Assembly: GCA_023511485.1 (NCBI GenBank)
Contig: JAIMBH010000012.1
Span: 1-64,000, forward strand
DNA: 64,000 nucleotides
Origin: Bacillota bacterium
GTDB lineage: Bacteria > Actinomycetota > Aquicultoria > Aquicultorales > Aquicultoraceae
Direction of reading: 5' to 3'
The notes under the pieces are model-generated. The model was given only the letters and a program-made list of their open reading frames with translations, was not told the DNA's origin and ran no database searches. Every line of letters begins with the position of its first letter. The first letter of the stretch is position 1. This document shows positions 1-64,000 of this stretch, in pieces. A program made the position numbers and the translations under genes.

Positions 1-148
1 ATTTAAAGAGAACTCCTTGCAGCACCCAAATTGTAAGGCTGTATGCCGCTTGACCAGTAGTTATTAGATGCTAAAATGAGGGATGCGGAAGTCAAGATTA
101 AGCTGAGCCATGCCTTTTCTATATTATGCTCATCGAAGAACGCTGCCT

Positions 149-2179
149 TTACACAGGAATTGTAACTGTTATTACCGTTCCTTCACCCGGTCTAGATTGT
201 ATTTCAAATGTACCGCCTGCAAGTTTTGCCCTGGTCTGCATGCCATCTATCCCAAGTTTGCCGCGGCGTGACAAGTCCCCAATAGTTGACGGTAGCTCAA
301 ATCCCTTTCCATCATCAACTATCTCAACCCTTGTTTCTTTGTCTTTAAATTCCATAATAACCTTAGCGTTTTTCGCTTCAGCATGTCTTGCAATATTTCG
401 TAAGGCCTCTTGCACAATTCTAAAAAGCGTTATCTCAATCTCTTGAGAAAATCGTTTCTCTTTACCGGAAACTATTAGCGTTGTTTTTACGCCATCCTCT
501 GTCTCAAGCATCTCAACTAACCACTCCACGGCTGGTAGAAGACCTAAGTTATCAAGAACCGAAGGCCTTAAATCGCGGCTGAGCTGCCGTATCTCCTGTA
601 GGGTACTTTTAATCTGACCATGTAGCTTCCACAAAAATTCCTGTTTCTCTTTTGGTAGTTGGGTATTATCCTCGTTAAATTTTTCTAACTGCCTGAGCAT
701 AGCAATTAAATTTTGCGCTGTTGAATCATGAAGGTCTCGAGATATCCGTTGCCTCTCATCCTCATGTCCTTTTGTTATTTGCTGAAGATAAAAAGCCTGG
801 TTCTCCTGCATCCGTACTTCTTCTGTTATGTCCCTTCCTATAAACTGGATACCTTCAGGACCGCCATCCCTGGTAATTAAATTTGCTGTCAGCATCACGA
901 AAGCTTCGGTTCCGTCTTTCTTAATTATTTTTCGCCTGTATGGTTCCTCGCCTTCTTGTCCTCTTAAAATTGCTTCACGCCTTTCATTGCTTAGGACCGG
1001 CTTCTCGGGCAGAAAGAATCGGCCGCTATCCATTCCAATCAGTTCTTTAAGTTCGCAGCCGAATAGATCGGCTGCTGCCTGATTTGCAGCAGTAATTTTA
1101 CCCGATAGGTCCTGCACCCAAATTGCATCATGTGCATTTTCAAAAAGCTGGCGGTATCTTTTCTCCGATACCTTAAGTTGATCTGCAGCGATTTGTCTTT
1201 CTCTATAAAGAACCGAATTATTTATGGCAATTCCAATTAAATTTCCAAGCGCGGATAACAACTCAATTTCGGGATCTCTGAACACACGTTCTTCTCTTGA
1301 GGCTACGCAGATTGTTCCAATAGTTTCCCCTCGTGCTGCCAGCGGCACACATAGTTTTGATATTAAACTTTCTTCCTGTACCCGTGCAGCATTAAACTTA
1401 GGATCATGTACAACGTCATCTGTTACAATCGGATCGCCTGTAGACGCAACTTTTCCGCACAAGCCCTCGCCTATCCTTATGCGACCAAGGATGTCCGAAG
1501 CTTCTTTACTGATGCCCTTGTACGCCACAAGCTTTAAAAATTGCTCACCGTGATCAATAGTGTGTATCATTACGACTTCAACATCGATAACTTCCCTTAC
1601 CATATGTATGGCAGCTTTCATAACCTGCTCAATGTTCAGGGACTGGCTCAGCATCATTGAAAACGAATTGATAACCGAGAGTTGACGTTCCTGCTCAAGG
1701 GTTAGCTGGACGGTGGTATGAAGTTCGCGCTCGGTAGATTCGAGTCTCTCTTTGGTTTCCTCAAGCTGTTTTTCCTGTTGCTTATAATGATCTAAGCCAA
1801 GAGGCGCTAGGCTTCCGAGTGCTACAATTATTGCTGTCTCCCAAAGAGACGTTATGGGATATTCAGATATGAATATAGCACGCGGCAACATTGCTATTGC
1901 TGCAAATACAAGCGTTATTTTGCCACCCCTCGATCCGAAAGCAAAGCTGCTCAGGATTACGGGCACGAGATAAAGTATCCGATCGATGGTATGGCGAGTC
2001 AGACCTAAAGGTAAATCGGGTCCAGCAAAAATTCTAAAACTTGTTAGGTTATCATAGTGATGCAGGGTTATCAGTATGAAAATGCTAAGTATCGACCAGA
2101 ATTGAGGGTTAGTAAATAGATAGGTCGGCTGCGAATCCGGCCCCTTGCCATGTTCTCTCTGGACCATTTCTGCTTCCAT
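149..2179 (-). CDS. Membrane-anchored GAF-PAS sensor histidine kinase (NarX/DegS-type)
   Basis: A 676-residue two-component kinase that should autophosphorylate and pass phosphate to the regulator encoded just upstream. The N-terminus has about four hydrophobic segments (residues 27-130), then a coiled coil (130-170), a GAF domain (about 180-322), a PAS domain (338-455), a HisKA_3 dimerisation box with phospho-acceptor His484 (RISRDLHDST) and a C-terminal HATPase_c domain with a GDLSRRGKLGIDGM G-box region. The ATG at 2179 lies 14 nt after the regulator stop, so the pair is one operon (regulator first). HisKA_3 kinases usually pair with NarL/FixJ regulators, as here. The signal is unknown; GAF and PAS domains could hold a ligand, haem or flavin, but none is identifiable. 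A shorter paralogue lacking the GAF domain lies at 20270-21754. Confidence 0.93.
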   Translation of the reverse strand: MEAEMVQREHGKGPDSQPTYLFTNPQFWSILSIFILITLHHYDNLTSFRIFAGPDLPLGLTRHTIDRILYLVPVILSSFAFGSRGGKITLVFAAIAMLPRAIFISEYPITSLWETAIIVALGSLAPLGLDHYKQQEKQLEETKERLESTERELHTTVQLTLEQERQLSVINSFSMMLSQSLNIEQVMKAAIHMVREVIDVEVVMIHTIDHGEQFLKLVAYKGISKEASDILGRIRIGEGLCGKVASTGDPIVTDDVVHDPKFNAARVQEESLISKLCVPLAARGETIGTICVASREERVFRDPEIELLSALGNLIGIAINNSVLYRERQIAADQLKVSEKRYRQLFENAHDAIWVQDLSGKITAANQAAADLFGCELKELIGMDSGRFFLPEKPVLSNERREAILRGQEGEEPYRRKIIKKDGTEAFVMLTANLITRDGGPEGIQFIGRDITEEVRMQENQAFYLQQITKGHEDERQRISRDLHDSTAQNLIAMLRQLEKFNEDNTQLPKEKQEFLWKLHGQIKSTLQEIRQLSRDLRPSVLDNLGLLPAVEWLVEMLETEDGVKTTLIVSGKEKRFSQEIEITLFRIVQEALRNIARHAEAKNAKVIMEFKDKETRVEIVDDGKGFELPSTIGDLSRRGKLGIDGMQTRAKLAGGTFEIQSRPGEGTVITVTIPV

Positions 2180-2193
2180 AGCCTGCCGCTTTG

Positions 2194-2847
2194 CTATTCT
2201 AAACCAACCCAGCCTTTCTTGAGAGCAAGAATTACAGCTTCGGTTCGCGACCCAACATCTAGCTTGGTAAAAATATGACCCAGGTGTGCTTCAACCGTTC
2301 GTACGCTTACGCTTAGCTCTTCAGCTATCTCTTTATTGGTCTTTCCACGGGCAGCAAGCGTAAGTACTTCTACCTCTCTATCAGTAAGTATATCAAATGA
2401 TGGGGCATCCTTTCCATCAGCCGTATGTCTGAACCGCTGCATTACTTTGCGCATGACTGCGGGGTGAAGTACAGAATCTCCCCTGTTTACACGGTAAACG
2501 CTGTCTATTAGCTCTTGTCCACTGATGTCCTTCAATAGATAGCCTGCGGCCCCGGCCTCAAGCAGGGGAAATATGTACTGGTCAAGGTCATAGGCTGTTA
2601 GTATCAACACCGGAATCGGCATGTTCATTTCCTTGATTTGTTTTGTAGCCTCAATACCGTTTAGCTTAGGCATGGCAATATCGGCGATAATAATATCTGG
2701 CTTGAGCTCTTTGGCCAAAGCTACCATCTCTTCGCCGTCGCCTGCCTCACCTACAACCTTTAGGTTTTGGTCCTTTTCTAAATACTGGCGAAGACTTTCC
2801 CTTACAAGTACGTGGTCTTCTGCTAATAAAATTCGTATATTTCCCAT
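2194..2847 (-). CDS. NarL/FixJ-family response regulator
   Basis: A 217-residue regulator with a receiver domain (1-120; acidic pair Glu10/Asp11, phospho-acceptor Asp56 in IIADIAMPK, conserved LLKD Lys near 105) and a C-terminal LuxR-type helix-turn-helix (about 150-212; LTDREVEVLTLAARGKTNKEIA). It should activate or repress transcription when phosphorylated by the kinase that follows 14 nt downstream. It is first in the operon. It closely resembles the regulator at 21756-22409, so the two systems are duplicates, and cross-talk between them is possible. Targets are not shown by the sequence; the position next to the qmo genes makes sulfur or energy genes a guess only. Confidence 0.95.
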   Translation of the reverse strand: MGNIRILLAEDHVLVRESLRQYLEKDQNLKVVGEAGDGEEMVALAKELKPDIIIADIAMPKLNGIEATKQIKEMNMPIPVLILTAYDLDQYIFPLLEAGAAGYLLKDISGQELIDSVYRVNRGDSVLHPAVMRKVMQRFRHTADGKDAPSFDILTDREVEVLTLAARGKTNKEIAEELSVSVRTVEAHLGHIFTKLDVGSRTEAVILALKKGWVGLE

Positions 2848-2918
2848 AGTGAACTTATTATAATCCTGCCAGCGGATTAATTCAAATTCGGGAAATTACT
2901 TATTCGCAATCCTCAACA

Positions 2919-2950
2919 TAAAGGGTAGAACTTTTAAGTTCTACCCTTTA
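2919..2950 (-). terminator. Perfect 15-bp hairpin after qmoC
   Basis: A 15-bp perfect inverted repeat (TAAAGGGTAGAACTT and its complement) with a 2-nt centre lies 30 nt after the qmoC stop and before the regulator gene. It is T/A rich on both flanks, as expected of a rho-independent terminator ending the qmoABC transcript. Confidence 0.75.
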
Positions 2951-2979
2951 ATAATTTTCCCCTAATTAGTGGTTATAAA

Positions 2980-4203
2980 TTATGCAATCTCATCCTCAAA
3001 AACCAGATCCCTCTGAGCCTGCCTCGCAAATGCCATTGCCACACTTCTATATGCGAGGTGAGCCATCTTTGAGAACGGTAGATAGAGGAATAGATATGCC
3101 ACAAATACGAGGTGTATGAAATAAGTTGGATATGCAATCGCCCTTAAATCTGCGAGTCTTACTAGCTCGGTAGCCAGGCCTGTTACACCAAGCCCCGTTA
3201 CCAACACAATTAGCGTCCAGTCAAAATAGCTGGATGCACTCTTTTTGTATGTCGCCCTTTGAACCCAGAGCACTATACCGCCGATAATTATCGCAGCTGC
3301 GCTTAAATTTCCAAACAGCTTTACGTGACTAAACTGCGCATAAGGGGTGCTTATACCGAAAGCGTAAAAACCAATAGAAACAAATGCGGTAGTTACAAAC
3401 GCTCCCACGAAACCGTAAAATACGCCCAGGTGGCCATAGTACCTGTTTTTGCTTTCATCGCATTCCATAAATTTTTTGTGTCTAAATATTGTCGGAATAG
3501 CTTTGAGTAGGTTAGGCACAGGCGCACCCATCAATCCCTGTTCGCCATGGTTTTTAACCATAGACCTCCACATCCGTAGGATACCGACGAAAAGTGATAT
3601 CAACCCCAAGGCTGCCAGCGTAATAAAAGTCATATCGATGGCCATCTCCGGATAGAAGTTACCATACCTTATTGGTTTATCAGCCGGCATATTGCTCCAT
3701 CCTGAATGCTGAAGTTCGTGAATCATACCACCTAGCGTGCTATTCGGATCTAAATTATGCGGCAGTATCGAATAAATCGTCGGTATCAAGCTTATCACTA
3801 TAAGTAAGATGAGTACCGGTATGGCCCAGGCAAAAATCGCAAGTGATGGTTTGCCTAATAGATTACCCATGAAACTTGGGAATGCATAGCTTCTTACCGC
3901 CATATTTCTTATAGCAGCAAAAACATCGCCGGGTTTTGCGCCCCTCGGGCAATTTGCCGTGCAGTCATTACACTGGTGGCAAAGCCATACATCGGGATCG
4001 CTCATCAATTTTTCTTTTTGACCCCACTGGGCCCAAATCATCTCTTTCCTTGGAAAAGGACTATCTTCAGGCGTCACGTTGCAAACAACCGAGCATGTCG
4101 CACACTGGAAGCACTTCTTTAAATCGCCGCCTCCCGCCGCTTGTATGTCCTTTATGAATTGTAAATCCGGTTCGACCAAGTATTGTTGTTCTGACATCTT
4201 CAT
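2980..4203 (-). CDS. qmoC: QmoC, quinone-interacting membrane oxidoreductase subunit C
   Basis: A 407-residue fusion of an HdrC-like iron-sulfur domain and an HdrE/NarI-like cytochrome b. Two [4Fe-4S] motifs lie at the N-terminus: C31-C34-C37-C41 and C75-C78-C81-C85. About six transmembrane helices follow (120-390) with spaced histidines suited to haem b. QmoC is the membrane anchor through which QmoABC exchanges electrons between menaquinone and APS reductase. It is the last gene of qmoABC, 5 nt after qmoB; an ATG at 4203 (second ATG two codons on) follows an AGGGGG ribosome site. Length and layout match QmoC of sulfate reducers and of green sulfur bacteria. Confidence 0.93.
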   Translation of the reverse strand: MKMSEQQYLVEPDLQFIKDIQAAGGGDLKKCFQCATCSVVCNVTPEDSPFPRKEMIWAQWGQKEKLMSDPDVWLCHQCNDCTANCPRGAKPGDVFAAIRNMAVRSYAFPSFMGNLLGKPSLAIFAWAIPVLILLIVISLIPTIYSILPHNLDPNSTLGGMIHELQHSGWSNMPADKPIRYGNFYPEMAIDMTFITLAALGLISLFVGILRMWRSMVKNHGEQGLMGAPVPNLLKAIPTIFRHKKFMECDESKNRYYGHLGVFYGFVGAFVTTAFVSIGFYAFGISTPYAQFSHVKLFGNLSAAAIIIGGIVLWVQRATYKKSASSYFDWTLIVLVTGLGVTGLATELVRLADLRAIAYPTYFIHLVFVAYLFLYLPFSKMAHLAYRSVAMAFARQAQRDLVFEDEIA

Positions 4204-4208
4204 ACCCC

Positions 4209-6353
4209 CTAGAAGCCCTTATAGGGATTAGGCCCAATTTCCCCAAGTTTCTCTATAAACTCGTCTATTATGCCCGGTATCTGGTCATACTCATTTATGG
4301 CAAGCTGAAGTATCTGAATCCTTTCAGCTTCCAGCATGAGCCTATTCAGCGTTTCCTGAACCTTACCCATCCTGTAGTTAGCAAGCTCGCTACCCTTAGC
4401 GAAGTGGCACTGGTAATCATCGCCGTACTTGCAGCCAATCATAAGAATTCCATCTATACCGCTTGATAGAGAGTCGGAGATCCAAACAGTGTTAACGGAA
4501 CCAAGGCATCTAACAGGAACCATTCTAACATTTGGATTGTAGTTTAGGCGATTGATTCCCGCCATATCAAATGCTGGGTATGCATCATTTTCGCATACAA
4601 AGGCTATAATTCTAGGCTTGCCTTCCTCTTCACCCGGTACATCAATTGCCTTAACTGCCGATGCAACTATATCAACGCTGTAGTTCTTAAACGAGATGAT
4701 TCTTTCCGGACAAGCACCCAAACATATTCCGCATCGCCTGCAGCGATTCGGGTTTGGCTTTGGTGTGCCTTTCTCGTCCTCATCAAGAGTTCCAAATGGG
4801 CATTCCTCTGTACACCTCTTGCACTGAGTACACCTCTGTAGGAAAAACTCAGGATAGGTCTCATCGCCTGCTCGTGGGTGAACTGCTCTACCAACTGCCA
4901 CGGACTCGATAACCTGAATTGCTTTAAGCGCCGCACCTCTAGCATCCTCCATGCTTTCAGCTATAGTCTGCGGCATCTTAACCGGACCCGCCGAATAAAC
5001 ACCGGTTCTTCTTGTCTCATACGGGAAGCAGATAAAGTTCGAATCTGCAAACCCGTTATATAGCTCGAGATCTGGTAGACCTGGTCCTTGCCTGTATTGT
5101 AGATTTAGGATTGGCTCATCTGCGGTGGTCGGAACCATCCCGGTGGCCAAAACCAGCAGGTCTGCTGAAACCCTAATCGGGCCACCAAGCAGCGTATCTT
5201 CAACCTCAAGCACTATATTATTTGCGCCATCTTCACTGATGGTTGCAACGTTTCCTTTTGTAAGGAATATACCTGGGTCATTTTGCGCCGCTTTGTAGAA
5301 TAGCTCATACTGCCCAGGTGTCCTCATGTCTTTATAGAATATGTACGCTTTAGCATTTGGATCTTTTTCGCGCACGTAAGCCGCCTGCTTTAGAGAAGTT
5401 GCGCAACAAACCGATGAGCAATACGGAAGGTGGTTTTCATCTCTTTGACCCGCACATTGGATGAAGGCCACGTTCTTTGCCGGTGCGCCATCGGATGGGC
5501 GCGTTATCTGGCCGTTTTTCGCCATTTCTTCAAACTGGACGTTGGTCACTACGTTCACATACTGTCCATATCCGTATGTATCGAGTTTTGAAGCATCGTA
5601 TGGCTTCCATCCAGTGGCCATTATAACCGAGCCGATCTTCTCCTCAGTAGAGCTACCATTAGAAGCTATTGTTACGTTGAATTTACCTGGCTGTCCTGCG
5701 ATTGCCTCAACTGATGCCGAGGTATAAACCTTAATGTTGGGATTACTGGTAACTTCTTGGATCATCGCATCGACGCCCGTATCTTCAAGCTTATCGTATG
5801 GATAGCTTGACGGGAGTTTCTTGTACATCTTAGCTGCAAAACCGCCCAGGCTAGCTTCTTTCTCAACTAAGACTACATTGTAGCCAGCCTTTGCTGTCTC
5901 TAATGCAGCAGTCATTCCTGTTGTGCCTCCACCGATAACAAGAACAGTTCTAACTATATCCTCTTCGATGTGTGGCTCGGGAAGCTCCATTTTTTTGACC
6001 TTTGACGCACCCATCCTTATATAATCTTCAGCCAGCATTTGGGTGTCTTCGTCATTTGGCGTATGAGACCACACAACATGCTCCCTTAAGTTAACTCTCT
6101 CGACCACACAACCTGGGAAGTTAAACACATCAAAGTTTACTCTGGGTGAGCAGGCCGCTATAGCTATGGTATTAACGCCCTCATTTTGGATATCATTCTT
6201 GATTAATTGAGCGCCTTGATCCCCACATAAAAACTCGTGTGTTTTTACAACCGCAGCCCCAACCTGCGGACCCATGTTCGCAAGTTTTTCCGTATCAAGG
6301 GATTCCCCTATACCACAGCCTGTGCAGATGTACAAACCAAACTTCTTCTCCAC
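4209..6353 (-). CDS. qmoB: QmoB, HdrA-like flavoprotein with MvhD domain
   Basis: A 714-residue soluble subunit of the Qmo complex. It has an N-terminal CTGC motif (C10, C13), an FAD Rossmann motif (VLVIGGGTTG, about 138-147) of the HdrA type, a second FAD segment ending near residue 480, two ferredoxin clusters (CTQCKRCTEECP near 508 and CRRCGICLGACP near 538), and a C-terminal MvhD-like iron-sulfur domain (about 575-700; GCKYGDDYQCHF). The MvhD domain distinguishes QmoB from QmoA. It is thought to take part in electron transfer, perhaps bifurcation, between quinone and AprAB. The start is GTG at 6353 behind a GAGGAGGT ribosome site that overlaps the end of qmoA. Confidence 0.94.
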   Translation of the reverse strand: MEKKFGLYICTGCGIGESLDTEKLANMGPQVGAAVVKTHEFLCGDQGAQLIKNDIQNEGVNTIAIAACSPRVNFDVFNFPGCVVERVNLREHVVWSHTPNDEDTQMLAEDYIRMGASKVKKMELPEPHIEEDIVRTVLVIGGGTTGMTAALETAKAGYNVVLVEKEASLGGFAAKMYKKLPSSYPYDKLEDTGVDAMIQEVTSNPNIKVYTSASVEAIAGQPGKFNVTIASNGSSTEEKIGSVIMATGWKPYDASKLDTYGYGQYVNVVTNVQFEEMAKNGQITRPSDGAPAKNVAFIQCAGQRDENHLPYCSSVCCATSLKQAAYVREKDPNAKAYIFYKDMRTPGQYELFYKAAQNDPGIFLTKGNVATISEDGANNIVLEVEDTLLGGPIRVSADLLVLATGMVPTTADEPILNLQYRQGPGLPDLELYNGFADSNFICFPYETRRTGVYSAGPVKMPQTIAESMEDARGAALKAIQVIESVAVGRAVHPRAGDETYPEFFLQRCTQCKRCTEECPFGTLDEDEKGTPKPNPNRCRRCGICLGACPERIISFKNYSVDIVASAVKAIDVPGEEEGKPRIIAFVCENDAYPAFDMAGINRLNYNPNVRMVPVRCLGSVNTVWISDSLSSGIDGILMIGCKYGDDYQCHFAKGSELANYRMGKVQETLNRLMLEAERIQILQLAINEYDQIPGIIDEFIEKLGEIGPNPYKGF

Positions 6354-6357
6354 AGCG

Positions 6358-7626
6358 CTACCTCCTCACCATAGTTTGAATAGCCTTCAGAGCTGCTCCG
6401 GTAGCATCTTTTACGCTCGTGGTAACATCGACCGGCCTTCTAGCGCAACCGGTAGCGTAAATCCCCGACCCATCGGGTTCATCGAGAATCAACCCGTTCT
6501 CATCATATTTAAGGTCAACGGGCAGCTTATTTTCGGCGGTCGATGGCTGCATTCCTGTAGCCAACACCGCCATGCTAACATTCTGGCGTATTTTCTTGCC
6601 GCCGTTTATTATGTCTTCGGCTTCGACAATTACATCGCCTGTATCTGGGTCTTCGACTATTCTTGCTACCTTGCCCTTTATAAAGTGAATATTCTCATCA
6701 CTTTCTATTTTATTAAGAAATTTCTCGTATCTGCCTGGAGCACGAAGGTCTATGTAATATATATAAATTTTTGCATCCGGGTATTGCTCTCTTATATAAG
6801 TAGCCTGTTTAAAAGAAGCCATGCAGCATATATAAGAGCAATATGAGAGGTGGTTCTCATCTCTTGACCCAGCACATTGGACGAAAGCTACGCTCTGCGG
6901 AGCCTGACCGTCGGATGGCCTAACTATTTTGCCTCCTGTTGGCCCATTCTTCGCAGCGTATCTTTCCATCATCATATTGGTGATGACGTTAGTTGCTGTC
7001 CCGAACCCTAGATTTCCTAACCTTGTGGGATCGTATGGATTCCAACCAGTCGCAAAGACAACTGAACCAACTTTTAGAGTAATAGTTTCTGGCTGCATAT
7101 CCAGCTCAATTGCGTTGTACTTACATGCCTCGACGCACTTGCCACACTCCGCTCCCTTGCACGCTTTACCATCTATCACATATCGCATTGGGAATGCCAT
7201 CTGGTGCGGTAAGTAAATCGCTTTTGTAGTATCGATGCCAAAGTTATATTCATTTGGCCTTTCAACCGGGCATGCCTCAGTGCACGCACCACAGTTCGTG
7301 CAGTTATCATTTACATATCTTGGATTTACCTTAACCGTTACCTCGTAGTTCCCAGGTGTTCCCGAAATACTCTCTACTTCGGATAATGTTAGGTATTTAA
7401 CCTTCTGGTTTTTGCGGATCCTTTGATAGTTGATTTCAAGGCCGCATGTCGGCGGGCAGAGCTTCGGGAAATATTGATTTAACTGAGCTACCCTTCCACC
7501 CATGGATGGAGTCTTCTCGATAAGGTATGCTTCGTAGCCTGTCTCCGCGGCCTCAAGCGCGGTAGTTAAACCACTTATCCCTCCTCCGACAACTAGAATA
7601 CTCCCTAAACTTTTTTCTTCAGACAT
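6358..7626 (-). CDS. qmoA: QmoA, HdrA-like flavoprotein
   Basis: A 422-residue HdrA homologue: FAD motif ILVVGGGISG at 10-19, a conserved stretch rich in Cys and Pro (KLCPPTCGLE) that follows it, a ferredoxin cluster CTNCGACTEACP near 109-121 and a second cluster CKGAECGKCVEAC near 155-167. It forms the soluble part of QmoABC with QmoB and is expected to face AprAB. It is first in the operon, with ATG at 7626 preceded by TGGGAGGAA. The 348 nt upstream contain the aprBA terminator, so qmoABC may have its own promoter. Confidence 0.94.
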   Translation of the reverse strand: MSEEKSLGSILVVGGGISGLTTALEAAETGYEAYLIEKTPSMGGRVAQLNQYFPKLCPPTCGLEINYQRIRKNQKVKYLTLSEVESISGTPGNYEVTVKVNPRYVNDNCTNCGACTEACPVERPNEYNFGIDTTKAIYLPHQMAFPMRYVIDGKACKGAECGKCVEACKYNAIELDMQPETITLKVGSVVFATGWNPYDPTRLGNLGFGTATNVITNMMMERYAAKNGPTGGKIVRPSDGQAPQSVAFVQCAGSRDENHLSYCSYICCMASFKQATYIREQYPDAKIYIYYIDLRAPGRYEKFLNKIESDENIHFIKGKVARIVEDPDTGDVIVEAEDIINGGKKIRQNVSMAVLATGMQPSTAENKLPVDLKYDENGLILDEPDGSGIYATGCARRPVDVTTSVKDATGAALKAIQTMVRR

Positions 7627-7854
7627 CTGTTCCTCCCAGTTGTGACTAATCTCAAGGCATGCATCACAACGATTAGTAACGATTCATTAATTCTATCTAT
7701 TAAATCCAATCTGGGCATAGATTTTGAGGCTACCTTGGAGTCCCTCTAATCAGCAATCCATGCTCCAGTCCGGAGCTAAGTAAACCCTGAGCCAAGCAAA
7801 TTATACAATAATTTGCAGTTAAATGTAAGATTTGTTACATATAAAACCACTTAT

Positions 7855-7925
7855 CAGCCATCAGTAGTCAGCTATCAGCTGTTTTTAAAAGAGCTGACCG
7901 CTGACCGCTGATAGCCGATGGCTAA
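7855..7925. repeat. Inverted repeat built of 7-nt units
   Basis: The left arm reads as four heptads of the form CAGNNNT (cagccat, cagtagt, cagctat, cagctgt). The right arm has gctgacc twice, then gctgata and gccgatg, which is the complementary series. The arms surround a T/A-rich centre and could form a long imperfect hairpin or cruciform. Confidence 0.7.
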
Positions 7926-7933
7926 AAAATATT

Positions 7934-7959
7934 CTCCAGGCGCCATAAGGCGCCTGGAG
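7934..7959 (-). terminator. aprBA terminator
   Basis: An 11-bp perfect G+C-rich stem (CTCCAGGCGCC with ATAA loop) starts 16 nt after the aprA stop and is followed on the minus strand by a run of T. A textbook rho-independent terminator for aprBA. Confidence 0.88.
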
Positions 7960-7974
7960 TTTTCTTTTGTTCTA

Positions 7975-9960
7975 CTAGGATACGATCTGTACGTAATCCT
8001 TCTTGAAGTTTACCCACTCGCCAGTGTTCGGATCGTACTTCGAGTTGTTGAAGCATTTCCAGTTGGCGTCGTCGATCTTCGGGAAATCGCCCCTGAAATA
8101 GTATCCTGGATACCTTGTCTCTTCCCTGAAGAGGATGTGACGTGCGTGAGCCTCAGCAGCCCAAATCCTGTGGTAATTCTCCCAGCAGCGAAGCAGCTCG
8201 TGGAGATTCTGGGCAGCCATTCTTGCGGAATCCTCTTTGAGCATGGTGAGTCTCCTGAGGCCTTCCTCAAGCATGGTTTTGCTGGTTGTGTACCAGGTTG
8301 AAACTCCACCGACGTACTCGTCCATAATTTTCATGAGACGGAACTGCATCATTCTTGGCCTGATGTAGTGCGGGTTGACGTCGATGTTATCCGGAGCGGT
8401 TGTGTATGATTTATACTTGCCATAAATCTCCATCGGGAGGTAGATCTCGGCAACTAGTTCATCAATGCTTTCTTTGATAGTCGGTTTGTAGTCAGCATGA
8501 TCGAGGCACCATGCAACCATTGACTTACCGGCAATACGACCCTCAGCGTGTGAACCTGAGGAGAACTTGTGGCCTGATGCGCCAACTACGTCGCCAGCCA
8601 TGAAGAGGCCATCAACTGTTGACATCCTGTTGTAGCCCCATGACCACTCAGCAGGAGCACCCGGGATATCGCCAGGACCACTTACCCAGAAGCCTGCGCA
8701 TCCAGCGTGCGAGCCAAGTAGATACGGCTCAGACGGCATAAGCTCGGATGGGACTTTCTCCGGCTCGACGTTGTTTGCAGCCCAGAGACCGGCCTGTGCA
8801 ATTGTCATATCGAGGAAGTCCTCCCATGCCTCGGCCTCTAGGTGTTTCAACCTCTTCGGATCCATCTGCTGAGCCATAGCCTGCAGCGCCTTGTCGGTAT
8901 GCATCAGGATTGGGCCGTTGCCAGCCTGCATATCCCACATAGCCGCAGCGTTACGGAGGTTGGTGGTAACTGGAGTATCATAAGGAGCATAAAGCTCTTT
9001 TAGCTTGTCTGCATACTTTACGCAATAATCCTCACCAAGAGCATTGGTTGCAGTAGCCTTAAAGAAGAGGAACCATGCACCAACAGGACCGTAACCATCT
9101 TTAAACCTCATTGGGACGAAACGGTTCTCCATAAGGGTTAGCTCTGCGCCTGCCTGGATTCCCATCGCATAACCGGAACCAGAATTCCAAACTGGGAACC
9201 ATGCACGGCCCATACCTTCACCAACCGACCTTGGCCTAAATACGTTTACAGCGCCGCCGGAAGCATTGAGGATGGCGTTTGCCTTAATAACATATACCTT
9301 GTGCTCTCTTACGCTAAAGCCAATTACACCGGCAACCCTATTCGGGATATTAGCATCAAGTAGTAGCCTTGTGCAGTAAACCCTTTCATAGAGGTTCTGA
9401 TCCTGACCGGTCGCAGCCCTATTGTACTCTAGAGCTTTCTTGGCAGCCTCAGCAACGATCGCCTTGTAGGACTCACCGTTGATCATGATCTGCCATCTAC
9501 CGGAACGAACTGGGGTTCCTCCATCTTTCAGCAATGGTTTTCCGGCATCGCGTGCCTGAAAACCGTCCATCGAGAAACCATCGTCACCTTTTTTCCAAAT
9601 CGGAAGACCCCATTCCTCAAAGAGGTGTACGGAGTCGTCTACAACGCGACCGAGATCCCATACGAGGTCCTCTCTGATGATACCCATCAGGTCGCCTCTA
9701 ACATATCTTACGTAATCCTGAACATCGTTTTCGCCGATGTAGGTGTTGATAGCTGAAAGACCCTGTGCAACAGCACCGCTTCTGTCAACTGCTGCTTTGT
9801 CAACCATGGTGACCTTAAGGCCTTTTGGGGTAGCCCAGCGGCAAGCCTCATAAGCTGCGCCAGCACCAGCCATACCGCCGCCGATCAAAAGAATATCGGT
9901 CTCTATCTCGACAACTTCTGGCTTTTCAACGTATTGAAAGTTGTTGACTTCTTTCTCCAT
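7975..9960 (-). CDS. aprA: Adenylylsulfate (APS) reductase alpha subunit
   Basis: A 661-residue FAD subunit that interconverts APS with sulfite plus AMP in the cytoplasm. The FAD-binding motif DILLIGGGMAGAGAA is at about 22-36, in the fumarate reductase/succinate dehydrogenase flavoprotein fold. Conserved AprA stretches include NTYIGEND, the MENRFVPMRF segment and a late SSGSHAEGRIAGKS flavin segment. Length is typical (about 620-680). It follows aprB by 12 nt, and the ATG at 9960 has an AGGGGGAGGG ribosome site. Electrons come from or go to QmoABC, encoded directly downstream. Reductive and oxidative AprA forms cannot be told apart by eye. Confidence 0.97.
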   Translation of the reverse strand: MEKEVNNFQYVEKPEVVEIETDILLIGGGMAGAGAAYEACRWATPKGLKVTMVDKAAVDRSGAVAQGLSAINTYIGENDVQDYVRYVRGDLMGIIREDLVWDLGRVVDDSVHLFEEWGLPIWKKGDDGFSMDGFQARDAGKPLLKDGGTPVRSGRWQIMINGESYKAIVAEAAKKALEYNRAATGQDQNLYERVYCTRLLLDANIPNRVAGVIGFSVREHKVYVIKANAILNASGGAVNVFRPRSVGEGMGRAWFPVWNSGSGYAMGIQAGAELTLMENRFVPMRFKDGYGPVGAWFLFFKATATNALGEDYCVKYADKLKELYAPYDTPVTTNLRNAAAMWDMQAGNGPILMHTDKALQAMAQQMDPKRLKHLEAEAWEDFLDMTIAQAGLWAANNVEPEKVPSELMPSEPYLLGSHAGCAGFWVSGPGDIPGAPAEWSWGYNRMSTVDGLFMAGDVVGASGHKFSSGSHAEGRIAGKSMVAWCLDHADYKPTIKESIDELVAEIYLPMEIYGKYKSYTTAPDNIDVNPHYIRPRMMQFRLMKIMDEYVGGVSTWYTTSKTMLEEGLRRLTMLKEDSARMAAQNLHELLRCWENYHRIWAAEAHARHILFREETRYPGYYFRGDFPKIDDANWKCFNNSKYDPNTGEWVNFKKDYVQIVS

Positions 9961-9972
9961 TTTCCCTCCCCC

Positions 9973-10401
9973 TTACTTTACTGCTACTTGATCGGCTGTT
10001 TGAGTAAACAAACCGGGTTTCTTGATGTCGTCATAATTAGGCTCTGGTTTCCCTGCATACGGATCGATTGAACCTTCTGGGGTTAACCTGATTGGGAATT
10101 TGAACCTCTTGAGTGTGCCGTTTCTGAATTTAACGGTCCACATAATGGAGTCGGTACCCCTCATCGGGATAACGCTTGCGCCAAGCGGAGCGAAGTCTGC
10201 GTAGGCCCTTACCTCAATTGCCTGTTGCGGGCAGATCTTTACGCAGTTGTAGCACTCCCAGCACTGCTCTGGCTCTTGGTTGTAAGCTTTCATTCTCTCT
10301 TTGTCGAGAACCATCAGGTCGTGAGGGCAAATGTACATGCAAGCAGTCTTGTCTTGTCCTTTGCACCCGTCACATTTCTCAGTCATTACGAAACTGGGCA
10401 T
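9973..10401 (-). CDS. aprB: APS reductase beta subunit (ferredoxin-like)
   Basis: A 142-residue electron-transfer subunit of APS reductase with two [4Fe-4S] motifs: C10-C13-C21-C25 (with the seven-residue insertion CKGQDKTAC typical of AprB) and C47-C50-C53-C57. The C-terminal tail, which in known structures wraps around AprA, is present but somewhat short. It precedes aprA by 12 nt, and the ATG at 10401 follows GGGAGGT. The 719 nt upstream have no gene, so the aprBA promoter must lie there. Confidence 0.96.
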   Translation of the reverse strand: MPSFVMTEKCDGCKGQDKTACMYICPHDLMVLDKERMKAYNQEPEQCWECYNCVKICPQQAIEVRAYADFAPLGASVIPMRGTDSIMWTVKFRNGTLKRFKFPIRLTPEGSIDPYAGKPEPNYDDIKKPGLFTQTADQVAVK

Positions 10402-11120
10402 ACCTTACCTCCCTACATTGTTTTGAGATTGAAAATTACTTTTCTCTTGGTAACTTGAGAATACTTAGCTAGCTAGATACTCTTGTTACAAACTCCCCCT
10501 TCTAATTTATTTAACCTATCGCAAACCCCCTTCCCAATAACTCCAGGCGTGATGCTACGCCTGACGCATACATCTCGACAACATATCTTACAGGATCTAC
10601 AGAAAGCTCCCTTGAAGCCTCAAGCAGCCGATATTTACTTAGGTACTATCGGTATCTAATGCTTCGGGGACTGTAAGTCTTAGCTGCCAAAAAGAAACGA
10701 TGGCGTCCAGCGGCCTTCACCTAATATATAATTCATTCAGAATTTCCGGGAAAGAGATAAACAATGGCCATGTACCAATTGTTACGTGGATAATATCAAT
10801 TCCTGTGGTCTTTGTCAAGAGCCTATCAAACAAAATTTCGATTACCCCTATACCAACTTCAGCTTAAGGCGTCTGCGCGTGCGTAAGATAGCATAACATT
10901 ATATAAGTAGATAAGCTAAAGTTCGCTAAATTTTATATAATCCGTCTGCATTCCATACCCTCCGCTTATTTCCCAAGCCTTTGGTTATTATACGCACGCC
11001 TGTTTATGCAATAACTATGTTGGAGATCCGCAAAGCTCTTTTTTAAATAATGATATAAAGCAGGGAAATAAAATTGACATTAAAATGAAAGAAGCGGCCG
11101 ATGGCCGCTTCTTTTTCTCC
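10402..11120. other. Long gene-free region upstream of aprBA
   Basis: No supported gene in 719 nt. It contains a small hairpin (AGGCGT/ACGCCT near 10545-10562), a second imperfect one (near 10632-10652, CCGATA/TATCGG) and the tusA terminator at its far end. Minus-strand TATAAT-like hexamers occur near 10900, but none has a good -35 partner. Confidence 0.6.
11088..11114 (-). terminator. tusA terminator
   Basis: A 12-bp perfect stem (AAAGAAGCGGCC and complement, GAT loop) lies directly after the tusA stop. T-rich sequence follows on both strands, so it may act in both directions. Confidence 0.85.
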
Positions 11121-11357
11121 TTATTTTTTCCTGACGTAGTATGTAAAAACACCGCCGCTATCTTCTTTTTCAATTAGCTCATTGCCGGTGCGCTCACACC
11201 AGGAAAGCAGGTCATTATGAGACCCTGGATCAGTGCTCATCATTTGCAGAACCTGGCCCGATGACAGGCTATCCATTGCCTTTTTCGTCTTCAGGATCGG
11301 CATTGGGCATACATCGCCTTTGCAATCCAAAACCTGGTCCGCCTTTATATTTGCCAT
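11121..11357 (-). CDS. tusA: TusA/SirA-family sulfur carrier protein
   Basis: A 78-residue two-layer alpha/beta sulfurtransferase with the family signature LDCKGDVCPMPILKTKKAM, active-site Cys17 in the CPMP motif. TusA proteins hold sulfur as a persulfide and hand it on, either for tRNA thiolation or, in organisms with Dsr/Apr systems, to DsrEFH and DsrC. It stands alone with its own terminator and a GGAGG ribosome site before the ATG. The presence of dsrEFH at 15094-16149 makes a dissimilatory role likely. The family is conserved and the assignment is firm; the partner is inferred. Confidence 0.93.
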   Translation of the reverse strand: MANIKADQVLDCKGDVCPMPILKTKKAMDSLSSGQVLQMMSTDPGSHNDLLSWCERTGNELIEKEDSGGVFTYYVRKK

Positions 11358-12216
11358 CTTCCCAACCTCCTTTTTAATCCTCCAAGCTAAGATTTCAATC
11401 TATTTATTAAAACAATAGCACTTTTGCTTACGTTTAAATTGTCCCTACAGGTTAACAGCAAAATAAATTCTGAAACTGACCCTCTATCAAGCCTAAAATA
11501 TCATCTAGCTAACCATTCTATATTACATTCTTTATTATGGTGTCTTATCCTTTGCTGAGGGGCTATAAAATAGCTTGTGCTTCAAATGCATTTTTATTAT
11601 ATCATAATATACCCCCCTTAGTATATAGTTATCGGCAGATTATTCAACTCCTTTCGAAATAACTTACGGCTTTCACTAACATCTGACTAAATACTGCATT
11701 TAAGGTCATTTGTATATGACTTATATGCCTTGGCTTCAGCCCCTACGGACCTTTTACACGCTGTAATATATAGGGCTATCGTAGAAGCCATTGCTCTTCC
11801 AGCTGAAATAGATGCAAAGTTCAGTCACCAGGATACATATTACGCTATTTCAATATTTCGACGTTTCTTTATTCAAGCTAAAGATAAAGCAGCTCTTTTT
11901 ATTATTCATATGGCGCGAAGAGCGGCTGATTTGGCTATACTGTAACGCCTGCTTCCTCTCAGGCATCTGGGAAGTTCAACGTCCTTTCTGCGGCAATTCC
12001 TGTGTTGGCAATTATGTTGATATCGACCCGGCTCTTAGTAAATAGACATGTTTCTTAAAGCTTTGAATTAGGCGATTTAGGGTTATTTGTGCTGTGCCCC
12101 TACTTTTTAACTGACGGTTATCAGCCTTTAGTTGCCCGCCAAAGCCGAAAAACAGGGCTTAAGAGTAAATTGCAGGTTGCCAAGTAGCGAAGGCTTTTTG
12201 GGTATTAAAACGACTA
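11358..12216. other. Gene-free region between tusA and the MFS gene
   Basis: 859 nt with only short open frames that lack ribosome sites, recognisable motifs and convincing coding character. I see no RNA gene or clear repeat. It must carry the tusA promoter (minus strand) and perhaps the MFS promoter. It may be decayed coding sequence, but no parent family is recognisable. Confidence 0.55.
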
Positions 12217-13419
12217 ATGATAAATTCGGTTAATAAGTCTATGATTAATACCATTCGACCAGTTCATAAAAATGCAAGTCTCTGGATCATTTTCGCCACA
12301 ACGTTCATAAGTACTATGGGCGTGAACTTAATTGCACCTGCCCTCCCAGCGACTGCTGCAGCTCTGAATATACCTAAGGTAAATCTTGGTTGGCTAATTA
12401 CCACTTTTACTTTGCCTGGATTGCTACTAACGCCACTGATAGGTATGCTTGCCGATAAATACGGAAGAAAGCAGGTTCTGGCTCCCAGCTTAATTGTGTT
12501 TGGCCTTGCCGGAAGCGGTTGCTTCCTGGCAAAAAGCTCAGAGATGCTCCTTTTACTTAGAATGGTGCAGGGTATAGGCGGAGCCGGGTTAATATTGCTT
12601 GGGACCACGCTGATTGGCGATATGTTCCATGGCCTAGATAGGTCAGTAGCAATGGGGGAAAATGCGAGCATATTAAGTATAGCGACTGGCGTATCCCCTC
12701 TTGCCGGAGGTCTTCTAGCTCTAATATCCTGGAATTATCCCTATTTATTGTTTATTTTTGCGATTCCGCTGGCAGTAGCGGTTATCCTCATGGATTGCCC
12801 AACAATTCAAAACGATTTCAGCCTTAATAGGTATGTGGCAGATATCTGGTTTCTTATTAAAAGACCTCGTCCCCTTGCGCTTTTTGGCGCCGGTATTTTA
12901 ACCTTCGTGTCCCTATATGGCGGTATTTTGACTTACTTAGGAATACTTTTAAACAAAAATTTTGGTGCTGGCTCTTCAATGATCGGATTATATTTAAGCG
13001 TGATGTCGCTTGCAGCGGCTATATCTTCTTCGCAGGCTGGGAGGTTGCACAAGCGATTCTTAAAATCGTATCTAGTGCTTGCTGGTTTTACCTTCTATGC
13101 TTTCTCGCTTTTCCTCATCCCCTTTGCAAAGAGCCTGCCAGAGCTTTTTTTGCCTGTAGTCCTCTTTGGCATCGGCCACGGTATAAATATGCCCTCACTA
13201 CAAACTATTGCAACAGAGCTCGCTCCTGATAGGTATCGCGGAAGTCTTGTTTCGTTGTTTGGGCTAGCTATGCGCATTGGCCAAACCATTGGCCCTCCAA
13301 TATTGGGCATTATGCCTAATCTAAACAGTGTCTTTTGGATAACCGGTGGAATTGTGATCATTCTTCCTTCATTTGGATACATAGCTATTAGGTTGGCGCA
13401 TGGGCAGGATGCGATATAG
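12217..13419 (+). CDS. Major facilitator superfamily transporter (DHA1-like)
   Basis: A 400-residue, twelve-helix permease. The loop between helices 2 and 3 carries the MFS motif A (GMLADKYGRKQVL), and the motif C-like LAPSLIVFGLAGSG region follows. It resembles drug:H+ antiporters of the DHA1 type, but no substrate can be read. Either ATG 12217 or ATG 12241 could start it; neither has a good ribosome site. It and the next gene are the only plus-strand genes of the first 24 kb, and they lie inside the sulfur region. Confidence 0.88.
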   Translation: MINSVNKSMINTIRPVHKNASLWIIFATTFISTMGVNLIAPALPATAAALNIPKVNLGWLITTFTLPGLLLTPLIGMLADKYGRKQVLAPSLIVFGLAGSGCFLAKSSEMLLLLRMVQGIGGAGLILLGTTLIGDMFHGLDRSVAMGENASILSIATGVSPLAGGLLALISWNYPYLLFIFAIPLAVAVILMDCPTIQNDFSLNRYVADIWFLIKRPRPLALFGAGILTFVSLYGGILTYLGILLNKNFGAGSSMIGLYLSVMSLAAAISSSQAGRLHKRFLKSYLVLAGFTFYAFSLFLIPFAKSLPELFLPVVLFGIGHGINMPSLQTIATELAPDRYRGSLVSLFGLAMRIGQTIGPPILGIMPNLNSVFWITGGIVIILPSFGYIAIRLAHGQDAI

Positions 13420-13527
13420 CAAAGCCACATAACCCAGGGTAGATAAAAAACTGCTGCCTTATTATTCCCTCGTTCTGCAGAAGCAATTTTATAGCCTGTA
13501 GCTTACCTATGACATATAATATGGCAA

Positions 13528-14826
13528 ATGGTCAGTTTATTTGGCTCAGATGATAACTTAAAAATTGCTTTCTTTTGGGATGAGTCGTTCCTCTGGGGCA
13601 TTGTCGCATACGACGCTTTTACCAATCTTTCGTTAAACTTCAACCTCGTAACGTCATCTGACATAAAAAGTGGCGCCCTTAAAGGCTACGATATTCTCTT
13701 TGTCCCAGGCGGCTGGGCAAGCAATAAAATTAAATCCCTTGGTGATAAGGGAAAGGAGAATATACAGAGTTTTGTTGATGGTGGAGGTAGCTACCTCGGT
13801 ATTTGCGGTGGTGCTGGTCTTGCCCTAAGCCATAAAGATGGGCTTGGGCTAGTCCCGATAACCCGAAAGCCTACAAGCGAGCGCGTTCCCAGCTTTAGCG
13901 GAAAGATAGGTATTATCCAAGAACATCCCAAACATCCTATTTGGCAAGGCATTCCTGACAGGACAGGATTTTACGCCTGGTGGCCAGGCCAGTTTTCCCT
14001 TCGTAAACCTAATTCTGTTAGAGTACTTGCTTCTTACGATGAGCCTCATGATGGAGCATTCGTTTCAGATATACCAGTTCGCCCCAACATAGATTGGGAC
14101 AGTTTAGAGAGAAGCTATGGGACTAACCTGAATCCTTCACGTATAAAGGGAGAGCCTGCTGTGGTAGAGGCTGGTTATGGTAAGGGCAAGGTTCTTCTAT
14201 CTTATCTTCACTTTGAAACCCTAGGCCATAAGCAGGGCTACAAGGCCCTGCTTAATATCTTGGACTACCTTTCAGGGAAAAAAGTGCGCGCTGATTGCAC
14301 CATTTCAACTGCCGGCAATGCATCTCTTACGAAATGCAGCAAAAATGCAGACCGCCGGTTAATTGAGATGGCTAAACATCTTGAAACCGCGGCACGTGAT
14401 TTAATCAGCTTCGGAGAAAATAATGGATTGTGGTACTGGAGACAGCCCTGGATATTGCAATGGCGCCGCGGTGTGCGAGGCATTGAGTACTGCACACTTT
14501 TCTTGATGCTTAGAAGATTATTGGAGCTGTTAGAACAAAACGCAAACCATGATGCCGTGACGGTTAGCGTATTAGCCGAGCTCCGGGAACTCGCTCTGCC
14601 TTTCTTTGAAAAAGCCAGGGAACTCCTATCTTTGGAAAAAGCTGCGATGAATAGCGGGCCGATCAGCCCTCTTAAGACCGATAATGAAAACATCAGGTTG
14701 CTCAGGGAGGAGCTTTTCGCAAATTCGAAAAGCTTCGGCGGATATTTTAAGCAGATTATCGATAGGATTGATGAGATGCTGTTGCCACTTTTAAAGGCAG
14801 TATGCCAGCATGCCAAAGCCGATTAA
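13528..14826 (+). CDS. BPL_N / class I amidotransferase-like protein with C-terminal helical domain
   Basis: 432 residues. The first ~265 form a DJ-1/amidotransferase-like fold of the BPL_N family (biotin-protein ligase N-terminal type): DILFVPGGWAS at 55-65 and a nucleophile-elbow YLGICGGAG with Cys93, then EHPKHPIWQGIP and a late GEPAVVEAGYGKGKVLLSYLHFE. Residues ~280-432 are mostly helical and match nothing I recognise. The His of a full triad is not obvious, so catalysis is uncertain. There is no ligase domain. The ATG at 13528 has no good ribosome site but a TATAAT at 13515-13520 lies close upstream. It is followed by long inverted repeats. Function unknown. Confidence 0.8.
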   Translation: MVSLFGSDDNLKIAFFWDESFLWGIVAYDAFTNLSLNFNLVTSSDIKSGALKGYDILFVPGGWASNKIKSLGDKGKENIQSFVDGGGSYLGICGGAGLALSHKDGLGLVPITRKPTSERVPSFSGKIGIIQEHPKHPIWQGIPDRTGFYAWWPGQFSLRKPNSVRVLASYDEPHDGAFVSDIPVRPNIDWDSLERSYGTNLNPSRIKGEPAVVEAGYGKGKVLLSYLHFETLGHKQGYKALLNILDYLSGKKVRADCTISTAGNASLTKCSKNADRRLIEMAKHLETAARDLISFGENNGLWYWRQPWILQWRRGVRGIEYCTLFLMLRRLLELLEQNANHDAVTVSVLAELRELALPFFEKARELLSLEKAAMNSGPISPLKTDNENIRLLREELFANSKSFGGYFKQIIDRIDEMLLPLLKAVCQHAKAD

Positions 14827-14828
14827 AG

Positions 14829-14876
14829 CAGTCGGCTATCAGCTCTTTTAGTTGACAGCTTTCAGCTAGTGAAAGC
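14829..14876. repeat. Heptad-type palindromic repeat fragment
   Basis: Sequence of the type GCTATCAGCT ... AGTTGACAGCTTTCAGCTAG just after the BPL_N gene. It shares the CAGCTATCAGCT core with the repeat at 7855-7925, but the symmetry is weaker. Confidence 0.5.
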
Positions 14877-14916
14877 AGGTAACGAGGGCAGTAACTTTTG
14901 ATATTATTTGATATTT

Positions 14917-14985
14917 AGGCCCTTCGACTCTGCTCCTTGCAACCTGCTCGATGCGCAGTTTACCCTGAGCGGAGTCGAAGGGCCT
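14917..14985. repeat. 19-bp inverted repeat with 31-nt loop
   Basis: Left arm AGGCCCTTCGACTCTGCTC (14917-14935) and right arm GAGCGGAGTCGAAGGGCCT (14967-14985) pair with a single mismatch. It sits between convergent genes and resembles dispersed intergenic palindromes seen in many genomes. It could also terminate transcription, but no T-run follows. Confidence 0.8.
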
Positions 14986-15093
14986 ATGATGATATTTCTT
15001 CCATTTTTGGCCCTTTTAGCCTTATGACAGCATTGCAGCGCTTACAAACTGCAGCACTATAAAGTGCTATAATAAAGACGTTGCCACGCTACA

Positions 15094-15387
15094 TTACGAC
15101 CAGGTGCAGGTTTTGTGTTGCTCGACCAGCTCAACGAATCCCGTATAGTCAATTTCTTTTATTCCTGGGATAAGATTAGAAACGCCTCTTGCCATTAAAT
15201 CTTCTTTTAGCGCATATATTGGGTGGTCTTTCATTATTTCAGTTATCTTTGACTCGATGGCTGTTCCGGCCATTGCTCCATATATCGCATCTTCGATAAA
15301 TAGAATCGGTGAGCCTTTTGAAGCAACCTTTACACAGCTATCTAAGCTTGCTGAATTAAATGGCGATTTATTTATCAAATGAAGCAT
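15094..15387 (-). CDS. dsrH: DsrH/TusB-family sulfur relay protein
   Basis: A 97-residue member of the DsrH/TusB family, last of dsrEFH. The start MLHLINKSPF is characteristic; Cys18 (SLDSC) sits where the conserved DsrH cysteine is found, and another cysteine lies three residues from the end (KTCTWS). It should form the hexameric DsrEFH sulfurtransferase with the two proteins encoded upstream. The ATG at 15387 has a GAAGGAGG ribosome site in the 19-nt gap after dsrF. Confidence 0.9.
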   Translation of the reverse strand: MLHLINKSPFNSASLDSCVKVASKGSPILFIEDAIYGAMAGTAIESKITEIMKDHPIYALKEDLMARGVSNLIPGIKEIDYTGFVELVEQHKTCTWS

Positions 15388-15406
15388 TTTGCCTCCTTCG
15401 CTTTAC

Positions 15407-15784
15407 CTAAAACGGAAATATAACGTCCTGCTCTTCCATGAGCTTTGTTATCTGATCCTTGTCCAATATTTCTGGTTCAACCACAAAATCATCCAGCGTC
15501 AGCCCTCTTGCCTCCATCGATTCTTTATCGATGTAAAGTTTCTCGATATCGTAGCCCTCAAGCACCCTAAATGTAGGGGAAAAGTCTTTTATACCAAGAG
15601 GAGATGTATCCATTCCCTTCTTTATAGCGTAGACGCCGTCATCGATAAACAGAAGGCTGATATCCTGCTCGTATGCGCCCATGACCAATACGGCCTCAAG
15701 ACCTTCAAAAGAGTAGATTGTCCCGTACGGTGCCTTGCGCATCATAAATAACATTTTTGTTAATTCGCTCACTCGGTCATTCAC
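15407..15784 (-). CDS. dsrF: DsrF/TusC-family sulfur relay protein
   Basis: A 125-residue DsrE-fold protein between dsrE and dsrH (8-nt and 19-nt gaps). MLFMMRKAPYGTIYSFEGLEAVL is the typical TusC/DsrF N-terminus, and the FIDDGVYAIKKG segment is also family-like. It has no cysteine at all, which fits a structural rather than catalytic role in DsrEFH. It probably forms the middle layer of the heterohexamer. Confidence 0.9.
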   Translation of the reverse strand: MNDRVSELTKMLFMMRKAPYGTIYSFEGLEAVLVMGAYEQDISLLFIDDGVYAIKKGMDTSPLGIKDFSPTFRVLEGYDIEKLYIDKESMEARGLTLDDFVVEPEILDKDQITKLMEEQDVIFPF

Positions 15785-15792
15785 CCTTTCGA

Positions 15793-16149
15793 TTATGCTC
15801 CAAAAGTAACAAATCTATCCGCCTTAATGGCCATTTCGGTCAACTGTCCAAGACCTGAGATCCTAAAACCGGGAGCCAAAACGTCGTCATTAATTCCTCT
15901 GCGCTTGGCAGCTGCAATGCAGACTACCAGATCGACACCTTTTTCTGCGATTTCAGACCACCTTTTTTGTATGTGCCTGTCATCCTGTTGCGGGTCTGTT
16001 AGCTTTGTAGAATTAATAACCCCGTCATGGTAGAAAAATACGCCAACGATTTCATGACCTTTGTCCATAGCGGCTTTAACAAAGTTATAAGCACTATCCG
16101 AAGACTCATGGTGATAAGGTCCTTCTTGAACCAGTACCCCAAACTTCAC
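15793..16149 (-). CDS. dsrE: DsrE/TusD-family sulfurtransferase
   Basis: A 118-residue DsrE-fold protein carrying Cys77 in the conserved DLVVCIAAAKRRG motif, the site that takes persulfide sulfur in DsrE/TusD. First gene of dsrEFH. Start is GTG at 16149 with a GGAAGGAG ribosome site about 9 nt upstream. DsrEFH together with TusA passes sulfur to DsrC in organisms that oxidise stored or reduced sulfur; the TusBCD homologues serve tRNA thiolation in other bacteria. With aprBA, qmo and dsrMKJOP close by, a dissimilatory role is more likely. Confidence 0.93.
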   Translation of the reverse strand: MKFGVLVQEGPYHHESSDSAYNFVKAAMDKGHEIVGVFFYHDGVINSTKLTDPQQDDRHIQKRWSEIAEKGVDLVVCIAAAKRRGINDDVLAPGFRISGLGQLTEMAIKADRFVTFGA

Positions 16150-16332
16150 ACTTATCGCTCCTTCCCTTGTATCTGGCTAATTATTATACAATAAGGCAAT
16201 TGCATTAACTTTAAAAAAGCAGCTGGAAACCAGATGCCCTTAATTCGAACAATATAAATCTACTTTTATGGTATACCCCGTATGGTATAATGTCAATAGC
16301 TAAATTCCTTTTCCGGCGGCTTAAATAAAGGT

Positions 16333-16902
16333 TTAACTGGTAAATGCCTGAACCAGCGTTAATATACCAAAGAGTATAAGTACCGTTGCTGAAAAGTACC
16401 TTATTTTTTCTTGTGGTAGCCGTCTACCAGCAAGTATTCCAACAACTAGCGCAGCGCTATCGGCAATAATCATACCAAGAGTCGAACCCAGCCACACGCC
16501 AACAAAAGAGTGATACTTGGCAGCAAGCGAAACGGTTGTAAGCTGCGTTTTATCCCCTAGTTCAGCAAGAAAAAAGGCTAACGCTATTGATGCAATTGCA
16601 CCTAAACGAGACGCATCCGTTTTGACATCCTTGCCCTCATCCTCGCCTTTGATTATCCATATACCAAAACCAATAAATGAAATACCTATAATTATCCGCA
16701 GGTAGTTTATTGGTACGACCCGGAACAATACTTGTCCGGCAACAACAGCAAGGAGCTGTAACCCAAAAAGTGCTATGCCTACTCCAATAAGCACCTTTGA
16801 CAATTTGTATCTCGTTGTAAAGGAAAGCACAAGAAGTTGGGTCTTATCTCCCAACTCAGCAACGGCCACCAGTAACATCGAAGATATAAATGCAAGCATC
16901 AA
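16333..16902 (-). CDS. GDT1/TMEM165 (UPF0016) family cation exporter
   Basis: A 189-residue membrane protein with six helices in two homologous halves, each starting with the signature ELGDKTQL (near residues 16 and 115). Members move Mn2+ or Ca2+ out of the cytoplasm. Length and the twin motifs are typical. It is transcribed alone; the 194-nt leader was checked for an Mn-sensing yybP-ykoY riboswitch and none was seen. The metal is inferred from the family. Confidence 0.92.
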   Translation of the reverse strand: MMLAFISSMLLVAVAELGDKTQLLVLSFTTRYKLSKVLIGVGIALFGLQLLAVVAGQVLFRVVPINYLRIIIGISFIGFGIWIIKGEDEGKDVKTDASRLGAIASIALAFFLAELGDKTQLTTVSLAAKYHSFVGVWLGSTLGMIIADSAALVVGILAGRRLPQEKIRYFSATVLILFGILTLVQAFTS

Positions 16903-17096
16903 GTCTTCCTTTAAGTTGGGTTGTCTTTAGCATTATAACATTTCATGCCAAAGCTTTTGCTAAAAAGGATTATTTGTGTTTATGTGGCAGATAAGAACAG
17001 GTTGTTTCAGAGGTAACAATCAGATAACAATCAGATTAAAACTGCCGGCCGGCTTAAAACAAGCATAAATATTAAGGCAGGTCTTAAAGGGTTCTA

Positions 17097-17951
17097 TCAA
17101 TCTTTAACTACAAGTATAGGGCGTGCTGCGCCACCGATAACCTTTTCAGTTACGCTTCCCACAAGAAGCCTTCTAAGCCCTGTTCTTCCATGACTTCCCA
17201 TGCAGATAAGGTCTACTTTCAATTCGTTAGATAACTCAATGATTTTCTCAAACGCGTTTCCTTCTCTTATAAACGATTCTACTCTAATGCTATGCAACCT
17301 TGCCAGGTCCTCTATATTTCTTACGATCTCTCTCGCTTCTCCAATCATTGCTTCAATTACATCCTGGGCCTCAGGGTAAACCTCCGGTGGTACATCCACT
17401 ACCGAGAGCACTTTTAATTCGCCATTGTAATCACGCGCCATCTTAATGGCTTTGATAGCGGCCACTTCACTGCATTGTGAACCATCGACCGCCAGCAATA
17501 TACGGCTCCACCTAACTTGTGCGTTGTTCGGTACAACTAGTACATTGACCGGGCTGAAACCAATAACCCGTGCCGTTATACTTCCCATAAGCACTCTATC
17601 AATCTTATTAAGTCCCCTCCTGCCCAGGACTATAAGCCCGCAATTGCGCTTCCTCGCAGTATCGGCAATTACATCGTATATCTGACCTTCTTGAAGGATT
17701 GCTTCAATTCGGCCACCCTCTTCTTTAGCGATTGCTTCAGCACTCGATAAAATCTTTTCCCCATGTTTTCTGAAAACCGCTTTTATATTTTTGACTAACC
17801 CATACTCAAGCTCACCCTCATAAGGGGGCTGAACGGTTAAAACCAATACCGCTTTTCTGTTTATTTTCGAGTACCTTATGGTCTGCCTTAATGCGTTTAT
17901 GCTTGACTCTGAACCATCAAAGGCAACTAAAATATTTCCGTTCTTTTCCAT
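17097..17951 (-). CDS. Tandem universal stress protein (two UspA domains)
   Basis: 284 residues made of two Usp domains (about 4-142 and 147-284). Both halves carry nucleotide-binding loops of the G-x2-G-x9-G-S type: GRRGLNKIDRVLMGSITARV and GSHGRTGLRRLLVGSVTEKV, so ATP binding is likely in both. It lies 30 nt downstream of the anion-exporter partner genes on the same strand and probably belongs to that operon. Role in stress adaptation is inferred from the family. Confidence 0.92.
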   Translation of the reverse strand: MEKNGNILVAFDGSESSINALRQTIRYSKINRKAVLVLTVQPPYEGELEYGLVKNIKAVFRKHGEKILSSAEAIAKEEGGRIEAILQEGQIYDVIADTARKRNCGLIVLGRRGLNKIDRVLMGSITARVIGFSPVNVLVVPNNAQVRWSRILLAVDGSQCSEVAAIKAIKMARDYNGELKVLSVVDVPPEVYPEAQDVIEAMIGEAREIVRNIEDLARLHSIRVESFIREGNAFEKIIELSNELKVDLICMGSHGRTGLRRLLVGSVTEKVIGGAARPILVVKD

Positions 17952-17981
17952 AAATGGTATTTGCCGTTCACTCCCAATACA

Positions 17982-18299
17982 CTAGATTTTTTTAAATACT
18001 AGGCTGATGCCAAAACCAACTGCAAGTGCAATGATTATTGATAGAGCTCCGTATAGAGCCCCATTCCTTCTCGCCATTGTCGATATTGCCTTGACTATAC
18101 CGTCCTGCTCAACTGTAATATTTGTCTGCGCTACGTCACTTACTTTCATGTCTTTTACCTCATAAGCAATAGCTTTATATTGGCCGGGAGGAGCTTGATA
18201 AGGCCAGTCAATTTCGACAGCATATTTCTCAAAATTCCCGGTTTTAGCCATAGCAACCGTTTTTGGCGATATAGCATATAATCTAGAGGTCTCTTTCAA
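17982..18299 (-). CDS. C-terminal part of a frameshifted Alph_Pro_TM (TIGR02186-like) protein
   Basis: This frame encodes the second half of a membrane-anchored extracytoplasmic protein: a beta-rich segment (FEKYAVEIDWPYQAPPGQYK) and one C-terminal helix (about 80-102) ending in KKI. The only available start is TTG at 18299, two bases after the stop of the upstream frame and without a ribosome site. Reading back in the same frame gives NEFIKLKETSRLYAI, which fits the conserved family block ahead of a Leu-Tyr. The two frames are therefore one gene interrupted by a frameshift in an A6 run at 18325-18330. Family members commonly neighbour TauE-type exporters. Confidence 0.72.
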   Translation of the reverse strand: MKETSRLYAISPKTVAMAKTGNFEKYAVEIDWPYQAPPGQYKAIAYEVKDMKVSDVAQTNITVEQDGIVKAISTMARRNGALYGALSIIIALAVGFGISLVFKKI

Positions 18300-18301
18300 T
18301 T

Positions 18302-18754
18302 TTATAAACTCGTTAAACCACTTGTTTTTTCGCTCTCATTTTTTACGGGAACTATCTCGATATGCTTCTTTAGGGCCGGATATCCAATGACGTATTTATC
18401 CATCTCCTCCCGGTTCAAGATACTGGGTATATCTTTCGTGCTATAGAGAAGATACAGATTGGGGACGCGCTCAAAAATTAGCGGATCTTTATTTAACCAG
18501 AAGAATCCTACCTTGCCTTTCTCTCGCAACTTTGTTTTTTCTTCCGACGAAGTTATTTTTACAATTACATCGGCCCCAGGATCGGTTTTGCCGCTAATAT
18601 CAACTCTGCCGCCATGATAAAAAGCACGGATTTTTATGTCGTCGGCATTTGTATTTACTATGATCTGCGCAAAGGCGGTACTTGCAAATACTAAAAGTAT
18701 AAGCAGGGCCATAGATAGTAGTGCAATTATTATGCCCGTCTTTTCTTTCTCCAT
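18302..18754 (-). CDS. N-terminal part of a frameshifted Alph_Pro_TM (TIGR02186-like) protein
   Basis: 150 residues: a signal peptide or anchor (about 8-30, ending STAFAQ), then IIVNTNADDIKIRAFYHGGRVDISGKTDPGADVIVKI, the typical beginning of TIGR02186/Alph_Pro_TM proteins. The last residues (TSGLTSL) do not fit the family, while the -1 frame does. Adding one A to the A6 run at 18325-18330 would give one protein of about 257 residues, the usual family length. The gene follows the TauE-like exporter by 18 nt. Known members are co-encoded with sulfite exporters; their exact job is not established. Confidence 0.75.
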   Translation of the reverse strand: MEKEKTGIIIALLSMALLILLVFASTAFAQIIVNTNADDIKIRAFYHGGRVDISGKTDPGADVIVKITSSEEKTKLREKGKVGFFWLNKDPLIFERVPNLYLLYSTKDIPSILNREEMDKYVIGYPALKKHIEIVPVKNESEKTSGLTSL

Positions 18755-18772
18755 CTGCGACCCCTTTCTATG

Positions 18773-19705
18773 CTAGCTAGTTAACGCCAGGCGTATTGTC
18801 GGACTCAACGTAAGCTCGGTTAGGACTTTTATACCGACTGCAAGAATCAGTAGCGCCAACAATATCTTTAGTTGTTCTGCATCCATTTTTTTGCTTAGCT
18901 TGGTTCCCAGCTGTGCCCCAATGCTTGAACCTACCAGCATGAGCAGTGCAAGTATAAGATCAACCGTATGGTTTGTGTAGGCGGATAGGAATGTTACCTC
19001 GATTACCGTGAATAGCACTTGGAACAAACTTGTTCCGACAACAACCAGAATCGGCATGTCCAAGACGTAAAGCATAATAGGCACCATAATAAATCCACCG
19101 CCGACTCCCATTATGGCAGCCAGTAAACCGACCAGTATGCCAATGGTTATTGGCAGCAACAGCGAGTGCCTTACACCGGATTTCTCAAAGTCAGTCTGCA
19201 GCGGTAGTGACCTGAGGAATTTTTTAAATCCCGACGGCTCTTGCGACCTCTCCTCACGACCTGCGTGGGTTTTCGCTTTCCTCATGCTTTGTAGGCTCTC
19301 AAATGCCATGTAGGTACCTATAAACAGGGGAATTAAAACGTAGGTAAGTTTTATTATAAAATCGGCGTTGCCAAGCGACTTTAGGATCGACACTGCATAT
19401 ACGCCGGCTACTCCACCTAAGAAACTTCCGATTAGTAAATATATACCCATTTTAAAATCGACGTTTCCTAGCTTCCAGTGCGTATAGGTACCTGAAGCCG
19501 ATGCCCCTACCATCTGGCTGGCGCCCGACGCTGCTGCAACAGTAGGAGGGATCCCTAGCATCATAAGGATGGGGGTTATTAGAAAACCCCCACCTACACC
19601 AAACAAACCTGACAATAAACCTATGCTCAAACCAATTGACAATATAACAATCGTACTGACACTTGTCAGTGCGACAGGTAGGTAGAGAAACACTTCAGAA
19701 CTCAC
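18773..19705 (-). CDS. TauE/SafE-family anion exporter
   Basis: A 310-residue permease with about eight helices in two repeats. Each repeat has the glycine-rich signature: GLLSGLFGVGGGFLITPIL (about 29-47) and GLLAAIMGVGGGFIMVPIM (about 193-211). The family exports sulfite, sulfoacetate, thiosulfate or other small anions. It stands ahead of the Alph_Pro_TM gene and a Usp gene in one apparent operon. Because this genome makes or consumes sulfite with AprBA/Dsr proteins, sulfite or another sulfur oxyanion is the most likely substrate, but this is inference. Confidence 0.9.
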   Translation of the reverse strand: MSSEVFLYLPVALTSVSTIVILSIGLSIGLLSGLFGVGGGFLITPILMMLGIPPTVAAASGASQMVGASASGTYTHWKLGNVDFKMGIYLLIGSFLGGVAGVYAVSILKSLGNADFIIKLTYVLIPLFIGTYMAFESLQSMRKAKTHAGREERSQEPSGFKKFLRSLPLQTDFEKSGVRHSLLLPITIGILVGLLAAIMGVGGGFIMVPIMLYVLDMPILVVVGTSLFQVLFTVIEVTFLSAYTNHTVDLILALLMLVGSSIGAQLGTKLSKKMDAEQLKILLALLILAVGIKVLTELTLSPTIRLALTS

Positions 19706-19803
19706 CTTCTATTTCAACTTGATAGCAATAACCCCGAAGAATGGGCGAATTCCTGAACACTAACCGCTGCCAGTTATTAACCCAGCCTATGGGTTTAAGC
19801 CAG

Positions 19804-20001
19804 CTAAGCGTCTAATTCAACTTCAATCAAAGCCACCGAATCACGTTTACGCTTAAATATCTGGTCCGTTTTTTTCTCTTCTACCTCTCGGCCTGACTCC
19901 GCAAGAATCTGCTTCGCCATCTGAAGCTCTCCCTCTTCAGCGAAAGCGTAAGCCGCCATCTCATCATCCAGCTTTCTAAAGAACCTCTTTATGCGCTCCA
20001 T
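19804..20001 (-). CDS. Small hypothetical protein upstream of the TauE-like gene
   Basis: 65 residues, MERIKRFFRKLDDEMAAYAFAEEGELQMAKQILAE and on, charged and helical, with no cysteine or membrane segment. The ATG is preceded by a near-perfect ribosome site (AAAGGAGGAAAA), and its frame is closed by TAG just before the 98-nt spacer to the exporter, so it is probably a real gene and the first of the exporter operon. No family recognised. A short helical adaptor or regulator is possible but unsupported. Confidence 0.7.
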   Translation of the reverse strand: MERIKRFFRKLDDEMAAYAFAEEGELQMAKQILAESGREVEEKKTDQIFKRKRDSVALIEVELDA

Positions 20002-20269
20002 TTTTCCTCCTTTTCACTATGCAGGCAGTTCAATTCAGAAGATACAGTTAGCTCGATCAACTGCCTTGTTCAGCCTGTACTCCTACCAAATAGATGATTT
20101 AATTTGAACATTTGCCGGGAGGAATTACATCGGTGTGACTGACGAATTTGCAGCTCAAATAACTAGCATTAAAACCTCACCGTTATCTGGTACTGCTGCT
20201 CTAAGTCACCTTAATGGCACTGGCATGGATTTTTATAGCAGACATCTAGCGGAAATCACGTAATAATAT

Positions 20270-21754
20270 CTAATGCTTCTCAGGGTGATTGGGAATAACA
20301 ACGGCAATTGCTGTCCCATCGCCGGGGCTAGACTGGATATCTAATGTTCCACCTACCAACCGGGCTCTGGTCTTCATTCCATCTATACCCAGCTTTCCCT
20401 GACGGGAAAGCTGGCCTAAGCTTGAAGAAAGCTCAAATCCTTTTCCGTTATCAATAATGTTGATTATAGTTTCGTTCTGTTCAAAATCGATCGTTATCCA
20501 AACCTTAGTAGCATCAGCATGCTTCGCGATATTTCTTAAGGCCTCTTGGATGATTCTAAATAAGGTTACTTCGACCTCAGGAGAGAACTCCCTTTCTGTG
20601 CCCAACACCTTGAAATTAACAGCAACCCCGTACTCAGCTTTAAATTGCTCCGCCAACCACTCAACCGCCGGTAAAAGGCCTAGGTCATCGATAATCGATG
20701 GTCTTAGATCCCTACTTATCTGGCGTATCTCTTTTACAACTTCTTTGAGATTACGGCGATAGCTGCATAACATCTCTAATCTTTGCGGCGACAGTTCGTT
20801 GTCTTCTTCGCAAAACTTTTCCAGCGACCGAAGTGTAGCTATGAGATTCTGCACCGTGCTGTCGTGCAGGTCGCGCGAGATACGCTGGCGTTCTTCTTCG
20901 TGCGCCCTTGTGATCTGCTGAAGATAGAAAGCTTGGTTTTCCTGCATCCTCACTTCTCTGGTGATATCTCTTCCTATAAATTGAATACCATCCGGCTCAC
21001 CGTTGCTTGAGATAAGGTTTGCAGTCAGCATAACGTAAGCCTTTTTACCGTTTTTCTTAATAATCTCCTGGCCGTAAGGCTGGTGGTTGTCATGACCATT
21101 TAAGAGATTTCTCTGCGCCGCCTGGGCTAATGCGAAAGCTTCATCCGAAAAAAATTGGCGGTGATCCATTCCGATCAAGGTTTCCAAATCGTACCCGAAA
21201 AGCTCAGACGCTGCTTGATTGGCATCGGTAACTTTACCGGAGAGGTCCTGAACCCATATTGCGTCATGGGCATTCTCGAAAAGCTGCCTATATTTCTTTT
21301 CGGATCTTTCAAGCTTTTCCAGAGTAACCTCTAATTGTTCGCCCTGGTCTTTGTAGTGTTCCAGTCCAACCGAAACAAGGCTTCCTATGAATGTAATGAT
21401 GACTGTTTCAAGAAACGTTGCAGCTGTATAGCGTGTGATAAAGAGATCTCGCGGCAACATTGCCGCAAAGGCGGCCGCAACGGTTAATAATCCACCCCTT
21501 ACACCAAAAATTAGACTAGCAAGCGCAATAGGCACCAGATACAATATTCGATCAACAGTATGCCTTGTTATGCCAAGCGGAAGGTCAGGTGTCGAAAACA
21601 GCCTGAAGCTGGTGAGGTTATCATAATAATGCAGGGTTATTAAGATAAAAATGCTTACTATCGACCAGAATTGGGGATTGCTGGTAAAGTGCCTTCGCTG
21701 TTTACCCTGCCAATTTCTGTATTTTTCTACTATATGTCTCATTGCCATTACCAA
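20270..21754 (-). CDS. Membrane-anchored PAS sensor histidine kinase (paralogue without GAF)
   Basis: 494 residues: N-terminal membrane region of the same type as the kinase at 149-2179 (NPQFWSIVSIFILITLHYYDN, about 26-46), PAS domain (about 152-270), HisKA_3 box with His297 (RISRDLHDST) and a C-terminal HATPase_c domain. The GAF domain and long coiled coil of the paralogue are absent, so the PAS follows the membrane part directly. The upstream regulator stops just before it. The frame opens with TTG at 21754; ATG at 21748 or 21742 may be the true start. HisKA_3 architecture predicts pairing with the NarL-type regulator. The signal is unknown. Confidence 0.92.
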   Translation of the reverse strand: MVMAMRHIVEKYRNWQGKQRRHFTSNPQFWSIVSIFILITLHYYDNLTSFRLFSTPDLPLGITRHTVDRILYLVPIALASLIFGVRGGLLTVAAAFAAMLPRDLFITRYTAATFLETVIITFIGSLVSVGLEHYKDQGEQLEVTLEKLERSEKKYRQLFENAHDAIWVQDLSGKVTDANQAASELFGYDLETLIGMDHRQFFSDEAFALAQAAQRNLLNGHDNHQPYGQEIIKKNGKKAYVMLTANLISSNGEPDGIQFIGRDITREVRMQENQAFYLQQITRAHEEERQRISRDLHDSTVQNLIATLRSLEKFCEEDNELSPQRLEMLCSYRRNLKEVVKEIRQISRDLRPSIIDDLGLLPAVEWLAEQFKAEYGVAVNFKVLGTEREFSPEVEVTLFRIIQEALRNIAKHADATKVWITIDFEQNETIINIIDNGKGFELSSSLGQLSRQGKLGIDGMKTRARLVGGTLDIQSSPGDGTAIAVVIPNHPEKH

Positions 21755-21755
21755 A

Positions 21756-22409
21756 TTATTCCAGGCCTATCCATCCCTTTTTTAGGGCAATAACAACGGC
21801 TTCAGTTCTTGATCCGACTCCCAACTTGCTGAATATATGTCCTAAATGCGATTCGACCGTGTGAACAGTTACATTAAGTGTCTCGGCAATTTCTTTGTTA
21901 CTCTTTCCCTGTGCCGCCAGCTCAAGCGTCTCCAGCTCTCGGTCTGTCAGTAGTTCAAAAGAGCTTTGATCCTGCCTCTTACCTGTAGATCTAAACCGTT
22001 CCATCAATTTTTTTGCTACGGTTGGGTGAAGTACTGAGTCCCCGCTACTCACGCGGCGAATGCTATCCTTTAAGTCTTCGCCGTCGATATCCTTTAGCAA
22101 GTACCCGGCCGCACCGGCCTCTATAAGCGAGAATATATATTGGTCAATATCATATGCGGTCAAAATGAGTATCGGCACCTGGATGTTCATTGCCTTTATC
22201 TTTTTTGTAGCTTTGATTCCATTAAGTTTAGGCATTGCAACATCCATTATGATGATGTCTGGTTTTAAATTCTTGGCTAAAGCTACAAGCTGCTCTCCGT
22301 CGCCAGCCTCACCTATTACCTCAAAATCCTCTTCTTTTTCTAGATAGTCCCTAAGACTTTGCCTTACCAGTACGTGGTCCTCGGCAAGCAATATTCTGAT
22401 TTTTCCCAT
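21756..22409 (-). CDS. NarL/FixJ-family response regulator (paralogue)
   Basis: A 217-residue receiver plus LuxR-type HTH protein, the same length as and very similar to the regulator at 2194-2847 (same LLAEDHVLVR start, phospho-acceptor Asp56 in IIMDVAMPK, HTH LTDRELETLELAAQGKSNKEIA). It is first in an operon with its kinase and ends at the kinase start, so translation is probably coupled. Differences within the recognition helix region (TVHTVESHLGHIFSKLG against SVRTVEAHLGHIFTKLD) are small, so the two regulators may share binding sites. Confidence 0.95.
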   Translation of the reverse strand: MGKIRILLAEDHVLVRQSLRDYLEKEEDFEVIGEAGDGEQLVALAKNLKPDIIIMDVAMPKLNGIKATKKIKAMNIQVPILILTAYDIDQYIFSLIEAGAAGYLLKDIDGEDLKDSIRRVSSGDSVLHPTVAKKLMERFRSTGKRQDQSSFELLTDRELETLELAAQGKSNKEIAETLNVTVHTVESHLGHIFSKLGVGSRTEAVVIALKKGWIGLE

Positions 22410-22597
22410 GGTAATTTAATTATAGTGCGTATTGGCATACCTTAAATCCCTCATAACATTGACTACTGCATCAGTAATCTCCGTTATGGCGCGTAAACAT
22501 TATTACGACTTATTTTGTAGCCGGCTCCATGAAGGGCAACATTAAGGTTCTGGCACTTGGCAGGGTTTGCTAACTTCTTAGATAAGGTTGCTTGTAG

Positions 22598-23590
22598 CTA
22601 AAATAGCCTGATTGCAAACAACGATAAGGCAGCGATTGCGGCAGATGCTGGGATAGTTAATATCCATGCCCAGACAATGCGCGAAGCTAAAGGCCATCTT
22701 ACGGCCTTAAATCTTTTTGTTGAACCAACTCCTACTATCGAGCCGGTTATGGTGTGAGTGGTAGATACCGGAACCCCGAGGAATGAAGCAAAGAAAAGCG
22801 TAACGGCTCCTGATGTCTCTGCTATAAATCCGCCCACTGGCTTTAATTTGGTGAGTCTCGAGCCCATTGTCTTTACAATTCTAAAGCCGCCAAAAAGGGT
22901 TCCAAAAGCCATAGCAGAATAGGAAATTGCAATAACCCAAAGGGGAACATTGAAATCCCCTTTAATATAGCCAGCTGCAAACAATAGCGCTGTTATTATG
23001 CCAATAGTTTTTTGAGCATCATTTCCACCGTGGCCTAAACTATAAGCAGCGGCAGAAAACAGCTGAGCTCTTCTAAAAACGTGGTTTGCTTTTCCTGCAT
23101 CAACATTTTTTAAAGCTCCGAATAATACGTTTGTAATAACAACGGCTAAGATAAAACCGATCATCGGTGATAGAACAATAAATAGCACGGTTTTGTTTAT
23201 TCCTGAATAGATCAAAGATGACGGGCCTACTTTAACCAGAGCTGCCCCTATAAGCCCACCTATGAGCGCATGAGATGAGCTAGATGGAATGCCCTTCCAC
23301 CAGGTTATAATGCCCCAGACAACAGCACCGATTAACGCACTGGCAATAATAGCATTATCAACCACGCTTGGTAGAACAATCCCTTTACCGACAGTTTTTG
23401 CTACGTGAAGGCCAAAAACAAAAGCCGCAGCAAAGTTAAAGAAAGCGGCCCAAATGACTGCAAGTCTCGGTGAAAGTACTCTTGTGGCGACCACAGTGGC
23501 AATAGAGTTGGCTGCATCGTGGAAGCCGTTTATAAAATCGAACACTAACGCGACGGCGATTATCAGAATTACTATTTCTAGGTTAGGCAT
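22598..23590 (-). CDS. pit: PiT-family inorganic phosphate transporter
   Basis: A 330-residue permease with about ten helices. It shows both PiT repeats: FINGFHDAANSIATVVATR near residue 19 and SLGHGGNDAQKTIG near residue 188, plus GVPVSTTHTITGSIVG near the end. It moves phosphate (with metal) by cation symport at low affinity. Its start overlaps the end of the DUF47 gene by 8 nt, the usual arrangement for Pit systems. Sulfate permease activity has been proposed for some PiT homologues (CysP), so a role in sulfate uptake is a possible alternative in this sulfur setting. Confidence 0.9.
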   Translation of the reverse strand: MPNLEIVILIIAVALVFDFINGFHDAANSIATVVATRVLSPRLAVIWAAFFNFAAAFVFGLHVAKTVGKGIVLPSVVDNAIIASALIGAVVWGIITWWKGIPSSSSHALIGGLIGAALVKVGPSSLIYSGINKTVLFIVLSPMIGFILAVVITNVLFGALKNVDAGKANHVFRRAQLFSAAAYSLGHGGNDAQKTIGIITALLFAAGYIKGDFNVPLWVIAISYSAMAFGTLFGGFRIVKTMGSRLTKLKPVGGFIAETSGAVTLFFASFLGVPVSTTHTITGSIVGVGSTKRFKAVRWPLASRIVWAWILTIPASAAIAALSLFAIRLF

Positions 23591-24203
23591 ATTTTAAGAT
23601 GATTCCCTCGATGGTTATTGCAGCTTCGTGACAAAAATCAACCGCATCTTCTAAGTCTTCATAGAGGTCCTTCCATTTGATGACCTCTATGACTTCAAAC
23701 CCATTCGAGAAAAGGTCTGCGATAGCTCTTCTATACGTCTTATCTGCAACCGATTCACAGCTCTTTAATTCTTTTACTAAATTATGGTCACATAGCTGCA
23801 TCTTCTTAAGGCAACTTGCAAGTTTCGTTAAGATCTTTACAGAATTTACGAGCTCCTGCGCTAGCTCTATTGCAGGCTTAGGAATTTCTTTTACGTTATA
23901 AAGCGTTATTCGTTCCGCAATCGAATCTATCGAGTCAAGTATCGAGTCGATAATGCTCTTTAGTTCATGTATATCTTCAGGGTCAAATGGAGTAACAAAC
24001 GTCTTTGCGAGTTTTTGGGTAATTTCAGCGACAATATCATCACCCCTGTGCTCAAGCTCGTTAATTGCCTTAGCGTTAGCTGGCGCCTTTTCAGGATTCT
24101 TTAGCATGTCACGCAATAGCCGAGCAGCCTCGGTTAGATTCTCCGTCGCTTTATTGAAAAGTTCAAAGTAAATGTCATTTCTTGGAATTATATTGAGTTT
24201 CAT
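23583..24203 (-). CDS. DUF47/PhoU-like Pit accessory protein
   Basis: A 206-residue all-helical protein of the DUF47 (PhoU-related) family: ELFNKATENLTEAARLLRDM at the start, ELEHRGDDIVAEITQKL, and VTPFDPEDIHELKSIIDSILDSID in the middle, all family hallmarks. It overlaps the Pit gene by 8 nt. Such proteins are thought to control the coupled Pit transporter. It is the first gene of the pair; the 327 nt upstream are shared with the divergent DUF475 gene. Confidence 0.92.
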   Translation of the reverse strand: MKLNIIPRNDIYFELFNKATENLTEAARLLRDMLKNPEKAPANAKAINELEHRGDDIVAEITQKLAKTFVTPFDPEDIHELKSIIDSILDSIDSIAERITLYNVKEIPKPAIELAQELVNSVKILTKLASCLKKMQLCDHNLVKELKSCESVADKTYRRAIADLFSNGFEVIEVIKWKDLYEDLEDAVDFCHEAAITIEGIILKYA

Positions 24204-24530
24204 ACGCTATTAAATTAACACACAAGTCCTAGAGGTACAAGATTTTTTAAATGGGATAATGCTGAAAGTTATAGATAGCTAAGCAAGCCCAGAATTATAT
24301 TTTTTCCGTCTCAATTATAAAAACACCGTTCTCAAGCCCTAGAATTCAAGCCCATGAGCTTCCAACCTGGCTCGATATTCTCTATTCCATTCTAGAATAT
24401 TCTAGAGGGCTTTTACAAAACCATATCAGCGCTTTTCTTGCCAGCATGGCTATAGGGTGCTCCCGCTGCTTTTACGATATCAAACCGCAAACTTCTTTAT
24501 TAACAGAATCGCTTAGGATAAAATCAGAAT
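24204..24530. other. Divergent promoter region of DUF47-pit and DUF475 gene
   Basis: No gene in 327 nt. The notable feature is a perfect 16-nt palindrome, TCTAGAATATTCTAGA at 24391-24406, roughly central between the two divergent starts, which could be an operator. No riboswitch fold was recognised. Confidence 0.5.
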
Positions 24531-25442
24531 ATGGACCTACTCTCTATCATACTTATAGTTCTAGGCCTTGCAGTCTATGAAACAATTATTAGCGTAGATA
24601 ACGCAGTCATCAACGCCGAAGTACTCTCAACAATGGGTCCCAAAGCGCGTAGATGGTTTTTAGTATGGGGTCTTCTTATCGCCGTTTTTTTGCTGAGAGG
24701 TTTATTGCCCTGGCTTATCATTTGGGGAACTACCCCTTCACTTGGTCCTGTAGGGGCATTTATCTCTACCCTAAGCGCAGACCCTAAAGTAGCTGAAGCT
24801 GTTGAATCCTCAGCACCAATCCTATTGATCAGCGGCGGAACTTTTCTGGTCTTTTTATTTTTTCACTGGCTGTTTCTGGAGACAAAAAACTATGGCCTTA
24901 GTATCGAGAAGTTTTTCGCCTCCAATGGCGTTTGGTTCTTTACTGTAGTTTCGGTTGTTCTTGCCACCATTGTCTGGTTTGCTATAAAGGAGGCTCCACT
25001 TATGGCTTTCGGCGCCGTACTTGGCTCAACCGCTTATTTTATCATTCACGGATTTAGGGAATTTGCTGAAAAAGCGGAGAAGGATTTGATGAGTGAGAAA
25101 AAATATTCCGATCTAAGCAAGGTTCTTTACCTGGAGCTTATCGATGCCAGCTTCTCGATAGATGGTGTGCTTGGCGCATTCGCTTTTACTTTATCAGTCC
25201 CTCTTATTGTTTTGGGCAACGGCCTTGGAGCGCTAGCAGTTCGACAATTAACCATCAGCAATATCGATAGGATCAAAAGATACCCTTACCTTAAAAATGG
25301 AGCCATGTACTCTATCTTGTATCTGGGTCTGATCATGATTGCAGATAGCTTCGGGCTTCACATCCCGAGCTGGATAACACCGGTTATCACGTTTATCATC
25401 GTCGGTTACTTTTTCTGGCGATCAATAAGGAAGGCTTTATAA
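24531..25442 (+). CDS. DUF475 (TerC-superfamily) membrane protein
   Basis: 303 residues with about seven to nine helices. The first helix has the acidic motif ETIISVDNAVINAEVL and a later one has LIDASFSIDGVLGAFA, the paired SxDxxx motifs of the TerC/DUF475 superfamily. Members are linked to metal export or tellurite resistance, often Mn2+. It is divergent from the Pit operon and has a weak ribosome site. A second possible Mn exporter (GDT1 family) lies at 16333-16902. Substrate not shown. Confidence 0.85.
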   Translation: MDLLSIILIVLGLAVYETIISVDNAVINAEVLSTMGPKARRWFLVWGLLIAVFLLRGLLPWLIIWGTTPSLGPVGAFISTLSADPKVAEAVESSAPILLISGGTFLVFLFFHWLFLETKNYGLSIEKFFASNGVWFFTVVSVVLATIVWFAIKEAPLMAFGAVLGSTAYFIIHGFREFAEKAEKDLMSEKKYSDLSKVLYLELIDASFSIDGVLGAFAFTLSVPLIVLGNGLGALAVRQLTISNIDRIKRYPYLKNGAMYSILYLGLIMIADSFGLHIPSWITPVITFIIVGYFFWRSIRKAL

Positions 25443-25531
25443 ATGCTGCGTTAATTTATCCTAAGCCCTCCGATACATAGGCATATATAACCATCAGTGC
25501 ACTAAAGGAAAATAGCTTGATTTTTATCCAA

Positions 25532-26389
25532 TTAATTACCATAGATGTTAATGTTGTTTTTCATTATCATGGATACAAGTTTGCTTCGTGCATCCTTAAT
25601 TGTAAGAGGAAGCGAATCAAACGGTAACTGATCCTTTTGTCTTAACTCCTCAATCAGATGGGTTATATAAGGGAGCCTTAAGTCTACCTCCTGCATCATT
25701 TGAGTGCTCGAAAATACCGCCTCGGGTGTCCCTTCGATGGCCATTCTGCCCTCTCTTAGCACATAAATTCGATCGACAAACAATGGCATGAGATCAACCA
25801 TATGAGTTGCTATAATTACTGTCACACCGATCTCCTTGTTTAATCTTCCAAGAACACTAAGAAGGTTAGATTCGCTACTTGGGTCTAGCCCAGCTGTTGG
25901 CTCATCAAGAAGAATTATGTCCGGCTTCATTGCCAGCACTCCAGCAATACATGCTTTTTTCTGCTGGCCGAAACTGAGGTGGTGCACCACTTTTTTGGCA
26001 CAGCCCTCAAGACCCACCATCTCTATAGCCTCCTGAACTCTCTGTTTGACCTCATGGTTAGATAATCCCAAGTTTCTCGGTCCAAATGCTACGTCTTCTT
26101 CTAAGGTAGGAGCAAAAAGCTGGTCGCTTGGGTTTTGAAAAACCAGCCCGACCTTAGTTGATATTTCGGCACGACTCATCCTAGCCAAAGGGACTTTGTC
26201 GATTGTAATTGCTCCTTTTCCTGGCTTGAGAAGGCCTACAATAGTTTTAAGCAATGTCGTTTTACCGCCCCCGTTTGACGCTAAAAGGCCGATAAATTCA
26301 CCTTTTTCCACTGACATGGAGACGTTATCGAGAGCCACAGTTCCATCTTCGTACTTATACGTTAAGTTCTTAATCTCCAGATATGACAA
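25532..26389 (-). CDS. cbiO: ECF-type cobalt transporter ATPase
   Basis: A 285-residue ABC ATPase: Walker A ASNGGGKTTLLK (about 37-48), Q-loop VFQNPSDQLFAPTLEEDVAFG typical of ECF ATPases, signature LSFGQQKKACIAG, Walker B IILLDEPTAGLDP, switch His in IATHMVDL. It powers uptake of cobalt (or nickel) through CbiQ. It begins with TTG at 26389, whose ribosome site GGAGG lies within the end of cbiQ, so the two are translationally coupled. A C-terminal extension of about 60 residues follows the ATPase core, as in other CbiO proteins. Confidence 0.9.
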   Translation of the reverse strand: MSYLEIKNLTYKYEDGTVALDNVSMSVEKGEFIGLLASNGGGKTTLLKTIVGLLKPGKGAITIDKVPLARMSRAEISTKVGLVFQNPSDQLFAPTLEEDVAFGPRNLGLSNHEVKQRVQEAIEMVGLEGCAKKVVHHLSFGQQKKACIAGVLAMKPDIILLDEPTAGLDPSSESNLLSVLGRLNKEIGVTVIIATHMVDLMPLFVDRIYVLREGRMAIEGTPEAVFSSTQMMQEVDLRLPYITHLIEELRQKDQLPFDSLPLTIKDARSKLVSMIMKNNINIYGN

Positions 26390-26392
26390 AAG

Positions 26393-27178
26393 TTAACCTC
26401 CATAAAATGCCAGTAATAGCAAGAGTAAACATAATACCAACATTGCTGATCCGGCAACAAAGTCATGGTTGGTTATACGTTCTGGTTTTTGAATGTAAAG
26501 TACACCATTATACCCGCGAAGAACCATTGAGTTATAGGTTGTATTTGCCTGATCGTAAACCTTTACAAATAAGGCTCCTACCAAAGCCCCCCAGGAGTGC
26601 AACCTGTTTCTGATTCCTTTATAGCCAAGCCGTAGTCTCTGTGCATCCATTACGCTTTGGGCCTCTTCTATAAAAATAAAAATGAATCTATAAGAAAACG
26701 TTGCTATTTCAATCCAACCGTTCGGTATGCGAAAGAACTTTAATGCAGCCAGCAACTTATTTAAGCTTGTTGTCATACTTAGAAAAAGCATTAGTGACGT
26801 ACCGGCAATAATCCGACCAGCAATCAGTAGTCCTCTATTAATGCCCTCATGGTAAATATGAAAGCTAAATCCAGAAAAGTCGAATGAGTAAAGTGCGCTC
26901 TTGCCAAAAAATATACCCTGGAGTATAAGGATAACTAGAGCCATCGAAAGTGGGCTCGCTAATCTTACCACTAGCATCTTAAAAGGAATCTGCACCAGGA
27001 GAAGCGAAATCAGACACAAGAAGGTCACCGCAAACATCAGACTAATCCTATTGCTAAAAAGTACAAGAGATAAGATAAATAGCACAAAAACAAGCTTTAA
27101 ACGGGCATCGATTAGAGTAAAGATATTTTCTCTATGGGTAAAGTAATCAGAGAATAGCTCGATTTTGTAATTCACCAA
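26393..27178 (-). CDS. cbiQ: ECF-type cobalt transporter transmembrane subunit
   Basis: A 261-residue T-component with about five helices: FTLIDARLKLVFVLF at the start and the two coupling motifs AQRLRLGYKG and MVLRGYNG near residues 180 and 225. It joins CbiO to a substrate-binding S-component. The start is TTG 27178 or GTG 27175. The gene lies downstream of a cobalamin riboswitch and terminator, so it is expected to be shut off when B12 is plentiful. No cbiM or cbiN is encoded between riboswitch and cbiQ, which is unusual. Confidence 0.88.
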   Translation of the reverse strand: MVNYKIELFSDYFTHRENIFTLIDARLKLVFVLFILSLVLFSNRISLMFAVTFLCLISLLLVQIPFKMLVVRLASPLSMALVILILQGIFFGKSALYSFDFSGFSFHIYHEGINRGLLIAGRIIAGTSLMLFLSMTTSLNKLLAALKFFRIPNGWIEIATFSYRFIFIFIEEAQSVMDAQRLRLGYKGIRNRLHSWGALVGALFVKVYDQANTTYNSMVLRGYNGVLYIQKPERITNHDFVAGSAMLVLCLLLLLLAFYGG

Positions 27179-27363
27179 CTATATGTCTCCCGTTAAGCTA
27201 TCTTCGTTTTACGACTACATATGCCAGTCAGGTTTATCGTCTCCTTAAAGGCCGGCGCTAAAACAGGATTTATATCTTAAGATTTATGCGCCGTGCATGC
27301 CAGTAACAGCACAGCTTTAATTACCAAAAATGCACCTGATCTCTTTTCATTATTAACCGCAAA

Positions 27364-27390
27364 TAAAAAACGGCTCTCTTTGAGCCGGGG
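27364..27390 (-). terminator. Expression-platform terminator of the cobalamin riboswitch
   Basis: Minus-strand hairpin CGGCTC-loop-GAGCCG (27371-27387) followed by seven T. It is placed between the riboswitch aptamer and cbiQ, as expected for transcription attenuation by cobalamin. Confidence 0.82.
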
Positions 27391-27444
27391 TTACTCTTGA
27401 ACAACGCGCCTTTCACTCCAGGCCTCGAGAGTGATGACTTTTCA

Positions 27445-27620
27445 AGCTCTAGGCAGGTCTCCTGGCTTCCGCCTCATCGCTTACTACGCCTTCCCAGATT
27501 AAAACCAGTGGCATCTTGTAGCTCGCTCCGCGGTTACAGTGACGGGCTCGCGCTGGATTTTCACCAGCTTCCCTTTTATGCATCTGACTAGTAAATTTAC
27601 TAGTCCAGCAACCTAGAAGC
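27445..27620 (-). ncRNA. Cobalamin (AdoCbl/B12) riboswitch
   Basis: On the minus strand, the conserved aptamer pieces appear in order: AAGGGAAGCTGGTGAAAATC, CGAGCCCGTCACTGTAA, and the 3' box GGAAGCCAGGAGACCTGCC. An outer stem can form between AGCTTCTAGG (5' end) and CCTAGAGCTT (3' end). An intrinsic terminator follows about 55 nt downstream. It should control cbiQ-cbiO by B12-dependent transcription termination. Confidence 0.95.
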
Positions 27621-27702
27621 TCATATTAAATTAGCTACCAGTATAACATGTGATAGTAAATCGAGTAAAGTAAAAACTACCGTCCAGACATCGAATAAAT
27701 GC

Positions 27703-27738
27703 ATAAAGAAGTCGGGCTTCTAAACCCGACTTCTTTAT
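27703..27738 (-). terminator. dsrMKJOP operon terminator
   Basis: A 14-bp perfect stem (ATAAAGAAGTCGGG and complement) with an 8-nt loop about 90 nt after the dsrP stop, flanked by A/T on both sides. It separates dsrMKJOP from the riboswitch. Confidence 0.82.
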
Positions 27739-27827
27739 ACTAACAAAAGTGGCACTTATCACTTTATTTAGCCTGGCCCAGCCTTATACCAATACCGAGC
27801 TTTCGCACAATGGATACCGAATCGTCA

Positions 27828-29000
27828 TTAATGCTCTATCTCTAAGCCTATGGTATCCTCCCTTACTGCGATAGCTACCTTGTAAAGAATGGTAAGCACT
27901 AGCGCACCTATTGCCCAAACTCCAAGTATTATTAACGACTCAGGTAACGTGGGCCAGTATTCGGTTATTCTACCAAAAGGATTGGGCACAAATCCGCCAA
28001 CGGTCAATCCAAATCCCTTATCAATCCAAAGAGAAGCAAATACTGCTACGCAAGCTACTGCTAAGGTTTTTTCCATCCTTCGCGTACCGGGATAGATTAG
28101 AAGCACAAGAGAAACCACTGCGAGTATGGCACTAGCCCACATTAAAGGAACAAGCTTCCCATGCCCCTGTATCCCAGCGTAAAGGTAAAAGAAAGGATTC
28201 TTCTCGCCTGGGATGTTGCTATAAAAGGCGGTAAACACTTCAAGCAGTAAAAAGAATACATTGGCAACCATTGCATAGGCCACAATTTTACTGATTGACT
28301 GAATAACCTCTGTTCCGGGATCAAATTTGGTGAGTTTCCTTACTACCATGGCCAGGATTATCAGCAAAGCAGGACCTGCAGCAAACGCAGAAGCAAGAAA
28401 ACGTGCCGCCATGATAGCAGTAAGCCAGTACTCCCTTCCAGGCAAACCTGCATAGAGGAAGGCCGTTACAGTGTGAATGCTTATCGCCCACGGTATCGAT
28501 ATATACACAAGTGGCTTAACCCAAGCCGGTGGAGGAAATCCCTTGCGCTCGGCACCCATGCTGGTCCAGCCAATTACAATATTGAGCAGTAGATAGCCGG
28601 TCAAAACCAGGAAATCAAAGAACATGATAGAATTTGGGGTTGGGTGCAGTATAACGTTCATTACCCTTGTAGGTTGACCCATATCCACAAAGATAAACGT
28701 CATGCACATGGTAACGGCAGCTACAGCCAAAAACTCCCCAAGAATAACAATCTTGCTAAACTTCTTAAAGTTATGCAGGTAAAGCGGTATGACAAGCATA
28801 ACAGCAGAGGCCGCCACACCCACTAGGAAGGTGAACTGGCCGATGTAGAGGCCCCAGGATACATCTCTACTCATGCCTGTTATCCCTAAACCATAACCAA
28901 ACTGCCTGAGATAGAAAACAAAGCCTATTCCGATAAGAATGAGCAAAAATATTACCCAGGCCCAATACTTCCTACTACCCTCTAGCGCCTTCTCAAGCAT
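27828..29000 (-). CDS. dsrP: DsrP, NrfD-like integral membrane subunit
   Basis: 390 residues with about ten helices of the NrfD/PsrC fold. DsrP is the second quinone-interacting membrane subunit of DsrMKJOP and works with the periplasmic DsrO and DsrJ. Conserved segments such as GMSRDVSWGLYIGQFTFLVGVAASAVML, with an acidic residue likely to sit by the quinone, are present. It is the last gene of the operon; its ATG at 29000 overlaps the end of dsrO by 8 nt, and a GGAGGAGGG ribosome site lies inside dsrO. Confidence 0.94.
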   Translation of the reverse strand: MLEKALEGSRKYWAWVIFLLILIGIGFVFYLRQFGYGLGITGMSRDVSWGLYIGQFTFLVGVAASAVMLVIPLYLHNFKKFSKIVILGEFLAVAAVTMCMTFIFVDMGQPTRVMNVILHPTPNSIMFFDFLVLTGYLLLNIVIGWTSMGAERKGFPPPAWVKPLVYISIPWAISIHTVTAFLYAGLPGREYWLTAIMAARFLASAFAAGPALLIILAMVVRKLTKFDPGTEVIQSISKIVAYAMVANVFFLLLEVFTAFYSNIPGEKNPFFYLYAGIQGHGKLVPLMWASAILAVVSLVLLIYPGTRRMEKTLAVACVAVFASLWIDKGFGLTVGGFVPNPFGRITEYWPTLPESLIILGVWAIGALVLTILYKVAIAVREDTIGLEIEH

Positions 29001-29796
29001 TATCAGACCCTCCTCCTATAATATAATAGATATTTGGACCTGTCCCAAGCTCTGGTTTTCTTCTGATAGCGTAATTTGAGCTAAGGGCTTTTCTGACCTC
29101 TGAGTTAGGATCTGTTATATCGCCGAATAAAATGGCGCCGTTGGACGCCTCCACACAGGCAGGCATTAGGCCCTTTGCGAGCCTCTCCACACAGAACGTG
29201 CATTTCTCAACAACGCCTTTTGTCCTTGTTGGATAGTCGGGATTCTCATTTTTGATGTGAGGTCTTGGGTCTTTCCAATTAAAGCTCCTTGAGCCGTATG
29301 GACATGCTGCCATACAAAATCTACATCCAATGCAGCGGTGCATATCTTGCATAACAATTCCATCCGACCTCTTAAACGTGGCTTTTGTCGGACATACCCT
29401 TACACAGGGAGGGTTTTTGCAGTGGTTGCATAGCAAGAGAAATGGCAATTCCTTGAGAGACTCTTGCATTAACTCCGGCTCCTGTTGCTCAGGGAATGCA
29501 TGCTCAAATGTGTCAGTCCATATCCACTTCACTTCATCTTTTGACTCACCAAAATCGGGAATATTGTGGATACTGTTGCAAGCGTTTATGACCCTTTTGT
29601 AATCTTCCTCTGTCTTAAACTTGCGCACATCGATAACCATGGCCCACTGCTTCGCCACAAGGGCTCCTGGCTCTGGCGTATACTGCGCTGCCTCAGCGTT
29701 ATCATTCATGATAGCATCTACTATCGTCATACCGCCTAATGCAAAGACAGCAGAGGCGCCTACTATTTTTAGGAATTCTCTTCTATCGATGCCCAT
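28993..29796 (-). CDS. dsrO: DsrO, periplasmic iron-sulfur subunit
   Basis: A 267-residue ferredoxin-type protein with four cysteine-rich clusters (for example CNHCKNPPCVRVCP, CIGCRFCMAACPYG and CTFCVERL) and a Tat signal peptide (DRREFLKIVGASAVFALGG, residues 4-22), so it is exported folded. It passes electrons between DsrJ and DsrP on the outer face of the membrane. The ATG shares one base with the dsrJ stop (TAATG). Length is usual for DsrO. Confidence 0.95.
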   Translation of the reverse strand: MGIDRREFLKIVGASAVFALGGMTIVDAIMNDNAEAAQYTPEPGALVAKQWAMVIDVRKFKTEEDYKRVINACNSIHNIPDFGESKDEVKWIWTDTFEHAFPEQQEPELMQESLKELPFLLLCNHCKNPPCVRVCPTKATFKRSDGIVMQDMHRCIGCRFCMAACPYGSRSFNWKDPRPHIKNENPDYPTRTKGVVEKCTFCVERLAKGLMPACVEASNGAILFGDITDPNSEVRKALSSNYAIRRKPELGTGPNIYYIIGGGSDNA

Positions 29797-30191
29797 TACT
29801 TACCCTCCTTTGGCGCCAAATGGCAATCCCAGCAGTAGGGATTAACACCCGCATAGTTATGACAACTATCACAAAATTCCTTCTTGTTTGAGTGACACTT
29901 CATGCATGTATTCTGTAGACTTATGATGTATTTCTTACCGTCGCTGGCCACATAAACCCTACTGTTATCGCGAACCGCTGAATCCCGCCACTGGTTCAGC
30001 AACTGCATGTGCTCAGCTTTCATAAATGCAGTAGATTCAATGCACTTTTTATCCGCAAGTTTCTGTATTGCAGGTGTATCAATACTTGGCTTGGGTGCTA
30101 CATTGGCCTTTCCAACGTTATTATAAAACGGGAATGTTACAACGGCTAGGAATATAAAGAGACCTAAAAGGATTTTACCGCCATTATACAT
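29796..30191 (-). CDS. dsrJ: DsrJ, membrane-anchored triheme cytochrome c
   Basis: 131 residues from the ATG at 30191, which overlaps the dsrK stop and has a GGGAGG ribosome site; a longer frame from 30224 is less likely. One N-terminal anchor (about 5-22), then three haem-binding CxxCH motifs: CMKCH (96-100), CDSCH (107-111), CWDCH (120-124). Cys50 in DKKCIESTAFM with His61 matches the conserved region that gives the unusual His/Cys-ligated haem of DsrJ. It belongs to the extracytoplasmic side of DsrMKJOP. Confidence 0.95.
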   Translation of the reverse strand: MYNGGKILLGLFIFLAVVTFPFYNNVGKANVAPKPSIDTPAIQKLADKKCIESTAFMKAEHMQLLNQWRDSAVRDNSRVYVASDGKKYIISLQNTCMKCHSNKKEFCDSCHNYAGVNPYCWDCHLAPKEGK

Positions 30192-31800
30192 CTTCAGCAC
30201 CCTCCCTTTCAGGCAGATCCTCAAGCCGCAAGTCTTGTGTCCTCTTCTTCTCGCCCTTCATAACTAAAGCATTTGCCACAAGTTCATGAACGCCTGCTAC
30301 ATCCACGCCAGGAACCCAATATTTCATAAGAGTTGGAAGGGCCGCTCTATCGATAGCACATATATTTGCCAGCATATTCACGCCGTATCTCTCGTGGACG
30401 TATTTAACCGCATTTGCTCTTGGGAAGCCGCCTCTCAATCTCAATTCCATATTTTCTGCTGCATTCAAACCAGAACCGCTGCCGCAGCAAAATGTCTTCT
30501 CCCTTATAGTATCTTCAGGCATTTCGTAAAAATTATTGCAGACGTTTTTAAGGATATATCTTGGCTCATCAAGTATTCCCATGCCCCTTGCGGTGTTGCA
30601 CGAGTCATGGAACGTCACCTTGAGATGATCATTGCGGCTTGGGTCAAGTTTTAGCTTACCATGCCTAATTAAGTCGGCTGTAAATTCGGCGATGTGAATC
30701 ATTTTTGTCGATTTGGCATGCTCAAATTTTGTGCCTGTTATAGGTGAAACAGGTACCTCAAGAAAATCAGCAGGCCCATTCCATGTGTCCATATACTGGT
30801 TTATAACCCTCCACATATGGCCACACTCACCGCCCAGTATCCACTTTACACCCAATCTTTTGGCCTCAGCGTATATCTTAGCATTAAGCCTCTTGGCCAT
30901 CTCCATCGAGGTGAAGAAACCAAAGTTGCCACCCTCGGATGCGTATGTGCTCCATGTGTAATCAAGACCGATTTCGTGTAAGAGCATCATATAGCCCATA
31001 CATGTGTACGTACCGGGATCGCCAAACATATCGCCCGATGGTGCGACAAAGAGGACTTCAGCACCTTTTCTGTTGAAGGTCGGCTCGACCCTGATGCCCG
31101 TTATCTCCTCTATATCGTCTATCATGAACTCAAAGTTGCCTTTGATCGTGTGGGGCTCAAGCCCAAGGTGGTTGCCCTTCATATAGCAATTTGATACAGG
31201 ACCTGCAATCCAATCTGTGTTTAGACCGATAAGATTCAACAACTCCCTGCCAATCATTGTGATTTCGGCCTGATCAATGCCGTATGGGCAAAAGACTGAG
31301 CAGCGACGGCACTCTGAGCACTGGTAAAAGTAATACCACCACTCCTTAAGCACGTCTAGCGTAAGCTCCCTACCGCCTGCAAGTCTTCCCAACATCCTCC
31401 CTGAAGTCGTGAAGTACCTTCTATAAACCGACCTCATAAGTTCTGCCCTGAGAACGGGCATATTTTTAGGGTCACCCGTACCAAGGAAGAAGTGACACTT
31501 GTCAGCACATGCACCGCATCTTACACAGATATCCATAAATAGACGGAAGGAACGATACTTTTCAAGTCTTTCCTTCATGCCATTTAAGATTATCTCTTTC
31601 CAGTTTTCGGGCAGTTTCCAATCCTCTTCCGCAGGAGACCATCTCCTGGGGTTTGGAAAATCAACTATTTCAAGATAGTCAGGCCTTGCCCCGTTACAAT
31701 ACATCCCCTCCCGGAATTCTACAGGGGTGTCCATCCAGCCCGTTTTGGGAAGTTTATAATCTATCGTTGATAGCTCCTCTGGTTTTGGAACTTTTGCCAT
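30184..31800 (-). CDS. dsrK: DsrK, HdrD-like catalytic iron-sulfur subunit
   Basis: About 538 residues from the ATG at 31800, which lies 5 nt after AAAGGAG (an upstream GTG at 31806 is a poorer start). Two [4Fe-4S] motifs, C94-C97-C100-C104 and C163-C166-C169-C173, precede the HdrD-like CCG domains (SCNTARGMG and FCCGSGSG), which hold the noncubane cluster thought to act on the DsrC trisulfide or disulfide. DsrK is cytoplasmic and bound to DsrM. It is found in both sulfate reducers and sulfur oxidisers. Confidence 0.96.
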   Translation of the reverse strand: MAKVPKPEELSTIDYKLPKTGWMDTPVEFREGMYCNGARPDYLEIVDFPNPRRWSPAEEDWKLPENWKEIILNGMKERLEKYRSFRLFMDICVRCGACADKCHFFLGTGDPKNMPVLRAELMRSVYRRYFTTSGRMLGRLAGGRELTLDVLKEWWYYFYQCSECRRCSVFCPYGIDQAEITMIGRELLNLIGLNTDWIAGPVSNCYMKGNHLGLEPHTIKGNFEFMIDDIEEITGIRVEPTFNRKGAEVLFVAPSGDMFGDPGTYTCMGYMMLLHEIGLDYTWSTYASEGGNFGFFTSMEMAKRLNAKIYAEAKRLGVKWILGGECGHMWRVINQYMDTWNGPADFLEVPVSPITGTKFEHAKSTKMIHIAEFTADLIRHGKLKLDPSRNDHLKVTFHDSCNTARGMGILDEPRYILKNVCNNFYEMPEDTIREKTFCCGSGSGLNAAENMELRLRGGFPRANAVKYVHERYGVNMLANICAIDRAALPTLMKYWVPGVDVAGVHELVANALVMKGEKKRTQDLRLEDLPEREGAEDV

Positions 31801-31857
31801 ATTCACTCCTTTCCCGCTGGTATCACAGCGTCTTTTGTTTCCTTTTCAGATCCTCTA

Positions 31858-32868
31858 CTAGTCTTCTATCAATGCTGCCGAGGGACGTTCGACCGGTATC
31901 CCAGCGTTTTCCATTTTCTCTCTGAATTCCTCCTCATACTCTTCGTATGTGTGGACTTTGACAGGATAATTCCATGGGTTAATGTGCCTTACCGCACGGC
32001 TGTTGTTCGCCAGATTTCTTGTTGGGCTGAGAAACACACCACCCATATGCACCAGCTTACTAAAAGGGAAGTAAGCAAACAGAGAACTGACAAGGAATAT
32101 ATGGATATAGAATATAGCGCTAACTCCATCCGGGATAACAGGGTTAAAAGTCACCAAACCCATCGTTAGCTCTTTCACGCCCGTAATATCTACCCTGAAG
32201 AAATACCTCATAAGGATGCCTGTAGAAGCAATCGCCATAATTAAAAAGAGTGGGAAATAATCGGACGCGAGAGAAATATAGCGTACCTTTGGTATATAAA
32301 ATCTTCTAAGCAGCAGGTAAGTTACAGCCACCAGCAATATTACGCCCGTTAGAAATAGCCTTGGAGTACCGATCTGTAAAAAACCATCAAGGCTTTCCAA
32401 TAAACCTAAGTATGCTGGGGCGGGAGTTGCAAAGAATCTGATGTGTCGAAGCAGGACAATCCAGAACGACCAATGAAACGCTATCGCTGCCAACCATAGC
32501 CATTTAGCCGAACCATAGCCAAGCTTCCCATCCCTCAATTCGCTCTGGGTGTTTCTGAAAAGTGAACGGAAGAGAAGTATCTCGAGTACCATTCTACCGA
32601 TCACACCTGCTGTACTGGAGGGATTATCGAGTTTAGCTTGCTTTATCCATGGGAGGGATTTTTGCTGACCGCCAGTTGTAGTGATAGCGAAAGGGACGGG
32701 CGACTTTCCCCACGTTATTACGCGATAAATAAACCCCACAATGAAAGTTAGTACTGCCGCATAAGGTATCGCTATTCCAAAGAAAGACTGCAAACCGGCA
32801 GCTTCAACTCCTATGTAAGCAAGCAAGATAAGCAGTACCACTACAACAAAGGAAGATAAAGCTCCCAT
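31858..32868 (-). CDS. dsrM: DsrM, NarI-like cytochrome b subunit
   Basis: A 336-residue membrane protein with about six helices. The NarI-like part (about 105-290) has histidines in AIAFHWSFWIVLLRHIRFF and IHIFLVSSLFAYFPFSKLVHMGG that suit two b haems. It exchanges electrons between menaquinone and DsrK. First of dsrMKJOP; the gap to dsrK is 57 nt, and the ATG at 32868 follows AGAGGTGAGAG. The C-terminal ~50 residues are cytoplasmic and charged. Confidence 0.95.
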   Translation of the reverse strand: MGALSSFVVVVLLILLAYIGVEAAGLQSFFGIAIPYAAVLTFIVGFIYRVITWGKSPVPFAITTTGGQQKSLPWIKQAKLDNPSSTAGVIGRMVLEILLFRSLFRNTQSELRDGKLGYGSAKWLWLAAIAFHWSFWIVLLRHIRFFATPAPAYLGLLESLDGFLQIGTPRLFLTGVILLVAVTYLLLRRFYIPKVRYISLASDYFPLFLIMAIASTGILMRYFFRVDITGVKELTMGLVTFNPVIPDGVSAIFYIHIFLVSSLFAYFPFSKLVHMGGVFLSPTRNLANNSRAVRHINPWNYPVKVHTYEEYEEEFREKMENAGIPVERPSAALIED

Positions 32869-32896
32869 TCTCTCACCTCTTTTCTTTGTCTTGAGT

Positions 32897-33442
32897 TTAT
32901 CTTTTTATATTTGAACCTTGCTCTTGTGCCCCGTACAATTGTCTCTGTCTCTGTAGCAGCCTGAAGACCATATTTTTCGCCTCATCTACTTTTAGCTCAT
33001 TGATCTTCTCACGCGATTGCATGTAAATATCAAAGGACATAAGCGCAAGGGTATCTATTTTTGACTCGAGTGAAGATAACGTTTCATTGTCTATAACGCC
33101 ATGTGTGTCGCTAACATTCCGAAGCTCTTCTTTGATTATCTTTTTTAGATGGAAGATAAAGGCCACAGCTTGTGAAGGAGAAAAATTCTGCACAGCTCTG
33201 AGTTTGATGATATTATCGAGGAGAGGAGTGATTTCTTCAAATGGCACCCCTCTTATAAGTGCCTCAATGATACCGTCTATGCCCTCATGGATAGTATATC
33301 CCACCGCACCTGTAAACCTGTTCTTAGTTCCTTTTAAGAAGCCTGCAGCTTCGGCTGGATACGTCTCCATTATCACATCAAACCAGCTCTTCAGGATAGC
33401 GGGCTTCTTCTCCCTTAAGATGTCCTTAAGCTTTGCTTCCAT
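32897..33442 (-). CDS. RsbRD N-terminal domain protein upstream of dsrM
   Basis: 181 residues from the ATG at 33442 (GGAGG ribosome site 5 nt upstream); an earlier ATG at 33481 has none. It is a single helical globin-like domain of the RsbRD_N type: KKPAILKSWFDVIMETYPAEAAGFLKG at the start, then SPSQAVAFIFHLKKIIKEEL. In RsbR proteins such a domain senses stress ahead of a STAS domain, which is absent here. It is 28 nt upstream of dsrM, so it belongs to the same operon. A sensor or regulator of the Dsr complex is possible; haem binding is not shown. Confidence 0.85.
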   Translation of the reverse strand: MEAKLKDILREKKPAILKSWFDVIMETYPAEAAGFLKGTKNRFTGAVGYTIHEGIDGIIEALIRGVPFEEITPLLDNIIKLRAVQNFSPSQAVAFIFHLKKIIKEELRNVSDTHGVIDNETLSSLESKIDTLALMSFDIYMQSREKINELKVDEAKNMVFRLLQRQRQLYGAQEQGSNIKR

Positions 33443-34201
33443 ATTGCCTCCGTTTCTGGCAATTCTGCTTACCAGGCACACCAGTCTTTGCTTCTGGCCT
33501 TATATTGGCCTTTCCGGTAACATAATTAAGTGAAGATCTCATAAGGGTATCCTTACTTCCATCTTTTTCACCTCCTTGACCACCTTTCATGCCATTATAA
33601 AACATGTCTAACGTGAATAAAACACCAAACAACTCGGTAATAACGCGTTAAAGCCAGATAGCTTATCTGTCTACATACCGATAGTAAAACCAATAATCTC
33701 AGCACTATTTTCTTTTTATCCCCCGTAGAGCCTACTTTGTATTTCGCTAAATTGAGACGCTCCCTTAATGGTCTTTAAGTTGTTTCATTTATCTTTTTCC
33801 TCGCTATGGTTAGCTTTTGAGCCAGGCAGAAATCTTCCTTGCATATGCCTATAATTCCGACCACCAATCCTGGTATATGCCAGCTATCTTCATGGAAACG
33901 ACGTTATTAATTTCAATGATTTACTAGTATTCGGAATCAGTCAAGGGTGAATGCTGTTTTTGCATAAATACTTCTTCTAATACTTATAAAATTCATGAGG
34001 GATATGCTTTTTAGTTATAAGGCGCCAGGTTTCACCCATACTTCCAGATTATGTATAACTTAATTTCATTTAGATTGCTTCCAGATATTTATTCGAATCG
34101 CTAAAAAGTGGCGTTAACCCAAATTAAATATCTGATGCGAACGGTAAAGCAAAAGCGAGACCCTCTGAAGTAAACCCCTAAAACCGGACAAGAAAATAGT
34201 C
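33443..34201. other. Gene-free region upstream of the dsr operon
   Basis: About 760 nt that must hold the dsr promoter. Near the operon, an open minus-strand frame (33426-33632) has a strong GGAGGTG site inside it and short stretches that resemble the dsrJ start and its GKAN segment, but it is not a convincing gene. The rest shows no repeat, RNA or motif I can support. Confidence 0.45.
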
Positions 34202-34642
34202 TTGCCTTTTTATCCGGTCTTAAGGCTTATAGTCCAAGAGCTATACAAACGCGAGGTTTTGCTACTCAAGAAACAAGAATTTCAGAATAAACGAGTTAAG
34301 AAACTCTTGGGAAAAAGACAACTTCTTCTTGTGGCTTATCTTGATAAAGCTTTTCCTCTAGACCTTCTAAAAGAAGAGCAAAACAAGATTGCAGACGCTT
34401 TATTGACCGCTGAGACCAGACTTGAAGAATTAACAGCTACAAATGATGAAGTTGAGGAAACCATTTATTTGGCTATATCCATGCTTCTAATTGCCATGAA
34501 GCTTACAAAAAAAGGATCGCCGAAGACCAAGAGAATGTTTAACCAAGCACTCTTTAAGAAAATCTATCTAAACGGCAAAAAGGCTAGCAATCATGAGTTT
34601 GCTGAGCCTTTTGACGTAATTTTTTTCTCCAAGTTCAAATAA
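34202..34642 (+). pseudogene. C-terminal remnant of a serine recombinase
   Basis: 146 codons open from a TTG with no usable start or ribosome site. The readable part matches the C-terminal coiled-coil region of large serine recombinases: KRQLLLVAYLDKAFPLDLLKEEQ (dimer coiled-coil segment), a following helical region ending RMFNQALFKKIYL, and a final short strand. The catalytic resolvase domain and zinc-ribbon are missing, and no trace of them is visible upstream. It stops 7 nt before the CCA end of tRNA-Pro, which suggests an old integration at that tRNA. Confidence 0.72.
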
Positions 34643-34649
34643 GAATTTC

Positions 34650-34726
34650 TGGTCGGGGCGACAGGATTTGAACCTGCGACCGCACGGCCCCCAGCCGTGT
34701 GCGCTACCAAGCTGCGCTACGCCCCG
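34650..34726 (-). tRNA. tRNA-Pro (anticodon GGG)
   Basis: On the minus strand a full cloverleaf folds: acceptor CGGGGCG/CGCCCCG, D-stem GCGC/GCGC, anticodon stem CACGG/CCGTG with 7-nt loop CTGGGGG (anticodon GGG), T-arm GCAGG-TTCAAAT-CCTGT. Discriminator A and an encoded CCA end follow. 77 nt with CCA. Confidence 0.97.
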
Positions 34727-34786
34727 TCTGAATTTGCACAGATATTATAACAAATATTTTAACGTTACGACATGGCTGCTTAGCGG

Positions 34787-36709
34787 TCACCCTATATCTT
34801 CAAGCAGATTTTCGCTAATTAATTCATTAAATCTGTCCTCATACTCAGGTACTGTGGCAATGGGAGGCTTCATGGATTCCTCGATAGCTTTGAGCTCAAG
34901 ATAAAACTGGCTGGGTTCGTGCATGATGAGCTTCATTGTTTTATTCATCTTTTGCAATAGCTCTACACGGTGCCTCTTTTCCAGATTTTCAATAACAACC
35001 TGAATTATTGCGAAAGACATCTTGCTCAAATTTTCCAAAGACTGATTGCGGTGTATGCGCTCTATTAAATCAACCTGACCGATAACATCTAGCCCAAACT
35101 GCTCTAGTATATTTATGAGCAGGCCCATCTCTACACCGTAACCGTTGTAAAATCCAACCTTCTCTAGTACCTCACGGCGGCCTGCATACTCACCGGAAAG
35201 AGGCTGCACCAGCCCAGATAACTCAGGAAAGAAAAGGTTTAAAAGCGGCCTCGCCGTTAGCTCGGTTACTCTTCCACCACCGGTTTCTATAAATTGATCG
35301 CCGATTTTTACCGGTCTTCTATAATAGCCCTTTACATATTTTATCCTGGGGTACTTAAGAATTGGGCCGACCAAGCCATACACAAAGCGCGGGTGGATAT
35401 TTTTTATATCAGTATCTATCCAGGCGATTATGTCTCCTTTTAACGCGTAGAGGCTTTTCCACAGGGCACAACCTTTACCAAGACGAGATCCCCACTGCGG
35501 CAATATCTCGTCGTCTTTAAAAACTTTTATGCCGTAGCTTTTTGCAATCTCGACTGTCTTATCCGACGATCCGCTATCAATCACGGCTATCTCATCGAGC
35601 AATGGGTACCTGTCGTACAGATAACCCTTAATAGTTTCGATGATGTCTCCTATGGTCTGCTCTTCGTTTAAAGCCGGTAAGCCAAGGCTTATGGTCAAGC
35701 CCTGTCTAAGTTTAAGCTCAATTAGTTTTTCGATATTGGAAAATTCGCTGGCATGAAACGTATTCTCCGCAAACCACTTGTCAACGACTTCAGATATGCT
35801 AGCGGTACTTTCCCCATTTCTCAACCTCAGTAGCTCCTCTGGCAAGAAGGTCGTGTTAGTTGCGGCATCAACTGCCTGTGCAATCAAAACGGTTGCATCG
35901 GTATTGTTAATCACTGTTTTTATTACACGCCCCAGCCGTGTCCCATTCGATTTTGAGTACAGCGGCGTTCCCATTATGATAAGGTCGTGCTGTGATGCTT
36001 CCTTGATAATCGTTTCCGCTGTATTATTTGAGCAAGCAGCCAAGAAGTTATAGTCGTCTTTATTAAGGCCTCTCCTTACTAGATAAGAGTTTAAGAGCGC
36101 CTCTTCGCGCCTCATTTCTTTGTCGGTAACATCTTCGTTTAATATGCGCATTATTGTAAGCTCCGCATTAAATTTATGCGAAATCGCCATGACCGTATCA
36201 ATGATCAGGTCAACATGAGGCGCTCCCCTAAGAGGAACTAGAATTTTCCTTATGTTCTTCTTTTTTCCCGGCCTTATAATAAGCAAATCGGTCGAAGATT
36301 TATCGAGCACTTCATTTATTAAAACACTTTGGCTCATATTGCCCTTATCCTCATCTAACCATGGGATTATTAAGAGATTGCAGCTCTCATCTTTTACAGC
36401 AGCATCTATTGCATCCCAGATGCGCCGTGATACCTTGACGCGATTTCTTATCTCGATTGCATGAGCATTGTCAAACCAATTCAAGTTCTCCAGAAAATTG
36501 CGAAAATTCCTGGCTTGTAGCGCACCCGTACTTAAAGACATCTCTTCCGGTACCTCAACGGTACCAAGAATGACTAGGCTACCTTGCTTTTCAGCTAAAA
36601 TTGAAGACGCTATTTTTATAGTGTCCGTGCTTATATCGCTGCCTACTAGCGGCAGCAAAATTTTAAATTCAGAGGACGAATAGAACACTCCATTACCTCC
36701 CGTATCCAT
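34787..36709 (-). CDS. gpgS: Usp-Usp-GpgS fusion: glucosyl-3-phosphoglycerate synthase with stress domains
   Basis: 640 residues. Residues 1-150 and 158-290 are Usp-like domains ([11 protein letters not shown], then [21 protein letters not shown]). From about 328 comes a GT81 glycosyltransferase: [27 protein letters not shown], the metal-binding DTD in AWIDTDIKN, the acceptor loop [15 protein letters not shown] and [13 protein letters not shown]. This matches GpgS, which makes glucosyl-3-phosphoglycerate from NDP-glucose and 3-phosphoglycerate, first step to the solute glucosylglycerate. Classical GpgS has about 320 residues and no Usp part. A GTG at 36688 behind GGAGGT is a better start than the ATG at 36709. 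Confidence 0.85.
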
Positions 36710-37081
36710 GCACGGATGTTTCTCTATGATATACCCATCGTTAAAAAATTCTGCTTTCGAGCCAAGGCGGTAACTAATTGATAATTGCTATATCGCATAA
36801 GCGGCTCAACAAGATATATCACTTCAGGGCTCGATATTTTACTAATGGATTGCAAGCTTGACTAACATGTTCTTGATGTGAAATTTATATACCCAAAACC
36901 ATCACTGCGTAAAAGCAATTATTAAACAATATAGGTCCAGCTAAGTTTTTTTAAGCTCTACAACCATTCTATTGCTATGTCTCAGGTGGACACACAAGTG
37001 AAGGGAATCTTAGGATAATGTTTGGATTTGACATTTGAGCCACCTATCTGCTCATTCCATGTATGACTCTACGTGCGCACT
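36710..37081. other. Gene-free region upstream of the GpgS fusion
   Basis: 372 nt with no supported gene. It should contain the promoter of the Usp-GpgS gene and the 3' end signals of the phosphatase gene. An ACTCT/AGAGT inverted element lies near 37060-37090, but it is too weak to call a terminator. Confidence 0.5.
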
Positions 37082-40000
37082 CTAAGAGTGAACTTTTTTC
37101 TTAAGCACAACTATAACTCCTCTGTCTCCCTGAATAAATTGCACTTCATCCATAAGTTGCTGCATAAGATAAATGCCCCTACCTCTATCCCGTATCAAAT
37201 CAGGCGGTCTCCACTCAGTCAGGTTCGGGTTGTAACCTATGCCTTTATCAGAGATTGTTACCTTGAAATAACCATGCTCAAGGCCACAGCTAACCCTAAT
37301 ATTATTATCCTCGCCATCTGGAGATTGCCCATGCAGGACACAATTGGTAACCGCTTCACAGACGGCTATGAGAATATCGGATGAATCAGCCTTGGATATT
37401 GGGGTTTCTCTTAGCGCTTCGGCGACAAATCTTCGTGCATCGGTTACAGCAATAGGCTTATTGGAAATTACAAGCTCTTTTACCGGAGCTTCATCGATGT
37501 CCTTTATGCATTTTAAGACTACTATTGTAAAGTCATCTATCATGTCGCCTGTTGAGAATCGCACAGTTTGCTCAAAGATAAGATTTGCTAATTCCTGACT
37601 TCCAAGATGTGCAAACTTCTTGACCAATCTCCTCAAGCGTTCGAAACCATAGCAATCCCCCCGGCTATTTCTCATGTCGGTAACACCGTCACTTAGTAGA
37701 ACAAGAATATCGCCCTTTCTTAGCTTTACCTGCTGCTGTTCGATAAAAAGGTTCTGCTGAATACCAAGGGGTGTTTGAGGCGACCACAGATATTTTGTAA
37801 CACCATTTGAGAAATAAAGCGGTGGCAAATGGCCGGCATTAGCATAAACAAAGTTTGCGGTTGCCGGATTATAGACACCATATATAGTCGTTACAAAGAC
37901 TTCAGGGGACGTATCTTCCCAGAGTATCTGGTTTAATGCTCTTAATGGTGATATTACTGAGTCGGTATTTGCGGCTGCCGACCGTAATATATACTTATGC
38001 ATAGATACAAGAAGGGCTGCGGGCAGGCTTTTGCCCGAAACATCACCAATTGCTATACCTACTTTGCCTTTATCCAGGGGAATAAAATCAAAGTAATCGC
38101 CGCCTATTTGCTTAGCAGGCTTGCACATGAAACCTATATCAAGCCCGGCTACCTCCGGCCTGACTCTCGGCAGAATATTCTTTTGTACTTCGGTAGCGAT
38201 TCGCAGGTCGTGATGGTAGGTCTCAAGCTCATGGTCTTTTGTTATATCCCTTATCGAACCTATTACTCCTCTTTTTTCATTGGGGTCTATTAAAGAGTGA
38301 TTGATCTCGACAAACTTTAAGTCACCATTCCTTGAGCGAATGTTGGCTTTTATTTTTTCCATATGTCCGTTCTTTCCATGCATCGGGCATATATCGCATG
38401 GTGGACCATCAACATAAACATCTTTAAATACCTCATAGCATTTCCTACCAATAGCTTTGTCGACGCTTTTGCCAGTTATTTTCTCCAGGGCCGGATTAAA
38501 TAACTGGATTCTAAAATCAGGATCGACTACAAATACACCCTCCCTGGTCCTCTCAAGAACAACAGCGCTTTTTGCCTTTTCTTCAAGCAACTCGACTGAG
38601 AGCTCTGCCTCTCTTCTTGCCACCTTCTCTTCGGTCACCCTTGTGTAAAGCTGATTATTCCGGATGGCAATAGCAAACTGGTTAACAAAAATATTTATTA
38701 TTGAGAGGCGCTCTTCATTAAAGAAACGTGGTTCCTTTGAGTATAATGTTATAATCCCGCAAGCTTTTCCCTTAACCAGCAAAGGAATAAGCACCCTGGA
38801 TCTTAACGGCTCGCCTATTTTAATCAATGGCGTGAGTGATTCATCGTGTTCCTCCAAGTTGTCAATAATAATCGGTGCTCTGCTTCTATAGGCCTTCCCT
38901 ATTAATGTATTATTAGTTACCGGTATCCTCTTTTCTTTAATAACTGAGAAAGATATACCCCACTTATAAGCCAGCTCAAGAGTCTCATCAGACCGGTCGC
39001 TTAAGAAAATAGCCCCGTGCTTTATCCCAAACAACTTCTTTAAGGCCTTGCCTATTTGCTTAAATATCGACTCCAGGTCCACCTCGCTTGCAATTATTTT
39101 AGAAACCTCTAATATCATTGCCAGCTTTTCGGCCTTTGATAAGGCCTCTTCATACAAACGTGAGTTATCAATAGATATGGCAATCTGATTCGCAAAAATC
39201 TGCAAGAGTTCGATTTCTTCCTCGAATCTCGCCCTGTCGCGAGTCCAATCAGATGATAGGCCTAGTATTCCAATAACCCTATTTTGAACAATCAGCGGAA
39301 TACCAAGAAAAGAATCGAAATATTTGCTGCATTGCTCATCGTTAAGTCTTAGCCTTCCATTTACTGAGGTTATTAGTAACGGTTTCTTTCCCTTGAAAAT
39401 CCTTGCTTTACCAGCCTTATCAAAAACTAGCTTTTTCCCTGCTATATTTATATCATTATCAGCTAAAAACTCGGTAATGCGCAGCTCGTTCCCCAGTGCA
39501 TCGCAAAGGGCAATGCCTACCATCTTCGTATTAAAAAATTTCGATATAGCGGCAACTACCGTCTTTTGAATCTTCTTGCTATCATGCGATGAGCTTATTT
39601 TTTGGCTCACGCTGAAGAGATTTTTTAGACCTTTTACTCTATATTCAAGCTGTCGGTAAAGCTGCGCATTTTGAATTGCTATGGACGCCTGGTTTGCCAG
39701 TGTGGTAAGAACCTCTTCATCGGCTTCGGTAAAAAGACTTCCATCCTTTTTCAGGCTAGCCATAACCAGACCGCATGGCTTTTTATTTTGGTCGATAAGC
39801 GGCACACCCAGAAATCCTCTAAGGGGAAGATTACCAGGCTTCTCAATACCTCCTCCCTCAAGAAGCCTGATATCATCTAATCTAAGCGGTTTTCCAGTGC
39901 GCAGAATCTGCGCATAAGCCTTTACATTGTAGGAAAACTTATCAGCCGGGTTCTCACTTTGAGCAGGCACACCCAAAGTAGGATCAATGTTTGATGTGCG

Positions 40001-41188
40001 ATACTCAAAACGCCCAGTTTTCGGATCATACAATGCGGCGGCGGCCATCAACGAGCCAACCGCCTCTCTTGCAGCGTTTACAATCTCCTCCATCATTTTG
40101 CCTATATCCATTTCTGCAACAATTTGGGATATATGCGTATGCAAAATCCTTAGCTCTTCTGCCTTCTTTTTTGTTTCTTCAAAAAGTTTGATGTTCTTTA
40201 GCGCTGCAGCAACTGGGCCTGCGAGTGATTGAAGCAGCTTTAGGTCATCGTTACTAAATCTTGATGGCCTTGCACTAAAAGCCTCAAGCACCCCAATAAC
40301 CTGTTCATCCTGCTTTATTGGCACTCCAACATATGACTTAAACTGTTTTTGATTGATCCAGGGTCGATCATGAAAGCGGCTTTTTGATCGGACATTTTTT
40401 ATCAGCAAGGGATTTTTGTTTTTAACAATGCTTGCCGCTGGATCATCCTTTAATGGAACATTTCCAAAACCCTTTAGTATCTTGTTATGTCCCGAAGCTA
40501 CCTGAAACTCGAGGCAGCCTCCTCTAACAAGCAATATGTCGCATAAATCAGCCTCTGCTATAGCTATGCCCGCTTGCGTAATTTGGCGGGTTAGCCTCTT
40601 TAAATCGAGTGTACTTCCCATAGCCTTCCCAAGATGCATTAGTGAGGCTTTAGTAACTATATCGCGACGCTTTGTTGTATCAAGATAGTGTATTCTGCTA
40701 ATCCCATCAGATATGTGGTTTTTTAAAGCATCAAGCAGACTCCTTGTTGCGGGGTCGCTCTTTAACCTCTTGTCGCCATATAATGCAAGAACTCCAAGAT
40801 TTGAGCCTTTATCGTCTAAAGTTATAATTGTAAAACAACGGCTATCGCTTATAACGTCTTTAGGGAGATACTTAAAAAGGGCTTTTTCGACATTTGTATT
40901 CTTCCTAATGACTATAGGCTGTTCGCGGATAAAACCATTACTGGTGACTTCAATAAAATCGGTCCCTTCGTTGCTTCTGAGTAATATAATGCCTGTTTTG
41001 GCTTTGAAGATGACAAGAAACGGCTCAAGAATTCCGGATAAGATTTGTTGCATTTCATGTCCGATGTCAAGGTTGCCTTTAACTAGCTGAGTAAATGTTT
41101 TTTGCCAGAATTTTTCGTCTTCGTCGGAAAAATCTAAATCCAATCCCACTAAATCCTCGATAGCTGTATTTCGATCGTTAATTGACAT
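37082..41188 (-). CDS. Multi-GAF/PAS PP2C (SpoIIE/RsbU-type) phosphatase with anti-sigma-like kinase domain
   Basis: 1368 residues. About five GAF domains follow each other (roughly 40-180, 195-345, 360-515, 525-690, 700-855), then a PAS domain (about 870-985; CDICPMHGKNG), a SpoIIE/PP2C phosphatase (about 1020-1230; IGDVSGKSLPAALLVSMH, VLLSDGVTDM) and a C-terminal RsbW-type HATPase_c_2 domain (about 1240-1366; AVCEAVTNCVLHG, ISDKGIGYNP). The combination predicts a sensor controlling a partner-switch pathway (dephosphorylating an anti-sigma antagonist and perhaps phosphorylating it as well). No antagonist or sigma factor is nearby. It starts at ATG 41188. The length is unusual, though such chains occur in Actinobacteria. 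Confidence 0.93.
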   Translation of the reverse strand: MSINDRNTAIEDLVGLDLDFSDEDEKFWQKTFTQLVKGNLDIGHEMQQILSGILEPFLVIFKAKTGIILLRSNEGTDFIEVTSNGFIREQPIVIRKNTNVEKALFKYLPKDVISDSRCFTIITLDDKGSNLGVLALYGDKRLKSDPATRSLLDALKNHISDGISRIHYLDTTKRRDIVTKASLMHLGKAMGSTLDLKRLTRQITQAGIAIAEADLCDILLVRGGCLEFQVASGHNKILKGFGNVPLKDDPAASIVKNKNPLLIKNVRSKSRFHDRPWINQKQFKSYVGVPIKQDEQVIGVLEAFSARPSRFSNDDLKLLQSLAGPVAAALKNIKLFEETKKKAEELRILHTHISQIVAEMDIGKMMEEIVNAAREAVGSLMAAAALYDPKTGRFEYRTSNIDPTLGVPAQSENPADKFSYNVKAYAQILRTGKPLRLDDIRLLEGGGIEKPGNLPLRGFLGVPLIDQNKKPCGLVMASLKKDGSLFTEADEEVLTTLANQASIAIQNAQLYRQLEYRVKGLKNLFSVSQKISSSHDSKKIQKTVVAAISKFFNTKMVGIALCDALGNELRITEFLADNDINIAGKKLVFDKAGKARIFKGKKPLLITSVNGRLRLNDEQCSKYFDSFLGIPLIVQNRVIGILGLSSDWTRDRARFEEEIELLQIFANQIAISIDNSRLYEEALSKAEKLAMILEVSKIIASEVDLESIFKQIGKALKKLFGIKHGAIFLSDRSDETLELAYKWGISFSVIKEKRIPVTNNTLIGKAYRSRAPIIIDNLEEHDESLTPLIKIGEPLRSRVLIPLLVKGKACGIITLYSKEPRFFNEERLSIINIFVNQFAIAIRNNQLYTRVTEEKVARREAELSVELLEEKAKSAVVLERTREGVFVVDPDFRIQLFNPALEKITGKSVDKAIGRKCYEVFKDVYVDGPPCDICPMHGKNGHMEKIKANIRSRNGDLKFVEINHSLIDPNEKRGVIGSIRDITKDHELETYHHDLRIATEVQKNILPRVRPEVAGLDIGFMCKPAKQIGGDYFDFIPLDKGKVGIAIGDVSGKSLPAALLVSMHKYILRSAAANTDSVISPLRALNQILWEDTSPEVFVTTIYGVYNPATANFVYANAGHLPPLYFSNGVTKYLWSPQTPLGIQQNLFIEQQQVKLRKGDILVLLSDGVTDMRNSRGDCYGFERLRRLVKKFAHLGSQELANLIFEQTVRFSTGDMIDDFTIVVLKCIKDIDEAPVKELVISNKPIAVTDARRFVAEALRETPISKADSSDILIAVCEAVTNCVLHGQSPDGEDNNIRVSCGLEHGYFKVTISDKGIGYNPNLTEWRPPDLIRDRGRGIYLMQQLMDEVQFIQGDRGVIVVLKKKVHS

Positions 41189-41538
41189 ACGGTGCGCCCC
41201 CTGGTCTTGCTATGTAAATGTGTTATCGGATTGCTTATTAGGTATGTAAGCGGTCAATAAAAATACCAAATTTCAGATTACCCGTTACGTGTTTAGATTA
41301 AACAAGAATCGCAAAAACTCTCAAAAAACTTTTGCTTGCTTTAATGTGGTGAAGGTACAAGAATATGGAAAACATTCCAGCAATTTCTCCACTACATTAT
41401 CCATTACTGTCCATAAAAGTGGAATAGAGGAGCGCAAACAGTCCAACCTATTGATATATTCTAGCCCCGGAGCTGTGAATTTTGTATTCTTAAGAGTGCA
41501 ACGCAAGTATTAATGAAAGCGATAAGGAGACATAAAAT
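41189..41538. other. Divergent promoter region of phosphatase and galT-like genes
   Basis: 350 nt, A/T rich, with no supported gene; a 74-codon frame here has no ribosome site or family match. AAGGAGA at 41524-41530 is the ribosome site of the galT-like gene. Confidence 0.5.
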
Positions 41539-42531
41539 ATGCCTGAACTAAGACAGGATCCCGTGACAAAAAACTGGGTTGTCATTGCTAAAGAAAGAGC
41601 CAAACGGCCACGTGACTTCATTGAGGGAGGAGCCGGAGCACCACCTGTTTGCCCCTTCGACTATGGACATGAATCGATGACCCCGCCTGAAACGTTTGCA
41701 TTCAGGCCAGACAATATACCGCCCAATTCACCTGGTTGGATAGTAAGGGTTGTTCCAAATAAATTCTCCGCTTTTACGCCAGACAATTTTGAGGAATCAA
41801 AAAATGGCTTGTTCAAGACCCGTAAAGCATACGGAGCCCACGAGGTTGTAATACACGGGCCTGATCATAACTTGGATCTGGCCACCTATCCCATACAGCA
41901 GTCTGAGGCAGTTCTAAAAGCGTATGTGCATCGTTATAGGTATCATATGTCACAACCGTACGGCAAATATATTCTTATTATTATAAATCATGGAAAACCG
42001 GCTGGGGCATCGCTTGAGCACGACCACTCGCAGATTTTTGCTATACCTTTTATTCCGCCATTGCCCAATTCTGAGCTTAAGGGAGCCGCCAAATATTATC
42101 AAGCTAACAATCGCTGCGTCTACTGCGATATGATAGCATCTGAAATAAAAGATGGGCACAGAGTCATCGAGATAACAGACAACTACATTGCCTACGTCCC
42201 TTTTGCGGCGAAACTTCCTTTTGAAACACGGATTATGCCGGTTAAGCACCGCCCACAGTTTGAAGAAATATCCGATGGCGAAATAGAAGAGCTTGCCGCC
42301 GTATTTAGAAGGTCGCTCAGACGCTTCTATTTCGGTCTTAGAGACGTACCCTATAATATGTACCTGCACACGAGCCCTCCCGGCTACGATATGATTGAAA
42401 GCTACCACTGGCATATATCCATAATCCCTAAGCTAACAGTAGCCGCCGGGTTCGAACTAGGCGCAAACGTATGGATAAATGTGACCCTACCTGAAGATGC
42501 TGCAGAATTTTTAAGAAGCATAGAGGAATAG
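41539..42531 (+). CDS. galT: GalT-like hexose-1-phosphate nucleotidyltransferase
   Basis: A 330-residue HIT-superfamily transferase: LRQDPVTKNWVVIAKERAKRP at the N-terminus, then GKPAGASLEHDHSQ with the catalytic H161-x-H163-x-Q165 triad, and a second half with CVYCDMIASE and the conserved SYHWHISIIPK. It should move a nucleotide between NDP-sugar and hexose-1-phosphate, and so supply NDP-glucose for the solute genes nearby. The N-terminal zinc pair CPxC of classical GalT is changed to CPFD (Cys38). The middle residue of the active site is Asp rather than Pro. Start ATG with AAGGAGA upstream. ADP-glucose phosphorylase-type activity is an alternative. Confidence 0.82.
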   Translation: MPELRQDPVTKNWVVIAKERAKRPRDFIEGGAGAPPVCPFDYGHESMTPPETFAFRPDNIPPNSPGWIVRVVPNKFSAFTPDNFEESKNGLFKTRKAYGAHEVVIHGPDHNLDLATYPIQQSEAVLKAYVHRYRYHMSQPYGKYILIIINHGKPAGASLEHDHSQIFAIPFIPPLPNSELKGAAKYYQANNRCVYCDMIASEIKDGHRVIEITDNYIAYVPFAAKLPFETRIMPVKHRPQFEEISDGEIEELAAVFRRSLRRFYFGLRDVPYNMYLHTSPPGYDMIESYHWHISIIPKLTVAAGFELGANVWINVTLPEDAAEFLRSIEE

Positions 42532-42636
42532 CCTACCGGGCGCCCTCAAGAGCTAAAGAACTGCCTGGGCCTTTCGCTTAGTTCAGGATAAACTTCCTCT
42601 ATCAATGGCTGAATAAGATTTTTGCATTAACGAAAA

Positions 42637-42662
42637 AGTGGAGCTTCATATGAAGCTCCACT
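42637..42662 (-). terminator. Perfect palindromic terminator
   Basis: A 26-nt perfect palindrome (AGTGGAGCTTCAT and complement) lies between the convergent galT-like and GT4 genes. Five T follow on the minus strand, so it ends the GT4 transcript and probably serves both. Confidence 0.8.
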
Positions 42663-42709
42663 GAGACCGCTGACAAACCCTACTACAGTTAATTTTCTAT
42701 ATTTGTCGC

Positions 42710-43777
42710 TTAGGCGGTTTTAAGCAACTCGAGTTGACCTCTGATCTGACCGCCTTCTCTTTCGAGTATTTCCTCATAAGCCCTGATGTAGTTATCAACC
42801 TGTTTCTCTACGCTAAAATAACGCTCAACATGCTTCCTGCAGTCCATTGTGTCGATTTCGTCCACTCTTGCAACTGCCTTGACCATATCATCAGTGCTGT
42901 CGCAGATAAATCCAGTCTTGCCGTGTGCGATTACTTCAGGCACTGAACCGTTCCTCATCGCAATAACAGGAGTTCCGCATGCCATGGCCTCTGTCATAAC
43001 TAAGCCAAACGGTTCGGGCCACTGGATTGGGAAGAGCACGCAGCTTGCTTTCTGATACATCTCAATCTTGGTCTTGGTATCGATCTCACCGATAAGCTCA
43101 ATATTCTTTGCCCCTTTAAGTACCGGCTCAACCTTCTCTTTAAAGTAGGCTCTCTCATGCGGCTCGGTCATCTTTGAGACCATAATCATCTTCTTGCCGG
43201 TTTTCTTAGCCACCTCAACAGCAACATGCGAGCCCTTTTCCGGATTCATTCTACCAATAAAGAAGATAAAATCTTCCTTATCCTCGCGGTAGGTATACTT
43301 AGCTGTATCGACTCCGTTATAGATGGTGCCGATAAAGTTGAGGTCGCCGAATCTCTCCCTCTGGTAATCACTAATTGCATTGTAGTAAATGCTGTCTTTC
43401 AGTCGGTGGTAAAAATCTTTTGCTTCTTGGGTTGCCGGGCCATGGAGTGTGTGAAGTACCGGTGTATCCACGAACGACCCTATAACTGGGCCAATTAAGC
43501 CGCTGTGGTCATGGATTAGGTCAAAATCACCGGCCGCCTGATAGGCATTCATTACATGTAAAAGATCTGGATAAGTCTGGCCAATCTTCTCGCTCGGCGC
43601 AACGTCGTATACACTTACAAGCTTCGCATCTGTAACTGAGTCACCCGCTGCAAACAAAGTGACATCATGGCCTTTTCTTACCAACCCCTCAGTTATGCAG
43701 TGAACGACGTACTCAATGCCGCCATATCCTTTCGGTGGTATTGCGTACCAAATTGGAGCAATCTGTGCTATCTTCAT
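42710..43777 (-). CDS. Glycosyltransferase family 4 protein
   Basis: 355 residues from the ATG at 43777, which has a GAGGAG site 5 nt upstream; a longer frame from 43837 is less likely. GT-B fold: N-terminal PPKGYGGIEYVVHCITEGLVRKGHDVTLF, central GRMNPEKGSHVAVEVAKKTGKKM and the donor-site EX7E motif EPFGLVMTEAMACGTPVI. It has similarity to the bacterial GT4 group that uses NDP-glucose or NDP-mannose; the acceptor is not known. It is divergent from treT, with which it shares an intergenic region, so a role in making a storage or compatible solute is plausible. No signal peptide or membrane helix. Confidence 0.85.
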   Translation of the reverse strand: MKIAQIAPIWYAIPPKGYGGIEYVVHCITEGLVRKGHDVTLFAAGDSVTDAKLVSVYDVAPSEKIGQTYPDLLHVMNAYQAAGDFDLIHDHSGLIGPVIGSFVDTPVLHTLHGPATQEAKDFYHRLKDSIYYNAISDYQRERFGDLNFIGTIYNGVDTAKYTYREDKEDFIFFIGRMNPEKGSHVAVEVAKKTGKKMIMVSKMTEPHERAYFKEKVEPVLKGAKNIELIGEIDTKTKIEMYQKASCVLFPIQWPEPFGLVMTEAMACGTPVIAMRNGSVPEVIAHGKTGFICDSTDDMVKAVARVDEIDTMDCRKHVERYFSVEKQVDNYIRAYEEILEREGGQIRGQLELLKTA

Positions 43778-44081
43778 GACTTCTCCTCGCTTTCTTTCAT
43801 CAATAGTTCTGTTCCTGGTTCTGACTCTTGCTTGCAAAATAATCGTTAAAAAATTCTACAGCGGCTTTAACTTTTACCGATATAAGTATCACCGATATAA
43901 GTATCGAGTTCGCAAAATAGGTACTTTAGAGGTTTTTTGTATGGGATAATATGGAAGTTTTTTATAAACCATGCTGGTAGATATTGTAATTTACAATAAA
44001 TACTGTAACATATGTGATTTTAGAGGCAGTTTTTCGCCGGTACGTAGCGGGAATAAATCATAGTACAAGGAGAATGATGCC
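43778..44081. other. Divergent promoter region of GT4 and treT
   Basis: 304 nt without a gene. A perfect direct repeat of 15 nt (ACCGATATAAGTATC twice, at 43876-43890 and 43891-43905) is its main feature. The treT ribosome site ACAAGGAG is at 44065-44072. Confidence 0.6.
43876..43905. repeat. Two tandem 15-bp repeats in a divergent promoter
   Basis: ACCGATATAAGTATC occurs twice in tandem between two divergently transcribed glycosyltransferase genes. It may be a regulator-binding direct repeat or a chance slippage duplication. Confidence 0.7.
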
Positions 44082-45350
44082 ATGTTAACACCAGTTCCTG
44101 TTGGGACAAAATCGCTAAAAGATTATGAGAACATTGTTGATGAAGAAATTATCGAAAAGGTTCGACAGCTCGGTAAAGATATGAAGGGCGCAAGGATTCT
44201 AAACATCAACTCTACTGCCTTTGGTGGCGGAGTCGCCGAGTTGCTTTACACGCTCGTCCCCCTTATGAGAGATGTTGGACTTGAAGCCGATTGGCAGGTA
44301 ATCCCCGGCAGCGAGGATTTCTTTACTGTAACTAAGCTATTCCATAACGCTCTTCAGGGTATGGACTTAATCGCAACCCCTGAGATGATCGAAGCGTATT
44401 TAAAGCAAAACGAGCAAAATGCAGAGCAGTTTACAGGCGATTACGACGTTGTAATGGTGCATGACCCACAACCGGCGGCAATGCTTGCCTTCCTAGATGA
44501 TAAAGGAAAGAGGAGCGGCAAGTGGATTTGGCGATGCCATATCGACCTTACAGCAGCAAAATTATCTGTCTGGGAATTCTTAAAACCATACCTGGAGCTG
44601 TACGACGCTGCCGTCTTTACTATGCCGCAATACGTAAAAGAAGGTTTCCAGATGGAGAAGATTGCGATAGTGCCGCCGACAATCGATCCTTTGAGTCCAA
44701 AAAATATGGACATTAGCACTGAAACAATAAACAGCATCCTTGAAAGATATAATATAGACCCAAATCGACCAATTGCCACTCAGGTATCAAGATTCGACCC
44801 ATGGAAAGACCCGCTTGGGGTAATCGACGCCTACAGGATCGCAAAGAATGAGATTCCAGATTTACAGCTTCTCATGATTGCCTCCATGGCAACCGATGAC
44901 CCAGAAGGCATGCACTATTATGAAAAAACCTCAAGACATGCCGGCGGTGACCCAGACATTCATCTTCTCTCTAACCTCGAAGGCGTAGGTAACCTTGAAG
45001 TCAATGCCTTCCAGAGAGCATCCGATGTTATCATACAGAAGTCTACCCGAGAAGGATTTGGTCTTGTTGTAAGCGAGGCCCTATGGAAAGAAAAGCCGGT
45101 AATCGGTGGCGACGTTGGCGGAATTCCGCTTCAGGTTATAAACGGCCAAAATGGGTATCTTGTAAGCAACGTTTTTGACTGCGGTCAAAGATTAATCCAA
45201 TTGCTTAAAGATCCGCAGATGGCGCGTGAAATGGGTGCGTTCGGTAAAGAGCATGTGAGAAAGAATTTCTTAAGTCCAAGACAGCTGGCCGATTACATGG
45301 ACCTATTTAATTACCTGTATACGAGCGGCACCTTAAAGATTGTAGTATAA
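44082..45350 (+). CDS. treT: Trehalose glycosyltransferring synthase (TreT family)
   Basis: A 422-residue GT4 enzyme: ILNINSTAFGGGVAELLYTLVPLMRDVGLEADW at the N-terminus is the TreT signature, followed by VHDPQPAAMLAFL and WRCHIDL, QVSRFDPWKDPLGVIDAYR and a donor-site ESTREGFGLVVSEAL-type motif near residue 330. TreT makes trehalose directly from NDP-glucose and glucose, or the reverse. ATG at 44082 with ACAAGGAG about 9 nt upstream. The GT20 gene follows by 78 nt, so the two may be one operon. Confidence 0.9.
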   Translation: MLTPVPVGTKSLKDYENIVDEEIIEKVRQLGKDMKGARILNINSTAFGGGVAELLYTLVPLMRDVGLEADWQVIPGSEDFFTVTKLFHNALQGMDLIATPEMIEAYLKQNEQNAEQFTGDYDVVMVHDPQPAAMLAFLDDKGKRSGKWIWRCHIDLTAAKLSVWEFLKPYLELYDAAVFTMPQYVKEGFQMEKIAIVPPTIDPLSPKNMDISTETINSILERYNIDPNRPIATQVSRFDPWKDPLGVIDAYRIAKNEIPDLQLLMIASMATDDPEGMHYYEKTSRHAGGDPDIHLLSNLEGVGNLEVNAFQRASDVIIQKSTREGFGLVVSEALWKEKPVIGGDVGGIPLQVINGQNGYLVSNVFDCGQRLIQLLKDPQMAREMGAFGKEHVRKNFLSPRQLADYMDLFNYLYTSGTLKIVV

Positions 45351-45428
45351 TAGCATAAAGCGTAACGTCCGTAGCATAGCACGGTAACTCTAAAATTTAA
45401 TTAACGTCCAAGGCTATAATCTTAAGGA

Positions 45429-47000
45429 ATGGTCGACTTGCAAAGCAGTATTAGGGAACGAGGATCGCCAGGCCTTACGAAGCTTCTCAAAAATAGGCCT
45501 ATAATTATAGCGTCTAATCGCGGTCCGGTCGAATTCAGGCAAGACAATTCCGGCGACATAGAAATGAAAAGAGGAGGCGGAGGGCTCGTAACGGCTATGA
45601 CAGCCGTTAGCGAGGCGGCGCATGCAGTGTGGATATCGGCCGCAATGAATGATGTGGAGCGATCAATAGCGCAGGACAACTCGTTGATAGGCTTCCCCGA
45701 AGACAGCCCGCAATACCGTGTCAAGTTGGTTAATATACCAAAAGACGTATACAACAGTTATTATAACACCATAAGTAATCCCCTTCTTTGGTTTATTCAC
45801 CACTATATTTGGAATCTAACCGAGACCCCCTCATTTACTGCTGAGACTCATCAGGCCTGGAAAAATGGATATGTCGTTGCAAATAAGCTTTTTGCCGAAG
45901 CAGTGGCTAAAGAGAGCCTCAAACATGACAGCCCAATAATAATGCTTCAGGATTACCACCTATTTATTGCTGCTAAATATATAAGGGAGATCACAGACGA
46001 ACCATTTTTATTTCATTTTACACATATCCCCTGGCCGGAGCCGGATTACATGAGCATCCTGCCCTTCGATATACGGCAACAACTTCTAAAAGGAATGCTT
46101 GCAAATGATATGGTTGGCTTCCAGTCAAGACATTATGCAGGCAACTTCTTGCTCTGTTGTGAATCTTTGCTCGGCGCCCAGGTAAACTGGAGAAAAAGAA
46201 CTGTTGTCTGGCAGGGTCGTGAGGTTTACGTGCGCACCTATCCCATATCAATTGACCACGCCAACCTGCATAAGATGAGCGAAAGCAGTAAAGTGCTAAA
46301 GCTTGAGCAAAAACTGCTTGAAGAAAACGAGGGCATGAATTTGATCGTGCGCACCGACAGAAGCGACCCTTCGAAGAACATCGTCCGGGGATTTATGGCC
46401 TACGATGTTTTGCTCACCAAGCACCCAGAGCTAAAAGAAAAAGTTAAGTTCCTTGCGCTTCTGTATCCAACGCGTGAAAATATCCGGGAATACAAAAGGT
46501 ACCGCAGTGAGATAGAGGCAACCGTTGAGGCAATCAATAAGCGGCACAAAACCAAGAAGTGGACCCCTATCTATTTAAGACTTAAGGATAATTACCCTGA
46601 ATCAATTGCCGCACTTAAATGTTACGACGTATTGCTGGTCAACCCCATTTTTGATGGCATGAACCTTGTGGCAAAAGAAGGTCCCGCAATAAATACGCGC
46701 AACGGCGTTTTGGTTCTCTCACAGAACGCCGGTGCATCGTCTGAGCTTGGCAGCTCGAGCATTATCGTAAACCCCTTTGACATCGAAGAGACCGCCAACG
46801 CAATGTATCAGGCACTTACCATGAGCGACTCCGAAAAACAAATTCGCGCAAAATCTCTAAAAGAGGTTGTAGAACAAAACAACTCAATTAAGTGGCTGCA
46901 CTATCAGTTAAAAGATATCGTAAGTTTGGAGAAGAAACGTGTCAGTGTCAGGGTGTCAGGGGACGTTCCTGAAAAACTGAATAATTACATAACCACCTGA
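45429..47000 (+). CDS. otsA: Divergent GT20 (OtsA-like) trehalose-6-phosphate synthase family protein
   Basis: 523 residues. IIIASNRGPVEF and GGGGLVTAM near the start, MLQDYHLFIAAKYIRE, FTHIPWPEPDYMSILPFD and the donor-site VNPIFDGMNLVAKEG are clear OtsA-type landmarks; the loop RTDRSDPSKNIVRGF replaces the classical RLDYxKG segment. It should make trehalose-6-phosphate or a glucosylated relative; no OtsB or phosphatase domain is fused. AAGGA lies directly before the ATG, so a TTG three codons on is an alternative start. The last ~15 codons come from the transposon inverted repeat (46957 on), and the stop is inside the element. Confidence 0.85.
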   Translation: MVDLQSSIRERGSPGLTKLLKNRPIIIASNRGPVEFRQDNSGDIEMKRGGGGLVTAMTAVSEAAHAVWISAAMNDVERSIAQDNSLIGFPEDSPQYRVKLVNIPKDVYNSYYNTISNPLLWFIHHYIWNLTETPSFTAETHQAWKNGYVVANKLFAEAVAKESLKHDSPIIMLQDYHLFIAAKYIREITDEPFLFHFTHIPWPEPDYMSILPFDIRQQLLKGMLANDMVGFQSRHYAGNFLLCCESLLGAQVNWRKRTVVWQGREVYVRTYPISIDHANLHKMSESSKVLKLEQKLLEENEGMNLIVRTDRSDPSKNIVRGFMAYDVLLTKHPELKEKVKFLALLYPTRENIREYKRYRSEIEATVEAINKRHKTKKWTPIYLRLKDNYPESIAALKCYDVLLVNPIFDGMNLVAKEGPAINTRNGVLVLSQNAGASSELGSSSIIVNPFDIEETANAMYQALTMSDSEKQIRAKSLKEVVEQNNSIKWLHYQLKDIVSLEKKRVSVRVSGDVPEKLNNYITT

Positions 47001-48072
47001 TCATATATGTTATCTACTAACAATTTTAGCGTTTCATCCTCTTTAAAACGCACCCTTATGTTTTTTACAGCATGACTTACTAAGGAATCATCCCGTCCCA
47101 AAATATTAGCTATTTCACTACACTGAAAATCGCACATTTCTTTTGCTATATATATGAAGATGTACCGTGGCAGCACAACCGCTCTAGAACGTCCTTTGCT
47201 CAGAATATCAAGCTCCCCCAAACAAAAATGCTCAGCAACTTTCTCAAGAATGCTTTTTAGGCTTGGCCTTTTACAAGCTTTGAGCGCAGCCTTACATGTC
47301 TTTGCTTCATCAAGCCTTTGGCTTAAGTCTTCGATAAATTCATCATCACCTAGAAACCTTTCATGTTCTGTTATGTAAAGGTCTTCTTTGTTGCTACCAT
47401 TTATCCCGTCAAGCACAAAACAACCAAAAAGCTGCCTTGCTAAAAATGCCTTTTTAGAAAACATAGGCAAGACCAGTCTGGAGTCGACTAGCGTCCCTTT
47501 TGTATTTTGTAGGTAGTTGCTGTGGCTACTCCAAGGGTAACTTTGTGGCACATCAACGATGCCCGCTCTTACTGGGTTTAGATGGATATATCGGATTAGC
47601 TTAAGAAGATATCTGTCCGCATCGCATATGATCGATTTATATCGGCCCTGAAACACATGCCCTACCCTATTGTACTTTCGATTGTAATAACTTGCATATG
47701 AGGTTTGAACAATCCTCATGATATGCGATAGCGAACATGTCTTAGTACTGAGCAACAAGTGGACATGATTTGGCATAAGACAATAACTGTAGAGATAAAA
47801 CTCGTAACTCTCTTTAGTTGTTCTAAGCTTTTTTATGTAATACTTGTAGTCTTCATGTTCATGAAAGATCTCTTGTTTGTTATTGCCTCTCGCTATTACA
47901 TGATAAAGCGCGCCCGGATATTCTGCCCTTGGCCCTCGCGGCATCTGACCCTCCTACTAATAAGAACGATTGCCTTTTAGAGGATATTAACACAACTGCG
48001 CTTTTGTGCCTATAGTTATCGATGCTTCCATTGGCAGATGAAAGTTTTTCAGTTTTTCAGGAACGTCCCCTG
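46957..48072. mobile_element. REP-associated transposable element with 25-bp perfect inverted repeats
   Basis: The outer ends are identical 25-nt inverted repeats: CAGGGGACGTTCCTGAAAAA plus CTGAA at 46957-46981 and its reverse complement at 48048-48072. Between them lies one Y1-type transposase gene on the minus strand. AGGGGACGTTCCT resembles REP-type palindromes flanking RAYT genes in many bacteria. The left repeat is inside the end of the GT20 gene. Confidence 0.85.
46985..47944 (-). CDS. REP-associated tyrosine transposase (RAYT) with DnaA-C-like C-terminus
   Basis: 319 residues. The N-terminal Y1 transposase domain (about 1-150) has the family start MPRGPRAEYPGALYHVIARG, HUH motif PNHVHLLL and the tyrosine-containing region following MRIVQTSYASYYNRK. 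Residues ~215-319 resemble the DnaA C-terminal (helix-turn-helix) domain (IAKEMCDFQCSEIANILGRDDSLVSHAVKNI), a known fusion in this family. It lies inside the element with 25-bp inverted repeats. Reading frame intact, so the element may be active or recently arrived. Stop codon lies 15 nt inside the GT20 gene, convergent. Confidence 0.92.
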   Translation of the reverse strand: MPRGPRAEYPGALYHVIARGNNKQEIFHEHEDYKYYIKKLRTTKESYEFYLYSYCLMPNHVHLLLSTKTCSLSHIMRIVQTSYASYYNRKYNRVGHVFQGRYKSIICDADRYLLKLIRYIHLNPVRAGIVDVPQSYPWSSHSNYLQNTKGTLVDSRLVLPMFSKKAFLARQLFGCFVLDGINGSNKEDLYITEHERFLGDDEFIEDLSQRLDEAKTCKAALKACKRPSLKSILEKVAEHFCLGELDILSKGRSRAVVLPRYIFIYIAKEMCDFQCSEIANILGRDDSLVSHAVKNIRVRFKEDETLKLLVDNIYDQVVM

Positions 48073-48162
48073 TGTTTGAATCAAAATATTGCCTTCTGAT
48101 ATGATTAAACGTGTTAAATAATTGGTAGATGTTTCAGGCGACGACTATCCCGGGAGGTTAGT

Positions 48163-48957
48163 ATGGATTTTGGATTAAAAAATAGACTCTCAAGAATCAT
48201 CAAACCCGAAACAGGCAAGACTGTAATGCTTGCGGTTGACCACGGATACTTCCAGGGGCCTACCACTGGTTTAAGAGATCTTAAAAGCACCGTCACACCC
48301 CTTATCCCCCATGCAGATTGCCTGTTTATTACAAGAGGTATGCTAAGAACAAGCGTTGATCCAACAAACGATATTCCAATCTGCCTTAGAGTCTCGGGTG
48401 GCCCTAGCATACTTGGGGAATTGTCAAATGAAGATATCACAACGTCAATGGAAGAAGCTATAAGGCTTAATGCCTCAGGGGTTGGAATGTCTATTTTTGT
48501 TGGCGCACCCAACGAGGATAGAACAATATCTAATCTTGGCAGGTTGGTAAACGAGGCAGAGCGATACGGTATGCCCGTTCTTGCTATAACAGCGGTCGGC
48601 AGAGACATGGCCAGAGACGCGAGGTATCTTGCGCTTGCCTGCAGAATCGCCGCCGAGATAGGAGCGCACTTTGTAAAAACATACTATTGTGAGGAGTTTT
48701 ACAAAGTGGTTGAAAGTTGCCCGGTCCCAATTGTTATGGCTGGCGGCAAGAAGATGCCGGAAAGAGATGCCTTGCAAATGACGTTTAATGCCATAAGTGA
48801 AGGTGCTTCCGGCGTTGATATGGGAAGAAATATCTTCCAGAGCGATAGTCCGATTGGCATGATGAAAGCAATAAGAGCGATAGTTCATAACGGCACATCG
48901 GTTGATGAGGCATTTGATATCTATCAAAGCTCAAAAAAGCAGCCGGCTGAAGTATAA
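48163..48957 (+). CDS. LsrF-like class I aldolase/thiolase
   Basis: A 264-residue TIM-barrel protein of the DeoC/LacD/FbaB type, closest to LsrF (3-hydroxy-5-phosphonooxypentane-2,4-dione thiolase): MLAVDHGYFQGPTTGL near residue 24, GVGMSIFVGAPNE, FVKTYYCEEFYKVVE (the Schiff-base Lys region) and PIVMAGGKKMPERDAL. GGGAGGT precedes the ATG. The Zn-dehydrogenase gene follows within 17 nt. No other autoinducer-2 gene is near, so a role in sugar-phosphate or aldol metabolism is equally likely. Confidence 0.85.
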   Translation: MDFGLKNRLSRIIKPETGKTVMLAVDHGYFQGPTTGLRDLKSTVTPLIPHADCLFITRGMLRTSVDPTNDIPICLRVSGGPSILGELSNEDITTSMEEAIRLNASGVGMSIFVGAPNEDRTISNLGRLVNEAERYGMPVLAITAVGRDMARDARYLALACRIAAEIGAHFVKTYYCEEFYKVVESCPVPIVMAGGKKMPERDALQMTFNAISEGASGVDMGRNIFQSDSPIGMMKAIRAIVHNGTSVDEAFDIYQSSKKQPAEV

Positions 48958-48973
48958 ATTAAACAGTTGAACC

Positions 48974-49990
48974 GTGAAAGTAGCTGTCTATTACAATAAC
49001 AACGATATAAGGATTGAAGAGCGTCCTGTCCCCACAGTTTCTCCAGGAGAAATACTGGTCAGGATGGAGGCATGCGGTATCTGTGGTACAGATACGATGG
49101 AGTGGTACAGGATAAAAAAAGCGCCTCGCGTGCTTGGTCATGAGATGGCCGGTGAAATTGTAGAAGTTGGAGAGGGCGTAGATGGATTTAAGAGGGGCGA
49201 CCGGGTATTTGTATCGCATCATGTTCCATGCTATCAATGCAATTATTGCGTCGCCGGCAATCACACAGCGTGCGAGCTGCTACATACCGGCAATTATGAA
49301 CCCGGGGGATTTTCTGAGTTTATAAGGGTCCCTGCAGAAAACGTAAAATACGGCACACTTCTCCTTCCCCCCGAAATTACATATTCCGATGCAACCATGA
49401 TTGAGCCACTAGGCTGTGTCATCAGAGGCCAAAGGATTGTTAACCTGGGAAAAGACCAGTCTGTTTTAATAATAGGCTCAGGAATCTCAGGTCTTTTGCA
49501 TATTCAGCTTGCTAAACTTAAAGGTGCAAGAGTCATAGCAACCGATATCAATGAATACAGGTTGGGAAAGGCAATGGAGTTTGGCGCTGATCATGCAATC
49601 AACGCCGACAAATACTCTATAGATGAATTAAAAACCATTAATGGCGGCAGGTTGGCCGACATTGTTATAGTCTGCGCAGGCGCAGAAAAAGCAGTTATCG
49701 ATGCCTTTTCTTCTATTGATAGAAACGGAAAAATATTATTTTTTGCCATACCCAGCACAGATATGGCGCTTCCATTTACAAGGTTTTGGAGAGATGAAGT
49801 AACGGTAACGTTTTCATACGGCGCAGCCCCAGAAGACCTTAAAGAGGCGCTTAAGTTAATCAAAAGCGGCAAGATAAATGCAAGGAAGATGGTGACACAC
49901 AAAATTCCCCTTTCTGAGATAGTAAAAGGGTTCAAGTTAGCGCTGAGCGGAAAAGACTCTCTTAAGGTTGTAATAATTCCCGATAATTAA
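48974..49990 (+). CDS. Zinc-dependent medium-chain alcohol dehydrogenase
   Basis: 338 residues. Catalytic zinc ligands ACGICGTD (Cys37) and LGHEMAGEIVEVGEGV, structural zinc region with CYQCNYCVAGNHTAC, and a NAD-binding Rossmann motif IIGSGISGLLHIQLAKLKGA. It resembles sorbitol or threonine dehydrogenases; substrate not defined. Start is GTG at 48974, 16 nt after the aldolase stop, which makes the pair an operon for oxidation and cleavage of a polyol or sugar derivative. Confidence 0.9.
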   Translation: MKVAVYYNNNDIRIEERPVPTVSPGEILVRMEACGICGTDTMEWYRIKKAPRVLGHEMAGEIVEVGEGVDGFKRGDRVFVSHHVPCYQCNYCVAGNHTACELLHTGNYEPGGFSEFIRVPAENVKYGTLLLPPEITYSDATMIEPLGCVIRGQRIVNLGKDQSVLIIGSGISGLLHIQLAKLKGARVIATDINEYRLGKAMEFGADHAINADKYSIDELKTINGGRLADIVIVCAGAEKAVIDAFSSIDRNGKILFFAIPSTDMALPFTRFWRDEVTVTFSYGAAPEDLKEALKLIKSGKINARKMVTHKIPLSEIVKGFKLALSGKDSLKVVIIPDN

Positions 49991-50021
49991 CACCCTGATA
50001 CACCCCTCTGTACATTCACCT

Positions 50022-51611
50022 TTAATTAAGGCTGTTATATCTATCTACCTGAGCATTTACTGCACGGCGCTTTGCCTCGTAGACGTCACGTTGAGCCTGG
50101 TATGCACCTACTTTTTTATTATAAGCCGCAACCTTTGCGTTGTAAGTCTCAACCATACTATTATACTTTGCAATCGCACCCTCATCGTAAGTTGCTTTCG
50201 CTTCTGCTTCTAACTGCTTAAGATTGCCATTAAGCTGACCCAACTCTGCCTTCAAAAATTCCAGCTCAGAATAAGAGGCATCAAGCTGCTTTTTCAGCTG
50301 ATCTAACTCTGCTTTCCCGCCATTTATCTGCGAGAGCAACTTGCTTAGATACGCTGCCCTGCTTGAGTCTACTTCCATTGAGAAGTCTATATTTACCGAG
50401 GTGCCCCAATATTTATACATGTAAATATCTGAGCCACCCAGCACCTCGTCGTTTCGCACATCGGTCAGGTAGACATAAAGCGGCCTTAGCCTGTCAAAAC
50501 TTGCGGCTTTTGTATCTCCCCATGTGGGGTCGAAAGGAACCCAGCCATACGGCCTTATATAGGCCTCGGCCCAAGCGTGGCCTTTTGATATTTTCTTATG
50601 GCCAGTCGGTGCATTTCCTCCCGTCGGGACTCCCTGCTGCTCTGAAGGCAAACCTCCCTCGGTAGGGATGCCACCCACGTATTTTGCGGGGATTCCCTTT
50701 GCCCTGCAGAGCGCCACAAAGACATCGGCATATTCAACACAGACGCCCTTTTTTGCCAGGATTGCGGCAGATGCACCTAGCGTTCTTCCGTTTGCCGCAT
50801 TTGCCTTTTCATAATCGTAGGAGAGGGTTTGTAAATCAAAATCATAGATATTTCTTACAATACTAATATCGTCTTGCCCTTGTATTTGCTCCGAAGCGGC
50901 TTTTATAACTGGGTTGCTCAAGTCGATATACTCCTCCTCTTTTAAGTACATCTCGCCAGCCGAATCCGTAGAAGCAGAGCCGCTTGGATTACTTTTTGCA
51001 GTGGAAAGGTCGTACCTAAAGAGCTTTATTCGCGACTCAATACGAATATCAACAGTATCTTTGAGGTCATCGATAATAAATTCAGCGTACCTGTTATTCC
51101 CCAAATCAAACACTCTGGAAGGCTTTACGGAAAATTGCGTACTTAAAACTTGTTGCTTGCTCTCTAACGTTTTTGGTATTAAGGTGACTAACACAAACTT
51201 TGGCTTCATTCCAAGGCCAAGCCGATTGACAATACTTGGATTTTCCTTTAAGGGCACGACCCTATAATTAACTGCCAGAGTTATAAGGTCAGTGTTAGCC
51301 GCCTGTGCAGGATCGAAAGTGCCCGGGTCATTTGATTGCTCGCTAGCCAAGTCAACTAGCTTTGGAATTCCCCGGCCCGGAAAGTTATGTTTAAGCACAT
51401 CCTCTTCTTGGGCCACTGAGGTTATCGGTTTCAGCACTTCTTTAGCCTGAGTGGATATACTTTGCATGCCATTAGGTGAACAACTGACGGTAAACAATAA
51501 CATCCCAGCAGCAACAGCAATCGCCGTAACCTTGCCAGGAGCAGCATTAACTTTAAGCAGCATACTGCGAAAAAGTTGATAAACAGTAGTTTTAATATTA
51601 AGAGGCCTCAT
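50022..51611 (-). CDS. Transglutaminase-like lipoprotein with coiled-coil tail
   Basis: 529 residues. A signal sequence ends in the lipobox LFTVSC, with lipidated Cys44. The transglutaminase core (about 270-390) has the triad regions GVCVEYADVFVALCRAKGIPA (Cys), GHAWAEAYI (His) and PFDPTWGD (Asp). The C-terminal 110 residues form a long coiled coil (KLLSQINGGKAELDQLKKQ and on) rich in Ala, Tyr and Lys. It should be anchored outside the membrane, perhaps as a protease or cross-linking enzyme. No neighbour indicates its target. Confidence 0.85.
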   Translation of the reverse strand: MRPLNIKTTVYQLFRSMLLKVNAAPGKVTAIAVAAGMLLFTVSCSPNGMQSISTQAKEVLKPITSVAQEEDVLKHNFPGRGIPKLVDLASEQSNDPGTFDPAQAANTDLITLAVNYRVVPLKENPSIVNRLGLGMKPKFVLVTLIPKTLESKQQVLSTQFSVKPSRVFDLGNNRYAEFIIDDLKDTVDIRIESRIKLFRYDLSTAKSNPSGSASTDSAGEMYLKEEEYIDLSNPVIKAASEQIQGQDDISIVRNIYDFDLQTLSYDYEKANAANGRTLGASAAILAKKGVCVEYADVFVALCRAKGIPAKYVGGIPTEGGLPSEQQGVPTGGNAPTGHKKISKGHAWAEAYIRPYGWVPFDPTWGDTKAASFDRLRPLYVYLTDVRNDEVLGGSDIYMYKYWGTSVNIDFSMEVDSSRAAYLSKLLSQINGGKAELDQLKKQLDASYSELEFLKAELGQLNGNLKQLEAEAKATYDEGAIAKYNSMVETYNAKVAAYNKKVGAYQAQRDVYEAKRRAVNAQVDRYNSLN

Positions 51612-51656
51612 GGAAATTAGTATATCATTATCTAGACTGACTATGCCTATTAATCT

Positions 51657-51854
51657 TTAGTATTGCTTGTCGTAGTTCGGCCACTGCGCAAATGCGATAT
51701 ATAGCAGACCGACAATGTTAACTACCGGAAAAAATTGTGTTACTGCTATTACCGGTGGCAGGCCTACCCTCGAAGATATCTTCCATACTGCCACTGCCGG
51801 TAGTACTATTAGCATAAGTATTAAGATAACTTCAACCAAGCCTATACCTGCCAT
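51657..51854 (-). CDS. Small membrane protein
   Basis: 65 residues from the ATG at 51854, which has GGGGGAG upstream. Two hydrophobic segments (LVEVILILMLIVLPAVAVWKI and IAVTQFFPVVNIVGLLYIAF) flank a short polar loop, and a KQY tail ends it. No family recognised, though such short proteins are often annotated as phospholipase-D nuclease N-terminal-like or small inner-membrane proteins. Probably real because of the ribosome site. Confidence 0.6.
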   Translation of the reverse strand: MAGIGLVEVILILMLIVLPAVAVWKISSRVGLPPVIAVTQFFPVVNIVGLLYIAFAQWPNYDKQY

Positions 51855-51973
51855 TAGCTCCCCCTTTGTCACAAATAACGCATTTATGGTATGTGAATAC
51901 CTATTTTCTAATTCGCTAATTATACAGATACTCCCTGCTAATATCTATGTTTAATTGGTAAATAGGCTAACGA

Positions 51974-52936
51974 TTACCCAACAACATCAAAATCGTGGCC
52001 TATACCACCCCGCTTGGCTTTCTCAAAAAGAATTTTTGCTGTTGCAATATCCTGAATGGCAAGTCCGGTCGAGTCGAAAACAGTTATTTCATCGCCCGTT
52101 CTGCCTTTTTTGACACCCGTTATTATTTCGCCCAGCGTAGAGTAAATATCGCTTGCAGAAAACTGCCCTCTCTTTACCGCCATATTGATTTCGCCGCTAT
52201 GTACAGCCTGCGCTATATCATCAACAATAACCCTGGCCTCTTTTAATATTCTCGGGTCTAATTCTTGCTTTCCGGGTGCGTCGGCACCAATTGCATTGAT
52301 ATGGGCACCAGGTTTTATCCACTCCCGTCTGACGATAAACTCCCGTGCAGGAGTGGTCGTGCAGACTATGTCGCAAGCTGCGGCTTCTTCAATCTCCGCC
52401 TTTACTATCGGCTGATTCTTAAAACTTTCCTTTAACAACTCAACCTCATCATCACGCAAGCTCCAGGCGTATATTTTATCGAAAGCAAAGATATTCAAAA
52501 GCGCAGTCAGCTGTGCTTTGGCCTGAGCACCTGCACCAACCAAGCCAAGCGTTTTTGAATCCGCTCTTGCAAGATATTTTGCGGCAACGCCACCAGCAGC
52601 GCCCGTCCTGAAGTTTGTAATCTGTGTTGCATCCATAATAGCAAGCGGGAATCCTGTTTCAGGGTCGTTTAAGGCCAGCATCGCCATTACCGTTGGTAAG
52701 CCTTTTCCAGGGTTGTCCGGATAAACGCTCACCCACTTTAAACCGGCCGTATTATTGACAAACGCAGGCATAGCACGAAAATCGCCGTTATACTGCTTAA
52801 GATCCAGATATAGCTTTGGAGGCATTGTTGCTTTACCCAGGCCATATTCACGAAACGCAGTTTCTACCGCCTCAAGCACATCCGGCATATTAATTATCTT
52901 TGATATATCAGAGGCTGTGAGCAGGCGTGTCTTCAA
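51974..52936 (-). CDS. Ornithine cyclodeaminase/alanine dehydrogenase family protein
   Basis: About 320 residues from the TTG at 52936, which has GGAGG 5 nt upstream; an ATG at 52990 would add 18 residues without a ribosome site. The NAD-binding segment LGLVGAGAQAKAQLTALL is near the middle, with PDNPGKGLPTVMAMLALND and DATQITNFRTGAAGGVAAKYLA upstream. These are family marks of the OCD/mu-crystallin group, which includes alanine dehydrogenases and cyclodeaminases; the reaction cannot be told apart from the sequence. Transcribed alone. Confidence 0.85.
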   Translation of the reverse strand: MKTRLLTASDISKIINMPDVLEAVETAFREYGLGKATMPPKLYLDLKQYNGDFRAMPAFVNNTAGLKWVSVYPDNPGKGLPTVMAMLALNDPETGFPLAIMDATQITNFRTGAAGGVAAKYLARADSKTLGLVGAGAQAKAQLTALLNIFAFDKIYAWSLRDDEVELLKESFKNQPIVKAEIEEAAACDIVCTTTPAREFIVRREWIKPGAHINAIGADAPGKQELDPRILKEARVIVDDIAQAVHSGEINMAVKRGQFSASDIYSTLGEIITGVKKGRTGDEITVFDSTGLAIQDIATAKILFEKAKRGGIGHDFDVVG

Positions 52937-53104
52937 TTTAACCTCCACTTTATAAAAACCCTCCTGTATACTTATCGGCATCTGTAACAAATATTATTAC
53001 ATAGTACATAGGCTACCCTTAGCATTCCCAAGCAAGTAATCTCTGAATCATTTACATCCTTTGTGATATGGATCTAGGGCGTGTACGAAGTCCATAAGCG
53101 CCAA

Positions 53105-53162
53105 AGTGCCAAAGTCAGAGAATAAGAACATTGTTGCTGTCGCTCATTAAGACTTTGGCACT
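53105..53162. repeat. 12-bp inverted repeat after the U32 gene
   Basis: AGTGCCAAAGTC (53105-53116) and its complement GACTTTGGCACT (53151-53162), with a 34-nt loop, lie just past the stop of the U32 gene. It may end that transcript. Confidence 0.6.
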
Positions 53163-53176
53163 TTTCCTGCACTTAT

Positions 53177-55708
53177 TTATTGCGTTGGCCTAAAAAAATG
53201 CCCTGTCGTGGTTTGTGTATCCCGCAATACAGTACGCTCTGCTTGCTTTAAAACAGGTGTAATATCGTTTACACCTGAAGATATTAAGTCTATCGCTCTG
53301 CGGTAGAGGGAGACAGCTTCACCCACCGCCTCAGGCTCATAGCGATTTAGAAGCAGGCGCATTGAAGCTATGCCGGCACTGATAAGCTTCTCTATATTTG
53401 GAAGCATATAAAGCTCGTGCGAGTTATAGATATGTGAGCGGCACTCTGTATCCTGCTCAACCGGAAATTTGAACCCCTTTTGGTCGATAATATAAAACTT
53501 CCGCGACGAGCACACGTTACAGCTTCCCTTGGACGTGCTTGGTACGCAGTGCTCGGCAGTCATTATCTCGAGCCATCCATGCACGAGCGATTCGCTCTCT
53601 ACATCAACGGAATTAGAAATTACAGCTATCTGATCAAGCGCCAGCTCAGGCGAGAGCGTTATCCTAAAAGCTCCGGCTTCCTTAAAAAAACGGGTGCTTA
53701 CCATATTAAAGTTGTTTATGTGGTAGTCGAGGATTATGGGTAGCCCAATACCCCTGGCCAAATAAAACATGCCTATATTGTCAACCAGCAGTGCATCTAG
53801 GTTTACATTATTATCCTTTATAAACTCGACTAATGTCTTAGCCTCATGCTCGTGTATTATATTTCCAGTAGCTAAAGCAAGCTTTATACCACTGCTTGAG
53901 CGAAGCTCTGAAAACAGGGAGAGATCGGGGCCGCCGACCCGCGACAAACCGGGCCTTATATAAATCCAATCGGCGCCTGCCTCTGCCGCTTTGTGGGCTT
54001 GCCCTATATTGCTTATATCCGCAGCAAGGGCAGGTTTGCCAGTTCTTTCTACCGGCTCAGGTTTTATTATCTCTAAAAGTTTATCTCTTGCCTTCTTTAT
54101 TGAAATCTTTGGCCGCTCATAAGCGCTGAGCCTTAGGTTGTCGAGTTCTCTAGTTAGCCCTCGGCGCAAATCATTTAGCTTGCCAAGCGGAACCATGACG
54201 CCCGAGCCCACATGTATATCCCATGATTCAACCTTATATACAGTATTACCCAGGCGATTTAACTGCGTGATAACGTCATCCTCTGATAAAGTCCTGCGCT
54301 CTGCCCTCTCTGCGGGAAATTCACTTTTTATTTCTACCTCCGGGTAAGTACCGCTCCCAATCACGGAAGCTTTAAGAACGATAGGCTCTCCTACCTCGAT
54401 ATAAGCTGACACGCTTATAGGAATGCGCTTTGCATCGGCCCCCTGTATCGCATCCTTTGCTTTTTTGGCTATGTTAACGTTATAAGTCCTAAAAACCCTA
54501 TCCCCGGCTTTTATCTTGTGCCTTTTCGCTTTTATGGTAATGACCACTTTTGATCCTGCCGGCGCACACTTAACTAGCTTATTATCGATAAACAGGTCCT
54601 CAACCTTGACCTTGATTCTTCCGCCTTTTGTTACCCAAATCTCTATCTCATCGCCCACGCAGAGTTCACGCCTTATCTGGATCCCCAATTTTGCCTTATA
54701 AACATCAAGATAGGTTACCCGGCCAAGGAAAATACCGCGGTCATTAGGCCTTTCAAAGCTCATCATCCGCGCATCCCTTATCTTCTTGAAATAACCCTCA
54801 GTAAAGCCACGGCTAAATGCTTCCTGTAGCTCGTCTATCTCGTCGTCGGTTATGGTAAAACGGTCGGGGTCATCCGTATACCTGTCTATCGCACTTCTGT
54901 ATATACGTGTAACCGTGGCGACATATTCCGGCGACTTCATACGCCCTTCGATCTTAAGCGCTGTTACGCCTGCTTTTGCCAGTTCAGGAATAAGCCGTAT
55001 CCCGCATAAATCCCTCGTGCTTAAAATGTGTCGCCCCGGGATTGGCCAGACCTCTTCTTTTTTGCCTGCAACGACAAGTTCGTAGCCCATACGGCATGCC
55101 TGCGGGCAAAGACCCCTGTTTCCACTGCGATTGCCAACCATGCTGCTAAACAAACACTGACCCGAGTAGGAAAAGCAAAGAGCCCCATGGATAAAAGCCT
55201 CAATTTCAAGGGCGGTCGAGGCGCATATTTTTTCTATCTCTCCAATGGATAGCTCACGGGCAAGCGTTACCCTTTTTGCGCCTTTTTCTTCCAGAAGTTT
55301 TACCATCGCCGTATTGTGCGCATTCATCTGTGTGCTTGCATGAACCGGCAGATTTGGCATTATGCGCTTTATGATGTTGAAAAGGCCCCAGTCCTGGACA
55401 ATCACCGCATCAGCGCCAGCATCGCAAACAGCGGCAAGTCTTTCAACAGCAACAGGAAGCTCTTCGTCGGAGATTATTGTGTTGAATGTAATATATACCA
55501 TGACATTCCTCAGATGGGCTTGCTTTATAACGTTCGTGAGCTCATCGAGGGAGAAATTTTCAGCCCCACGTCTTGCGTTAAATTTATCGGTACCAAGATA
55601 AATTGCATCAGCCCCAGCATTTAATGCTGCATCAAAAGCAGCCCTGCTGCCAGCAGGCGATAGGAGCTCGAGCTTTCTATGAATCTTGTTTTCGTCATAA
55701 TCGATCAT
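53177..55708 (-). CDS. Peptidase U32 family protein (RlhA/TrhP-like RNA hydroxylation family)
   Basis: About 843 residues from the ATG at 55708, with GGTGAT 8 nt upstream (a longer start at 55729 lacks a site). The N-terminal U32 domain has LLSPAGSRAAFDAALNAGADAIYLG, NTIISDEEL, FIHGALCFSYSGQCL and MVGNRSGNRGLCPQACRMGYELV, with cysteines that in family members bind an iron-sulfur cluster. A middle region (about 400-560) corresponds to DUF3656, then a second U32 half follows (about 570-840; CNVCSSRKFY). Related proteins hydroxylate tRNA uridine (TrhP) or 23S rRNA (RlhA) rather than cleave protein. Confidence 0.88.
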   Translation of the reverse strand: MIDYDENKIHRKLELLSPAGSRAAFDAALNAGADAIYLGTDKFNARRGAENFSLDELTNVIKQAHLRNVMVYITFNTIISDEELPVAVERLAAVCDAGADAVIVQDWGLFNIIKRIMPNLPVHASTQMNAHNTAMVKLLEEKGAKRVTLARELSIGEIEKICASTALEIEAFIHGALCFSYSGQCLFSSMVGNRSGNRGLCPQACRMGYELVVAGKKEEVWPIPGRHILSTRDLCGIRLIPELAKAGVTALKIEGRMKSPEYVATVTRIYRSAIDRYTDDPDRFTITDDEIDELQEAFSRGFTEGYFKKIRDARMMSFERPNDRGIFLGRVTYLDVYKAKLGIQIRRELCVGDEIEIWVTKGGRIKVKVEDLFIDNKLVKCAPAGSKVVITIKAKRHKIKAGDRVFRTYNVNIAKKAKDAIQGADAKRIPISVSAYIEVGEPIVLKASVIGSGTYPEVEIKSEFPAERAERRTLSEDDVITQLNRLGNTVYKVESWDIHVGSGVMVPLGKLNDLRRGLTRELDNLRLSAYERPKISIKKARDKLLEIIKPEPVERTGKPALAADISNIGQAHKAAEAGADWIYIRPGLSRVGGPDLSLFSELRSSSGIKLALATGNIIHEHEAKTLVEFIKDNNVNLDALLVDNIGMFYLARGIGLPIILDYHINNFNMVSTRFFKEAGAFRITLSPELALDQIAVISNSVDVESESLVHGWLEIMTAEHCVPSTSKGSCNVCSSRKFYIIDQKGFKFPVEQDTECRSHIYNSHELYMLPNIEKLISAGIASMRLLLNRYEPEAVGEAVSLYRRAIDLISSGVNDITPVLKQAERTVLRDTQTTTGHFFRPTQ

Positions 55709-56120
55709 CAAGCAATCACCTAAAAACAAGTTACTTAGTAATACCGTTACCGGTGCTTTTGATAAAATATCTATTTGCAGTGCGTCCGCACCGTATAAAC
55801 GGCTGCAACCTTCTTTAACCGCAAATCACACTACACAAAAATAACCCACCTTCACTCATTAAACAAGAAAACTTTATCCCATGCCTGCGGAGCTATCATG
55901 CTCTGAGTAAGGGTAAATTTACCGTTTCGGCAAAAAACAACAAATATGCCCTTTTCCAGCCTTATTGGGCCTTAACCACCTTGCCAGACAGTAAAAATTA
56001 TTTTAAAATTCGTAACCGCCTGGCTCATTTCAACGTTTTTCGGGAATAGATAAATCACGCGTAATAACCGTAGTCTTATTAAGTCCAAAGTTAAAATTCC
56101 TGTAGAAAGAGTGATGTTCA
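55709..56120. other. Divergent promoter region of the U32 and PBP genes
   Basis: About 410 nt with no supported gene, RNA or clear repeat. It must carry promoters for both. No convincing -35/-10 pair was found. Confidence 0.5.
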
Positions 56121-58244
56121 TTGAAGAGGTACGCTTTACTAGTTGCTGTTGCATTCTTTCTTACCGTACGGTTAGCGAGTGCTTTTGCGGGTGAGGCAAA
56201 CCAGATGGTTAAAGCGGAAAATAAAGGTCTCACCAAAACGGCGCAAAGGTCCTACATTTTAGCCGATGACGGCACAGTTCTCACCCGTCTTTACATCGAA
56301 AATCGTGAAGATGTTCCGCTTGAAAGCATTCCAAAGTATGTTCAAAACGCTTTCATTGCAATTGAAGATGAGCGTTTCTATGAACACCATGGGGTAGACT
56401 TTTACGGTATTTCAAGAGCTTTTCTGGCTAATATAAGGTCCGGCAAAATTGTAGAAGGCGGTAGTACCATTACCCAACAATATGTCAAGCTCAGTCTTGG
56501 TAACACAGAGAGAACCTACTCCAGGAAAATAAGGGAAGCAATACTCGCTTCTAAGCTTGAGAGAAAATACACTAAACAGCAGATACTTGAAGCATATCTT
56601 AATACAATCTATTTTGGCCAAGGAGCATACGGGGTAGAGGCGGCATCGGAGGTCTTCTTTAACAAGAAAGTCGGTGAGCTAAATCTCTCTGAGGCCGCGC
56701 TTCTCGCCGGGATAACAAAGGCACCCGACTTATTTTCGCCTTATACCCATCCCGAAGCTGCCTATCAAAGGCAAGCGATCGTACTTGATAAAATGGTTGA
56801 GCAGGGTTACATAACCAGGGCAGAGGCTGAGGCGGCAAAACAAAACAGGCCGCAGCTTGCTCCGATTAAACCGGAACCGGTTATAGCGCCTTATTTTGTT
56901 GAGTATGTAAAGCAACAGCTTATTAAAGAATACGGTGTCGAGAAAGTATTTAAGGGTGGGCTTCGTGTTTATACGACCCTAAATATTCGGGCACAAAACC
57001 TGGCTCAAGATGCAATAAATTCAACGCTTAACCTGCCAAAGGACCCACAGGCAGCGTTGGTATCAATCGTTCCGCAGAATGGGCACATTATCGCAATGGT
57101 TGGAGGTCGTGACTTTTCAAATATTAAATACAACCTGGCTGTTCAGGGCAAGCGGCAGCCAGGATCGGCATTTAAACCATTTGTATTAATTACAGCACTT
57201 AAACAAGGTTATGGCCCAAACGATGTCTTTGATTCAAGCTCGCCAAAAGCAATACAGATAGGCAAACCCGGCCGCTATAATCCGCCGTGGATCGTTCACA
57301 ACAGTGAGGGAAGCGGCTATGGTGCGATGACTCTTCGCGAAGCAACAGTCAAATCGGTCAACGCGGTATACGCTCAGCTTGTAGTCAAAGTTGGACCGCA
57401 AAATGTGGCTGATACCGCCCACTCTATGGGAATAACAACCCGTATCGACCCGTACCCTGCTATCGGCATCGGGGGTCTTACAGTTGGTGTATCTCCTCTT
57501 GAGATGGCCTCAGCCTATGGGACGATAGCTAACGGTGGCGCACACGTAAAACCCGTATCTATTACTAAAATAACTGATGCAAAGGGCAATATAATAAAGC
57601 AAACTAAAACAGAAAGTTCTCAGGCCCTAGACCCGCAAATAGCTTACCGGGCTATTGATATCATGAAAGGCGTTATCGAGCGGGGTACTGCAACACGGGC
57701 GAATATCGGCAGACCTGCTGCGGGCAAGACCGGCACTAATGAGGAGTACCGCGACGCCTGGTTTGTTGGATTTACCCCGAATTTAGTGACAAGTGTTTGG
57801 ATGGGATACCCAGAAGCGCAGGTATCCATGTATAACGTTCATGGAAGCAGAGGTTATGGAGGAATTATTCCGGCAACCATATGGCATAAGTTTATGCAGG
57901 CTCAGCTTGCCGGCACTCCAGCACTTGATTGGCCAGCGGCAAGTTGGCCTGAATCGCAGTCCCAAAACACAAATGATGCAAGTGTACAACCGAAGAACTA
58001 TGACCGAAGGTCCCTTCGGAAATCTACGACAACCACCCAAACAACCCCCATACCGCCAACAACAAATCCCCCGGCACCTCCAACAACCAATCCTCCGGCG
58101 CCACCAACAACCAATCCTCCGGCGCCACCAACAACCAATCCTCCGGCGCCACCAACAACCCAGCAACAAGCGCCGCCCGAAAATCAAATAAACCCGCCTT
58201 CGACAAATGGCATAGAGGAACGCCGGATGAGAATAATCAGGTAG
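56121..58244 (+). CDS. Class A penicillin-binding protein (bifunctional PBP1a type)
   Basis: 707 residues starting with TTG at 56121. One N-terminal membrane anchor/signal (about 5-24). The GT51 transglycosylase domain has its catalytic Glu82 in IEDERFYEHHGVDFYG. The transpeptidase domain has SxxK with Ser349 (QPGSAFKPF), SVN (VKSVNAVYAQL) and KTG at 536-538 (AGKTGTNEEYRDAWFVGF). The C-terminal ~60 residues are Pro/Thr rich with four copies of PPTTNPPA, probably a flexible wall-spanning tail. It polymerises and cross-links peptidoglycan. The signal is supported by the length and by the following hairpin. Confidence 0.95.
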   Translation: MKRYALLVAVAFFLTVRLASAFAGEANQMVKAENKGLTKTAQRSYILADDGTVLTRLYIENREDVPLESIPKYVQNAFIAIEDERFYEHHGVDFYGISRAFLANIRSGKIVEGGSTITQQYVKLSLGNTERTYSRKIREAILASKLERKYTKQQILEAYLNTIYFGQGAYGVEAASEVFFNKKVGELNLSEAALLAGITKAPDLFSPYTHPEAAYQRQAIVLDKMVEQGYITRAEAEAAKQNRPQLAPIKPEPVIAPYFVEYVKQQLIKEYGVEKVFKGGLRVYTTLNIRAQNLAQDAINSTLNLPKDPQAALVSIVPQNGHIIAMVGGRDFSNIKYNLAVQGKRQPGSAFKPFVLITALKQGYGPNDVFDSSSPKAIQIGKPGRYNPPWIVHNSEGSGYGAMTLREATVKSVNAVYAQLVVKVGPQNVADTAHSMGITTRIDPYPAIGIGGLTVGVSPLEMASAYGTIANGGAHVKPVSITKITDAKGNIIKQTKTESSQALDPQIAYRAIDIMKGVIERGTATRANIGRPAAGKTGTNEEYRDAWFVGFTPNLVTSVWMGYPEAQVSMYNVHGSRGYGGIIPATIWHKFMQAQLAGTPALDWPAASWPESQSQNTNDASVQPKNYDRRSLRKSTTTTQTTPIPPTTNPPAPPTTNPPAPPTTNPPAPPTTNPPAPPTTQQQAPPENQINPPSTNGIEERRMRIIR
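58054..58160 (+). repeat. 24-nt coding repeats (PPTTNPPA) in the PBP tail
   Basis: The sequence CCAACAACCAATCCTCCGGC plus GCCA recurs about four times, keeping reading frame, and gives PPTTNPPA units. A low-complexity linker likely to vary in copy number. Confidence 0.85.
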
Positions 58245-58297
58245 GCAAATAGCAGAATGCTATTTGCTATTTAGTGCCGGCTATTTGCTATCTTTGC
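58245..58297. repeat. Heptad-built hairpin between convergent PBP and GatD genes
   Basis: GCAAATAGCA and its complement form a perfect 10-bp stem with a 3-nt loop at 58245-58267, followed by more GCTATTT heptads up to about 58293. It may terminate both convergent genes. Confidence 0.7.
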
Positions 58298-59083
58298 TTA
58301 CAAATGCGTTGTTCTTGCGGTTTCGGACCTTCTTTTTGCCGACTCGAAAGCGGAGTACTCAATCGAATCATCCAGCGGATCAATAGCGACGTCGCTACCG
58401 TAGCGATGCTTCAGTGCGAGCATGATTAAATAATCTGTGAACCAGGGGTTTTTTGGCAATAGTGAGCCATGTAGATACGTGCCAAAAGCGTTCCTGTAGC
58501 GACAGCCCTCAAAGCTTCCCGTGCCGTCGTTGCCGTAACCGTGAACCACCCTGCCCAGCGGAATGACATTTTTACCTAAAAACGTTTTACCGCTATGGTT
58601 CTCAAAGCCAATCAGCTCTAAGCTCTGCTTCACACTCAAAAAATACCCACGGTCGGATTTTTGGAAAGTATCTGTGCAATCCACTAGGATATTTCCAATC
58701 ATCCTGAGATCGCTTCCTACTGTATAAGCATCGAAAACGCTTATCCCTTTCAACTCTTTGCCATCTTTTGTTTTGAAGTAGTGTCCGAATAACTGAAACG
58801 CTCCGCAAATCGTCAAAACGCACATACCCCGCTCTACAGCCTCCCTGATTTGCGATCCTTTAGTTACTAAATCTTCGGCAACGGCCAGCTGATTTCTATC
58901 CTGACCTCCGCCCATGAAGAGCATATCGATATCGGTTAGATCCAATACATCGCCCCTTTTCACCCTGATGACCTCAATATCGATACCTCGCCAGGTGCAC
59001 CTTTTTGTGAGCGACAAGATATTCCCATAATCGCCGTATAAGTTCATTTCCTCTGCATAAAGATGCACGAGCTTTATTATCAT
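58298..59083 (-). CDS. gatD: Lipid II isoglutaminyl synthase glutaminase subunit
   Basis: 261 residues from the ATG at 59083, which overlaps the murT stop (ATGA). It is a class I amidotransferase-like glutaminase: MNLYGDYGNILSLTKRC, LFMGGGQDRNQLA, nucleophile Cys93 in LTICGAFQLFGHYF and catalytic His in GTYLHGSLLPKNP. GatD frees ammonia from glutamine for MurT, which amidates the D-Glu of lipid II. Known from Gram-positive cell walls, where murT-gatD is an operon, as here. Confidence 0.95.
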   Translation of the reverse strand: MIIKLVHLYAEEMNLYGDYGNILSLTKRCTWRGIDIEVIRVKRGDVLDLTDIDMLFMGGGQDRNQLAVAEDLVTKGSQIREAVERGMCVLTICGAFQLFGHYFKTKDGKELKGISVFDAYTVGSDLRMIGNILVDCTDTFQKSDRGYFLSVKQSLELIGFENHSGKTFLGKNVIPLGRVVHGYGNDGTGSFEGCRYRNAFGTYLHGSLLPKNPWFTDYLIMLALKHRYGSDVAIDPLDDSIEYSAFESAKRRSETARTTHL

Positions 59084-60465
59084 GCCACCTTCCTCCAAAA
59101 ACCTTCCACGACTCCCTTTCTAGTCAGGTAATTCCTGAGCTGCAGCATTCCCGTATACGTAGCAAGAACATATAGCGTTTCCCCAGAAGGTGTGTTGTTG
59201 ACTGCATCTGCGAAAGCGTCCTCGACATCGTTTATGATTACTATTTTTGACATGTCAAAATCCTCGTATTTTAGCCGCAGTGCCATGTCTTGCGCTCTGA
59301 CACCCGATACGTAGAAAAATTTAAAATTATCCTTTATCAGATAAACGTCTGCATCCCAAATCCACGAGATATCAGTGCCGTCGGCAAAATTATCATTGAG
59401 AATTATCATGAAGTTTCTTGCGTTTGCATCTGTGTTAAGCGTTTCAATAATCTGTGTAAGACCAATCGGATTTTTAACAAGCAGCAAATAGACTTCTCTA
59501 TCCCTAACAACAAATTTCTCCATTCTGCCGAAAGCTGCTGATGAGCTATTGAGAGCTTCTTTTATGGTTTCACCATCTACACCCAGAACAACCGCAGCAG
59601 AGTAGGCAGCCAGTGAATTGTAGATGTTAAATATGCCGGATAGATTCAGGGAAATATCAATTTTACTCTGTCCATTTGTCAGGAAGAACGATGAATTTTT
59701 GACTCCGTGCAAGCTTATGTTTCCAGCTTCAAAGTCGGGCTTGGGTCGCTTAAAATCGCCATTTGGACAGCTGTAAATTCCCAAGTGCCCGTAGTATCTC
59801 TTCTCGAACTTAAGCTCTGCTCGGCATATAAGGCAGTCTTTTGTATCAACCGAAGCCCTCGACCTGGAAACATAGCCATTATCGTTTAGTCCAAAATATT
59901 TAACCTTGATTTTTGTGTTCAAAACCTTGGCAAGCGATGCAACAAGAGGATCATCAGCATTTAGAACAATTGTGGCATTCTCAAGTTTCTCTACCGACCC
60001 CGCAATTACGGCGGCGATCTTATCAAGTTCGCCGTACCGGTCAAGCTGGTCGCGGAAGAGATTAGTTACTAAAACCACCCTTGGATTGAGGTTGGCTACA
60101 GCAACCGGCATAGCCGCCTCATCGACTTCAAATAAGCCGATATCGCCACGCGGCTTCCCAAAAATGGTCGATTGTTCAATTAGGGCAGATGCAATACCGC
60201 GCATCAGGTTGGATCCAGTACGGTTATGAACCACCTTTAAGCCCCAGTAATTCAATATAGACGAAAGGTGCTTTGAGGTCGTTGTCTTGCCATTCGTTCC
60301 AGTTATTACTACTGTGCCGTACTTTAACTTGCTTACTGTGCTTGCTATAAGTCTGGGGTTAATTGCTAAAGCTACCAGTCCGGGGAAGGATGAGCCGCCC
60401 CCTATTTTAAACATCCTGCTAAAAAGCATTAATATTTTGCCGATAATGATTGCAATAAGTCTCAT
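59080..60465 (-). CDS. murT: Lipid II isoglutaminyl synthase, MurT subunit
   Basis: 461 residues from the ATG at 60465; a TTG at 60483 adds six residues. Mur ligase core with ATP site VVITGTNGKTTTSKHLSS, FEVDEAAMP and NLFRDQLDRYGELD, and a four-cysteine zinc ribbon (CLICRAELKFEKRYYGHLG and SCPNG) that is special to MurT. A C-terminal DUF1727 domain (about 320-455) joins it to GatD. Cytoplasmic. Together with gatD it forms an operon; the first gene, with no good ribosome site visible. Confidence 0.95.
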   Translation of the reverse strand: MRLIAIIIGKILMLFSRMFKIGGGSSFPGLVALAINPRLIASTVSKLKYGTVVITGTNGKTTTSKHLSSILNYWGLKVVHNRTGSNLMRGIASALIEQSTIFGKPRGDIGLFEVDEAAMPVAVANLNPRVVLVTNLFRDQLDRYGELDKIAAVIAGSVEKLENATIVLNADDPLVASLAKVLNTKIKVKYFGLNDNGYVSRSRASVDTKDCLICRAELKFEKRYYGHLGIYSCPNGDFKRPKPDFEAGNISLHGVKNSSFFLTNGQSKIDISLNLSGIFNIYNSLAAYSAAVVLGVDGETIKEALNSSSAAFGRMEKFVVRDREVYLLLVKNPIGLTQIIETLNTDANARNFMIILNDNFADGTDISWIWDADVYLIKDNFKFFYVSGVRAQDMALRLKYEDFDMSKIVIINDVEDAFADAVNNTPSGETLYVLATYTGMLQLRNYLTRKGVVEGFWRKVA

Positions 60466-60531
60466 AAACCCGGTTACGTACAAGCCACAATTGCTTCTCA
60501 GGCATTTACTGCTCTTTAGCTTTTACCCTTT

Positions 60532-61485
60532 TTAAATTCTCTTAATCCTCTTAAGGCCAGACGTCGTAAGAATCTTTACTCCGTTTTGCTCAAGTTTATC
60601 CAGGAAAAGGTTCATTCCTATCGCATCGCTTGAGATATGCCCTGCGACGATAATATTTATATGGCTCTCTGAGGCTTTCTTGCGAAGCTTCTCACTGAAA
60701 TGCATGCCGACAATCGTTCCAACCCCAGCATTAGCGAGTCTCTCAATAGCACCTTCCGGCCCTTCCGTACCGCCAGTCATATCGACTATAATCTTTCCAG
60801 GCCGCTTGCTTGCTTCTCCAACCAAAATGGTTGGACCAGCTTCTTTTAAAGCTGCGTCTTTGTATTCCGGTATTTCCCTTAATGCCTTTACTATTTCTCC
60901 TAAAGTCCCGGGAGACTTCTCAACCAGGTAGTCCTGAACAAACCGGGTCACTAGATTATCAGCCGGCGTATGAATATTCATAAAAGCAAAGCCAAGCAGG
61001 CTTGCAGCATCGACGGCACGGTTATGGTTTACCGGCATCAGGCTACGGCGAACCTCCATCATCCGCTCACCTATCAGGTCATCACCTATATTAATTGGGA
61101 CCCCATAGCTGGCCCATATATCAGCCTGCATACCCATAACATTCGCAAGAGCAGCAAGCGCTCTGCCCTCAGGATGATGGGCGAGGATAAGGTCTATTAC
61201 CTCACCCTTCTCTCTTAGTCTATCGGCCAATATAACTTCCTGCGTTTCCATATCTATTCCAGCTAGCAAGCCTCTAACTTCTTTTTCGGGATCGCCGGCT
61301 AGTATTCTAGTATCTGAATATGGATTGTCCAGGGTATCGATATCGAAAAATTCTTTTTCGTCGGCTTTTAAATCGTCATATTCCTTGCGTTTTTTGTCTA
61401 GCTGCTTGCTGACTTCATCTACGCCGCGAGGATCGTTCGCAATCCCCACCTCTATCGCCAAATCATAAATTTCACGCAATTTCAC
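60532..61485 (-). CDS. NIF3 (DUF34)-like protein
   Basis: 317 residues with the NIF3/DUF34 marks IDLILAHHPEGRALAAL in the middle and NIIVAGHISSDAIGMN near the end, which together resemble the dinuclear-metal site of the family. The N-terminal 60 residues are an unusual charged helical start. Family members are proposed to be GTP cyclohydrolase-like or tRNA-thiolation-related, but no function is firmly established. Start GTG at 61485 with GGAGGT 9 nt upstream. It lies alone between murT and the glycosylase gene. Confidence 0.82.
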   Translation of the reverse strand: MKLREIYDLAIEVGIANDPRGVDEVSKQLDKKRKEYDDLKADEKEFFDIDTLDNPYSDTRILAGDPEKEVRGLLAGIDMETQEVILADRLREKGEVIDLILAHHPEGRALAALANVMGMQADIWASYGVPINIGDDLIGERMMEVRRSLMPVNHNRAVDAASLLGFAFMNIHTPADNLVTRFVQDYLVEKSPGTLGEIVKALREIPEYKDAALKEAGPTILVGEASKRPGKIIVDMTGGTEGPEGAIERLANAGVGTIVGMHFSEKLRKKASESHINIIVAGHISSDAIGMNLFLDKLEQNGVKILTTSGLKRIKRI

Positions 61486-61668
61486 TTAGCATTACCTCCA
61501 CCTTCGAACTGCCAGTAACTTGAGACAAAAATTAATTTAAAAACTGCTCAGGATATCATGCCCTTTATCAACATTCCACCAACTATTGACCGCCATTCCC
61601 ACATATGAAGTGCCGACAAACTGTGACATTATTACATAATATGCGAATGGTGTGCTAAAGCTCAAACT

Positions 61669-62277
61669 TTATCTTGATACATAGGGATTCCCTTTAATAG
61701 CAAACCTTAAAAGTAAATCTGTCCCAGATGAGATGCCTATCCGGGGACTGTTAACTACCTTAAAGGAACTCATCAAACCGGCTGCTATATATAAGTCACT
61801 CGTATCGGATGTTAAATCGGTACCGTTATCATTTATGTCTACTTTGAGTGCCTTTGTTAGTTTACCCGGGCCGTTTGTAAGATTGACCTTGTTCTTAACC
61901 GGGCGATTTTTCATCATCTCATCAATGCCGGATACTGGCTCTACTGCTCTTATTAATACAGCACCCGCGGTTCCTTCAGGCCCAGTTACTACATTAAGAA
62001 GGTGATGCACCCCATAATTTAGGTAAACGTAGGCTATACCGGCTCTGCCAAACATCACGGAATTTCTAGGGGTCATGCCTCTGCTTGCATGGCTTGCAGG
62101 ATCATCTTCGCCGAAATACGCCTCTACCTCAACAATGCGGCCAATCATGGTCGCATCAGGGGTTTTTCTTACAAGTAGCCTGCCCAAAAGATCTATTGCC
62201 ACCGCCTCGGTATCTCGCAGATAGAAACCAACATCCAAAGGTATTAGGGCTTTATCGAGAATAGTCATTTGAGACAT
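61669..62277 (-). CDS. 3-methyladenine DNA glycosylase (AAG/MPG family)
   Basis: 202 residues. Family motifs: LIPLDVGFYLRDTEAVAIDLLGRLLVRK, EVEAYFGEDDPASHASRGMTPRNSVMFG (with catalytic Glu and base-reading region), YVYLNYGVHHLLNVVTGPEG and NLTNGPGKLTKALKVD. It excises alkylated purines in base-excision repair. Length is typical. Follows the PolX gene on the same strand with a 95-nt gap containing a hairpin. Confidence 0.94.
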   Translation of the reverse strand: MSQMTILDKALIPLDVGFYLRDTEAVAIDLLGRLLVRKTPDATMIGRIVEVEAYFGEDDPASHASRGMTPRNSVMFGRAGIAYVYLNYGVHHLLNVVTGPEGTAGAVLIRAVEPVSGIDEMMKNRPVKNKVNLTNGPGKLTKALKVDINDNGTDLTSDTSDLYIAAGLMSSFKVVNSPRIGISSGTDLLLRFAIKGNPYVSR

Positions 62278-62323
62278 CAGAGCTGATTATAGCATATGTT
62301 GGCTCTGCGCTGGTAGCTAACAG

Positions 62324-62356
62324 CTGACCGTCAGACCCAAAGGTCTGCGGTGTCAG
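62324..62356. repeat. Hairpin between the glycosylase and PolX genes
   Basis: CTGAC/GTCAG outer pair with inner CAGACC/GGTCTG and a CAAA loop, near copies of CTAACAGCTGAC-type heptads. There is no clear T-run. Confidence 0.6.
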
Positions 62357-62372
62357 TAAACTGCAGTGCTAG

Positions 62373-64000
62373 TTATCGCTTCTGCTGAAGCATCCTTCTA
62401 ATATCCTGCACCTCATAGGTGTTTAAAACATCTTCTTTAGTCAGCCACCCTCTCTGGGCTGTTGCGGCTCCATATAGCATGTAGACCATATGGCCGGCAA
62501 CGTGGGCGTCTGTATCAATGACAAATTTACAGCCGTACTTATCCCTCGCTTCTCTTAGATAGTCATCCTTTAAATCTAACCGGTTAGGATAAGCATCTAG
62601 CTCTAGAAACGTTCCTGTGTCGGCGGCCGCTTTAAATACCGCCTCCAGATCTATATCGTAAGGCAGCCGCTGCCCAAGAATACGCCCAGTCGGATGTCCT
62701 ATAATATTTACATAAGGATTCTCGATCACCCTTATCATGCGTCGTGTAAGCTGCTCTTTGGATTGGTTAAACCCACTATGGATAGATGCGATAACAACAT
62801 CAAGTTTTTCCAGAATTTCCGGTCCGAAATCAATGTTCCCATCATTATCTATGTTAGTTTCAACTCCGGTGAAAATCTCAATATCGCTAAATTGTTCCCT
62901 TAGCTCGGAAATTTCTTTTAATTGGTCTTCTAGCTCTTCTGGCGTTAGGCCACCAGCAATATAGAGCCTTTCAGTATGGTCTGATATGCAAACAAACTTA
63001 TAGCTCAATTCCCTAGCCATTTCGACGACTTCTTTGATATCGTTCAAGCCATCGCTCCACTTTGTATGGATGTGAAAATCACCCTTAATATCGCTTAACT
63101 GGATAAGATGGGGAAGCCTATGTTCCATAGCAGCCTCTATCTCACCTTTGTCCTCCCTTATGGTCGGTGGAGGCGTATCCATACCCAGCACACCATAGAC
63201 CTCTTCCTCGGTTCGTCCAGCCAACTTCTCATCAGTAGCGACATCGAATACACCATACTCATTTATCTTTAGCCCTCTGCTCTTAGCGATATCCCGCAGG
63301 TGGATGTTATGCGACTTCGACCCCGTAAAATATTGCAAGGCAGCTCCATACTGGTCAGGTGAGACTACCCTTAGATCTACCTGCAGGCCGTTTCTTGCAA
63401 CTATGCTGCTTTTCGTCTCACCCTTAGCCAATACATAGGCGACCTGAGGCAGGCTGGTAAAGAAATCCATAATCTTTTGTGGTTCTTTGCTCGAAGCAAG
63501 CAGGTCGATATCGCCAACCGTTTCTTTCATGCGGCGAAGGCTGCCTGCTGGGTCTGCTCTATCAACAAATGGCTGTGCCTTTAACTGCTCGACTATCTCA
63601 TGGGCAATAGGGTATGCATCAGATAAGAGTATGCGCTCGTGCATCTTCTCGTACTGACTTATGCCTCGAACGATATTTTCGATAGTTTTTTTCCCAAAAC
63701 CAGGGATCTGTTCAAGGCGGTGTTCCTCTATCGCCCGTTTTAACTGATCACGCGTCGTTATGCCGAGTGCCTCATAAATCTTCTTCGCTTTCTTTGGACC
63801 GAGCCCAGGGATTTCAAGTAGCTCAGTAAGCTGTACCGGTATTTTTGCCTTTAACTCTTCATAATAACCAAGCCGCCCGGTTGTTATAAGTTCTTCCAGC
63901 CGCATTGCCGTATGGCTCCCAACTCCAGGGATATTCTCGAGAGCCTTCACTCCGCCTTCACGGTAAATATCAACTACAGGCCGGCTAAGGCCACGTATAC
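62373..64000 (-). CDS. polX: Family X DNA polymerase with PHP domain (partial, 5' end outside window)
   Basis: At least 541 residues; the frame is open to the window edge, where it reads IRGLSRPVVDIYREGG before KALENIPGVG, so the 5' end is missing and the GTG at 63950 is internal. It has helix-hairpin-helix repeats (IPGVG, IPGLGPKKAKK, IPGFGKK), polymerase palm (GSLRRMKETVGDIDLL), and a C-terminal PHP domain (about 290-520; FHIHTKWSDG, SDHTE, IASIHSG, DTDAH) with metal-binding His and Asp. PolX proteins fill gaps in base-excision repair and have 3'-5' exonuclease activity. Only DNA glycosylase neighbour supports this. Confidence 0.93.
   Translation of the reverse strand, partial: IRGLSRPVVDIYREGGVKALENIPGVGSHTAMRLEELITTGRLGYYEELKAKIPVQLTELLEIPGLGPKKAKKIYEALGITTRDQLKRAIEEHRLEQIPGFGKKTIENIVRGISQYEKMHERILLSDAYPIAHEIVEQLKAQPFVDRADPAGSLRRMKETVGDIDLLASSKEPQKIMDFFTSLPQVAYVLAKGETKSSIVARNGLQVDLRVVSPDQYGAALQYFTGSKSHNIHLRDIAKSRGLKINEYGVFDVATDEKLAGRTEEEVYGVLGMDTPPPTIREDKGEIEAAMEHRLPHLIQLSDIKGDFHIHTKWSDGLNDIKEVVEMARELSYKFVCISDHTERLYIAGGLTPEELEDQLKEISELREQFSDIEIFTGVETNIDNDGNIDFGPEILEKLDVVIASIHSGFNQSKEQLTRRMIRVIENPYVNIIGHPTGRILGQRLPYDIDLEAVFKAAADTGTFLELDAYPNRLDLKDDYLREARDKYGCKFVIDTDAHVAGHMVYMLYGAATAQRGWLTKEDVLNTYEVQDIRRMLQQKR

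Follow-up and report, generated by a model that had tools for sequence, protein, structure and literature searches.

The window (the entire stretch of DNA that we analyzed, 64,000 nucleotides) includes a minus-strand open reading frame of 640 codons, with an ATG start and zero internal stops. In order, the predicted protein has a UspE-like tandem of Usp (universal stress protein) domains (residues ~15-279), a linker, and a complete GpgS (glucosyl-3-phosphoglycerate synthase) domain of family GT81 (Table 1). A preliminary description of this locus proposed that two Usp domains are fused to a GpgS, and our results bear this out. When we searched the two parts separately, the N-terminal half matched Usp in Pfam (PF00582; 37 bits, as compared to a cut-off of 24; the best stretch was residues 154-276), and residues 308-620 matched PRK13915, which is NCBIfam's model for glucosyl-3-phosphoglycerate synthase (365 bits, as compared to a cut-off of 262). 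Usp domain 1 had a much weaker sequence match than domain 2. Usp was found in all 22 of the fusion-family members that we scanned. We also built an AlphaFold2 model of the protein from 62 homologues (pLDDT 87.5, pTM 0.86). In the model, residues ~16-146 and ~155-278 each form a complete alpha/beta domain of the Usp type; a short and uncertain linker and a GT-A domain follow, and the Usp tandem packs against the enzyme domain. In Foldseek, the N-terminal half of the model matched the tandem Usps PA1789, UspE, and Rv2623 over ~290-299 columns.

We then looked for the same domain order in relatives. The fusion is present in a single frame in 12 genomes of the window organism's family and class. 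When we scanned the contigs of GTDB genomes with the family alignment, 80 of the best 80 matches were fused in one ORF (keeping the best full-length matches biases this set toward fused proteins). Because the identical single-frame order recurs in the 12 relatives and in the 80 further loci, the fusion is neither a chance event nor an assembly join. The open single frame in ~90 independent genomes rules out both a missed stop codon between two genes and an artifact of assembly. The fusion is real, and it is one gene.

Table 1. Features of the Usp-GpgS fusion gene, its conserved neighbors, and the closest relatives of its Usp module.
Feature	Coordinates in the window, or loci	Strand	Evidence or remark
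Usp-GpgS fusion gene, 640 aa	34787..36709	-	ORF, Pfam, NCBIfam, AlphaFold2 model
Usp domain 1 (residues ~15-147); lacks the ATP motif; S60 conserved, R70 invariant	36269..36667	-	conservation, model, Foldseek
Usp domain 2 (residues ~154-279); matches Usp in Pfam; ATP motif degenerate	35873..36250	-	Pfam, model, motif check
R161-G162-A163, conserved RGG-type signature in place of the Asp-Gly-Ser of canonical Usps	36221..36229	-	conservation
Variable linker (residues ~280-308)	35786..35872	-	lowest conservation, low pLDDT
GT81 GpgS catalytic domain (residues ~309-620)	34850..35785	-	PRK13915, solved relatives, Foldseek
Metal-binding DXD motif, D432-T433-D434 (D134-S-D136 in the GpgS of M. tuberculosis); invariant across 62/62	35408..35416	-	alignment; PMC2581804
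GAF/PAS/SpoIIE phosphatase/HATPase regulator, upstream of the fusion	37082..41188	-	five same-family relatives have it in synteny next to the GpgS gene
GalT-like nucleotidyltransferase	41539..42531	+	conserved in family cluster
GT4 glycosyltransferase	42710..43837	-	conserved in family cluster
TreT-like trehalose synthase (GT4)	44082..45350	+	conserved in family cluster
GT20 (OtsA-like) synthase	45429..47000	+	conserved in family cluster
APC amino-acid permeases with C-terminal Usp tandem	L172, L173, L194 (G028, G019, G261)		closest relatives of the GpgS-fused module

To check the identity of the enzyme, we compared the glycosyltransferase half to solved GT81 enzymes (E down to 4e-73). The best solved relatives were the MpgS (mannosyl-3-phosphoglycerate synthase) of Rubrobacter xylanophilus (3f1y) and the mycobacterial GpgS, and Foldseek confirmed the fold. 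We transferred the roles of residues by alignment to the GpgS of Mycobacterium tuberculosis (PMC2581804). E349, K412, D432, D434, R480, T482, L504, E507, E527, H553, N555, and M564 are invariant across all 62 homologues, as are the GpgS residues for the metal, the ion pair, UDP, and the acceptor. These include the equivalents of the Lys114-Glu232 ion pair and of the acceptor loop at Val186/Thr187, set in a GT-A fold. The active site that had been described, with its DTD and acceptor loop, is indeed complete.

Since no single structure or sequence is a better match than the R. xylanophilus MpgS, we considered whether the enzyme might be an MpgS, or might have dual specificity like the R. xylanophilus enzyme. 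In M. tuberculosis GpgS, Ser81 is credited with blocking GDP, while Ser210 and Tyr213 are credited with disfavoring mannose (PMC2581804). In the R. xylanophilus MpgS, these positions hold Ala, Ala, and Phe. The window's protein has Ser at both positions where Ala would admit GDP or mannose, and across the homologues, the GpgS-type residues are S379 (= Ser81) in 62/62, S505 (= Ser210) in 57/62, and Y508 (= Tyr213) in 61/62. Also, genes with the signature of glucosylglycerate phosphorylase are found next to fusion genes (see below). An MpgS or an enzyme of dual specificity is thus very improbable. Because the catalytic residues are invariant, the discriminating residues are of the GpgS type, and the R. 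xylanophilus MpgS differs at them, we read the enzyme half as a GpgS, with predicted activity on UDP-glucose and 3-phosphoglycerate.

The Usp half was said to be an ATP-binding stress domain, and our results do not support this part of the preliminary description. If the Usp domains bound ATP (or ADP or AMP), they could make GpgS activity depend on how much energy the cell has. ATP-binding tandem Usps do share the predicted fold; the first glycine of the motif (G247) is conserved in 98% of homologues, and G260 is conserved in 79%. However, the full motif (G-2x-G-9x-G(S/T)) is missing from both Usp domains of the window's protein, and, counting each domain separately, from 61 of the 62 homologues. 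In domain 2, the Asp after strand 1 that contacts the adenine nucleotide is replaced by Arg in 60 of 62 homologues, within the conserved RGG signature. Furthermore, the motif is intact in the canonical tandem Usps that the window's organism encodes as free proteins (one of which lies in the window, at 17097-17951). Because ATP binding persists in some Usps whose motifs are degenerate (PMC3673472), we describe ATP binding by the fused tandem as unlikely and go no further; judging from these residues, it probably does not occur in the canonical way. Gating of GpgS by ATP is correspondingly unlikely.

The Usp half is not a decaying remnant: between close pairs, its dN/dS is just 0.04-0.17, so it is a protein domain that is maintained by purifying selection. 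In most close pairs it is under weaker constraint than the glycosyltransferase half, and in the family alignment it diverges quickly except at a few positions. To find its relatives, we searched 17 genomes with a profile of the Usp module. The closest full-length matches were the C-terminal Usp tandems of APC amino-acid permeases (126-171 bits), while free Usps scored at most 66 bits.

How widespread is the fusion? Most of the best 80 loci are from Chloroflexota; Flexilinea flocculi and Candidatus Chloroploca are among them. Some others were assigned to Myxococcota, Dormibacterota, and Thermomicrobiota, and a single MAG each to Bacillota and Steroidobacteraceae. An even sample of 251 Chloroflexota genomes gave matches in 73; nearly all of these extended into the Usp part, and there was one short stand-alone copy. 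Among 246 Actinomycetota genomes, the matches outside of Aquicultoria (the class of the window's organism) cover essentially the glycosyltransferase half only. So the expectation that GpgS normally stands alone is correct for the sampled Actinomycetota outside of Aquicultoria, but in Chloroflexota, the enzyme usually occurs as the fusion.

In a tree of the glycosyltransferase domain whose stand-alone members are all from Actinomycetota (other phyla could add more), the fused proteins form one clade with 100/100 support, and a stand-alone protein from a close relative of the window's organism (G004) is nested inside it. A clade restricted to the fused proteins was rejected (P = 0.03, AU test). 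Given this nesting and the test, G004 most likely lost the Usp part, in a single loss. The neighbors of its gene are those of the window's gene (same family, syntenic position), and we found no Usp remnant upstream of the G004 gene. The placement of another family of the same class, f6, differs between our quick and careful trees, so a transfer between Aquicultoria and Chloroflexota may have gone either way.

We also noticed some unusual variants of the fusion. At L019 (G029:C76), the fusion is broken over several frames, due to either a pseudogene or a sequencing error, and that genome has an intact stand-alone GpgS elsewhere. Triple fusions of the form GT-Usp-GpgS are found at L047:3855-6932 and L048:1-3282. 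Their extra N-terminal domain is a remote relative of GpgS (~49 bits), and it is encoded by a separate adjacent gene at L046, L050, L112, and L116.

In Chloroflexota and their allies, the neighbors of the fusion gene often point to glucosylglycerate metabolism: at least one of six recurrent neighbor families is present at 60 of the best 80 loci. (1) Among the GT4 glycosyltransferases, some members score 218-237 bits against mannosylglucosylglycerate synthase (MggS), which is under the cut-off of 640. (2) Others are MGH1-like or GDE-like glycosidases. (3) Among the GH13_18 proteins, 16 of 18 have the TETN signature of glucosylglycerate phosphorylase, and the other two are cut fragments. (4) A histidine phosphatase lies directly downstream at 13 loci; it is related to GpgP, and indistinguishable from other members of its family. 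(5) Glycerate kinase is present at 5 loci. (6) The last family is a second, remote GpgS-like glycosyltransferase. Genes for glucosylglycerate phosphorylase often adjoin GpgS, its phosphatase, and glycerate kinase (PMC7178133).

The window's organism has a genome of 2.37 Mb that encodes DsrMKJOP and the beta subunit of APS reductase, so it is a sulfate- or sulfur-metabolizing organism. The Chloroflexota-type partners are not adjacent to its fusion gene. Instead, the conserved cluster in its family comprises the SpoIIE-type stress regulator, the fusion, and the GalT-like, GT4, TreT, and GT20 genes. In families f3 and f6, which belong to the same class, the fusion gene lacks solute-related neighbors; in f3, it lies after ruvCAB. 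We did not find a homologue of the GH13_18 phosphorylase in the window's organism or its class, in a genome set that had no positive control. In a search for GpgP, the sole histidine phosphatase in the genome adjoins cobS and scores above the cut-off for CobC. We also considered a HAD-IIB protein (G000:C33) as the phosphatase and rejected it: it scores below every specific cut-off, including that for mannosyl-3-phosphoglycerate phosphatase.

Several other features of the window are worth recording. Directly downstream of the fusion is a tRNA-Pro(GGG) (34650-34726, minus strand), and next to that is a 146-amino-acid ORF (34202-34642, plus strand) with no match in Pfam; by eye, it resembles the C-terminal part of a site-specific recombinase. 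The tRNA and this ORF are possibly an integration scar. A protein with an RsbRD N-terminal domain (32897-33481, minus strand) is encoded just upstream of dsrM on the same strand, so that parts of stress partner-switching systems are found near both the sulfite-reduction genes (RsbRD) and the solute genes (the GAF/PAS/SpoIIE regulator). Another ORF (46985-47944, minus strand) joins a Y1 transposase (IS200-like) domain to the C-terminal helix-turn-helix domain of DnaA.

Considering the pathway context as well, we think it likely that the protein is a normal GpgS of family GT81 whose N-terminal UspE-like tandem is an accessory module for regulation or assembly. Judging from the complete conservation of the site, the glycosyltransferase domain would transfer glucose from UDP-glucose to 3-phosphoglycerate, with a divalent metal held by D432-T-D434. 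The product, glucosyl-3-phosphoglycerate, would be the precursor of the compatible solute glucosylglycerate. In Chloroflexota, it would be dephosphorylated by the neighboring histidine phosphatase, and the product would be extended by the MggS-like glycosyltransferases and recycled by glucosylglycerate phosphorylase and glycerate kinase. The Usp tandem may regulate, stabilize, or localize GpgS. It is dispensable, because the close relative G004 lost it and kept the enzyme in the same gene context. The architecture, the selection on the Usp half, and this natural Usp-less orthologue suggest that the Usp module may regulate the synthesis of glucosylglycerate.

The Usp tandem could instead be a scaffold for structure or oligomerization, or a docking site for partners (pathway enzymes or a permease), without any small-molecule ligand. 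The rapid divergence of the Usp half outside of a few positions fits with this idea, as do the pathway enzymes encoded beside the fusion in Chloroflexota and the triple fusions, which join on an enzyme that is encoded elsewhere by an adjacent gene. On the other hand, the conserved RGG (161-163) and G247 sit at the nucleotide contacts of ligand-binding Usps, which hints that a pocket has been kept. We view a pure scaffold as possible but rather unlikely. More speculatively, the tandem that is common to GpgS and the amino-acid permeases might sense a signal other than ATP, such as cyclic di-AMP, so that one module would control both the synthesis and the transport of solutes, with Arg-Gly-Gly as part of an altered pocket. 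Cyclic di-AMP was reported to be a ligand of the Usp domain in KdpD, a potassium sensor (PMC4686210). We consider this a long shot.

Overall, we favor an ordinary GpgS with an accessory Usp module. We found no description of the Usp-GpgS fusion in the literature that we searched, with most subscription papers out of our reach. It is a variant of a known enzyme that is widespread in Chloroflexota and related uncultured bacteria and is undescribed in the searchable literature. How stress switches the synthesis of osmolytes at the level of the protein is poorly known, and Usp domains seldom have a partner with a defined activity. A conserved tandem that is covalently joined to GpgS offers a direct readout, the Usp-less relative G004, whose gene has the same neighbors, provides a natural control, and the fusion is present in cultured Chloroflexota such as Flexilinea flocculi.

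Among known systems, the GpgS of M. tuberculosis and M. hassiacum (GT81; 3e25, 4y6n, 7pe4) has the same glycosyltransferase fold (Foldseek TM ~0.9 on the target) and shares all of the catalytic, UDP, donor-sugar, and acceptor residues that we checked. But the mycobacterial enzyme is a stand-alone protein of ~330 amino acids, without a Usp module, and it initiates methylglucose lipopolysaccharide. The closest solved relative of the glycosyltransferase half, at 38% identity, is the R. xylanophilus MpgS (3f1y, 3o3p), which also stands alone, carries Ala in place of both Ser81 and Ser210, and was crystallized with GDP-mannose. The UspE-type tandem Usps (E. coli UspE, 5cb0; PA1789, 3mt0; Rv2623, 3cis) have a tandem fold like that of the N-terminal half. 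Unlike the fusion, they are free proteins, and both domains of Rv2623 contain the ATP motif, while neither Usp domain of the fusion does. The APC permeases with a C-terminal Usp tandem have a related module, but there it is joined to a membrane transporter rather than to a glycosyltransferase. To our knowledge, the solute pathways with glucosylglycerate phosphorylase, GpgP, or MggS have been described with stand-alone synthases, not with the fusion; in many Chloroflexota, homologues of these enzymes are encoded right beside it.
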